From the NCBI GenBank assembly GCA_016870915.1, contig VFZY01000028.1, forward strand, positions 1-42,924: a stretch of 42,924 bases of DNA, given 5' to 3'. Source of the DNA: Acidobacteriota bacterium. Lineage in GTDB: Bacteria > Acidobacteriota > Terriglobia > Bryobacterales > Bryobacteraceae. Each line of letters begins with the position of its first letter. Positions within the stretch are counted from its first letter, which is position 1. This document shows, one piece after another, positions 1-42,924 of the stretch. Made by a program: the position numbers and the translations under genes. The notes beneath the pieces are model-generated. The model saw only the letters and a list, made by a program, of their open reading frames with translations. It did no database searches and was not told the DNA's origin.

Positions 1-148
1 GTTTTGTTTGTCACCCATTGGGTGCTGTCCTCCGCAGGGGTCTTCGCTGCCTTCAAACCCCTATCGATATTGATGCGGACGAGCATCCAGGAGATTCGCA
101 CGCGCGGCTCAAAACGGAAATGTGGGTTATAATCGGCGGAAGGCCGGC
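1..148. other. Left edge, no supported gene
   Basis: No recognisable coding sequence. Plus frame 1 is open from the edge to a TAA at 130-132, but its 43 residues resemble nothing I know. Positions 12-24 hold an odd palindrome, CACCCA-T-TGGGTG. The 3' part carries the likely promoter of the downstream kinase gene. Confidence 0.5.
128..133 (+). promoter_or_regulatory. Perfect -10 hexamer TATAAT ahead of the sensor kinase
   Basis: TATAAT matches the sigma-70 -10 consensus 6/6. It ends 15 bases before the GTG at 149, which would give a leader of about 9 nt. No good -35 is visible 16-18 bases upstream. The hexamer lies inside the longer open frame starting at GTG 122, which argues against that earlier start. 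Confidence 0.45.
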
Positions 149-1465
149 GTGCTCGACGAACAACTGATGCTGCTGCTGTTGCAGGTGGCCGTGGCGGCCG
201 CCGTGGCCAGCATTCTGGCCCGTCTGAATGCCTTTGTCCGCATGCTGATGCGCGAAGAGCGCAGCTTCGAGCAGCGGCTGCTCATGGCGCTGGCGTTCGG
301 GGCCGTTTTCGGCGGCGGCGTCGCGGTGCGGGTGGTCACCGGCACCTACAAGGCGGCCGATCTCGCGGTGGCGGGCAGCTTTCTGGCGGGGGTCCTGGGC
401 GGCTACGTGGCAGGGCTGATCTCGGGCATCCTGATCTCTCTACCTGCCATGCTCGCATCCGAGTTCCTCACCATGCCGTTCGTGGCGGGCGTGGGCGTGC
501 TGGGCGGATTAATCCGCGATCTGTCGCCCAACCCGGAGGAGATCTGGCGCTTTTCGCCGGTCTTCAACACGCTGGCTCATACGCGAGATCTGTTCCGGGG
601 CAATGTGCCACCCAACCTCTGGTTTCAACTGGTATTCATTGCTTCCATCCTGTTTTCGGAACTGTTGCGCTATGGCGCGAGCCTCATTTTCCCCGAGCGC
701 ATCTTCGCGCCGCTGCCGGCCGCAGCGCAGGATACGGCCTGGCGTCTGATCGCCCCCTACGCAGCCACGCTTCTGTGCACGGTGGTGCCGCTGCGCATCT
801 GGAACGGAGCGCGCACGGAACGGAAGCTTGAGGCGCAGAAGCTGCTCATCAACGAAGCCCGGCTGCAGGCGTTGCAGAGCCAGATCAACCCCCACTTTCT
901 GTTCAACACCCTCAACTCCATCTCATCGCTGGTCCGCACCAACCCGGAGCAGGCGCGGGCGGTGATCTACAAGCTGTCAAGCATCCTGCGCCGGCTGCTG
1001 CGCAAACACGAAAACGTGGCTCCGCTGCGGGACGAACTTTCGTTTATCGAGGATTATCTTTCGATCGAGATGGTCCGTTTCGGGGAGAAGCTGCGTTTTG
1101 TCAGGGACGTGGAAGCGGGGGCGATGAACTGCCTGGTGCCGGGGATGCTTTTGCAGCCGCTGGTTGAGAATTCGATCAAGCACGGCCTGGCGTCGAAGCT
1201 GGGCGGCGGAACCATTCGGGTGACTGGCCGCCTGGAGTCCGGGCGGCTGCGGATCACGGTGGAGGATGATGGCGTAGGCATACCGGATGAGCGGATGGAA
1301 CGGCTTTTCGACCACGGCATCGGCGTGAACAACGTGAATGAGCGGCTGAAGGTGTTGTACGGCGACACATACCGGATGGAGATCGACAGCCGGCCGGGCG
1401 AGGGCACCAGAATCGAGATCGAACTGCCGGAAGGGCCGTCCGCCACAATTCGCAAACCAGCCTGA
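149..1465 (+). CDS. LytS/YehU-type membrane sensor histidine kinase
   Basis: This is a membrane sensor kinase of the LytS/YehU class (438 aa), which autophosphorylates on histidine and normally passes phosphate to a LytTR-type response regulator. About five hydrophobic segments fill roughly residues 5-220. The His_kinase box INPHFLFNTLNSI follows (phospho-His near residue 249). The HATPase N box LVENSIKHG lies near 338-346, then DDGVG and a G-box GEGTR. I chose GTG 149 because GGAAGG lies 5 bases upstream and the -10 hexamer sits at 128-133. GTG 122 and ATG 167 are alternatives. No response regulator is next to it, so it is an orphan in this window; the partner may lie beyond the left edge. 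The ligand is not evident from the sequence. Confidence 0.88.
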   Translation: MLDEQLMLLLLQVAVAAAVASILARLNAFVRMLMREERSFEQRLLMALAFGAVFGGGVAVRVVTGTYKAADLAVAGSFLAGVLGGYVAGLISGILISLPAMLASEFLTMPFVAGVGVLGGLIRDLSPNPEEIWRFSPVFNTLAHTRDLFRGNVPPNLWFQLVFIASILFSELLRYGASLIFPERIFAPLPAAAQDTAWRLIAPYAATLLCTVVPLRIWNGARTERKLEAQKLLINEARLQALQSQINPHFLFNTLNSISSLVRTNPEQARAVIYKLSSILRRLLRKHENVAPLRDELSFIEDYLSIEMVRFGEKLRFVRDVEAGAMNCLVPGMLLQPLVENSIKHGLASKLGGGTIRVTGRLESGRLRITVEDDGVGIPDERMERLFDHGIGVNNVNERLKVLYGDTYRMEIDSRPGEGTRIEIELPEGPSATIRKPA

Positions 1466-1631
1466 GGTATTCGGTCCGCGCGCCGCGCTATCTGTTGCAA
1501 AGCGACAATTCATTCCAAATGGCGATTGAAGCCGGCCGCCGCGCGATCTGACACATCGGAGGAGGCGGCGGTTGGCCAAAGCCGTTCCATCCCGATTCTT
1601 CCGGGCCGCTTGCGGCGCGGGCGATGACACT

Positions 1632-1673
1632 AGGGGCCGCGTGACGAGAGGTCATCACGTGGCCCCTTTTTTT
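1632..1673 (+). terminator. Strong rho-independent terminator
   Basis: A 13-bp stem (1632-1644 with 1655-1667, a single G-T wobble) encloses a 10-nt loop and is followed by seven T at 1667-1673. It lies 166 bases after the kinase stop and 40 bases before the DUF2911 start. It therefore ends the kinase transcript or an unannotated short RNA from the 1466-1631 gap, where I see no coding sequence. Confidence 0.85.
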
Positions 1674-1713
1674 CCATGGCAGAATGGACTCTGATGGAAG
1701 GAGATCGCCTCGC

Positions 1714-2229
1714 ATGAGAATTCTACCCCTCGCCCTGGCCGCCGCCTCTCTGTGGGCCCAGAGCCCGTCCGCGTCGGAATCGAAGACCGTTGGCGGCAAG
1801 ACGGTCAGCATCAGTTACAATTCACCTCGTGTCAACGGCCGCGCCGGCAAGCTGTTCGGCAAGGACGGGCGCATCGGCCAGGACCCGGGTTACCCGGTGT
1901 GGCGGGCGGGGGTCAATGCGGCCACCAAATTTCACACCGACGCCGATCTGAAGATCGGCTCTCTCGACGTTCCGAAGGGCGATTACACGCTGTTTGTCGA
2001 TCTTTCGGATCCCAACGTCTGGCAACTCATTGTCAACAAGCAGACCGGCCAATGGGGCCTTCGGTATGACAAAGCGCAGGACCTGGGCCGCGTGCCGATG
2101 GCGATGGCCAAGCCGCCCGCGCTGGTGGAGAATCTTAAGTACACGCTGACGGAGTCGGGCGCCGGCGCGTTGAAGCTGACCCTGGAGTGGGAGAACGCCG
2201 GCGGTTCCGTTCAGATCACGGTGAAGTAG
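1714..2229 (+). CDS. Secreted DUF2911 family protein
   Basis: This 171-aa protein has a short Sec-type signal peptide (MRILPLALAAASLWAQ) and then a DUF2911-like beta-rich domain. Typical features are the early ISYNSPRVNGR stretch, the VWRAGVNAATKFHTDADLKIG core and the LPKGDYTLFVDL-like segment. The family is widespread in Acidobacteria and Bacteroidetes and has no established biochemical role. The start at 1714 is supported by AAGGAG at 1698-1703, 10 bases upstream; an in-frame codon at 1684 would place extra residues before the signal peptide. murA begins 12 bases after its stop, so the two are probably cotranscribed from a promoter after the terminator at 1632-1673. Confidence 0.8.
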   Translation: MRILPLALAAASLWAQSPSASESKTVGGKTVSISYNSPRVNGRAGKLFGKDGRIGQDPGYPVWRAGVNAATKFHTDADLKIGSLDVPKGDYTLFVDLSDPNVWQLIVNKQTGQWGLRYDKAQDLGRVPMAMAKPPALVENLKYTLTESGAGALKLTLEWENAGGSVQITVK

Positions 2230-2241
2230 CTCGCATCAGGC

Positions 2242-3528
2242 ATGGATAAGTTTCTGATTGAGGGCGGCCGCCCGCTCGAAGGACTGATTGAGGTGAGCGG
2301 CGCCAAGAACTCAGCCCTGCCGGTGCTGGCGGCGGCGTTGTTGACCGATGAACCGGTGGTGCTGGAAGGCATTCCGCCGGTGCGCGACATTGGCACCATG
2401 CAGTCCCTGCTGGCCCACTGCGGGGCGCGGGTTGCGGTGGACGGCACCACGGTGACGGTGCATGCCGGGGATCTGCCGCGGCCCGAGGCGCCCTATGACG
2501 TGGTGAAGACCATGCGCGCTTCGAGTCTGGTGCTGGGTCCGCTGTGTGCGCGCACGGGCCGTGCCCGCGTCTCGATGCCGGGCGGGTGCGCCATCGGGGC
2601 GCGGCCCATCAACCTGCACGTGAATGGGTTGGAGCAACTGGGTGCGACGCTCGAACAGGATCACGGGTACCTGGAGGCCCGCGCGCCGGGACGGTTGCGG
2701 GGCGGCCTGATTCACTTTGACCGCATCACGGTGACCGGCACCGAGGACCTGATGATGGCGGCGACGCTGGCCGAAGGGGAGACGGTGCTGGGCAATGCGG
2801 CTCGTGAGCCGGAGGTTGTCGATCTGGCCGAACTGCTGATCAAGATGGGCGCGCGGATTGAGGGCGCGGGCAGTTCGACCATCCGGATCGAGGGCGTGAC
2901 GAAACTGCACGGCGCCCGGCATCGCATCATTCCGGACCGCATTGAAGCGGGCACGTTCCTGATCGCGGCGGCGGCCACGCGCGGCGACCTTGCCGTGGCC
3001 GGCTGTGTCCCGGAGCACCTTACGGCTCTGATCGCCAAGCTCAGGCAGGCCGGGGTGGCGGTGGAGGAGACGGCTCCGGATACGCTGCGCGTGTTCGGCG
3101 GAGCGCGTGAGTTGAACAGCGTGGATATCAAGACGGAAGAGCATCCCGGTTTCGCCACGGATCTTCAGGCGCAGTTCATGGCTCTGATGACCCAGGCGCG
3201 CGGGATTTCCTTCGTCACAGAGAACATTTTCGAGAACCGCTTCATGCACGTCCAGGAACTGGTGCGCATGGGTGCCAACATCCGCATTGAAGGGCGGCAG
3301 GCGATTGTTGCCGGGCCGCGCCGGTTGAGCGGCGCCGAAGTGATTGCCTCGGACCTGCGCGCAAGCGCGTCCCTGGTGATCGCGGGCCTGATGGCGGATG
3401 GCGAAACCACGCTCGACCGCGTCTATCACATTGACCGCGGATACGAGAAAATTGAACAAAAACTTTGCGCCGTGGGCGCGCGCATCCGGCGGGTATCGGG
3501 TACGCTGGCACGCTCCTCGGAAGCCTGA
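2242..3528 (+). CDS. murA: UDP-N-acetylglucosamine 1-carboxyvinyltransferase MurA
   Basis: This is the first committed step of peptidoglycan synthesis: transfer of enolpyruvate from PEP to UDP-GlcNAc in the cytoplasm. The 428-aa length is normal for MurA. The substrate-contacting Lys is in SGAKNSALP (Lys22). The PEP-binding Cys is Cys116 in PGGCAIGARPINLH, so a fosfomycin-sensitive Cys-type enzyme is expected from family knowledge. Further conserved blocks are RIEAGTF and HPGFATDLQAQ. The gene follows the DUF2911 gene by 12 bases and precedes the rhodanese gene by 15. No strong Shine-Dalgarno sequence is visible before the ATG, which fits translational coupling with the gene upstream. Confidence 0.97.
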   Translation: MDKFLIEGGRPLEGLIEVSGAKNSALPVLAAALLTDEPVVLEGIPPVRDIGTMQSLLAHCGARVAVDGTTVTVHAGDLPRPEAPYDVVKTMRASSLVLGPLCARTGRARVSMPGGCAIGARPINLHVNGLEQLGATLEQDHGYLEARAPGRLRGGLIHFDRITVTGTEDLMMAATLAEGETVLGNAAREPEVVDLAELLIKMGARIEGAGSSTIRIEGVTKLHGARHRIIPDRIEAGTFLIAAAATRGDLAVAGCVPEHLTALIAKLRQAGVAVEETAPDTLRVFGGARELNSVDIKTEEHPGFATDLQAQFMALMTQARGISFVTENIFENRFMHVQELVRMGANIRIEGRQAIVAGPRRLSGAEVIASDLRASASLVIAGLMADGETTLDRVYHIDRGYEKIEQKLCAVGARIRRVSGTLARSSEA

Positions 3529-3543
3529 TGAAGGAGATCCCGC

Positions 3544-3912
3544 ATGAAGCACAACCCTGGTTTTCTGGCTCTGGTGAACGACGCGAAGAGCCGCGTCGCC
3601 GAGATGAACATCGATCAATACAAGGAGATGCTGGCCGCGGGTGAGGAACACATTCTCATCGACACGCGGGAGGAGAGCGAGTGGGCCGCAGGGCACGCCG
3701 CCAACGCCATCCACCTGGGCAAAGGCATCATAGAACGCGACATTGAGACGCGGGTTCCCGACAAGGCGGCGAAGCTCATCCTGTATTGCGGCGGCGGCTT
3801 CCGTTCCGCCCTGGTGGCCGACAATCTGACCAGGATGGGATACGAAAGCGCGATTTCACTGGATGGCGGCTGGCGGGCCATCAGTGGTTCCGGCATTCCG
3901 CTGGCGAAGTAG
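3544..3912 (+). CDS. Single-domain rhodanese-like sulfurtransferase
   Basis: A 122-aa cytoplasmic rhodanese homology domain, the size of a stand-alone GlpE/PspE-type protein. The domain opens with the LIDTREESEWAAGHAANAIHL block (residues 38-58), typical of rhodanese. It carries a six-residue active-site loop after LYC (CGGGFRS, nucleophile Cys82), the length expected for sulfur rather than phosphate substrates. AAGGAG at 3531-3536 supports the ATG at 3544. It lies 15 bases after murA and is probably in the same transcript. The natural sulfur donor and acceptor cannot be told from sequence. Confidence 0.9.
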   Translation: MKHNPGFLALVNDAKSRVAEMNIDQYKEMLAAGEEHILIDTREESEWAAGHAANAIHLGKGIIERDIETRVPDKAAKLILYCGGGFRSALVADNLTRMGYESAISLDGGWRAISGSGIPLAK

Positions 3913-3946
3913 CGGCTTGCGTCTGCGCGACTGGCCTCCGGGGTAA

Positions 3947-4000
3947 GGGTAACCCGGCCGGGGCGACGCGTAACCCCGCCGGGGCGAAGGGTAACCTTGT
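3947..4000. repeat. 21-bp tandem repeat, about 2.5 copies
   Basis: Two full copies (3947-3967 and 3968-3988) differ at three of 21 positions, and a partial third starts at 3989. Each copy carries GTAACC, so this motif recurs exactly every 21 bases at 3949, 3970 and 3991, about two helical turns apart. It lies between the rhodanese stop and the esterase start (4027). It could be a regulatory site array or a relic of slippage. Confidence 0.7.
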
Positions 4001-4026
4001 GTGCGGCAAAATGAGTCCTTGTACAC

Positions 4027-5151
4027 ATGAAGTTGTTCGTTGCCCTCACCATCGCGGCCACTGCGCTCGCACAGAACGCCGCGCCCCCGGCGCCGGTTCG
4101 TTCGCCCGAAGTGGGCGCTGACCGCACGGTCACCTTCCGGCTGCGGGCCCCCAATGCCAGGGAAGTGCTGGTGAGCATTGAAGGCCAGACGCAACGCGTG
4201 GCGCTTGCCAAGGACGAAAAGGGCGTATGGTCCGGCACGTCGGCGGCGCTGGAGCCCGATCTGTACGGCTACTCATTCCTCGCCGATGGTGTGGCGCTGA
4301 TTGACCCCGGTAATCCGGCCATGAAGCCGAACCTTCTGAACACCCAGAGCGTGGTGCATGTGCCAGGCAACGGCCTGGTGTGGGAGGTGGCCGATGTGCC
4401 GCACGGCACGCTGCACCGGCACCCCTACAAGAGCGCGGTGGTGGGCGATCAGCGCGAGTATTTCGTCTACACGCCCGCCGGATACGACCCTGCCGCCAGG
4501 AAGACGTATCCTGTGCTCTACCTGCTGCACGGGTTCTCCGATGACGCCAGCGGCTGGTCCGCGGTGGGAAAGGCGCACGTGATTCTGGACAACCTGATCG
4601 CGCAGGGCAAGGCGGAACCAATGCTGGTGGTGATGCCGTTGGGCTATGGCGCGCCGGAAATCGTGCGTGCGGGTTTTGGCGGCTTCCGCGACCCGGGGCT
4701 TCGCCAGCGCAACTTTGACCGGTTCCGCGAGGCTTTGCTGACCGAGGTGCTGCCGGCCGTCGAGAAGTCGTATCGCGTGAACAAGGACCGCGAGCAGCGC
4801 GCCATTGCCGGCCTTTCAATGGGCGGCGCGGAAACGCTGTACACGGGCCTCAACAACATCGACAAGTTCGCCTACGTGGCCGCGTTTTCGGCCGGCGGCA
4901 ACACGGAGGACTACGCGGCGGCCTATCCCAACCTTACGGCCAAGCAGGCCAACGCCGGGTTGAAGATGCTGTGGATCGGGTGCGGCACCGAAGACCGTCT
5001 GATGGAGAGCAACCGCAAGTTCCGGCAGTGGCTGAAGTCGAAGGAGATCAACGTCACGGAAGTGGAGACGCCGGGCGGGCACACCTGGCTGGTGTGGCGG
5101 CGGTATCTGGCGGAGATCGCGCCGGCCCTGTTCAAGAAGAAGGTATCGTAA
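4027..5151 (+). CDS. Secreted esterase with N-terminal E-set (CBM48-like) domain
   Basis: A 374-aa secreted hydrolase of the esterase D / feruloyl-esterase type. A Sec signal peptide (residues 1-15, ending ALAQ) precedes an immunoglobulin-like E-set domain (about 30-115). The alpha/beta-hydrolase domain follows (about 135-370) with the oxyanion-side LLHGFSDDASGW. The catalytic Ser264 is in GLSMGG, the likely Asp is 323 (CGTEDRL), and the His is 352 (PGGHTWLVW). Related proteins cleave ester links on plant polysaccharides, such as feruloyl or acetyl groups on xylan; the substrate here is an inference. No clear ribosome-binding site precedes the ATG. The 21-bp repeat lies directly upstream and the next gene starts 49 bases downstream. 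Confidence 0.88.
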   Translation: MKLFVALTIAATALAQNAAPPAPVRSPEVGADRTVTFRLRAPNAREVLVSIEGQTQRVALAKDEKGVWSGTSAALEPDLYGYSFLADGVALIDPGNPAMKPNLLNTQSVVHVPGNGLVWEVADVPHGTLHRHPYKSAVVGDQREYFVYTPAGYDPAARKTYPVLYLLHGFSDDASGWSAVGKAHVILDNLIAQGKAEPMLVVMPLGYGAPEIVRAGFGGFRDPGLRQRNFDRFREALLTEVLPAVEKSYRVNKDREQRAIAGLSMGGAETLYTGLNNIDKFAYVAAFSAGGNTEDYAAAYPNLTAKQANAGLKMLWIGCGTEDRLMESNRKFRQWLKSKEINVTEVETPGGHTWLVWRRYLAEIAPALFKKKVS

Positions 5152-5179
5152 ACGGAGATGCCTGAGCCCGGCGGCTGCG

Positions 5180-5188
5180 TGGTACGCT
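5180..5188 (+). promoter_or_regulatory. Extended -10-like motif TGG-TACGCT
   Basis: TG-N-TACGCT ends 12 bases before the ATG at 5201, so transcription would begin about 6 nt before the start codon. The hexamer matches consensus at only three positions, but the extended TG compensates. No Shine-Dalgarno sequence precedes this gene. Confidence 0.35.
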
Positions 5189-5200
5189 GATCTCTTCCAC

Positions 5201-6205
5201 ATGAGAATCGCCGTCGCCGGGTTGGGCTTCATGGGCGCCACCCACATCAAGGCCATACGCAAGAGTTCCACCGTTGCCTTGGCAGCCGTGGTGAGTTCAG
5301 ATGCCTCCAAGCTGGCTGGCGATCTGTCGGCGATTGCGGGCAACCTGGGCGGCCCCGGCGAACGGCAGGATTTTTCCGGCATCGGACGCTACCAGACGCT
5401 GGATGAGGCCCTGGCGGACCCCGCGATCGACGCCGTGGACTTGTGTCTGCCCACCGACCTGCACAAGTCCGCCACGCTGGCGGCGCTGGCCGCGGGCAAG
5501 CATGTTCTGGTTGAAAAACCCATGGCGCTGGATGCCGCCGAGTGTGACGCCATGATCACGGGCGCGCGCCAGGCGGGCCGCGTGCTGATGGTGGCGCAGG
5601 TGCTGCGGTTTTTTCCGATGTACACGGCAACTGCGGAACGTCTGCCCTCGCTGGGAAGGATGCTCAACGCCACGTTCCGCCGCCGCTGCGCCGCGCCCAC
5701 CTGGGGCAAATGGCTGAAGGACAAGGAACGCTCCGGAGGCGGGGTCTTCGACCTGCTGATCCACGACGTGGACATGATGCTGCACCTGTTCGGCCGGCCG
5801 CGCGGCGTGAGCGCCACCGGCGCCGAGGCGATGCAGGATGGAATCGACACCATCAGCGCCCGCTTCGATTACGGCGACGGCGCGGCCGTGACCATTCTGG
5901 GTGGCTGGCACCAGGGTGCGTATCCGTTTTCCATGGAGTACTCGATTGTCGCCGAGGGAGGGGTGATCGAGTACGGTTCGAACGGTGTGCCGCCTACTTT
6001 GTACCGGCCCGGCGCGGAACCGGAGGCCCTGCCGCAACCCGAAGTGGACGGCTATCAGGGCGAGATCGATTACTTCGGCGCCTGCTGCCTTGAGGGGCGC
6101 GCGCCTGAGCTTTGCCGGCCCGAGGATTCGGCGCTGGCGACACATTTGACGCGCCTGATGTCGGAGGCGCGGAGACATTCCGGGGAGACCATACCATGTC
6201 ATTGA
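5201..6205 (+). CDS. Gfo/Idh/MocA family NAD(P)-dependent oxidoreductase
   Basis: A 334-aa cytoplasmic dehydrogenase. The Rossmann nucleotide loop is GLGFMG (residues 7-12). The family signature EKPMAL (Lys106) and the catalytic-region HDVDMMLHLFG (around 188) are both present. Members oxidise hydroxyls of sugars, inositols or sugar derivatives. No signal peptide is visible, in contrast with the second family member at 18571. Its last 10 bases overlap the next gene, a sugar-phosphate isomerase-like protein. The pair therefore probably acts in one sugar or polyol catabolic route, as such gene pairs often do; the actual substrate is unknown. Confidence 0.92.
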   Translation: MRIAVAGLGFMGATHIKAIRKSSTVALAAVVSSDASKLAGDLSAIAGNLGGPGERQDFSGIGRYQTLDEALADPAIDAVDLCLPTDLHKSATLAALAAGKHVLVEKPMALDAAECDAMITGARQAGRVLMVAQVLRFFPMYTATAERLPSLGRMLNATFRRRCAAPTWGKWLKDKERSGGGVFDLLIHDVDMMLHLFGRPRGVSATGAEAMQDGIDTISARFDYGDGAAVTILGGWHQGAYPFSMEYSIVAEGGVIEYGSNGVPPTLYRPGAEPEALPQPEVDGYQGEIDYFGACCLEGRAPELCRPEDSALATHLTRLMSEARRHSGETIPCH

Positions 6206-7032
6206 GACCGTTGGAAGCAGGGGCGATGTTCTGGGCGGGGCGCGATCCGCTGGAGACGGTGCGCGAGGTGAAGTCCCTGGGCGCGCGATCGGGACAGTTG
6301 GGCGTTCCCGGCGATCTGGACCTGGCCGGCGCCGCGGCCGGCTGGCGGGCGGCGATTGAGGCGGAAGGTTTCGCCCTGGTGACGGTCTTTGCGGCCTATG
6401 TCGGCGAAGACTACGCGGACATTCCCACCGTGGAGAGGACCGTCGGCTTTATCCCGCCAGGCTTCCGGGCCGAGCGGGAAGCGCGGACTCTGGAGGTGAT
6501 CGATTTCGCGGCGGCGGTGGGTGTGCGCAGTTTCGCCTGCCACATCGGCTGCGTGCCGGAAGACCGGGCCGACGGGAATTACACGGCGGTGCGCGACATG
6601 GTACGCCGCATCTGCGACCACGCGGCTTCGCACGGCATGAACTTCGCGCTGGAAACCGGCCAGGAGCCCGCCAAGGTGCTGCTTGAGTTCTTCGAGGACG
6701 TGGCGCGCCCGAATCTCGCGGTGAACTTCGACCCGGCGAACATGATCCTCTACGGGTCAGGCGATCCCATTGAGGCGCTGGGCATTCTGGGGCCCCACGT
6801 TGTTTCCGTGCATGCCAAGGACGGCGATTGGCCGAATCCCGCGGTGGCGGGATCCCTGGGCGTTGAGCGGCCATTGGGTTCCGGCGCGGTGGGCATGGAG
6901 CGCTTTGTGGCGAAACTGCGCGAAATCGGCTACAAGGGCACGCTCAACGTGGAGCGCGAAGGCACCTCGCCGGAGCAGTGGCGTGGCGATGTCGCCGCGG
7001 CGGTGAGTCTGCTGAATTCCCTCACTCAATAG
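6196..7032 (+). CDS. Sugar phosphate isomerase/epimerase (xylose isomerase-like TIM barrel)
   Basis: A 278-aa AP-endonuclease-2-like TIM barrel protein. The four expected metal ligands can be placed: Glu153 (ALETGQE), Asp179 (NFDPANMI), His206 (VSVHAKDGD) and Glu253 (NVEREG). The family isomerises or epimerises ketoses and inositol derivatives at a divalent metal. The ATG at 6196 overlaps the oxidoreductase stop by 10 bases and is preceded by GGGGAGA, so translation is coupled. A longer open frame from 6112 would add residues unlike the family and is not preferred. Substrate not assignable. Confidence 0.9.
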   Translation: MSLRPLEAGAMFWAGRDPLETVREVKSLGARSGQLGVPGDLDLAGAAAGWRAAIEAEGFALVTVFAAYVGEDYADIPTVERTVGFIPPGFRAEREARTLEVIDFAAAVGVRSFACHIGCVPEDRADGNYTAVRDMVRRICDHAASHGMNFALETGQEPAKVLLEFFEDVARPNLAVNFDPANMILYGSGDPIEALGILGPHVVSVHAKDGDWPNPAVAGSLGVERPLGSGAVGMERFVAKLREIGYKGTLNVEREGTSPEQWRGDVAAAVSLLNSLTQ

Positions 7033-7042
7033 GCGGCCTGCG

Positions 7043-7660
7043 GTGGGACTCGAAGCTCAGTGCCTGGCGCGTCATGGCTCCCAGGCCGGGGAGGGCAAGC
7101 TGCAACTGGAAGGGTCCGAACTCCTGTTTCGGGGCGCGTTCCGGCTGAAGATTCAGGTTTCCGAGATCACCCGGCTTGAGGCTAAGGGATCCTCGCTGCA
7201 CGTGGCGTTTGGCTCGGGCCGGGCGGTGTTTCAACTTGGCTCGGCGAAGGATGTCGAGAAGTGGATCGGGAAGATCCGGAATCCTCCCTCGCTGCTGGAC
7301 AAACTGGGCGTGAAGCCGGGGATGCGCGTGGGCGCCGTGGATCTGCGGGACGGTGGATTTCTGGGCGATCTTTCGAAGGTGGCGGCGGAGGTCCACACGG
7401 GGATGCTGCCGCGCGGTCTGGACCTGGTGTTTCTGGGGGTGGAGAGCGTGGAGGCGCTGGCTGGACTGCGCGGTATGGAACACCATATCACCCAGGCCGG
7501 GGGCATCTGGGTGATCTATCCGAAGGGCAGCAAGGCCGTCACGCAGAGCGATGTGATGGCCGCCATGGCGTCTGTCGCTCTTGTCGACGTGAAAGTGGCT
7601 TCCTTTTCGGCCACCCACACGGCGCTCAAAGCCGTGATCCCCGTGCACCGGAGATCGTAG
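7043..7660 (+). CDS. PH-like plus DUF3052-like protein, function unknown
   Basis: A 205-aa soluble protein. Residues 1-85 look like a small beta-barrel of PH/GRAM type (alternating strands GKLQLEGSELLF, FRLKIQVSEITRLE). Residues 86-205 resemble DUF3052: LGVKPGMRVGAVDL, then GGIWVIYPKGSKAVTQSDV, then LVDVKVASFSATHTALKAVIP. DUF3052 has no established function. The GTG start lies 10 bases after the isomerase stop, suggesting the same transcript. No catalytic motif is evident. Confidence 0.65.
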   Translation: MGLEAQCLARHGSQAGEGKLQLEGSELLFRGAFRLKIQVSEITRLEAKGSSLHVAFGSGRAVFQLGSAKDVEKWIGKIRNPPSLLDKLGVKPGMRVGAVDLRDGGFLGDLSKVAAEVHTGMLPRGLDLVFLGVESVEALAGLRGMEHHITQAGGIWVIYPKGSKAVTQSDVMAAMASVALVDVKVASFSATHTALKAVIPVHRRS

Positions 7661-7679
7661 GGAAGAGCCAAGGGTGAAC

Positions 7680-7694
7680 TATCCTGGTACCAGG
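7680..7694 (+). promoter_or_regulatory. -10-like TATCCT overlapping a 12-bp perfect palindrome at the start codon
   Basis: TATCCT lies at 7680-7685, 8 bases before the GTG at 7694. Positions 7683-7694 read CCTGGTACCAGG, a perfect palindrome from the -10 to the first base of the start codon. A dimeric repressor bound there would block both the promoter and initiation. No known operator is recognised. Confidence 0.4.
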
Positions 7695-8959
7695 TGGGTA
7701 GTCCTTCAGAAACTCTTGTGACCGGGCGGACGAGCGCTTTTCCGGCCCGCTTTGCCCGGCTTGCCACCTTCCGAGCCCTACGGCACCGTAACTTCCGGCT
7801 CTACATCTTCGGTCTCGCGGTGTCGCTCATCGGCACCTGGATGCAGAATGTGGCCCAGGTGTGGCTGATCTACCGGCTCACGGGGTCGGAGGTGCTGCTG
7901 GGCTTGACTGGCTTCTCAACACACCTGCCGGTCCTTCTTCTGGGCCCCATTGCGGGCCTGGCGGCTGACCGTTTTCCGCGCCAGCGCATCGTGCTGATCA
8001 CGCAGACGCTCTTCCTTGCGCAAGCGTCTGTGCTTGCCGCGCTCACCCTCTCCGGCCGTGTCCACGTGTGGCACGTACTGGCCCTGGCGCTGTGTGCCGG
8101 CATCATCAATGCCTTCGATGTGCCGGCCCGGCAGGCGCTGATCGTGCATCTTTCCAGCCGTGAGGACCTGCTGAACGCGGTCTCGTTGAACTCGCTGATT
8201 TTCAACGCGGCGCGGGTGCTGGGTCCGTCGATCGGCGGGCTGATCGTGGCCTGGCTCGGCGAAGGCGTCTGCTTTTCGCTCAACGCCGTGAGCTTTCTGG
8301 CGGTGATTGGAACGGTGCTCGCTATGCACGTGCCCGATCAAAAGCCCGCCACCGGAGCAGGCGAGGGGCTTGCCGCGATCGCGCAGGCACTTCGCTTCGT
8401 CCATCGGACTCCCGAAGTGCGTCGGCTGTTTGCCGTCTCCGCCGCCGTCAACCTCTGCATGGCGGCGCTGTTCATCCTGGCCCCCATCTTCGCGGACCGC
8501 TATTTTCACCACGGTTCGGCGGGTCTCGGCTTCCTGACGGGCGCGATGGGCGGGGGCGCCGTGGTGGGTGTTCTGCTGCTGGCCGCAAGCAAGACCGCGG
8601 GGCTCGACCGCGTGATCGCTCTCAACACCGCGGGGCTTGCCGCCGCCCTGGCCGCCTTTGCCTGGTCCCCCTGGTGGGCGCTATCGATTGCCCTCATGCC
8701 TGTCATCGGCTTCACGCTCATGCGCCAGAACGGCGCCACCAACACCAGCGTTCAGATGGCCATTCCCGAAGAGTTTCGCGGCCGTATCATGGGTCTCTAT
8801 TCCATGACCGTGCTTGGCATGCTGCCCATCGGAAGCCTTGCCGCGGGCTTCCTGGCCGGACGCTTCGGCGCCCGCCCCACGGTCTTCGGCGCGGCCCTGG
8901 TCATTCTGGCCGCGGCAATCTCGTTCGCCGCCAACCGGCCGCGCCAGGTGCCTGCATGA
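7694..8959 (+). CDS. MFS transporter, EntS/MFS_3-like exporter
   Basis: A 421-aa inner-membrane protein with about 12 hydrophobic helices. It resembles the MFS_3/EntS exporter group: FRLYIFGLAVSLIGTWMQNVAQVWLIYRLT split over residues 36-66, then the cytoplasmic-loop motif GLAADRFPRQR. A second DRxxR-like position is less clear. Members export siderophores, drugs or small metabolites. The start is GTG 7694 or GTG 7718, with no clear ribosome-binding site for either; the preferred one overlaps a palindrome. The stop overlaps the next gene as ATGA. Substrate unknown. Confidence 0.85.
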   Translation: MGSPSETLVTGRTSAFPARFARLATFRALRHRNFRLYIFGLAVSLIGTWMQNVAQVWLIYRLTGSEVLLGLTGFSTHLPVLLLGPIAGLAADRFPRQRIVLITQTLFLAQASVLAALTLSGRVHVWHVLALALCAGIINAFDVPARQALIVHLSSREDLLNAVSLNSLIFNAARVLGPSIGGLIVAWLGEGVCFSLNAVSFLAVIGTVLAMHVPDQKPATGAGEGLAAIAQALRFVHRTPEVRRLFAVSAAVNLCMAALFILAPIFADRYFHHGSAGLGFLTGAMGGGAVVGVLLLAASKTAGLDRVIALNTAGLAAALAAFAWSPWWALSIALMPVIGFTLMRQNGATNTSVQMAIPEEFRGRIMGLYSMTVLGMLPIGSLAAGFLAGRFGARPTVFGAALVILAAAISFAANRPRQVPA

Positions 8960-10152
8960 GGTGTCTCACAACGGCCGGCTTGATGCTTGCGGCGGTTCTG
9001 AACGCCGCCGAGCCCGGGGATCGCCAAGCCATCCTTCGTCAGGTGGATTCCATCCTCAAGGAACTCACCGCCATCACCGGTTGGGAGGCGCGGCGGCCGG
9101 TGCCTGCATCCTTTCTCTCCAAGCGCGACCTTGAGCGCAACTTAAACGAACGCATCCGGCGCGAAGTGAAACCCGCCGAGATCCGCGCCGAGGAAACCGC
9201 CCTGAAGATGCTGGGTTTCGTGCCCCAGGATTTCGATCTCAAAGCCACCATGGTCAGTCTGCTCAGCGAGCAGGCGGCGGCGTTCTATGACCTGCGGGAA
9301 CGGCGCATGTACCTGATCGAGGAGACCAGCGACGCCCAGCAGGAACAGAACCTGATTCACGAACTGGCCCACGCCCTGGCCGATCAGCACTTCCGCCTGG
9401 GCCGCTACATGAAGCAGGGCAGGACCTCCGATGACGCCGCGCTGGCCCGCACTTCGGTGATGGAGGGCCAGGCATCGTGGCTTGCCGCCGAAGTGGTGGC
9501 GCGCCGCAACGGCGGCTCCCTCAAAGAGACCCCGGATCTGCTTCGGAGGCTCGGGTCGGGCGACATTGATGAGAACGCTTTCCCGGTGCTGGGCAAGGCG
9601 CCGCGCTACCTGCGCGAGTCGTTCCTGTTCCCGTACACCGACGGCTTCCGCTTCCAGCACGAGGTCTTCCTGAAACGGGGAACTGCGGCTTTTGCGGCGC
9701 TCTACAGTCAACCGCCCCCATCCTCGCGCGCCATCCTGCACCCGGAGGCCTATCTTGCCGGGGAACCGGTGGACGACCCCGCCCTGCCGCCGTTCAAGCT
9801 TCGCAGGCGCTACCGTGTGCTCACCGAGGGCAACCTGGGAGAGATCGACCACCGTGTCTGGTTCCGTGATTATCGGATTCCCGAGGGCGATGATTTGGCC
9901 GCCGAACTGCGCGGTGGGGCGTACAAAGTGTGGGAGTTGAAAAAGGGCCGGGGCTTCGCGCTGCAGTATGCCTCCACCTGGTCCACCGAGGAAGCGGCCG
10001 CCCATGCCTTCGCGGCCTATCAGGTGGTGTTGCGCGGCAAGCGCCCGGACTTCCGCATCGCGCAGCGCGGCGCGGCGGAGGTGCGCGGTCCCGGGTTCCA
10101 TCTTGAACGCCGCGGACGCCTGCTGTACTCGTTGGAAGGCGTCATCGAATAA
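8956..10152 (+). CDS. Secreted HExxH putative metalloprotease
   Basis: A 398-aa protein with a signal peptide (residues 1-18). HELAH at 135-139 (NLIHELAHALADQH) is a zinc-binding gluzincin-like motif. A Glu further on in the ARTSVMEGQASW stretch could be the third ligand. The rest, including an FPYTDGFRF segment, is not assignable to a family by eye. If active it would be a zinc-dependent peptidase in the periplasm or outside the cell. It overlaps the MFS gene by four bases (ATGA) and precedes a secreted thioredoxin-like gene by 9, so it is part of a short operon of exported proteins. Confidence 0.75.
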   Translation: MRCLTTAGLMLAAVLNAAEPGDRQAILRQVDSILKELTAITGWEARRPVPASFLSKRDLERNLNERIRREVKPAEIRAEETALKMLGFVPQDFDLKATMVSLLSEQAAAFYDLRERRMYLIEETSDAQQEQNLIHELAHALADQHFRLGRYMKQGRTSDDAALARTSVMEGQASWLAAEVVARRNGGSLKETPDLLRRLGSGDIDENAFPVLGKAPRYLRESFLFPYTDGFRFQHEVFLKRGTAAFAALYSQPPPSSRAILHPEAYLAGEPVDDPALPPFKLRRRYRVLTEGNLGEIDHRVWFRDYRIPEGDDLAAELRGGAYKVWELKKGRGFALQYASTWSTEEAAAHAFAAYQVVLRGKRPDFRIAQRGAAEVRGPGFHLERRGRLLYSLEGVIE

Positions 10153-10161
10153 ACTGGAAGC

Positions 10162-10707
10162 GTGCGAGTTCTGCTTCCTCTTCTGCTCACCGCGGCGTCT
10201 CTTGCTCCCGCGGCTCCACCCGTACCCCGGCCCGCCGGCGAGTTCGAGTTTTTCCTGCCCAATGGCAGCCGCGAACTGCTCAGCCGGTACAAGGGCAAAG
10301 TAGTTCTGCTGAAATTCATTCTCACCACGTGCCCGCACTGCCAGCAGACGTCGATGCTAACCGAGCGGCTCTACAAGGAACTTGCCCCGCGCGGTTTTCA
10401 GCCCCTGGATTGCGCCGTCAATGACATGTCCAAACTGCTGGTCGGCGACTACATCCGCAAGTATGGACTGACTTACCCGGTGGGTTATAGCCTGCGCAGC
10501 CCCATGCATGTGTTTCTGCAGCAACCGGAGAACGTTCAGTTGTTCTATCCCAACATGGTGTTCATCGACCGGAAGGGTGTGGTGCGGGCCCAGTACATGG
10601 GCAATGAGCCGTTCTACAACGACATGGAGAAGAACGTCCGCGCAACACTCGAAGGCTTGCTCAAGGAGAGCGCCTCGGCCGCTCCGGCGAAAGCCGCCAG
10701 AAAGTAG
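10162..10707 (+). CDS. Secreted thioredoxin-like (TlpA/ResA type) protein
   Basis: A 181-aa exported thiol protein. A signal peptide (about 1-18) precedes a thioredoxin fold with the redox motif CPHC (Cys57, Cys60) in LKFILTTCPHCQQT. The fold continues through FYPNMVFIDRKGVVRAQYMG, which includes the cis-Pro-side region. It would act in the periplasm in disulfide reduction or thiol maintenance. The GTG start has GGAAG just upstream. TAAACT (10150-10155), overlapping the previous stop, could serve as a -10. The neighbours are the HExxH protein and PhoD, both exported. Confidence 0.85.
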   Translation: MRVLLPLLLTAASLAPAAPPVPRPAGEFEFFLPNGSRELLSRYKGKVVLLKFILTTCPHCQQTSMLTERLYKELAPRGFQPLDCAVNDMSKLLVGDYIRKYGLTYPVGYSLRSPMHVFLQQPENVQLFYPNMVFIDRKGVVRAQYMGNEPFYNDMEKNVRATLEGLLKESASAAPAKAARK

Positions 10708-10713
10708 CCTTTC

Positions 10714-12228
10714 ATGCAAGCCCGGCGCGACATCATACGGTCCGGAGCTCTCGGGCTCCTGCTGGCTCCATTCGGGCGGCGGCTTCTCGCCGCGCCTTCC
10801 TTCACCGCGAATCCCTTTGCGCTAGGTGTGGCCTCCGGCGATCCTGCCCCCGACGGCGCCGTCCTCTGGACCCGCCTCATTCCGGACCCGGCGCGCGAGG
10901 CTGCCTGGCAGCGTGAGCGTGTCTCCGTCCGCTACCGTGTCTCCACCGATGAGGCCATGAAGCGCATCGTGCGGCAAGGCTCAGCCACGGCGGCGCCTGA
11001 GCTGGGCCACTCCGTCCACGTGGAACTGCGCGGCCTGGAGCCGGGGCGCCATTACTGGTATCAGTTCGACGCCGCGGGCTCGGAGAGTCCGGTTGGCCGC
11101 ACCCGGACGGCCCCGGTTTCGAGCGATCGCCTGCGTTTTGCCTTCGCTTCCTGCCAGCACTGGGAGAGCGGCTATTACACGGCCTACCGGCACATGGCCG
11201 AAGAGGACCTGGATCTGGTGGTCCACCTGGGCGACTATGTCTACGAAGGCCCTACGCGCGCGGGAGGGGTGCGCCAGCATCCGCCTCACGAGATGAAGAC
11301 GCTGACCCAGTATCGCGAGCGCTACGCCCTCTACCGGTCCGATGCTCTGCTGCGTCAGGCCCACGAGCGTTTCCCCTGGATTGTCACCTGGGATGACCAC
11401 GAGGTGGACAACAACTACGCGGCGGACGTTCCGGAAGACAGCCAGACGCGCCAGGATTTTCTGGAGCGGCGCGCCAATGCCTACCAGGCTTTCTATGAGT
11501 TCATGCCGCTGCGCAAAGGCGCCATGCCGCGGGGCTCCGGCTTGAAGCTCTACCGCCAGGTGCCCTACGGCGCGCTCGCCAGTTTTCACGTGCTGGATAC
11601 ACGCCAGTACCGTGGCGACCAGCCCTGCGGCGATGGCGACAAGCCGCCCTGCGAAGCCTGGCATGACCCGAATCTCAGCATGCTGGGGCAGGCGCAGGAG
11701 AAGTGGCTTGAGCAGGGCCTGGCGGCCTCGCGGGCTACCTGGAACGTGCTGGCGAACCAGGTGATGCTGGCTCGCATCGATCGCGATGCCGGTCCGGGCG
11801 AACTGCATCCCATGGATCAATGGTCAGGCTACGACGCCGCCCGCCGCCGCATGATGGATCTTTTCGCGGGCCGCCCGGTGAACCCCATTGTGGTCACCGG
11901 CGACGTCCATTCAAGCTGGGTGAGCGAACTGCGGTCGGACTATAAAGATTCCGGCAAGCCCGCCGTGGCCGTTGAATTCACCGGCACCTCCATCAGTTCG
12001 GGCGGCGATGGGGTTCCGGTGCCGGAGCGCGTGGCGCAGTATCTGCCCGACAACCCGCACGTCAAGTTCTACAACTCCCAACGCGGCTACGTCTCCTGCG
12101 ATGTGACGCCGAAAGCGTTCACGGCCTCTTACCGGATTCTCGACAAGGTGACGCAGAGGGACATGCCCATCGCCCGCACGGTTTCCTACACGGTGGCCGC
12201 GGGCCGGGCCGCCGCCGAAAAAGTCTAG
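10714..12228 (+). CDS. phoD: Alkaline phosphatase D (PhoD-like), Tat-type signal
   Basis: A 504-aa PhoD-family phosphodiesterase/phosphatase. The N-terminal RRDIIRSGALGL followed by a hydrophobic stretch and LLAAPS is a plausible Tat signal, normal for this family. The N-terminal domain begins GVASGDPAPDGAVLWTRL. Metal-site motifs follow: FASCQHWESGYY, LVVHLGDYVYE, TWDDHEVDNNY and VVTGDVHSSW. PhoD enzymes use Ca/Fe and release phosphate from mono- and diesters outside the cytoplasm. The gene follows the thioredoxin-like gene by 6 bases. It ends 3 bases from the convergent tpiA stop, with no terminator between them. Confidence 0.93.
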   Translation: MQARRDIIRSGALGLLLAPFGRRLLAAPSFTANPFALGVASGDPAPDGAVLWTRLIPDPAREAAWQRERVSVRYRVSTDEAMKRIVRQGSATAAPELGHSVHVELRGLEPGRHYWYQFDAAGSESPVGRTRTAPVSSDRLRFAFASCQHWESGYYTAYRHMAEEDLDLVVHLGDYVYEGPTRAGGVRQHPPHEMKTLTQYRERYALYRSDALLRQAHERFPWIVTWDDHEVDNNYAADVPEDSQTRQDFLERRANAYQAFYEFMPLRKGAMPRGSGLKLYRQVPYGALASFHVLDTRQYRGDQPCGDGDKPPCEAWHDPNLSMLGQAQEKWLEQGLAASRATWNVLANQVMLARIDRDAGPGELHPMDQWSGYDAARRRMMDLFAGRPVNPIVVTGDVHSSWVSELRSDYKDSGKPAVAVEFTGTSISSGGDGVPVPERVAQYLPDNPHVKFYNSQRGYVSCDVTPKAFTASYRILDKVTQRDMPIARTVSYTVAAGRAAAEKV

Positions 12229-12231
12229 AAT

Positions 12232-12981
12232 TCAGAAATTGACGATCGACGCGAAGCCGGCCGGGTCAAGGCTCGCGCCGCCCACCAGGGCTCCGTCGAT
12301 TTCAGGCTGTGCCATCAGACCCTTCACGTTGTCGGGTTTGACACTGCCGCCGTAGAGGATGCGGACGGCGGCCGCGGCGGCGGCGCCGAAGTGGCCCGCC
12401 ACGCGCCCGCGAATGAAGCGATGGGCATCGGCTGCCATCTCTGGTGTCGCCGTTTTCCCGGTTCCGATCGCCCACACGGGCTCATACGCGATGACCACTT
12501 GAGCGAACCCAGCGGCGCTCAATCCGGCCAGACCGCCCGCCACCTGGTCCGCCAGCACGGCTTCGGTGCGTCCCGATTCGCGCTCTTCCAGCTTCTCGCC
12601 CACGCAGACAATGGGCCGCAGGCCCGCGGCGATCGCGGCCACGGTGCGGCGTTGAACGGTCTCGTCGGTTTCACCGAAGTACTGGCGGCGTTCGCTGTGG
12701 CCGATGATGGCCCAGACCGCGCCGCAGGCCTTCAGCATCGGTCCGGACACTTCGCCCGTGAATGCGCCCTGGTTTTCCCAGAAGACGTTCTGGCCCCCGA
12801 TGCCAACATTCGACCCCGCGGCGGCTTCCACGGCTGCCGGAATGTTGACGAACGGAGGGCAGATGGCGATTTCGCAGTGCCGCGAGCCGGCCACCATGGG
12901 CAGGAACCTGGTGAAGTAATCCTTGGTTTCAGCGGCCGTCTTGAAGAGCTTCCAATTGCCGGCCATCAGGGGTTTGCGCAT
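12232..12981 (-). CDS. tpiA: Triosephosphate isomerase
   Basis: A 249-aa glycolytic and gluconeogenic enzyme interconverting DHAP and glyceraldehyde-3-phosphate. The active-site residues are Lys11 (GNWKLF), His95 (IIGHSERR) and Glu167 (AYEPVWAIGTGK). The phosphate-binding GGSVKPDN follows. Length is normal. It is the last gene of a minus-strand group, 7 bases after the phosphodiesterase stop. A -10-like TAAACT at 12991-12996, inside the end of the previous gene, could give it its own leaderless transcript. Confidence 0.97.
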   Translation of the reverse strand: MRKPLMAGNWKLFKTAAETKDYFTRFLPMVAGSRHCEIAICPPFVNIPAAVEAAAGSNVGIGGQNVFWENQGAFTGEVSGPMLKACGAVWAIIGHSERRQYFGETDETVQRRTVAAIAAGLRPIVCVGEKLEERESGRTEAVLADQVAGGLAGLSAAGFAQVVIAYEPVWAIGTGKTATPEMAADAHRFIRGRVAGHFGAAAAAAVRILYGGSVKPDNVKGLMAQPEIDGALVGGASLDPAGFASIVNF

Positions 12982-12988
12982 AAACCAT

Positions 12989-14170
12989 CTAGTTTAGCCT
13001 GTCGAGCTTCAAACCCAGGATGGAAGCGAACCGGTGGGCCAGTTCCAGCATGTCCACTTCAGGCACTTTGGCGGCCGGAACGCCTTCGCCCCACAGAAGG
13101 TAACTGGACCGGTAGTCGTTGCGCAGGGGCCAAAGTCCGTGGTCGCCGCGTTCGCCGCCCGCGGCGCCGGGCCGGGTCCATGCCGTGTGCTCCACGGTTT
13201 CGAACGCCGCCAGCCCGGTCACGCCAAACTGCTGAAGTTCGGTGCGGCTCACTTCCCGCAGCACGCCATTGCGGGCGTCTTTCATCGAAGCGCGCAGGGC
13301 CGCCGCGGCCTCGGGCGTGGACGCAACGGCTAAACCTCCGGCCAGCGTGGCCCCCTTTGCCCCCAGGTCCTCGGCGGTGATGCGCCGGTCGATCCTTTCA
13401 AAGCCGTGATCGCTCACCACGGCCACCACCGCACCCTTGGGCGCCGCCTTGATAATCTGGCCGATGAAGCCATCGCTGCGCTCGATTTCGGCGTTCGCCT
13501 GGGATGAAAACGGGCCATGCTCGTGCGCGGCGGCATCGTGATCCACCAGATGGAGCAGCATCAGGGCCGGCCGGTAGCGCTTCAGAATAAAGACTGTGGC
13601 CAGAGTGCGCGTGCGGTCATCCATGAACTCCTGCTGGAACGACGGGTCGGACTTGGCGATCTCATCGGCCAGCCCCGGTGTGCCCCTCGCCGCGATCGTC
13701 GCCAGATCCATGCCGCCGCCGTTGCGTTTCACGAAGGCCTCCGGCAGGTTGTAGTCGATGGTGGCGTCCACGGTAACGGGCCATGTGATGGCGGCGCTCT
13801 TCAGGCCGGCCTGCCGTGCCTTGTGCCACAGCGTGGGGACCTTCAGCAGCGACGCGGACCAGTAGTAATCGCCGCCCTCCGAAGCCGGGCGCCGGTTGCC
13901 CAGGATGCCGTGCTGCGCCGGGCGTGCGCCAGTGATCAACGTAGTGTGCGAAGGCCAGGTGACGGTAGGCACCACGCCGGTCACGCCGTCCACCAGCGTG
14001 CCTTCGCGGATCAGTTTACGCAGCACCGGGATCTTGAGCCCCAGGCGGTCGCGATCCCGCAGGTAGCGGTGATCCAGGCCATCCACGGAGATGACGATGA
14101 GAGATCGCTTCTCAGCCGCGAGGGCGGCGGAGCAGATCAGGGCGAGGGAAAGAAGACGACGGAGTGGCAT
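12989..14170 (-). CDS. Secreted type I phosphodiesterase / nucleotide pyrophosphatase family protein
   Basis: A 393-aa alkaline-phosphatase-superfamily hydrolase. From ATG 14170 it has a good signal peptide (MPLRRLLSLALICSAALA). Metal and nucleophile motifs are ISVDGLDHRYL, TVTWPSHTTLITG (Thr nucleophile), HLVDHDAAAHEHG, VSDHGFE and GERGDHGLW. The family splits phosphodiester or pyrophosphate bonds of nucleotides or lipids in the periplasm. The open frame continues upstream through a 15-bp tandem repeat that encodes repeated GNGLM. Those ATGs (14188 and earlier) are alternative starts, but they would put hydrophilic repeats before the signal peptide. tpiA follows by 7 bases. Confidence 0.88.
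   Translation of the reverse strand: MPLRRLLSLALICSAALAAEKRSLIVISVDGLDHRYLRDRDRLGLKIPVLRKLIREGTLVDGVTGVVPTVTWPSHTTLITGARPAQHGILGNRRPASEGGDYYWSASLLKVPTLWHKARQAGLKSAAITWPVTVDATIDYNLPEAFVKRNGGGMDLATIAARGTPGLADEIAKSDPSFQQEFMDDRTRTLATVFILKRYRPALMLLHLVDHDAAAHEHGPFSSQANAEIERSDGFIGQIIKAAPKGAVVAVVSDHGFERIDRRITAEDLGAKGATLAGGLAVASTPEAAAALRASMKDARNGVLREVSRTELQQFGVTGLAAFETVEHTAWTRPGAAGGERGDHGLWPLRNDYRSSYLLWGEGVPAAKVPEVDMLELAHRFASILGLKLDRLN
12991..12996 (-). promoter_or_regulatory. -10-like TAAACT ahead of tpiA
   Basis: On the minus strand TAAACT ends 9 bases before the tpiA ATG (12981), which puts a transcription start about 3 nt before the codon. It overlaps the last codons of the upstream phosphodiesterase gene. 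No -35 is evident. Confidence 0.3.
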
Positions 14171-14185
14171 GGAAAAAGCTCTTCT

Positions 14186-14242
14186 CATCAAACCATTTCC
14201 CATCAAACCATTTCCCATCAAACCATTTCCCATCAAACCATG
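14186..14242. repeat. 15-bp tandem repeat, 3.8 copies, at a gene start
   Basis: On the plus strand the unit CATCAAACCATTTCC is repeated without change from 14186, 14201 and 14216, and partly from 14231. On the coding (minus) strand each unit supplies an ATG in frame with the phosphodiesterase gene and would encode MGNGL. A 15-bp period keeps the frame, so copy-number changes alter N-terminal length or leader spacing without a frameshift. Confidence 0.9.
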
Positions 14243-14259
14243 TCTCGCCAAGCCCGGTC

Positions 14260-15564
14260 TTATGAAGCGATGTTCCGGCGGGCGAACTTGTAAAGGGGCG
14301 CGGCTGCGGCCAGCAGCGCCAACGCGGCAAGGCTGTTGGCCCAGTCATTGGCCGCCACGCCGCCCAGATATGCGGCGCTCAGTCCGATGGCGGCCAGGTT
14401 GGTCCACGGCTGGCCCGGGGCGGTCCAGGGGCGGGCGGTTGCGGGGTCGCGGCGCCGCAGCCTGTGCAGCGCGACGAACGAGGCCAGATAGTTCACCACG
14501 AACAGCACCGCCCCCACGGCGATCAACTGCTCATAGGTTCCGCTGGCGATCATGGCCACGGTGGCGGCGCCGCTGGTCCACAGTGCCAGCTCCGGAGTGC
14601 CGCCACGGCTCACGCCGGCCGCGGCGGCAACGAACATGCCATCGCGCGCAAGGCCATAGAGGATTCGTGTCGTGGTGAGGAACATCGGCCCCAGCACAGC
14701 CGCCGACGCCAGCGCGGCCACGGCGGACACAATGCGGGCGCCGGTACCCGGAAACACGCGGGATGCCACTTCCGAGGAAGCCAGCCTGGCCCGGGCTAAT
14801 TCGCCGGCGGGCACAACATGCAGGAACGCGGCGTTGATCAGCAGATAAACGGCGATCACCACCAGCACGCCCAGAATCATGCCCCGGGGAATGTTGCGCG
14901 CCGGGTTGGTGTCTTCTTCCGCAAAGTACACCGCCGTGTACCAGCCGTCATAGTCGACGATGATGAAGCGCATGGCAAGCGCCAGGCCGGCCAGCGTCAG
15001 GCCGCCGTGCGTTGCGCCTCGCGCGGGCGCCGAGGCGGGCTCCGCCAGAAAGCACGCTGCCGCCAAGGCGAGCATCGCGCCGGCCTGCGCCGCGGCAAAC
15101 ACCTGCTGTGCGCGCGCACTCAGGCGAATCCCCAGCGATTGGAAAGCGCAGAACAGCGCGACAAGCCCCGCCGCCAGCCACGCTTCGCGGCCCTGGGCGG
15201 CGGTCCACAACTCGGCCGCGAACTCGGCGGCGGTCACGGCGATGCTGGCTGCCGAGGCGCAGGTGGCCAGCCAGTCGCTCCAGCCGATGGCGAAGCCGGC
15301 TCCGGGCCCGAAGGCGATCCGGGGATACACGTAGAGGCCGCCGGATTCGGGATACGTGACGGCAAGCTCAGCCACCATCCACGTGCCCAACAATGCGTAG
15401 AGCCCGCCCAGGATCCAGGCGCCGTGAATAAGCCACGGCTCGCCGATCTCAGCGGCGACCAAGCCGGGGGATCGCAGGATGCCAGGTCCGATCGTGCCGC
15501 CGATCGAAACGGCGGCGGCGAAGGCAAAGCCCAGGACGCGGACCAGCCGCCCCGGCGTTGTCAC
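14260..15564 (-). CDS. APC family amino acid permease
   Basis: A 434-aa integral membrane transporter with about 12 hydrophobic helices. The first helix has the APC signature with the unwound glycine stretch (AVSIGGTIGPGIL). It is followed by YPESGGLYVYPRIAFG, typical of LeuT-fold amino acid/polyamine permeases. The helix 6 region DYDGWYTAVYFAEED resembles that of the LAT/amino-acid exchanger branch. GTG 15564 overlaps the previous stop (GTGA). The stop lies 89 bases before the phosphodiesterase ATG, a gap that holds the 15-bp repeat. Substrate unknown. Confidence 0.87.
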   Translation of the reverse strand: MTTPGRLVRVLGFAFAAAVSIGGTIGPGILRSPGLVAAEIGEPWLIHGAWILGGLYALLGTWMVAELAVTYPESGGLYVYPRIAFGPGAGFAIGWSDWLATCASAASIAVTAAEFAAELWTAAQGREAWLAAGLVALFCAFQSLGIRLSARAQQVFAAAQAGAMLALAAACFLAEPASAPARGATHGGLTLAGLALAMRFIIVDYDGWYTAVYFAEEDTNPARNIPRGMILGVLVVIAVYLLINAAFLHVVPAGELARARLASSEVASRVFPGTGARIVSAVAALASAAVLGPMFLTTTRILYGLARDGMFVAAAAGVSRGGTPELALWTSGAATVAMIASGTYEQLIAVGAVLFVVNYLASFVALHRLRRRDPATARPWTAPGQPWTNLAAIGLSAAYLGGVAANDWANSLAALALLAAAAPLYKFARRNIAS

Positions 15565-16631
15565 CAGAGCGGACCCGCGTCCACCGTGATGTCACGCCCG
15601 GCGTTCCCACCGCGCTCGTGGATGGTGATACGGCCGCCCTGGTAGCTGACGCTGGCCGCGCCCTGATAGTCGGCGGGCACGCGCGCCAGGAACGCGGCGA
15701 AGCCTCTGGTTGAACTCTCGCCAGCGTCCAGGTAGGCGAACACGGATTGACCGAAGACCTTGCCCTTCTTCAGCAGGACGCTGAACGGCTGGTGGATGCC
15801 CGTGGTGCCGAACTCCAGGCCGCGCGCCTTGGGGCGCCCGTTCTCGACATGCCGCCAGGCGTTGAACCAGGGATACTCGGAGGTCTTCCAGAGATACCCG
15901 ATCAGAAGGCCCTTGGCTGGCGTCACCGCGGTGGTCCAGCCCCAGTCTTCGTCAACGACGTAGGAGACCACGTTCGGTTCCGGGTCATTGGTGAGCCGCC
16001 GCATGTCCACCGCCTGCACGCCGTCCTTGAGCGCCATCGGCCACCAGACGGAGGGTTCTTCGGGGTTCGGCATGGGGCTGGACTGCATCAACCCGCGGCG
16101 GGCGTTGGAATCCACCAGCGTGGCCTCGGTGAGGAACTCGCCGCCGATGGTGGGGTGCTGAACCATGTTGTAGACCTTGCCCAGTTTGTTCTGATTGGTC
16201 ACCGTTTCCGTCACCACGAACACCGCGCCTGCCGGTGCCATGCGCACCTGGCGGCGAACGGCCAGGCCCGCCATGGGCAGCACGGCGGACATGGTGGCCT
16301 GCCCGGCCGATTCGCTTTCGCTCTTCCATTGAACGCGAGTCGCTTCGCCGTGATAGAACATGCCATTGGCGGCTTCCGCTTTCGAGGCCTGGCCCCAGCG
16401 GTCCAGACACAGGAAGTGCGCAAGCGGAGTTGGTGTGTTGGGGCCTTCAGGGCTGCTCCACACCAGAGGATTGAGTTTTTGGTCAAGGAGATGGAAGTTC
16501 ACGAAGCTTCCGCCCGCCATATCGACGATCAGCTTCGCGCCACCGCCTTCCAGCACCACCGAACGGCGGCCGTTGACCATCACTTCGCCCTGGGCCAGGC
16601 AGGCGGCAAACAGCAGGAGACTGATACGCAT
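15561..16631 (-). CDS. Secreted protein of unknown function, possibly mutarotase-fold
   Basis: A 356-aa exported protein with a signal peptide (MRISLLLFAACLAQG). The remainder is beta-rich, with segments such as NMVQHPTIGGEFLTE and GLEFGTTGIHQPF that recall aldose-1-epimerase-like (galactose mutarotase) folds. That assignment is by feel and has no catalytic motif to anchor it. It heads a minus-strand group with an APC permease, a phosphodiesterase and tpiA. Its ATG at 16631 coincides with the predicted transcription start of a TTGACA promoter, so the mRNA may be leaderless; no Shine-Dalgarno sequence is present. The longer open frame extending to 16721 would place non-signal residues first and is not preferred. 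Confidence 0.7.
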   Translation of the reverse strand: MRISLLLFAACLAQGEVMVNGRRSVVLEGGGAKLIVDMAGGSFVNFHLLDQKLNPLVWSSPEGPNTPTPLAHFLCLDRWGQASKAEAANGMFYHGEATRVQWKSESESAGQATMSAVLPMAGLAVRRQVRMAPAGAVFVVTETVTNQNKLGKVYNMVQHPTIGGEFLTEATLVDSNARRGLMQSSPMPNPEEPSVWWPMALKDGVQAVDMRRLTNDPEPNVVSYVVDEDWGWTTAVTPAKGLLIGYLWKTSEYPWFNAWRHVENGRPKARGLEFGTTGIHQPFSVLLKKGKVFGQSVFAYLDAGESSTRGFAAFLARVPADYQGAASVSYQGGRITIHERGGNAGRDITVDAGPLW

Positions 16632-16637
16632 AGGATT

Positions 16638-16667
16638 ATCATTGTCGCGCGGCTTCGCACTTGTCAA
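16638..16667 (-). promoter_or_regulatory. Sigma-70-type promoter for the minus-strand gene at 16631
   Basis: Read on the minus strand, a perfect -35 TTGACA (16662-16667) is separated by 18 bases from -10 AATGAT (16638-16643). The expected start of transcription falls at about 16631, which is the A of the ATG. It occupies the same DNA as the plus-strand promoter at 16642-16670. Confidence 0.55.
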
Positions 16668-16670
16668 AAT
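16642..16670 (+). promoter_or_regulatory. Divergent promoter for the plus-strand gene at 16680
   Basis: -35 TTGTCG (16642-16647), a 17-base spacer, then an extended -10 TG-T-CAAAAT (hexamer 16665-16670). Transcription would begin near 16677, 3 nt before the ATG. Its -35 and -10 overlap the -10 and -35 of the opposite promoter. Confidence 0.45.
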
Positions 16671-16679
16671 GGAATCCTG

Positions 16680-17429
16680 ATGCCCGACTTTGGTTACAAC
16701 TGGATCTGGACGCACGGCCACCTTGTGCCGGCGATTCTGTTTGCGGTGGTGGCACTGCTTGCCCTCCGCTTTCGATGGCCCCGCTGGATTCGGCTGGCGG
16801 CGATTCTGGGCGCAACCTGGGCGCTGTTCGCCTTCTGGATCGTGCAGGAAAAGCTTGGACTCAATCGCGCGATGCCCATGCCGCCGGTGCCGTTCATGGC
16901 CACGGGGGCGGGCAACGTCATCGATCTGGGTGCGGGCTCAGGCCGCACGGCGGCGATGGTGTTGCAGGCCAGGCCCGGCGCGCGGCTCACCGCGCTCGAC
17001 AAGTTCTCCGGGAGTTTCGGGATCGATGACAACACGCCGGAGCGCTTTCATCGCAACATGGCAGCCTTGGGTGTGGGCGGGCGAGCCCAGGCCCTCACTG
17101 CGGACATGACCTCGATTCCTCTACCCGATGGCTCGTTCGATGCCGCCGTGAGCGCTTACGCCATCGATCACCTGAATCGCGAGAATTTCACCAAGGCTAT
17201 TGCCGAGACACGGCGCGTCCTGCGGCCCGGGGGTGAATTCCTGTTCTTCACCATCAACCGCGACTCCTGGCTGCGGTTCAGCTATCCGTTCCTGCACGGC
17301 CACGGCTACTATGGCCGGGAGTCGCTCCAGGAGTACTGGAAATCGCGCATTCGAGAGGGCGGTTTTGAGATCGCCGCGGAAGGCGTGCAGCCGGGTAGCT
17401 ACTATATCCTGGCCCGCAAAGCCAGCTGA
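16680..17429 (+). CDS. Membrane-anchored class I SAM-dependent methyltransferase
   Basis: A 249-aa protein. Two transmembrane helices (about residues 14-31 and 36-55) precede a Rossmann methyltransferase domain with SAM motif I VIDLGAGSGRTAAM. It continues with LTALDKFSG, a TADMTSIPLPDGSFDAAVS motif and RRVLRPGGEFLFF. The domain looks like ubiquinone/menaquinone-type and small-molecule methyltransferases, and the anchor would place it at the inner face of the membrane. ATG 16680 has no Shine-Dalgarno sequence and the promoter sits immediately upstream, suggesting a leaderless mRNA. The sialidase-like gene follows 12 bases after the stop. Methyl acceptor unknown. Confidence 0.85.
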   Translation: MPDFGYNWIWTHGHLVPAILFAVVALLALRFRWPRWIRLAAILGATWALFAFWIVQEKLGLNRAMPMPPVPFMATGAGNVIDLGAGSGRTAAMVLQARPGARLTALDKFSGSFGIDDNTPERFHRNMAALGVGGRAQALTADMTSIPLPDGSFDAAVSAYAIDHLNRENFTKAIAETRRVLRPGGEFLFFTINRDSWLRFSYPFLHGHGYYGRESLQEYWKSRIREGGFEIAAEGVQPGSYYILARKAS

Positions 17430-17441
17430 AAGGTGCATAGC

Positions 17442-18536
17442 ATGCGAATCGTATCCACCGGAATCCTGGCGCGGGGTGAGGCCCGCACCGCAAGGGCTGC
17501 TGCAACGTTTCCCAGCATCACCGTGCTGCCGGATGGGGAAATTCTGGCGGTCTACCGGATTGGTCCATCGAAGGAATCGGAGGGAGCGCGTGTCGAGATC
17601 CGCCGGTCGCTGGACGGCAACGCGTGGGGCGAACCTGAGGCCCCCTTCGCGGATACCTTCGGCGGTGTTCGCGGCTCACACCAGGTGATCTATCTCACCG
17701 CCTTGGGCGGCCGGCGGGTGCTGGCCTGCGCGTGCTGGGTGGATCGCGAAGCGTTTCCCGGCAAGCCGCTGTTCAACCCGGAGACCGAAGGCTGCCTGCC
17801 GATGCACATTCTGGTGGCGGATTCGGCCGACGGCGCCCGCACCTTCTCCCCGTGGCGGCGCGTTGCCTTGCCGGACGATGTCGGGCCGGCCAGCCTCACC
17901 AATCCCGTGCTGCGCCTGGCCGATGGACGCCTTGCCATCAGCATTGAAACCAACAAGACCTATGAGGATCGCGGCCCGTGGCGGCAGCGGGTGGTCTACG
18001 TGTACTCCTCTGACGAGGGGCAGACGTGGTCTGAGCCGGTGACCACGTGCGAAGATCCGGCGGGCCGGATTTTCCATTGGGATCAGCGGGCGGCGGTCTG
18101 CAGCGGCCGGCTGGTGACGTTTTCCTGGACCTATGACAAGCCCGCGAACCGCTATCTGAACATCCGCCGCCACCTGGATGGCGTGCTGCACGATACGCTG
18201 CCGTTCGCCGATCAACCGGCCCATCCGGCGGTCCTCCGGGGCGGGGAACTGGTGCTTCCCTGGGTGGACCGCTATGGTACGCAGTCCATTCGCGCCCGCC
18301 ATGCCGCCGCCGCGGACGCTCCTTTCCCGCAGGATCGCGAGTTGGTGATTTACAGTCACGATCAGGCGGCCGCATCCACGGGCGGTACGGCCGAAATGCT
18401 TGAGGACATGGGACGCTGGAGCTTCGGCCTTCCCTATGCCGGGACATTGCCTTCCGGTGATGTCATGATCGTGTATTACGCGGGTACGCCGGCTGCACTG
18501 GACATCCGCTACGCGATCCTGCAGGTCAACCCTTGA
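17442..18536 (+). CDS. Sialidase/neuraminidase-like BNR-repeat protein
   Basis: A 364-aa six-bladed beta-propeller of the sialidase superfamily. Asp-box/BNR-like motifs include SLDGNAWGEP, ADGARTFSPW and SSDEGQTWSEP, and the RHLDGVL blade is consistent. No signal peptide is visible, so it may be cytoplasmic and act on imported oligosaccharides. The full Arg triad of true sialidases cannot be confirmed by eye, and many relatives are non-sialidase glycoside hydrolases or lyases. ATG 17442 is supported by AAAGG at 17429-17433. It follows the methyltransferase gene by 12 bases. Confidence 0.8.
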   Translation: MRIVSTGILARGEARTARAAATFPSITVLPDGEILAVYRIGPSKESEGARVEIRRSLDGNAWGEPEAPFADTFGGVRGSHQVIYLTALGGRRVLACACWVDREAFPGKPLFNPETEGCLPMHILVADSADGARTFSPWRRVALPDDVGPASLTNPVLRLADGRLAISIETNKTYEDRGPWRQRVVYVYSSDEGQTWSEPVTTCEDPAGRIFHWDQRAAVCSGRLVTFSWTYDKPANRYLNIRRHLDGVLHDTLPFADQPAHPAVLRGGELVLPWVDRYGTQSIRARHAAAADAPFPQDRELVIYSHDQAAASTGGTAEMLEDMGRWSFGLPYAGTLPSGDVMIVYYAGTPAALDIRYAILQVNP

Positions 18537-18543
18537 GGTTGGC

Positions 18544-18563
18544 TATCCTAAAATGACAAGGAG
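18544..18563 (+). promoter_or_regulatory. -10-like TATCCT and Shine-Dalgarno AAGGAG for the oxidoreductase operon
   Basis: TATCCT at 18544-18549 is followed by AAGGAG at 18558-18563, 7 bases before ATG 18571. An in-frame ATG at 18553 would lie at or before the predicted transcription start, so 18571 is preferred. No -35 is visible. Confidence 0.45.
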
Positions 18564-18570
18564 GCTTCGC

Positions 18571-19734
18571 ATGCAGCAGGATCGCCGCCATTTTCTGAGC
18601 GCCGCCGCACTGGCCGCCGCACCCATGATCATGCCCGCCGGCGCGCGCGGAGCCAATGACCGCATGGCCTACGGCGTCATCGCCACCGGAGGCCGTGGCC
18701 GCTACGTGAGCCGTGTCTTCCAGAAGCTGGGCAATGAGTGCGTGGCGCTGTGCGACGTCTATGAGCCGAATCTGGAAGCCGCCCGGAAGGACGCGCCTCA
18801 GGCCCGGACGTTTGGCGATTACCACGAGCTGCTGGCGGACAAGTCCATCGACGCCGTGGTGCTGGCGGGTCCCGATCACCATCACTGCCCGATGCTCATG
18901 GCGGCCGTCGAGGCCGGTAAGGACGTCTACGCCGAAAAGCCCCTTTCGAAGACTCTGGAAGAGAGCCAGCGGATGATTCAGGCCGTGCGCAAATCGGGCC
19001 GCGTGGTGCAGGTGGGCATGCAGCGCCGCAGCGCGCCTGCCATCATGAAGGCGAAACAACTGGTGGACGATGGAATCCTGGGCAGGATCACGCTGGTGAA
19101 GCCGATGTGGCACTGGAACATCGCCAAGCCGCTGGATAACTCACCGCTTCCCGGCAAACTCGATTGGGGGCGGTTCCTGGGTTCGGCGCCCAAGCGCGAT
19201 CTGGAACCGATGCGCTTCCGCTATTGGCGCTATTTCCGGGACTATGCCGGCGGCAACATGACCGATCAGGGTACGCACCTGATGGATGTGGTGCAGTGGT
19301 TCACCAGGTCCGGCCCGCCGAAAAGCGCCCTTGGGCAAGGCTACGTGGCGAATATGCGCGGCGCCGAGCATCCCGACGTGTTCACGGCGATCTTTGACAT
19401 GGGCGAGTTTCAGACGGTCTGGACACTCGACTACTGCAACTCCTTCCAAAACGGCTGGTCCATCACCTTCCACGGCGACAAAGCCACGATGGTGCTGGAT
19501 GATGCCGGCTATCGCGTTTACGCCGAGCCGTGGCGCAAAGCAAACGCGCCCATCCATGAGGAGAACGCCCCGGTGCCGGTGGAAGCGCATGTTCAGAATT
19601 TCATGGACTGCGTGCGCTCGCGCAAGGACCCGAACTGCACTGTCGAGATCGCCGCGCAGGCCGTGGCCGGTCCTCATCTGGCCAATCTCGCCATGACGAA
19701 AGGGAAGTTGATCCGTGCCGCGAACCCCTCTTAG
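18571..19734 (+). CDS. Tat-exported Gfo/Idh/MocA family oxidoreductase
   Basis: A 387-aa oxidoreductase with a twin-arginine signal (DRRHFLSAAALAAAP, ending near ARGAND). The nucleotide loop is IATGGRGRY, near residues 37-45. The family signature EKPLSKT and the dehydrogenase C-terminal domain (TDQGTHLMDVVQWF) follow. Exported Gfo/Idh/MocA proteins use a cofactor bound before Tat export and are abundant in Planctomycetes, Verrucomicrobia and Acidobacteria; substrates are sugars or sugar derivatives. It heads a four-gene operon and overlaps the DUF1549 gene by 20 bases. Unlike the cytoplasmic paralogue at 5201, it would act outside the inner membrane. Confidence 0.92.
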   Translation: MQQDRRHFLSAAALAAAPMIMPAGARGANDRMAYGVIATGGRGRYVSRVFQKLGNECVALCDVYEPNLEAARKDAPQARTFGDYHELLADKSIDAVVLAGPDHHHCPMLMAAVEAGKDVYAEKPLSKTLEESQRMIQAVRKSGRVVQVGMQRRSAPAIMKAKQLVDDGILGRITLVKPMWHWNIAKPLDNSPLPGKLDWGRFLGSAPKRDLEPMRFRYWRYFRDYAGGNMTDQGTHLMDVVQWFTRSGPPKSALGQGYVANMRGAEHPDVFTAIFDMGEFQTVWTLDYCNSFQNGWSITFHGDKATMVLDDAGYRVYAEPWRKANAPIHEENAPVPVEAHVQNFMDCVRSRKDPNCTVEIAAQAVAGPHLANLAMTKGKLIRAANPS

Positions 19735-21916
19735 GACGGCGCTTAGGACCTCCCTGGCGGCAATCCCTCTTCTTGGCGCCGCCGTGGTCTATTCCGCCGA
19801 ATACGCCGCGCCAAGCGAGAAGGAAGTGGCTCTCATCAACTCACGCCGCAACTGGTGGAGCTTCCAGAAGCCGCGCCGCGCGGAGCCGCCGGCCTCAACG
19901 TCGAACTGGGTGAAGACCCCGATCGACGCTTTTCTCCTCGACGCGATGAAGAAGAAGGGGCTCGCCCCCAATCCCCGGGCGTCGCGTGAGACGCTGATCC
20001 GGCGGGTGACGCTCGATTTGACCGGGCTGCCGCCGTCTCCGGGCGAAGTGGACCTGTTCCTCGCCGACACCGCGCCGGACGCCTACGAGAAGCTGGTTGA
20101 CCGGTTGATGAAGTCCTCGCACTATGGCGAGCGCTGGGGACAGCGGTGGCTCGATGTGGTGCGGTACGCGGACACAAACGGCTTCGAGTTGGACAGCGAG
20201 CGGGAACATGCCTGGCGTTATCGCGACTACGTGGTGCGCGCCTTCAACGAAGGCAAGCCGTTTGACCGCTTCATCCGCGAGCAGATCGCGGGCGACGAGA
20301 TCTGGCCGGGCAACGCCGAGGCGCTGATCGCCACCGGATTCCATCGGGCCGGGCCCCGCCATATCGTGGGCGGCAACCAGGATGACGAAATGAACCGGCA
20401 GGAGGTGCTCACCGACATGACCACTTCCATCGGCTCCGTGTTCCTGGGTCTCACCATGCACTGCGCACGGTGTCACAACCATAAGTTTGACCCGATTCTC
20501 CAATCGGACTACTACCGGTTGCAGGCCATCCTGGCGGCCACCGAGGAGAAGGAGATCCCTCTCGCGTCCGCGGAGGAAAAGGCCCGGTATGAGGCGGCGA
20601 AGAAGGCGCATGAGGCCCGCAACGCCGCTCTGAAAAAGCAGGTCACCGAACTTGAAAAGCCGTACCGGGACCGTCTGACGGCGGAACGCCGGAAGACCGT
20701 GGACCCCAAGCTGCTGGCCCTGCTCGACATTCCGGAAAAGGACCGCACGCCGGAACAGAAGCGTCTGGCCAAGGAAGCCAAGGATCAGATTACCCCCGCC
20801 TGGGATGAGGTTGTCGAGGCGATGGACACGGAGCCGCGCCGCCGGCGCAACGTGCTGCGCGCTCAGATGCATGCCTACGATCTGAACAAGCCGGAGGAGC
20901 CCGCCGCCGCCTTTGCCGTGGTGAATCTCGACAAGGCGCCGCCCACACACATCCTCAAGGTGGGCGACCACAAGATGAAGCTGGGCGAAGTGGGACCCGG
21001 ACTCCCCCTGGTTCTCACCGCGCCCGGCCAGCAGGTGTCTGAAGGCCCCGCGGGCCGGCGCACCGCGCTCGCCAACTGGCTGGCGTCGGCGGAGCATCCC
21101 CTGGTGGCTCGCGTGATGGTGAACCGCATCTGGCAGTTCCGCATGGGAACGGGTCTTGTGACCACGGCCAACGATTTCGGGGCCCTGGGGCAGCGCCCCA
21201 CCAATCCGGCGCTGCTCGATTGGCTGGCCACGGAGTTCGTAGCCGGCGGGTGGAGCGTCCGCGCGCTCGACCGCATGATCCTGCTTTCGAACGCCTATCA
21301 GCAATCCACCGAAAGCCGCCCGGCGCAGGCCAAACTCGACCCCGAAAACAAATTCTACTGGCGGATGAACAAGCGGCGCCTGGAAGGCGAGGCGATCCGC
21401 GACGGCATTCTCGCCGTCACGGGCAAGCTCAATCAGGCGATGGGCGGGCGCCCCGTCAAGGCGCCCCTTGAACAGGAGGTCTACGAACTGATCTTCACGG
21501 AGCACGACGCTGACAACCTCTGGCCCGTCGACCCGGATGAGCGCACCTACAATCGCCGCAGCCTCTACCTTCTGAACAAGCGGACCGTGCGCATGCCGTT
21601 TCTGGCCAACTTTGACCAGCCCGATACCATGTCATCCTGTCCGGTGCGGTCCGTCAGCACGCACGCTCTTCAGGCCCTCTCCCTGATGAACAGCGAGTTT
21701 GCCAATGAGCAGGCGCAGGCGTTCGCCGCCCGTCTGCGGCGCGAATGCGGCAACGATCCCGGCTGCCACCTGCGCCGTGCCTACAAACTGGCGCTCGGCC
21801 GGCCGCCGCGCCCGGCGGAGACGGCGATGGCCCGCGGTTTCCACGCCAGGGGCGGACATCTTGAAGATTTCTGCCTCGCCCTGATCAACCGCAACGAGTT
21901 TGTCTATGTCCCATAG
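19715..21916 (+). CDS. DUF1549/DUF1553 (PSCyt2/PSD1-type) secreted protein
   Basis: A 733-aa exported protein. A signal-like N-terminus (about 1-29) precedes DUF1549 (about 65-270), which starts with [11 protein letters not shown] and [17 protein letters not shown] c-type heme-like motif CARCH lies at 250-254 ([13 protein letters not shown]). A charged, probably coiled segment spans about 285-375. DUF1553 follows (about 445-700) with [19 protein letters not shown] and [14 protein letters not shown]. The N-terminal cytochrome domain found in many relatives is missing. The families have no established function but are nearly always paired with DUF1501, as here. GTG 19715 overlaps the previous gene by 20 bases, with AAAGGGAAG upstream. 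Confidence 0.9.
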
Positions 21917-23348
21917 CGTTTCGCCCTCCAGCCCCCACATTCCGCCTGCCTTGTCCAGGCGCGGCGTACTGCGCGGAGCCGCGCATGGCTTTGGCGCCAT
22001 GGCGCTTGAATGGATGCTGGCCCGCGACGGCTACGGGAAGCCGCGCGTGAATCCACTGGCGGCCAGAAAGCCTCATTTCGACACCAAAGCAAAGCACATC
22101 ATCTTTCTGTTCATGGTGGGCGCACCCAGCCAGATGGATACGTTCGATCCGAAGCCGGCCTTGAAGAAGTTCGAAGGCCAGCGCCTGCCGGAGAGCCTGG
22201 GCATGGTGAAGAGCCAGTTCACCGACGGCACCACGCCGATTCTCAGCTCACCGTGGAGCTTCAAGAAGTACGGCCAGTGCGGCGCCGACGTTTCCGAACT
22301 CTTTCCGAACGTGGCTCGCCACGTGGACGACATCTGCTTCGTCCGGTCCTTCTTCACCGAAAGCGTTGTGCACGCCCCGGCCATGTATCAGGTGCACACC
22401 GGGCGCATTCTGATGGGCTGGCCAAGCATGGGTTCCTGGGTCACCTACGGCCTGGGCTCGGATACGGACAACCTGCCCGCCTATGTGGTGATGCCGCAAC
22501 CGGAGGGCACTCCGGAAGGCGGCACTCCGTGCTGGGGCTCGGCCTTTCTGCCGGCCGTCTACCAGGGAACGCTGCTGCGCAGCGGCGCGGCGCCCATTCT
22601 GCACCTCAAGCCGCCCCCGGGCATGACCTCATCCCGCCAACGCGCCACCCTGGACCTGCTGCAGAAGATGAATGACATGGACACCGGAGAAGAGGATTCC
22701 GAGATGGCTGCCCGCGTGGCCAGCTATGAACTCGCCTTCCGCATGCAGAGCCATGCGCCCGATGCGGTGGATATCTCGAAAGAGAGTGAGGCCACGCGGC
22801 GGCTCTATGGGCTCGACCGGCCCCATACCTCCGAATTCGGCACACGCCTGCTTCTGGCCCGGCGGATGGTGGAGCGCGGCGTGCGTTTCGTACAGATCTA
22901 CTCCGGCGGCGGCCCCGTCAGCATTCAGTGGGACGCGCACAAGGATCTGAAGTCCAATCATGAAAAAATGTGCGGCATGACGGACCTTCCCATCGCCGGC
23001 CTCATTGAGGATCTCAAACAGCGCGGCCTGCTCGATTCCACACTCATCGTCTGGGGCAGTGAGTTCGGCCGTCTGCCCAATTCGCAAAGCGGCAACGGAC
23101 GCGATCACAATCCGCACGGCTTCACCATGTGGTTTGCCGGCGGAGGGGTGAAGGGCGGCCAGACCATCGGCGCCACCGACGACTTCGGCTTGTTCACCAC
23201 AGGCGACCGCTACCATATGCGCGATTTCCATGCCACTATTCTCCACGCCATGGGACTGGATCAACACAAGCTCTGGTACCTGCACAACGGCCGCCATGAG
23301 AAGCTCACCGACTTCGGCGGCAGCGTGATCAGGAAGGTCTTCGCATGA
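21906..23348 (+). CDS. DUF1501 protein with Tat signal
   Basis: A 480-aa protein of the DUF1501 family, which has an alkaline-phosphatase/sulfatase-like fold. The Tat motif [14 protein letters not shown] is at residues 17-30. Family blocks include [69 protein letters not shown] and [12 protein letters not shown]. The Asp/His residues could bind metal. The function is not established; it is usually linked to DUF1549/DUF1553 partners, as here. It overlaps the previous gene by 11 bases and the TenA gene by four (ATGA). Confidence 0.93.
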
Positions 23349-24049
23349 TCGCCCGCCGCGCCCTGCTGGCGGCGCCGGTCCTGGGGCTCCGGGCCGCTGC
23401 GCCGCCGTTCAGCGCCAGTCTGTGGCGGTCCATCGAGCCGCTCTACGCGGCAATCCTCCGCCACCCCTTTCTTACCGGACTCACCGATGGCTCTCTGCCG
23501 GCGGCCAGGTTCCAGTTCTACATGCTGCAGGATGCCCTCTATCTGGGCGCCTACAGCAAGGCTCTCGCCGTGCTGGCGTCCAAGGCGCCGCGCGAGGAGT
23601 GGGCCATGTTCTTCACCAACAGTTCCTTGAACTGCCTGAACACAGAGAAGAAGCTGCACGAGACGTACTTCCAGCCGGAGCACTTGGCCAAGGCGGAAAT
23701 GGCGCCCGTGAATGCCGCCTACACCAACCACCTGCTGGCCAGCGTCTACCAACACCCGTTCGCCGAAGGCGTGGCCGCCGTTCTGCCCTGCTACTGGATC
23801 TATTGGGAAGTAGGCCGCGAATTGAAGAAGAGCGGATCGAAAAGCCCGGCCTATCAACGCTGGATCGATCAGTACTCAAGCGACGGCTACCGCGATACCG
23901 TCAAGCGCGCCGTGGCGATCATGGATGACGCGGCCGCCGACACCGGAGATAGCGCCCGCGCCCGCTGCCTGAAACTGTTCGAGCGCTCGTCGCGCTACGA
24001 GTATCAGTTCTGGGACATGGCCTGGCGCCAGGAACGCTGGCTGCCGTAA
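23345..24049 (+). CDS. TenA/thiaminase II family protein with an export signal
   Basis: A 234-aa haem-oxygenase-fold protein. The N-terminus [20 protein letters not shown] reads as a Tat- or Sec-type signal, which is unusual because classical TenA is cytoplasmic. The TenA core spans about 25-232. Residues matching the thiaminase site are present: Asp63 and Tyr66 ([13 protein letters not shown]), Cys149 and Tyr153 ([11 protein letters not shown]) and Glu219 ([11 protein letters not shown]). This is a Cys-type TenA that would be expected to hydrolyse aminopyrimidines or thiamine. AGGAAGG at 23331-23337 supports ATG 23345, which overlaps the DUF1501 stop. It is the last gene of the operon. Other haem-oxygenase-like activities are possible. 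Confidence 0.85.
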
Positions 24050-24066
24050 CCTCACGCGCCGGTTCT

Positions 24067-24942
24067 TCACTCGCCGGACATTTTCAGCGCACGCTCTTGC
24101 CCTAACCCGTTTCGATCCGCGGCAGCATTGAACTCGCACCCGAAAATGGCAACCAGCGCCAGCACATACATCCACACAATCAGCGCGATCACCGCGCCAA
24201 TGGACCCGTACAGAACGTTGTAGTTGGCGATCGTCTTGACGTACCACCCGAACAGCGCCGTCGTCGCCAGCCATCCCGACGTCGCCAGCCATGCCCCCGG
24301 CCACAGCTTGCGGCCGGTCCCCGCATCCGGGCCCCACTTGTACAACAGCCACATCAACCAGGCCACGGTGGCAAAGGAGATGGCGTACGTCGATACCCGC
24401 CACACCCACATCACGGCCCCCTGCAGCGCCGCACCACCCTCAATCAGCCCCAACCATGCCATTGTGGCCGTTGCCATCCGCTCCGTGAATATGATCAGCG
24501 CCGAAGCAGCCACGGCGGGCAGCGCCGCCAGAAACACATAGCCGCCCGCCACCAGCCGCCGCCGCCAGAAACCGCGGCGGTTCGGCACTCCGTACGCAGC
24601 CTGAAAGCCATCCATCAGGGATAGCATCACGCCCGACGCCGCCCACACCGCCACCAGCACAGCCGTCACCAGCAGCGCCGCCGGACGCCGCCCGCGCACC
24701 GTCAGGCTGAACTCCACAAGCTCCTCGGTCCCCGGCGGCACCACTTCGAACAGGAATTGGGCAATCCGCTCAGACAACATTTCCGCGTTTGCCTGTGCCA
24801 GAATCGCGGCCAGGGCCGCCAACACCGGAAAAAACGAAAGCAGAGCCGAATAGGCCGCTCCCTTGGCGAAACCAATGGCCCCGTTGCGATAGCAGGCCTC
24901 CGCCGCCACGCGCACCAGGGACCCGAATCTGCGAGTTCTCAC
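24067..24942 (-). CDS. YihY/BrkB family membrane protein
   Basis: A 291-aa inner-membrane protein of the YihY/virulence factor BrkB family (formerly called ribonuclease BN). About six hydrophobic helices are visible, with the signature KGAAYSALLSFFPVLAAL in the first and LYGSIGAVIALIVWMYV near the C-terminus. Its function is unknown, and a flippase or transport role has been proposed for the family. GTG 24942 overlaps the glpD stop (GTGA), so it ends the long minus-strand operon. The convergent TenA gene stops 17 bases away, with no terminator seen. Confidence 0.88.
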   Translation of the reverse strand: MRTRRFGSLVRVAAEACYRNGAIGFAKGAAYSALLSFFPVLAALAAILAQANAEMLSERIAQFLFEVVPPGTEELVEFSLTVRGRRPAALLVTAVLVAVWAASGVMLSLMDGFQAAYGVPNRRGFWRRRLVAGGYVFLAALPAVAASALIIFTERMATATMAWLGLIEGGAALQGAVMWVWRVSTYAISFATVAWLMWLLYKWGPDAGTGRKLWPGAWLATSGWLATTALFGWYVKTIANYNVLYGSIGAVIALIVWMYVLALVAIFGCEFNAAADRNGLGQERALKMSGE

Positions 24943-26411
24943 ACTGCCTCCGGACGATCGATCATGCGCACCGTGCGAGCCACTTCCTCGCCCCGCCGCC
25001 GCTCATCCCAATCGAGCAGCCGCCCCATCCTTGCCGCCGGCGGTCCAAGCGACGCCTCATCCCACACCTGCTCATACCCCCGGTACGTCGACACGAACAA
25101 CGCGTCGGAAAGACGCACCGCCCGTTCATGCGCCACCGCGTGCTCCAGTTGCTCCATCAGATCGCCCTGCCCCGCCATCAGCGGCGAATGCACGCGCCCC
25201 TGTGGATACAGCGGCGCCGATGCCGTCGGGTGCATCCCCTGCAACCCGGGCGCCAGTTCGGCGCACACCATGTCCGCCGCCTCTTCGCTCATCGCACGGT
25301 ACGTCGTGTACTTCCCGCCCGATACGTGCAACACGCCATCGTCCGAGTTCCAGATCCGGTGCTCCCGGCTGGTGCTTGTGGGCGAATCCGCGTCGTCGCG
25401 CACCAGCGGACGCAGAGCACTGTAAGCCGCCACCGGCTGAACTCCGCTTGCCGCCGGATACAGCCGCCGCACGATTCCCAGCAGATACTCCGTCTCCGCC
25501 CGCGAGATTCGCACGTCGTCCGGCGACCCCTCATGATCCGCATCCGTCGTTCCCACCAGCGTGAACTGCCCCGCCGATCCCCAGGGAATGAGGAACACAA
25601 TTCGCCCGTCGTCATCAAAATACGCAATCGCCTTGCCGCTCTGGTTCACGCGGGGAATGATCAGGTGCGACCCCCGCACCAGCCGCAACTGCTCGCCATC
25701 GCCCCACACGTCGCCGGACCACGGTCCCGTCGTGTCCACCAGCTTCTGTGCCCGAACCGTGAAGACCGTTCCGCTCAAACGGTCGCGGCAATCCACCTGC
25801 CAGCCTTCCTTCACACGGTTGAAGCTCACCGCCTCCACGTAGTTTGCCGCGCACACGCCATTGGCCTCCGCCTCCAGCACGTTCTCCAGGCAGAACCGTG
25901 CCGCATGCACGCGGCAATCGTAGAAGATCGCGCCCGATACCAGGTCCTCCCGGTTGAGGCCCGGCTCAAGCAGCGCCACATCCTCCACGCTCACTTGCCG
26001 GTGCTTGCCGATGTTACGCTCGCCCGCCAGCATGTCGTAAAGCCAAAGTCCGGTGCCATAGAACACCCGCGAGAAGTGGCTGTACATCGGAATCAAGAGC
26101 GGCAGGGGCTTCACCAGATGCGGCGCGATCGCCAGCAGGATGGACCGCTCACGCAGCGCCTCATGCACCAGCCGGAATTCAAAATACTTCAGATACCGCA
26201 GTCCGCCGTGGATCAACTGCGAGTTGCGCCCGCTGGTCCCCGAAGCGAAATGGTTCTTTTCGATCAACGCCACGCGCAGCGGCTCACCCGCCGCCGTGGC
26301 TCGCAGGCTCAGATCCCGCGCGATCCCCGCGCCGTTGATCCCGCCGCCAACCAGCAGCACATCGAACGCTTCGTCCCTCAGCCGCGCAAGCGGCGCCTGC
26401 CGGTGAGGCAC
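24939..26411 (-). CDS. glpD: Aerobic-type glycerol-3-phosphate dehydrogenase
   Basis: A 490-aa FAD enzyme oxidising sn-glycerol-3-phosphate to DHAP and passing electrons to quinone at the inner membrane. The FAD-binding GGGINGAG is at residues 22-29. Family blocks include SGTSGRNSQLIHGGLRYLKYFEF, LVDTTGPWSGDVWG, FTLVGTTD and VSGGKYTTYRAMSEEAAD. GTG 26411 is chosen because GGAGGAA lies 9 bases upstream and the residues before it are not conserved. It overlaps the upstream gene by 34 bases. tpiA at 12232 handles the product DHAP but is in a different operon. Confidence 0.95.
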   Translation of the reverse strand: MPHRQAPLARLRDEAFDVLLVGGGINGAGIARDLSLRATAAGEPLRVALIEKNHFASGTSGRNSQLIHGGLRYLKYFEFRLVHEALRERSILLAIAPHLVKPLPLLIPMYSHFSRVFYGTGLWLYDMLAGERNIGKHRQVSVEDVALLEPGLNREDLVSGAIFYDCRVHAARFCLENVLEAEANGVCAANYVEAVSFNRVKEGWQVDCRDRLSGTVFTVRAQKLVDTTGPWSGDVWGDGEQLRLVRGSHLIIPRVNQSGKAIAYFDDDGRIVFLIPWGSAGQFTLVGTTDADHEGSPDDVRISRAETEYLLGIVRRLYPAASGVQPVAAYSALRPLVRDDADSPTSTSREHRIWNSDDGVLHVSGGKYTTYRAMSEEAADMVCAELAPGLQGMHPTASAPLYPQGRVHSPLMAGQGDLMEQLEHAVAHERAVRLSDALFVSTYRGYEQVWDEASLGPPAARMGRLLDWDERRRGEEVARTVRMIDRPEAV

Positions 26412-28354
26412 AGGCTGATTCCTCCCATCCAGGCCGCGGCACTCACCGCCGCGCACCCCATCTGCTGCGCCGAGGGTTCAAATTCCAGTACCACCGGCCC
26501 CGCCCCAGCCTTGGCAGCCGCCTTCAAAAAGCCCGTCGCCGTACCGTTGAGCGCCACCGCCTGCCCGCTCTGCCGCGCCCGCCAACCCTCATCATGGCTC
26601 ACCAGGACAAACAGGCTCATGCCCGCCGGCGCATCCCCTTCCACGATCATCCGGTTGTTCCCCTCCCACCGCAAACGGGGCAACGGCCTCGCCGTATCCG
26701 TCATCGCGCCATACAGGGGACCCAGCTGCGCCAACCCTTCCTGCTTCGGTAACTCGTCCTCACGCACCCAATGCGCCAGCCCGCGGAACGGAACGCGGTA
26801 AATCGTATCGTCGCCGTCGCGGAACGCATCCGGCAAGTGCCCTTCGAACTTTCCCGGGTTCTTGAAATCCCGGTAGTACTCCTCCGATTGCGCCCCGTGC
26901 ACCACCACATACTCTGCTCCCAGCACCGTCAACTGCCGCAGGGAATCCGCTGCCCTCGATTCAGCCGTGCTTCCCAGGTCGGTCCGCACCTGGTACGCAT
27001 ACCCCAGCGAAGCCCGGTTCCGCAGGCCCGATTCGAACGTTCCGCCCACCTGAGCCAGATCGAAATGCGCATTCAGCCGGAAGCGCAACCCCCCGGATGC
27101 AAACACACGTCCCTGCGGCTTGGCCCCATCCAGCCATTCCGATACCCGGTACTCAATGGTCTCGCGCGCCGGAATCATCCGCCACGCCGCCGGTCCCTGG
27201 GTCGCGTACCGAATGCCTTGCCCCGCTCCGCTCATCAGCATCATGGCCAGTGGAGCAACCGCGCAGAACCGGTGCACCCCGTTCGAACTGCGCCACCCCA
27301 GCCACATCCACGCCGCCAGCGCCGCCACCAGGAAAAACTCGAACTCCAGCACATACCGCCGCGATTCCGGCAATAGATCGCTTTGCCAGGAATAGTACCC
27401 AATCGCAATCCATCCGAACGCAATCGCAGTGAGCGTCGTGACGCACAACGCCAGATTGTCTCCCATGCGTCTGAACAGCCACCGCACCGCCACCAGCACC
27501 GCCACAAGGCTCAACCACTGCAAGCGGTGGTTTTCCTCCACTTTGTAGTCGAAGGCATCGCGCGGCCAATTGAGAAGCGTCGTCTTGACGAACTCCGGCG
27601 TCAGCCAGAAGGCCGCCATCAGATACGCCAGCACACTCGCGCCCAGGACGCGGCCAAACGAAAAATCCCTGCGGCCGGCGCCAGCCAGCAGCGTCAGCAG
27701 CACCACCGCCGCCAATGCCAGGCCCGCCACCCAGTTCGTCAGTGTCACCGCGGCCATCGCCACGCTCGCTACCGGAATCCGCCATCGCGCGCCGCCCCGC
27801 TCGGCCGCGCTCCATACGGCGAGCATCGCCAGCGGAAGCAGCGCCAGGCCGGCATTGTGCGGGCCCTCTCCGTACTTCACCAGCACCTTCAGCCGCCACG
27901 GAAGATAGAACACCCCGGCGTCCTTCTGGATCATTGTGAACAGCCCGTAAGACGGTGAGAACAGCGCCAGGGCAGCACCCCCAGCCAAAGCGGGCGCCAG
28001 GTTCCCGGTCACACGCACCAGCAGCAACAGGAGCGATACCGGAGCCAGCACCGCCAGAAAAGACGACACCAGCCGGTAAGCGTAGCCCGGCTCGATCCCC
28101 GTGAGTCCTGCCACCGCCGCTGCCGTGTACGGCAGTCCGGGCAGATAGGTGAATTGCACCGGCAGCCCGCCATACTGCAGCGGATTCCATCCCCAGGGAT
28201 TCGGGTGCCCGGCCACCAGGCGCGTGGTGCCGGCATACCCGCCCTCGATCGAATCGCGGTAAGGATACTCCAGATCCTCGAACATCGGCCGGTTCAACGC
28301 CAGGCAGACCGCCGCCAGGCCAATTGCCGCCAGGGCAACCCGCGCCGCGTTCAC
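26378..28354 (-). CDS. Polytopic membrane protein, GT-C-like; paralogue of its neighbour
   Basis: A 658-aa inner-membrane protein. About ten or more hydrophobic helices fill residues 1-400, followed by a soluble periplasmic-type domain (about 410-610) and a last helix near 635. The architecture, and the first loop beginning YPYRDSIEGGYAG, resemble GT-C or YfhO-type polyprenyl-sugar transferases. No clear catalytic Asp motif can be fixed. It shares blocks with the next gene upstream: VKYGEGPH, GRVFASGGLRFRLNAHFDLAQVGG and a C-terminal YRDF/IYRVP region. GTG 28354 overlaps that gene's stop (GTGA). With the GT2 gene upstream it could transfer a lipid-linked sugar. Confidence 0.7.
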   Translation of the reverse strand: MNAARVALAAIGLAAVCLALNRPMFEDLEYPYRDSIEGGYAGTTRLVAGHPNPWGWNPLQYGGLPVQFTYLPGLPYTAAAVAGLTGIEPGYAYRLVSSFLAVLAPVSLLLLLVRVTGNLAPALAGGAALALFSPSYGLFTMIQKDAGVFYLPWRLKVLVKYGEGPHNAGLALLPLAMLAVWSAAERGGARWRIPVASVAMAAVTLTNWVAGLALAAVVLLTLLAGAGRRDFSFGRVLGASVLAYLMAAFWLTPEFVKTTLLNWPRDAFDYKVEENHRLQWLSLVAVLVAVRWLFRRMGDNLALCVTTLTAIAFGWIAIGYYSWQSDLLPESRRYVLEFEFFLVAALAAWMWLGWRSSNGVHRFCAVAPLAMMLMSGAGQGIRYATQGPAAWRMIPARETIEYRVSEWLDGAKPQGRVFASGGLRFRLNAHFDLAQVGGTFESGLRNRASLGYAYQVRTDLGSTAESRAADSLRQLTVLGAEYVVVHGAQSEEYYRDFKNPGKFEGHLPDAFRDGDDTIYRVPFRGLAHWVREDELPKQEGLAQLGPLYGAMTDTARPLPRLRWEGNNRMIVEGDAPAGMSLFVLVSHDEGWRARQSGQAVALNGTATGFLKAAAKAGAGPVVLEFEPSAQQMGCAAVSAAAWMGGISLCLTGRRRLRG

Positions 28355-30324
28355 GCTGCTCTCCGGCGTCCCAGAACGGCCAGGGCTGCCATCGCCGCCA
28401 CGGCCGCCGCGCACGCCCCCTGTCCCACCCGGTTCTCGAGCGGTGTCTCAAATCGCAGGGTCACCGCCGCCCGCCCGGGCGGAACATCCACAACCATGAA
28501 TCCCAGCGGATCGCGCCGCACCTCGGCCGCGGTTCCCCCGGTCTCGGCCCGCCAGGCCGGATCAAATGACTCCTGCACAAGAAGCGCCTGCCCCGCCGCC
28601 ACATCCCCCTCGATCCTCAACTCATCCGGCGACACCCATTTCGCGTCAGCCCCCTTCGCCTCAATCACACGGACATACGCCTCCAACCCGGCCTGATCCT
28701 GGGCCTGGGTCACCGGCTTCAGCCCGGTCATCGCCGCCCGGTCCACCACGCGCGCCAGTCCGGGCGCCACCCGTGGCACGCGATAGATCACATCGTCGCT
28801 GCCGTTGTCGTAAACCGTTTCCATCTGGCCCTTGAACCGGGCCGGAAACAGAATGTCCCGGTATGCGTCGCGTGATTTCGGGCCGCTCACCACCACCGCG
28901 TCCGCGCCCACCGCCTGCAGCCACAGGGCCGCCAGCTTTGGGCTGTCTCCCAGGTTGATCTCCCACTGGGCCGGCATCACGGTCATGTTCGATAGCCCCT
29001 GCTCGGATCCGCCGCCCACCTGAGCAATGTCGTTCCACGCGTTGAACCAGAATCGTAGGCTGCCCGCCGCAAACACCCGGGCTCCCGGCATGTTCCGGTG
29101 CAGCCAGTCCTGCACCTGATACTCCATGCGGTCAAACGGCTCCACGGCCCGGGGAAAAATCTGACGGCTATGACGCAGGTACACCGGCGCGGGCGCCAGA
29201 CACACCACCGCAAACGCCACCGCCGTCCAGCGGCGCCAGCGCCACAACCGCTCGGCTGCCAGCAGCAAGGCCAGGATCAACACCAGGTCCCATTCGGGAA
29301 CCAGACGCCCTGGCTCTCCGATCACCCGGAAGTTGAACAGCGCGTTGCCCAGGACATTCAGGGTGAAGATGGTCACGCATCCCGCCACAAACACCGGCCA
29401 TGCCCGTTCGCGCCGCCCCCGCGCCCACCGTTCGCTCGCCAGCAGAAACGCAACCACCACAGCAGTCATCAGCCACAAGGACCACGGCGTGCCGGGGTTG
29501 GAGACCAGCACCATGTTGCGCAGCGTCACCGAAAAGTAGGAAGGCACAAGCCACCACGCCGTCAGCCCATAGGCCAAGACCGGAACAACCGCCGCGCGAA
29601 GGAACGCCCGGCGATCCTGATGCGTCAGCCACACCGCCCACAACACCAGCAGGTAGAACAGGGCCAAAGCCGTGGCCCCGTAGAAGTTGTTCGAAACCAC
29701 CAGCGCGCACGCCACCGAGGCTCCAATGATGGCCCAGGGCCGCCCGTGGAGCATGGCCCGCCAGGCCGCCAACAGCGCCAGCGGAATCAACGCCAGGGCC
29801 GTCATATGAGGCCCTTCTCCGTATCGCACCAGCACGCCCAGCCGCATCGGCGTGTAATGCGCCGCGTCATGCCGGATCTCAGGCAGCAGCAAAAAAGAAG
29901 GCGAGATCAGTGCCGCCGCCACCGCGCCGCCCAGGGCTACCGCACGATTTCCATATACACCCCGGATGAACAGGTAAACCCCCACGATGCCCACAATGTA
30001 AAAGGCGCCCGTGTAGATTCGGTAAGCCTTGGCGGGCGTCATGCGCGGGTAATACCGTGCCAGGGCCGCTGTGCCATACCGCAGCGCCGGGGGATACACG
30101 TAGTCGAACCGCGTGCCGCAGTACCAAAGCGGCTGCCAGCCCGGCCGCGGCCAATGATCCTTCAGAAATCGCGCATCGGCTATGAACGTGCTCTCAATCG
30201 ACCCCCAGTTGTCGACGAATCGCGCCCGGAACCATGGCCGGATCAGCACGAACACCGCCAGCGCCAGCAGGAATCCGTCAACGTACCAGGAGGCGCGCCC
30301 GCCGCGGAGCCACCGCGCCGTCAC
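28351..30324 (-). CDS. Polytopic membrane protein, GT-C-like; tandem paralogue
   Basis: A 657-aa protein of the same layout as the following gene: a first helix (about residues 14-28), an extracytoplasmic loop with DNWGSIESTFIADARFL, about ten more helices, then a soluble domain (about 400-600) and a final helix. Shared blocks are VRYGEGPH, ARVFAAGSLRFWFNAWNDIAQVGG and a late DDVIYRVP. The two genes look like an old tandem duplication that has diverged. GTG 30324 overlaps the GT2 stop (GTGA). The GT2 gene is a likely source of polyprenyl-phosphate sugar that such a protein could use. A GT-C-type transferase is an inference, not a motif-based call. Confidence 0.7.
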   Translation of the reverse strand: MTARWLRGGRASWYVDGFLLALAVFVLIRPWFRARFVDNWGSIESTFIADARFLKDHWPRPGWQPLWYCGTRFDYVYPPALRYGTAALARYYPRMTPAKAYRIYTGAFYIVGIVGVYLFIRGVYGNRAVALGGAVAAALISPSFLLLPEIRHDAAHYTPMRLGVLVRYGEGPHMTALALIPLALLAAWRAMLHGRPWAIIGASVACALVVSNNFYGATALALFYLLVLWAVWLTHQDRRAFLRAAVVPVLAYGLTAWWLVPSYFSVTLRNMVLVSNPGTPWSLWLMTAVVVAFLLASERWARGRRERAWPVFVAGCVTIFTLNVLGNALFNFRVIGEPGRLVPEWDLVLILALLLAAERLWRWRRWTAVAFAVVCLAPAPVYLRHSRQIFPRAVEPFDRMEYQVQDWLHRNMPGARVFAAGSLRFWFNAWNDIAQVGGGSEQGLSNMTVMPAQWEINLGDSPKLAALWLQAVGADAVVVSGPKSRDAYRDILFPARFKGQMETVYDNGSDDVIYRVPRVAPGLARVVDRAAMTGLKPVTQAQDQAGLEAYVRVIEAKGADAKWVSPDELRIEGDVAAGQALLVQESFDPAWRAETGGTAAEVRRDPLGFMVVDVPPGRAAVTLRFETPLENRVGQGACAAAVAAMAALAVLGRRRAA

Positions 30325-31103
30325 GAAGGACGCGGCTCCCCGGCGCGCACCGTGCGATACCGCCTCTCAAGACTCTCAAACTGCCGGTTCCGCTTCCATC
30401 CCCGCGCGTGCGCCCAGTACCGGGCCAGCAGGCGCAAAATCGACAGTCCGTACACCGTGCTCTGCAGGAACGAAGCGGACGACGCCTGGGGAAAGTACCG
30501 TGTGGGCACCGGCACTTCGTCAATGCGAAGCTTCAACTCCACGAACTGCGCGATGATCTCCTGGTCGAAAATGAAGTTGTCGGAGTTCATCTGAAAGTTC
30601 ACCGCCTCCAGGGCATCGCGGGTGTACGCCCGGTAGCCTGTGTGATACTCCGCCAGCCGCAGCCGGAACACGGCGTTTTCCGCGCCGGTCAGAAAGCGGT
30701 TAGCGATGTATTTCCACCACGGCATCCCGCGCTCCCGCGGATCGGCCCCCAGCAATCGTGACCCCAGCACCACATCCGCCCGCCCCTCCTGAATCGGCCG
30801 GATCACCTCCGGCAGCAGCGACGGGTCATACTGATAATCCGGGTGGACCATCACCACAATGTCCGCCCCTGCCCGCAGTGCCTCCCGGTAACACGTCTTC
30901 TGATTCGCGCCGTACCCGTAATTGCGTGTGTGCACGAAAAGCTCAAGCCCCAACTCCAGCGCGATCCGCGCCGTCTCATCACGGCTGCCGTCGTCCACCA
31001 GAATCACTTGGTCCACAATGTCATGTGGCAGCTTGGTGTACGTAAGATGGAGCGTCCGAGCCGCGTTGTAAGCCGGCATCACCACCACCACCTTCCGCTT
31101 CAT
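30321..31103 (-). CDS. GT2 family glycosyltransferase (polyprenyl-phosphate sugar synthase type)
   Basis: A 260-aa cytoplasmic-face glycosyltransferase of the DPM1/ArnC-like GT2 group. The GT-A fold begins VVVVMPAYNAARTL; the nucleotide-binding LVDDGSRDET follows, and the DxD-equivalent is in VMVHPDYQYDP. The segment YHTGYRAYTRDAL is typical of enzymes that load sugars onto polyprenyl phosphate. No C-terminal membrane helices are present. ATG 31103 overlaps the upstream stop (ATGA). Directly downstream are two polytopic paralogues, the usual consumers of such lipid-linked sugars. The sugar cannot be identified. Confidence 0.92.
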   Translation of the reverse strand: MKRKVVVVMPAYNAARTLHLTYTKLPHDIVDQVILVDDGSRDETARIALELGLELFVHTRNYGYGANQKTCYREALRAGADIVVMVHPDYQYDPSLLPEVIRPIQEGRADVVLGSRLLGADPRERGMPWWKYIANRFLTGAENAVFRLRLAEYHTGYRAYTRDALEAVNFQMNSDNFIFDQEIIAQFVELKLRIDEVPVPTRYFPQASSASFLQSTVYGLSILRLLARYWAHARGWKRNRQFESLERRYRTVRAGEPRPS

Positions 31104-31828
31104 TGCGTCAACCCCTTCTTGCGATTATCCGCCATCTTGGCCTCACCCGGCCGCGCCGCCACCACGAACTGATAGGCCATCAGCCGCTTCCAGGCGCGCG
31201 CCATCGCATACGCCAGCCATTCGGCCGCGCGTACGCCCGCGGATCCTTCCCACGCCGGCAGCGCCAACCCCACCGGCGTCCCCGTCGGCTGCACGCGGCT
31301 CAGCGTGAAACCCGCTCTCCGGAACAACCCTTCCCACCCATCCCAGGTGTAAAACCGCAGGTGTGTCCGGTCAAACAACCCCCGGTCGTGCTGCGGAAAC
31401 CGCCCCGCCAGAATCTGCAGACGGAAATACAGGTGCCCGCTATTGGGAAGCGACGCGATCACTTCGCCCCCCTCGCCCAGCAATTCCGGCAGCCGCCGCA
31501 GCAGGCGCTCCGGGTCCCGCAAATGCTCCAGAATATCGGCGCATAGAATGTAGTCGTAGGGGCCCGCCACCGCCGGCAGCCCATCCTCCAGGTCCGCCTC
31601 GATCAGCCTCACCGTGCGCGGAAACCACTCGTCGTAGCCGCCGGCACGCTCCACGCCCGTCACTTCATACCCGCGCCGCGCCAGAATCGCCGCCAGATAA
31701 CCGTTGCCGCAGCCGACATCCAACACGCGGCGCCCCTCGCCCCGCTCCGGCAGCAGCGCCAGCAGGCGCGAATGGCTTGAATAGGGCGACGCCTTGAATT
31801 CGTAAACAGGTGCGGCGCCGCCGGCCAT
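31100..31828 (-). CDS. Class I SAM-dependent methyltransferase
   Basis: A 242-aa methyltransferase with SAM motif I VLDVGCGNGYLAAILARRG and an acidic EADLEDGLP. The conserved YDYILCADILEHLRDPERLL and a LFDRTHLRFYTWDGWEGLF segment recall methyltransferases from O-antigen and glycan clusters. It would methylate a sugar or lipid-linked intermediate in the cytoplasm, though the acceptor is unknown. ATG 31828 lies 2 bases after the apt stop; the overlapping TTG 31834 is an alternative. The stop overlaps the GT2 start (ATGA). Confidence 0.88.
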   Translation of the reverse strand: MAGGAAPVYEFKASPYSSHSRLLALLPERGEGRRVLDVGCGNGYLAAILARRGYEVTGVERAGGYDEWFPRTVRLIEADLEDGLPAVAGPYDYILCADILEHLRDPERLLRRLPELLGEGGEVIASLPNSGHLYFRLQILAGRFPQHDRGLFDRTHLRFYTWDGWEGLFRRAGFTLSRVQPTGTPVGLALPAWEGSAGVRAAEWLAYAMARAWKRLMAYQFVVAARPGEAKMADNRKKGLTQ

Positions 31829-31830
31829 CG

Positions 31831-32346
31831 TCAATAATGCAGCAGTGAATGGACCGGCCGTCCATCCAACCGGTCCCTGCCCTTCAGAAAATCGAGCTCC
31901 AGCACAAAGCCCATCCCCGCGATCCTGCCGCCCACCCGCTCCACCAGCCGCGCCACAGCCGCCGCCGTGCCGCCCGTGGCCAGCACGTCGTCCACAATCA
32001 GCACATTCTGCCCCGCCGCAATCGCGTCTTCGTGCATCTCCAGCCGGTCCGTGCCATACTCCAGCGCATACTCCTCAGCCACCGTGGCGGAGCATAACTT
32101 GCCCGGCTTGCGCACAGGCACGAACCCCGCACCCAGCGCGTAAGCCAGTGCCGGCGCAAAGAAAAAGCCCCGTGCCTCAATGCCCACCACCACGTCAATC
32201 GGTTTCGACACATATTCGTCGCGCAGGCCGTCCAGAACCTGCTTCAACCCGCCGGGATTCTTGAGCAGCGTCGTGATGTCGTAGAACAGAATGCCGGGCT
32301 TCGGAAAGTCGGGCACCTGCCGGATCAGATCTTTCAGATGATTCAT
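31831..32346 (-). CDS. apt: Adenine phosphoribosyltransferase
   Basis: A 171-aa purine-salvage enzyme making AMP from adenine and PRPP in the cytoplasm. The N-terminus [18 protein letters not shown] is characteristic of Apt. The PRPP-binding motif [16 protein letters not shown] lies at 115-130, and [14 protein letters not shown] is the second family block. Length is normal. ATG 32346 overlaps the MFS stop (ATGA); the longer open frame upstream is not Apt-like. Its place in a glycan-type operon is probably housekeeping rather than functional. Confidence 0.96.
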
Positions 32347-33563
32347 GCGGAAACTTCCATGGTATCCGGTCGCGCCAGCAGCGCGCCGGGGCGAATCCGC
32401 GTCCAACAGTAGAGACCCGCAACGTTCAGTACCGCCACCAGGTAGAAGTACGTCTTGGGGTTTCCCGTCCACGCCGCCAGATACGGGAACGCCAGCGAAC
32501 TCACCAGTGCCCCCACGTTTCCCGCCATGTTCATCGCGCCTGAAAAGGTCCCCGTGTGCGGACCCGCAATGTCCGCGCACACCGCCCAGCTCGGGCTCAA
32601 TGCCAGATCCGCTCCAAACGTCGCCAGCCCGAAGAACACCACCGCCGTTCCAATCGTCTCCGCCTGCGCCGCCAGCAGTACCGCTCCACACGCCAGCCCG
32701 AACCCGCACGCCGCCGGCAAGGCCCGCGCCAACCGGCGATGACCGCGGCGGTACAGTGCATCGCCCACGCCGCCCGAGACCCAGTTCGCCGCCATGCCGA
32801 AGTACAGCGGGACACTCGCATACGTCCCCGCCTCAGCGGTCCCCAGCCCATAGCGATTCTGCAAGTACGGCAGAAGCCAGTTCACCGCAAGATAGAACGT
32901 GAAGTTCGAACAGAAATACTGCCCCAGAATGTACGCCGAATTCGCCGTCGCCAGCCAGCGCCACTCGAACGCTCCCGGCTCCTCCGCCAGTGCCACGCCA
33001 CCCGTCCCGTCACGGTACAGAATGAACCACGCCACAGCCCACACCAGGCCCACCGCGCCCAGCACATGGAACGTTCCGTGCCACCCAACCCAAGCCATGG
33101 CATACGACGTCAGCGCCAACCCCAGCGCCGCCCCCAACCGCGACCCCGCCATCAACAGGCCCTGCGCAAACCCGCGTTGCCCCGCCGACACCCAGGAGTA
33201 AATCGCGCGCGCCGCCCCGGGAAAAGCCCCGGCCTCCGCCGCGCCAAACAGCAGCCGCACCAACAATAGCCATCCCAGTGACCCCACCACCGCCGTCGCC
33301 GTCGTAAACACCGACCACGCCGCCACAATCACCGCCAGAAACCGCCGTGCCCCAAAGCGGTCCGCCAGCCGCCCTGATGGCACCTGCAACAGCGCGTAGC
33401 CCACACTGAATGCCGCGAACACGAATCCGAAACGCCGGTCGTCCAGCGCCAGTTCACGCGCTACGCCCGCCTTCGATGCCGACATTGCCACGCGGTCCAC
33501 AATTGTCAACAGGGCCATCGCGAACAGCCCCGCCACAATCAGCCATGGCCGCAGCGTTTTCAT
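32343..33563 (-). CDS. MFS transporter, ACS (anion:cation symporter)-like
   Basis: A 406-aa inner-membrane transporter with 12 predicted helices. The motif between helices 2 and 3, [11 protein letters not shown], is a good MFS motif A. The N-terminus [23 protein letters not shown] matches the ACS family (hexuronate, phthalate and similar organic-anion symporters), whose first helix carries a NYxDR-like element. ATG 33563 is chosen because the open frame upstream to 33716 is not conserved-looking. It lies 29 bases after the chimera gene and overlaps apt as ATGA. Substrate not assignable. Confidence 0.87.
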
Positions 33564-33592
33564 CGCATGAATCTCATCCGATACTGGCCCGC

Positions 33593-34105
33593 TTAGTCGC
33601 GAACCACCCGGAACCCTGTGTACGCCCCTCGCGCCGCGCTGGCCGACTTCGCGTCCACCGGGCGGTCCGCCGACCCGCCCAGCGCCTTCCCCGTTCCATC
33701 CTTCGCCACCACCCACTCCGCCGCGTTTCCGCCCAGATCGTAAACCGGATCATCGCCCGATCCAGCCATCGATCCCACGGGCTTCAACAACGCACCCGCC
33801 GGCAACCCGTCGATCAACAAATACGCAATCCGCCGGCCGTCCGGTGAAAAACGCGGCGCCGTGTCGTTGTCCTTGCCGCGCGTCAGTTGCACCGTCGAGC
33901 CGTCGCCGGCCGAATACAGAAACAGGTTCGAAACCGCTTCGCCCTTGTCCTTGTCCATGCGAACCTTCGCGTACGCCGCAAGCCGAGCTCCGGGGCCCAG
34001 TTCCACGCTATCCACGCGCTCCTGCAACAGCACGTCGTCACTCGTCCAGCGCGAAGCGGCCGCCAGCGCGCACGCACACAACGGAAGAACAAATCGAATG
34101 GACAT
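33593..34105 (-). pseudogene. Short PD40/FGE-sulfatase chimera, probable deletion remnant
   Basis: A 170-aa open frame. A signal-like start (MSIRFVLPLCACALAAAS) leads into the first strands of a peptidase S9-type PD40 propeller (DDVLLQERVDSVELGPGARLAAYAK, then APRFSPDGRRIAYL at 83-96). It then switches directly to the C-terminal end of a formylglycine-generating-enzyme-like (SUMF1) domain: PVGS, VYDLGGNAAEWV (121-132), ALGGS and the last residues GFRVVRD. The propeller body, any hydrolase domain and most of the FGE domain are missing. The join lies near codons 96-104 (about 33794-33820). Its start overlaps the truncated ketosynthase frame. It could be an assembly artefact or a real in-frame deletion; a functional protein is unlikely. 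Confidence 0.6.
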
Positions 34106-34970
34106 TCCCCACCACCGCCTCCGCGCTGATCCCCGCATCCGCCATCGCATGCACCATCGCCCGCGCCGCCCCTTCGGCCAGCGGAGCCGTGATGTGATGC
34201 GCATCCGCCGTCATCCCGAACCCTGCCACTTCCGCATAAATCGTGGCCCCGCGCGCCCGTGCCGTCTCCCACGGCTCCAGCACCACCATCGCCGACCCCT
34301 CGCCCAGAATCAACCCCTGCCGGTTCAGCGAGAACGGGCGGCACGTATCCGGCGACACCACTCGCAACGCCTCCCACGCCTTCAGGACACCCGGGCTGAA
34401 CGGCGCCTCCGCCCCGCCCGCAATCGCCACCGGAGCCATCCCCGAACGCACCATCCAGAACGCCTGCCCAATCGCATGGGCCGACGACGCGCAGGCGGTC
34501 GATACCGTATAAGCCGGTCCCCTCAATCCGAACTCCATCGCGATGTGGCTCGCCGGCGCGTTCTCCATCGCCCGCGGGATGGTCATCGGATTGAACCGGG
34601 GTTTCTTGTGAAGATACAGATCCTGGTATCCCGCATCTTCCGTCAACGTGCCGCCCAGGCAGGACCCCGTGACGATCGCCGCCGCGTCGCGTAGCGCGGG
34701 CGTCCACGCAATCGCCGCATCGCTCATCGCCTGCCGCGCCGCCACCAGCCCGAACTGCGCGAACCGGTCCAACAGCAACAGCGCCTTGGGCTCGAAATGA
34801 CGTTCCGGATCGAAACCCTCCACCGCCGCCCGCTGCCGGAACCGCAGCCCGGCCAATTCATCGGATGGCCCAATCGCGGACCGCCCCGCCGTCAGTGTCT
34901 CCCGGAATGCACCTGCCTCCAACCCGCCCGGCGCCACGACGCCGATGCCGGTGATCGCAACGCGCCTCAT
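34038..34970 (-). pseudogene. 3-oxoacyl-ACP synthase (FabF/KAS II-like), C-terminal third missing
   Basis: A 310-aa open frame beginning as a normal beta-ketoacyl-ACP synthase (MRRVAITGIGVVAPGG). The nucleophile is Cys160 (TVSTACASSAHAIG), and PFSLNRQGLILGEGSAMVVLE is present. Recognisable sequence stops at about residue 286 (AGISAEAV, near 34113). In intact enzymes the His motifs HGTGT and a second His near residue 340 follow, and both are absent. The frame then runs out of register into the next gene. Without both histidines, condensation should fail. It is coupled to the ACP gene by ATGA. The break is within about 10 bases of the chimera's ATG, so one deletion or misassembly may explain both. 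Confidence 0.8.
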
Positions 34971-35224
34971 GCCGCCGGTGGACCCTCGCCCTTGGCCGCC
35001 AGCAGCCGCTCAATCCCTTCCACCACCCCGCGCACATCGCGCAACTCCCGCACACCCTCATCCGGAATCTGAACGTCGAACTCGTTCTCAAGCGCGAACA
35101 CAATGTTGATCCCATCCAGCGAATCGATGTTCAACTCCACGAACGTTGAATCCGCCGTCACCACGCCGGGCTCCAGATGCTGCGTCTTGTTGATCACCGC
35201 GATCACCCGCTCGGTTGTGTTCAT
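34967..35224 (-). CDS. Acyl carrier protein
   Basis: An 85-aa carrier protein. The phosphopantetheine attachment site is Ser35 in LNIDSLDGINIVF, flanked by the usual acidic helices. It carries growing acyl chains on a 4'-phosphopantetheine arm in the cytoplasm. It is not in a classical fab cluster: it lies between a polysaccharide deacetylase gene (ATGA overlap) and a truncated ketosynthase gene (ATGA overlap), which suggests a specialised acylation role in the envelope. A separate housekeeping AcpP is expected elsewhere in the genome. Confidence 0.92.
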   Translation of the reverse strand: MNTTERVIAVINKTQHLEPGVVTADSTFVELNIDSLDGINIVFALENEFDVQIPDEGVRELRDVRGVVEGIERLLAAKGEGPPAA

Positions 35225-35910
35225 AGAATCTCGCTCACCGTCAGGAATTCGTACCCTTCGCCGGCCAGCGCCGGCAGCAGTTGGTGAAGAGCATCAAGCG
35301 TCGGCGCGATTTCGGGATTGCGGCGTTGATCGCGCCCGTCGTGCAGGCAAAAGATGGCGCCCGGCACAGCCGACCGCAGCAGTCGCCGCGCCACCGCGGC
35401 GCCCGGAAGCACCCAGTCCCTTCCGATCGCCGTCCACATCACCCCCGTCAACCCGTACGCCCGCTGCACCGCCCCCAACCCAAACCACCGCGCCCCATAC
35501 GGAGCCCGGAACAGCACCGGCCGCCGCCCCGCCGCCTCCGCAATCGACTCCTGCGCCGCTGCGATCTCCCGCCTCATGAACCGCACGGACCTCAAGTAAA
35601 GCGCTGCATGCGTCTCCGTGTGGTTCCCCAACTCATGACCGGCGTCCGCCACCGCCCGGGCCACTCCGGGAAGCCGCCGGGCATGCATGCCGCACTGGAA
35701 GAAGGTTGCCCGTGCCCCATGGCGGGCCAGCAGTTCCAGCACCCGCGGTGTCGATTCGCTTGGCCCGTCGTCGAACGTCAACGCCACCGCACGCCGGGAC
35801 CCCCGTCCACGCCACACCGACGGCGCCAACAACGTCGACCGCGGCCCACGCACACCGTAGGCCAACACTCCTGCCGCAATCAACGCTCCCGAGGCCGCAA
35901 CGCCCAACAT
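35221..35910 (-). CDS. Membrane-anchored polysaccharide deacetylase (NodB-type)
   Basis: A 229-aa carbohydrate esterase family 4 protein. A hydrophobic N-terminus (about residues 5-20) acts as an anchor or signal. NodB motifs: VALTFDDGPSEST with Asp47 and Asp48, metal-binding NHTETH with His97 and His101, and FRAPYGARW. It removes N-acetyl groups from peptidoglycan, chitin or an envelope polysaccharide outside the membrane. ATG 35910 coincides with the expected start of an extended -10 promoter, so the mRNA may be leaderless. It heads the tightly packed minus-strand operon and overlaps the ACP gene (ATGA). Confidence 0.92.
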   Translation of the reverse strand: MLGVAASGALIAAGVLAYGVRGPRSTLLAPSVWRGRGSRRAVALTFDDGPSESTPRVLELLARHGARATFFQCGMHARRLPGVARAVADAGHELGNHTETHAALYLRSVRFMRREIAAAQESIAEAAGRRPVLFRAPYGARWFGLGAVQRAYGLTGVMWTAIGRDWVLPGAAVARRLLRSAVPGAIFCLHDGRDQRRNPEIAPTLDALHQLLPALAGEGYEFLTVSEIL

Positions 35911-35917
35911 CGCGAGG

Positions 35918-35926
35918 ATTGTAGCA
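35918..35926 (-). promoter_or_regulatory. Extended -10 TGC-TACAAT, leaderless promoter of the deacetylase operon
   Basis: On the minus strand TG-C-TACAAT (hexamer 35918-35923, 5/6 to consensus) ends 7 bases before the ATG at 35910, so transcription would begin at about the start codon. No -35 is visible, as is usual for extended -10 promoters. Confidence 0.5.
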
Positions 35927-35939
35927 TGCGGCGCGGGGT

Positions 35940-36635
35940 CTACTCTTCCGCGCTTTCGCCCGGACCCGACTGCTTCTCTTTTCGAATCCGGCGGTACACC
36001 GCCACCGCCGCCAGCCCCAGACTGCCCAGCACGAACCCCGTCGGTTCCGGTACCCCCGGGGTTGAGGGCGGAGGCGGCGTGCTCACAAAGACCTCGCTCG
36101 TGGTTGAGTTCGAGTTGAGAATGGGCAGTGCGCGGACATGCAAGCCGAATCTCAAGGAGCCGTTGTCAAGTGCCTGATTGACCTGAGTCTGGCCCTGGCC
36201 GTTCGCCAGGTTGAACGTCAGCATCAGCCATTCCGCCAGTTGAACTCCGTTGTTGGTGTTGCCGGGCGATTCCGAGCGGTAATCCGAGACGAAGGCCGGT
36301 GACGCGTTGTTTCCAGCCGGAAGTGAATTCGGACTCGCGATGTTAATCACCCAATTGACCCCGGCGCTGAAGGACCGCGCCGTGAGGCCCGTGATCAATG
36401 AACCGGCCGGGTTCGGGGCATCCAAGTAGATCTCGGTGATGGAACCAAACCCGCTGTTCGTGAACGTCACATTCAACTGGCTGCCGCTCACCACGGCGTT
36501 CGCCGAAAACTGGCTGGCGTGGCACTGCTGAGTGTTGTTCGTGATGCAGCCAAAGCCCACCGTCGTGGCCTGCAAGGGACTGAAACCGGCAGCCAGCACT
36601 GCGGCGAGAACTCCTGGACGGACGATTGCGTTCAT
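35940..36635 (-). CDS. PEP-CTERM protein
   Basis: A 231-aa exported protein with a signal peptide (about 1-23). A low-complexity beta-rich body follows, then a C-terminal sorting region: proline-rich PPPPSTPG, the VPEP motif, a membrane segment (GFVLGSLGLAAVAVY) and a basic RRIRKEK tail. This is the PEP-CTERM signal cleaved by exosortase (EpsH/XrtA type); no exosortase gene is in the window. Such proteins are usually surface or exopolysaccharide-associated. GGAGG lies 8 bases before ATG 36635. It ends 29 bases before the deacetylase gene and may be cotranscribed with it, but the latter has its own promoter. Confidence 0.85.
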   Translation of the reverse strand: MNAIVRPGVLAAVLAAGFSPLQATTVGFGCITNNTQQCHASQFSANAVVSGSQLNVTFTNSGFGSITEIYLDAPNPAGSLITGLTARSFSAGVNWVINIASPNSLPAGNNASPAFVSDYRSESPGNTNNGVQLAEWLMLTFNLANGQGQTQVNQALDNGSLRFGLHVRALPILNSNSTTSEVFVSTPPPPSTPGVPEPTGFVLGSLGLAAVAVYRRIRKEKQSGPGESAEE

Positions 36636-36729
36636 GGAAAAACCTCCATCAGGACCTATCGGCTGCCCGGCGGATTTGTTGAATCTTCGCGCAACACTAC
36701 ACGCCGGCGTCCGCGATCCGGGACTCCCG

Positions 36730-36735
36730 TATACT
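36730..36735 (+). promoter_or_regulatory. -10-like TATACT ahead of the phosphoesterase gene
   Basis: TATACT matches consensus at five of six positions and ends 9 bases before ATG 36745, giving a leader of about 2-3 nt. No Shine-Dalgarno sequence and no -35 are seen. Confidence 0.45.
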
Positions 36736-36744
36736 CGAATCTAA

Positions 36745-39258
36745 ATGTCCAAGCGGCTGAAACAGTTGATCATCGCGACCGCGGCTCTGAGCCTGGGGGC
36801 AGTCTGGGCGGCAGAAACGGGTTTCCTCCAGATCTTCGCCTCCGCCGTCACCCTCGGCAGACAGGCGGGCGGCGTCTTTCTCCTGCCCACCAACCAACTG
36901 GTTCGCTCCGCCGCGCGCGAAACGGCCATCCTGGGCCGCCCCGTCGACGCCGCCCTCTCCCGGGACCTCGGCGTGCTGGCAGTGCTCAACACCCGCGGCG
37001 CCGTCCTCCTTGACCCGGCCACCCTCGCTCCGGCCGGTGAGATCCGCACGCAAAGCACCTCCTACGCCGGCATTGCCGTCCGGCCCGGCACGCGCGAAAT
37101 CTGGGTCAGCGAAACCGCGCGCTCCGGCGGCGACGCCTTAGCCATCACGCCCATCGCCACGGACCGCCGTCCCGGGTCCACGCGCCGCGTGCCGTTGCCC
37201 GGGCACCCGGTGCCCACAGGCATCGCTTTCGCCGCGGATGGCAGCCGCGCCTATGTGGCCCTCAGCCGCAACAACACGCTCGGGGTCTTTGATGGAGCGG
37301 GCGCCCTCCTGAAAGAGGTTCCCACCGGCATGGCGCCCTTCGGAGTGGCTGTCTCTGAAAAACTCGGCCGCGTCTTCGTCACCAACCGGGGCGGCCGCCG
37401 CATGAAAACCGGCGATACCGCCGCGCCCACCAGCGGAGCCGAGGTTGCCTCCGACGCCAGCACCGGCGCCACGCTCACCGGAACCGTGACAGTGGTTGAC
37501 ATCAGGACCGGCGGGACTCAGGAAGTGGCTAGCGGCCTTGCCCCTTCCGGTATCGCCATCTCTGGCGATACCGTGGCCGTCGCCAACGGGCACGGCGATT
37601 CCCTGTCCCTGATCGACGCGAAGTCATTGAAGGTGGACTCGGTCCGGATCCCCGCCGAACCCACCGGCACCTTCGGCAGCCAGCCCGTCGCCGTGGCGTT
37701 CACTCCTGATGGCAATACGCTATACGCCGCCGCCGCCGGCAACAACGCCATTGCCGTCCTCCGCCGCAAGGGCCGCAACTGGACCCTTGAAGGATCGTAT
37801 CCAGTGGGATACTTTCCCACCGCCGTTCAGGTGGCGGCCGACGGATCCCTGCTGGTGGTCAATCTCAAAGGCCACGGAAACAATGCCCGGCCGGCGGGCG
37901 GATTCAACACACGCCAGTATGAAGGCACGGTGGAGCGGCTGCCCGCGCTCGATCCGCCCGCCGTCGCGGCCGGCACACGCGAGGTGCTGGCGGCGAACCA
38001 GCCAAGGTTCACGCCGGCCGGCGGTGTGGAGGATCTCGACAAACTGGGGATTCAACACGTCTTCCTCATCATCAAGGAAAACCGGACCTATGACCAGGTC
38101 TTCGGCGGCATGGAGAAAGGCAACGGCGATCCGAAGCTGGTGATGTACGGCCGCGACGTCACGCCCAATCATCATGCCTTGGCCAGCCAGTACGTGCTGC
38201 TCGACAACTTCTACACCTCCGGAGCCATCAGTTTCGACGGTCACCACTGGCTGATGCAGGCCTTCGTCAGTGATTATGTCGAACGCGCCTTCGCCGCCTC
38301 GCCCCGTGGCTACGCCTGGAACCTTGCCGACGCTCTGGTGGTCTCACCCAAAGGGTTCTTCTGGCAGGGTGCGCGCCGGCCCCTGGACGTCCGCATCCAC
38401 GGCGAATTCTGCCTGCCGGCCCGCTGGGACCCGGCGCGCCAGAACGTCATCGACATGAATGAAGACGAGATTCGCCCCTGGGGCGACTACTGGAAGGCGT
38501 ACAAGGAGGGTAACTGGCGCCACCTGGTGGCCTCGCGCAGCGGTGTCCCGGCACTCACCGCGCATATCAACCAACGCTACCCCTTCGGTTCCATGAACAT
38601 CTCCGACCAGTTGCGCGCCGAGGCGTTCATTGAGGATTTCGAAGAGCGCGACCGCACCGGCCGCATCCCCAACCTCTCCATCCTCACGCTGAATCAGGAC
38701 CACACCAGCGGCACCCGCCCCGGTGCACCCACCCCGCGAGCCATGGTGGCCGATAACGATCTCGCCCTGGGCCGTGTTGTCGAAGCCATTTCGAAGAGCC
38801 CCGCCTGGCCGCGAAGCCTCATTCTGGTCACCGAGGACGATGCCCAGGACGGCGTCGATCACGTCGATGGCCATCGCACTATCGGCATGGCCATCGGTCC
38901 GCACATCGCCCGGGCCAAACTGGATTCAAACCACTACAACCACGGCAGCATGATCCGCACCATCCAGGCGATCTTCGGCATCCCGGCCAATACACGATTC
39001 CTGCGCAGTGCCCGCTCCATGACCAGCGTCTTCGAACCGCGAGCCCGGCCGGAGATCTACAAAGCCATTGTGCCGGGCATTCCCCTGGATGAGATGAATC
39101 CGCCGCTCAAAGCTCTGGAAGGCCGCCGGCTCCTCGCGGCCCGCCAGTCCATGGCGATGAACTGGAATGAGGTGGACGACATCCCGCACAAGACCCTCAA
39201 CCAGATCCTGTGGTGGGACCGCAAAGGCTACGACACCCCAATGCCCGCGCGCCGATAG
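36745..39258 (+). CDS. Secreted YncE-like beta-propeller fused to phosphoesterase (AcpA/PLC family)
   Basis: An 837-aa exported protein. A signal peptide (about 1-22) precedes a seven-bladed YVTN/YncE-like propeller (about 50-420; blades such as [18 protein letters not shown] and [16 protein letters not shown]). A phosphoesterase domain follows (about 430-800), typical of PF04185 acid phosphatase/phospholipase C-like proteins. It begins [16 protein letters not shown] and continues [27 protein letters not shown] and [19 protein letters not shown]. It would act on phosphoesters outside the inner membrane, with the propeller as a binding or scaffold domain. Substrate unknown. The rlmN gene follows 38 bases later. 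Confidence 0.9.
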
Positions 39259-39296
39259 CCACTCCGCTCCGGCCCCCCCGATCACGAAGTTCGATA

Positions 39297-40367
39297 ATGA
39301 AAGAAGTGAACGCGCCGCCCGCAAACACTCTGGTTGGCATGGAGATCGCCGATATCGAACGGGCTCTGGGCCCGTCGGAGCCCCGCTTCCGGGCCCGCCA
39401 GATCTATCAGGCCATCTACCAGCAGCGGCTCCCCGGCCTGGAGTCGATCTCCGGATTGCCCAAAGCGCTCCGAACTCGCCTGGCCGAAACACTGCCCACC
39501 GGGCTGCCCGTGCCGGAACGGTTCTATGACTCCGCCGACGGCACCCGCCGCTATCTGCTGAAGCTGGCCGATGGCAAGACCATCGAGACCGTGTTGATGC
39601 CCGAAGAGGGCCGCGTTACCCTGTGCATCTCAACCCAGGCCGGCTGCCCGGTCAACTGCAAGTTCTGTCTCACAGCCCTCATCGGGCTTGACCGCAACCT
39701 CACCGCCGGCGAAATCGCCGGCCAGGTCCTGCTGCTCGCCACCCTCCACGGACTCTCGCATTCCGAAGGCCGCATCAACATCGTGATGATGGGCCAGGGC
39801 GAGCCCCTTCTCAATCTCGACAACGTTCTCAAAGCCACCCGCCTGCTCACGGACCCAGCCGGCATGGCCATCGCGCCCCGCCGCATCACCCTTTCCACCT
39901 CAGGCATCATCCCCAAGATCGCCGAACTGGGCGCCGCCCCGGTGCGCCCCAAACTCGCCATCTCCCTCAATGCGTCCACCGAGGAGCAGCGCCGGGAACT
40001 CATGCCCATCACGCGCAAATACCACCTGCGCGATCTCCTCGAAGCCTGCCGCGCTTACCCCCTGCGGCCCTGGGAGAAGCTGACGTTCGAATACGTGCTG
40101 CTCGGCGGCGTCAATGACACCGACGCCGATGCCCGCCGCGTCGGCAAGCTCCTCGCCGGCCTCAACTGCACAGTGAATCTCATTGCGCTCAACCCCGGTC
40201 CGGGCATCCCTTACGAAACACCCCGCCCGGAGCGCGTGGCCGCGTTTCAGGAAATCGTTCGCCGTGGCATGCCGTGCTTTCTCCGGAAGCCCCGCGGGCT
40301 CGACATCTTCGCCGCCTGTGGCCAGTTGAAGCGCATGGCGGATCAGGATCTGGTGCATCTGGCATGA
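39297..40367 (+). CDS. rlmN: 23S rRNA (adenine-C2)-methyltransferase RlmN
   Basis: A 356-aa radical-SAM methyltransferase that makes 2-methyladenosine in 23S rRNA (A2503) and some tRNAs. The 4Fe-4S cluster motif is Cys117-x3-Cys121-x2-Cys124 (GCPVNCKFC). Mechanistic cysteines are Cys110 ([10 protein letters not shown]) and Cys341 (FAACGQL). Other landmarks are [19 protein letters not shown] and [13 protein letters not shown]. The ATG at 39297 keeps the N-terminal NTLVG region; ATG 39339 is an alternative. The stop overlaps the next gene as ATGA. Confidence 0.96.
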
Positions 40368-40894
40368 ACGCCGCCCTGAAGCTCGATCAGCGGCTGGTCA
40401 AACTTGCCGCCAGCCTGGACAACCTTGCCGCAAAGGACGCCCGCCTCATTGAGGAGATGAAGCGTGTCGAATTGGCTCGCCGCACCGCCGCCCTCGAACT
40501 GCATGCCACCTGTGGAAGCTTTGTTCAGCGCGTCAATCAACTGGTCACCTCCATCACGCTCGAACTCTCTCCACCCGCTTACACCCGCGACAGTTTCCGC
40601 GACGGAGCCGTGAACCTGCTCCAGATCAATGCCCGCGGCCGCTTGATCCAGATGGAGTTCACAGCGCCTGAAGCGCCTCGTGCCATGGATGACTTCCGGC
40701 AGCCATACATCCTGCATGGCAAGGCCCGTTGCTACAACCAGGAGCAGCTTGACTCGCTGCGTGTGCTGGAACACAGCCTCTACTTCTGCGAGGACAAGAA
40801 AGGCAGCCGCTGGCTGGCGCACGACGTACGCACCGGGCGCACCGTGCCGGTGGACCACGAGTACCTCACGTCGCTGATGGAACGTATCGTCTGA
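40364..40894 (+). CDS. Conserved-looking small protein of unknown function
   Basis: A 176-aa soluble protein that I do not recognise. Residues 1-65 are strongly helical with heptad-like leucines, valines and charges, so a coiled coil is plausible. The rest is mixed alpha/beta, with a [31 protein letters not shown] stretch split around residue 127 and two separated cysteines. No signal peptide or membrane segment is visible. It is translationally coupled to rlmN (ATGA) and ends 7 bases from the convergent downstream gene. It might take part in RNA-related work with RlmN, but only position supports that. Confidence 0.65.
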
Positions 40895-40901
40895 AAGCCG
40901 G

Positions 40902-42776
40902 TCAGGGCGCCCCGGCCGGCAGCACCACCGTGTTGCTCGGCACTCCGTTTGCCACAATCCGCAGCCGCCCGGAGCCCGTTCGTTCGGGAACCGTAAACCG
41001 CACGATGTTCAACCCGATGTTGCCCGGCGCCGCCTGCGCCTGGCGAGCCTCCACCACCGTGTCGCCCACCATCGCGTCGATCGGATCGGTGATTGTCGAA
41101 GGGTCCTCTTCCGGCACTGGGAATCCATCGAGCGGGGGCTTGTCATACGCACCGAACCCGGTGCCATAAACCGTGATCACCTCCCCGGGCCGCGCCGGAT
41201 TCTGACTGTTCACCGGAAGCCCGCTCGCATGCGTGGCCAGCGCGATCTCCAACTCGCCGTCGCGCTGCGTGAACAGCCCCGGGGCGTTGCGCACCACCTT
41301 CATCACGGCCCGGACATCCGGAGCCCCGGCCCGCGTCACCACAAGCGTGTAGCGATCCTCGGGCAGTTCCGCCGGCACCTGAAAGTCGATACGCGCCGGG
41401 GCAATCGAAAACAGCGGCAGCACCGTGTGCTCGCCGGGCAGAGGATAGCCCGCGATTCGCACCACCACCCCTCCCAACGTCTGTGCCAACGGCGCTCGCG
41501 GCCCGGTCAGGCTGGTGTTGGCCAGATTGGCGCCCCGAACGCTCGCCATCGATCCCGGCGCCACGCCTTCCACCGGCGTTTCACCCGCCGCGTTCGAAAC
41601 ACCCGCCGGGTCGGCGAACGGAGCCGTCTCAGCCACCGCCTTCACCGCCCGCGGGCTTGACAGCAACACCGTGCCCGCCGGGAATTGGCCCCCAAGATCG
41701 CCGTCCCACCGCAGAAAGCGAAAGCCCGGCCGCGCCGTGGCCGTGATGCGCACCGCGGTGCCGGCGCTGTAGAAGTTGTCCGCCGAGGCAGGCTCGCACT
41801 TGAAAGACACCGCTTCCGCCGGCTGGCTGCTCATGCCAAGCTGATGCATCGTGCGGTAAGACGCGGTCCATGTGGAATCGCCTTCAACGCTCACCTGCCG
41901 CGTTAAGCCCGCCTCCCCGTTCCAAGTCTCGAACTCCAGGCGGGTCGATGGTCCGCGGGCAATCGTTTCCGGCGCCCGTAGCGTCACCACCGTGCCGCGC
42001 GGGCGATCAATCGAACAGGGCGTCCGGCAAGGCTGGCCGCCGGCATTCAGTTCGATAGCCGGCGTTGTCGATTGCACCGTAAGGCGTGGAACCAGTTCAT
42101 AGTTCGCCGTGAATGACCGCGGAGCCAGCCCAGGGTCCTCGGGCATCGTGAACGTCTGCGCCGCCTCGCCCCCGTGCCCCCAGTTCTTGAACCGGTACAG
42201 CCGCCCGCGGGCGTCCCTCTGCTCGGCGGGCGCCGCGAACGTGTGTGTCTTGGATGCACCCCACAGGAACACCCAACTCGGCCAGTTGTCCCGCCCGTCC
42301 ACACTCAACTTCAGCCCCGCCGGCTGCGTAAAGAACGTCACCGCGCTAGCCCTCACATACCGTGCGGTGAGCGTGGACTCGGTATACTCGGCTTCGGGCG
42401 CCACGAACACCGGCGCCGCCTCCTTGGTGAAATCCCACCCATCGAAAACCCACCACGTGCCGTGGCCGTGCTGGGGCGAGACGCCTCCCAGGGGAACACG
42501 GGCCAGTGCCGCCACTTCGATCGTCGATGGGGTCTGCACCCGCGCCTGGTTCGCCAGCACCGCCATCTCCGGCGGATCCGTTCGCAGGTGGATCTTCCGC
42601 GCCGGAAGAAAAACCGGGGCAATGCCCATCGGCTGGGTCAACACAAACTGGTGCAGGGCGGAGCTTGAGCTCACCGAAGCATCCAGACCCCAGCCGGCAA
42701 AGACATACCCCGGGTTCGCGTAGGCCTGCAAGGTGACGGTTGAATCCGCGGCCAGAAAGATGCTGGTCTCGCGATT
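40902..42776 (-). CDS. InlB-repeat / Solibacter C-terminal domain (TIGR03437-type) protein, 5' end missing
   Basis: The frame is open from 42776 (after TAA at 42777-42779). The first available start, TTG 42731, falls inside a repeat, so the true N-terminus and signal peptide are missing. Five divergent InlB/SHIRT-like repeats follow, marked by YVFAGW, WVFDGW, YRFKNW, LEFETWNG and FRFLRWDGD. The C-terminal domain (about residues 377-607 from TTG) has the TIGR03437 signature GVSNAAG, VAPGSMASVRGANLA, a LFSIAPARIDFQVPAEL segment and PGEVITVYGTGFG. This domain is a hallmark of Solibacter-type Acidobacteria; such proteins are large and cell-surface. It may be part of a bigger gene cut by insertion, deletion or contig end. 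Confidence 0.85.
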   Translation of the reverse strand, partial: NRETSIFLAADSTVTLQAYANPGYVFAGWGLDASVSSSSALHQFVLTQPMGIAPVFLPARKIHLRTDPPEMAVLANQARVQTPSTIEVAALARVPLGGVSPQHGHGTWWVFDGWDFTKEAAPVFVAPEAEYTESTLTARYVRASAVTFFTQPAGLKLSVDGRDNWPSWVFLWGASKTHTFAAPAEQRDARGRLYRFKNWGHGGEAAQTFTMPEDPGLAPRSFTANYELVPRLTVQSTTPAIELNAGGQPCRTPCSIDRPRGTVVTLRAPETIARGPSTRLEFETWNGEAGLTRQVSVEGDSTWTASYRTMHQLGMSSQPAEAVSFKCEPASADNFYSAGTAVRITATARPGFRFLRWDGDLGGQFPAGTVLLSSPRAVKAVAETAPFADPAGVSNAAGETPVEGVAPGSMASVRGANLANTSLTGPRAPLAQTLGGVVVRIAGYPLPGEHTVLPLFSIAPARIDFQVPAELPEDRYTLVVTRAGAPDVRAVMKVVRNAPGLFTQRDGELEIALATHASGLPVNSQNPARPGEVITVYGTGFGAYDKPPLDGFPVPEEDPSTITDPIDAMVGDTVVEARQAQAAPGNIGLNIVRFTVPERTGSGRLRIVANGVPSNTVVLPAGAP

Positions 42777-42924
42777 TTACTCAAAGCCGTTCATCAGCCC
42801 CTCCGTGCCAACATAGCTGAGACAACTCCCCTGGCCTTAATTACTGAGCAGGGCGAGAATAGGAATCAGCGTGAATTCTCAGACTCGCAACAAGAACGGG
42901 CTCCCTCCGGCTCCCACGGTTTTG
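42777..42924. other. Right edge: non-coding, AT-richer segment
   Basis: No supported gene. In 42781-42924, 79 of 144 bases are G or C by my count (about 55%), visibly below the coding regions around it. It follows directly on the truncated repeat-protein gene. It holds a direct repeat GGCTCCC (42899 and 42911), but no transposase or clear terminal inverted repeat can be shown. It may be the end of a mobile element or another repeat at which the contig stops. Confidence 0.5.

Follow-up and report, generated by a model that had tools for sequence, protein, structure and literature searches.

The ketosynthase (KS) gene in the window, i.e., the whole stretch of 42,924 nucleotides analysed here, is truncated in the sequence. 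We think it probable that a very recent rearrangement, leaving two junctions, cut this gene short in the organism and gutted the S9-peptidase/SUMF1 gene lying next to it. Such an event would have removed the last ~117 codons of the KS, which encode both catalytic histidines, along with anything that separated the KS from the S9-peptidase/SUMF1 gene, and would also have taken ~700 codons from the middle of the latter. The features of the locus are collected in Table 1.

Table 1. Features of the truncated ketosynthase locus (positions in the window).
Feature	Position	Strand	Basis
Polysaccharide deacetylase (NodB-like), operon gene 1, complete	35221..35910	(-)	PF01522, E 8.2e-31
Acyl carrier protein (ACP), complete, DSL serine motif	34967..35224	(-)	PF00550, E 1.4e-7; TIGR00517, 59.1 bits
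KS frame, 310 codons including unrelated tail	34038-34970	(-)	ORF as given in the sequence-only reading
Ketosynthase residues 1-286 including Cys160; last ~117 residues and both catalytic His missing	34113..34970	(-)	homology
Tail of the KS frame unrelated to ketosynthases, 24 codons and a stop; overlaps the S9 start, which is read in a different frame	34038..34112	(-)	
Junction 1: from where KS homology ends to the base preceding the S9-peptidase remnant's start codon	34106..34113	(-)	
N-terminal ~96 codons of the S9-peptidase/SUMF1 gene, signal-peptide-like start	33818..34105	(-)	match to relatives
Junction 2: ~700 codons (~2.1 kb) deleted in frame from inside the gene, compared with intact relatives	33817..33818	(-)	alignment
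Last 74 codons of that S9-peptidase/SUMF1 gene, its SUMF1 part	33593..33817	(-)	C-termini of relatives

The KS resembles KAS II enzymes much more closely than chance would allow (E about 1e-57 to PDB chains and about 1e-113 to relatives), and the resemblance stops sharply. Pfam PF00109 (ketoacyl-synt) matches residues 1-236 with E 1.6e-46, and PF02801 (Ketoacyl-synt_C) is matched at residues 245-286 over its first columns only (45 of 119), so that a complete C-terminal domain is lacking. The match to the FabF profile TIGR03150 stops at position 295 of 407, and solved KAS II chains align up to about residue 286-292, past which the tail of the frame gives no alignment to KS proteins or profiles. 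The active-site cysteine, C160, is in place within the motif STACASS. On the other hand, reading the frame past residue 286 reveals neither the first catalytic histidine (HGTGT; HGT or HGS in intact relatives) nor the second (KSMHGH region; SSTKSMHG or similar in relatives). These results bear out the sequence-only reading, which had described a KAS II-like match with Cys160 up to about residue 286 (base 34113), followed by loss of resemblance and of both histidine motifs. Likewise, the break had been placed within about 10 bases of the ATG at 34105, and 7 bases lie between 34113 and that codon. Lacking both histidines and most of the fold's C-terminal half, the fragment would be unable to catalyse condensation.

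Relatives of this KS are intact wherever they can be read across the region. At E <= 1e-60 the enzyme was found in 187 of 237 genomes of the family, and a second sequence collection yielded 80 KS loci. Among the matches listed, all KS frames are open and about 395 codons or more in length, with two exceptions, the window and genome G017, in which the contig end falls inside the gene. Where the sequence continues, the KS of relatives spans about 386-413 codons and carries HGT (HGS in L084); the intact relatives, of which 89 distinct sequences were collected, measure about 403 aa. The nearest relatives are only ~60% identical. The alternative that the short form represents a conserved, complete family thus finds no example among the matches listed. 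A literature search returned nothing relevant. The G017 copy (L006 / L026, G017:C165:1) is among the closest relatives (64-65% identity), and its contig ends at residue ~278, near the break in the window; the coincidence is probably fortuitous, although it might point to a region that is difficult to assemble.

What follows the break, noted earlier simply as the next frame (33593-34105, minus strand), is not an intact downstream gene of the operon; alignment with relatives identifies it as an internally deleted S9-peptidase/SUMF1 gene. Its sole Pfam match is PD40. Residues ~1-96 correspond to the start, and residues ~97-170 to the end, of open frames of ~840-1050 aa that 30 other family genomes contain, and the C-terminal piece shares 56-74% identity with the C-terminal ends of open frames from other family members. 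Three complete relatives aligned with it each join a SUMF1 part, at the C-terminus, to a protein of the S9 prolyl-oligopeptidase type (domain names assigned by reading the sequences), and ~700 residues are gone in frame from the window copy. From an intact protein of ~880 aa the window keeps the first ~96 and the last ~74 residues; the peptidase domain, which lies in the missing portion, is absent. Since this second frame is itself internally deleted, the locus contains two junctions and not one, within ~300 bp of each other.

The condition of the surviving pieces speaks to the age of the loss. Compared with the 89 distinct full-length relatives, the KS part violates none of the 83 columns conserved at 95% or more (other rows: median 1, maximum 7), and its frame shows no stop or frameshift before the junction. 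Accordingly, either full constraint on the gene ended only very recently, or it persists and the contig is wrong. The proposal of a deletion of the 3′ third, as opposed to gradual decay, therefore stands as regards the abruptness of the loss, which the absence of violations and the intact relatives support; to it must be added the second deletion, in the S9-peptidase/SUMF1 gene. Gradual old decay of the KS is rejected on the same 83 columns. That the locus as a whole is an old, slowly decaying pseudogene is very improbable: the KS is missing from many relatives, and the N-terminal S9 piece departs at 5 of 22 columns conserved at 90%, among the highest of 9 rows, but this last comparison involves 8 relatives only and the SUMF1 part violates none of 41 columns (conserved at 80%). 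It is harder still to believe that the short KS is complete and functional as it is, for example as an ACP-binding or scaffold protein. Its frame is open and its near-invariant positions are conserved; however, its end runs out of frame into the start of the next gene, which is damaged too, and no relative among the matches listed shares the short form.

The more serious competitor is an assembly artefact, in which KS and S9-peptidase/SUMF1 genes are both intact in the organism and the contig either skips unassembled sequence or derives from chimeric reads. We regard this as a possibility to be taken seriously, if not the expected one. The evidence comes from a single draft assembly of 367 contigs (genome rated 96.9% complete), and two sharp, apparently recent junctions so close together fit a faulty contig just as well as a rearrangement. 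Likewise, a KS gene that is whole in the organism would show the same lack of decay in the part that survives here, and the contig end in the G017 relative could point in the same direction. Against a fault, a search of the genome itself with the C-terminus of an intact relative recovered only the C-terminal halves of three other ketosynthases, while the missing S9 middle found only distant S9 paralogues (<=41% identity). The absence of the missing parts from every other contig argues against a simple misjoin, which would predict them there, and is still compatible with a gap closed over unassembled DNA. The window also contains no N, and the domains matched by Pfam in its other genes are nearly complete, several ORFs without a match being beyond such judgement. 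Codon usage and G+C of all KS and S9/SUMF1 pieces are like those of their neighbours, so that composition does not separate the hypotheses. In favour of a rearrangement we count the sharp end of homology at residue 286, the intact relatives, the failure to find the missing parts elsewhere, the unviolated KS columns and the frequent absence of the KS in the family; in addition, the KS and S9/SUMF1 pieces share one strand and follow in gene order. Overall, we lean somewhat towards a real and recent rearrangement over an assembly fault, and the two joins would then exist in the living organism.

Upstream of the break, deacetylase and ACP are complete. The ATGA overlaps noted previously are genuine, joining deacetylase to ACP at 35221-35224 and ACP to KS at 34967-34970, and the operon would originally have read deacetylase-ACP-KS, with a full-length KAS II-type ketosynthase as its third gene. 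The suggestion that the ACP has lost its condensing partner holds within the operon, where none is left; the genome, however, encodes three other full-length ketosynthases. These apparently fall outside the clade of the window KS: in a tree of 33 rows, with weak support near the window row and long branches for the three, the window KS lies among Acidobacteriota ACP-partnered enzymes and the three stand apart. The ACP would thus be orphaned, unless it works with another ketosynthase.

Many members of the family keep the order deacetylase-ACP-KS, which in G168 continues with an MFS gene. Among 148 good family genomes (at least 90% complete, at most 5% contaminated), the KS is missing at the threshold used from 26, and the deacetylase from only 6. 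In 17 KS-less genomes no ACP was found in the neighbourhood of the deacetylase, which stands alone or precedes an MFS gene; hence ACP and KS appear to come and go together. In L201, L202, L203, L206 and L208 an MFS gene comes immediately after the deacetylase; its product is 56-64% identical to the one encoded behind the G168 KS, and this adjacency makes the ACP-KS pair look like a removable cassette between the two. The window would then be an intermediate in loss, differing from the KS-less relatives by keeping its ACP. Whether it has indeed caught a NodBFE-like Acidobacteriota module in the course of losing its ACP-KS half, the intact, orphaned ACP still in the operon, we consider an even question. 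If so, it records a fresh step in a recurrent loss, with the KS dead while the ACP is intact; if the deletion is not real, the locus cautions against a biological interpretation of this draft gene. Of greater use is a by-product, the module itself: judging by sequence, deacetylase-ACP-KS (34113-35910 on the minus strand of the window, and L154:7977-10183) is a conserved, widespread Acidobacteriota module with parts resembling NodB, NodF and NodE.

With respect to known systems, residues 1-286 of the window KS align across the N-terminal half of FabF / KAS II enzymes (TIGR03150, NF005589) of the Acidobacteriota ACP-partnered clade, Cys160 included, and intact members adjoin an ACP and often a deacetylase too; the window copy differs from them in what its C-terminus has lost. 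Similarly, both ends of the S9 peptidase with a C-terminal SUMF1 part are recognisable, and it is the stretch between them, peptidase domain included, that sets the window frame apart from its relatives. Two neighbouring genes sharply truncated with loss of DNA differ in nothing of principle from ordinary deletion pseudogenes, and this is ordinary gene loss, not a new kind of system. As for rhizobial NodB-NodF-NodE, the same three kinds of protein recur, namely a NodB-like deacetylase, an ACP and a KAS II-like ketosynthase. On R. tropici and N. galegae plasmids a KS adjoins an ACP and nodA (or nodABC), and the G168 KS, from an intact relative, shares ~50% identity with it; the name nodE for these plasmid genes would follow from position, the records not naming them so. 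The KS tree, in which branches are long, places the two rhizobial nod-plasmid sequences together on a separate branch, outside the Acidobacteriota set. The KS of four Rhizobium chromosomal contigs (L116, L130, L131 and L133) is 52-55% identical to that of the window, has no window-type ACP adjoining, and groups with the Acidobacteriota set and not with the nod-plasmid KS. In contrast to the nodulation genes, no NodA or NodC was seen beside the Acidobacteriota module, and the window deacetylase, although its top NCBIfam match is NodB, scores 128.8 bits, below the curated cutoff of 240.
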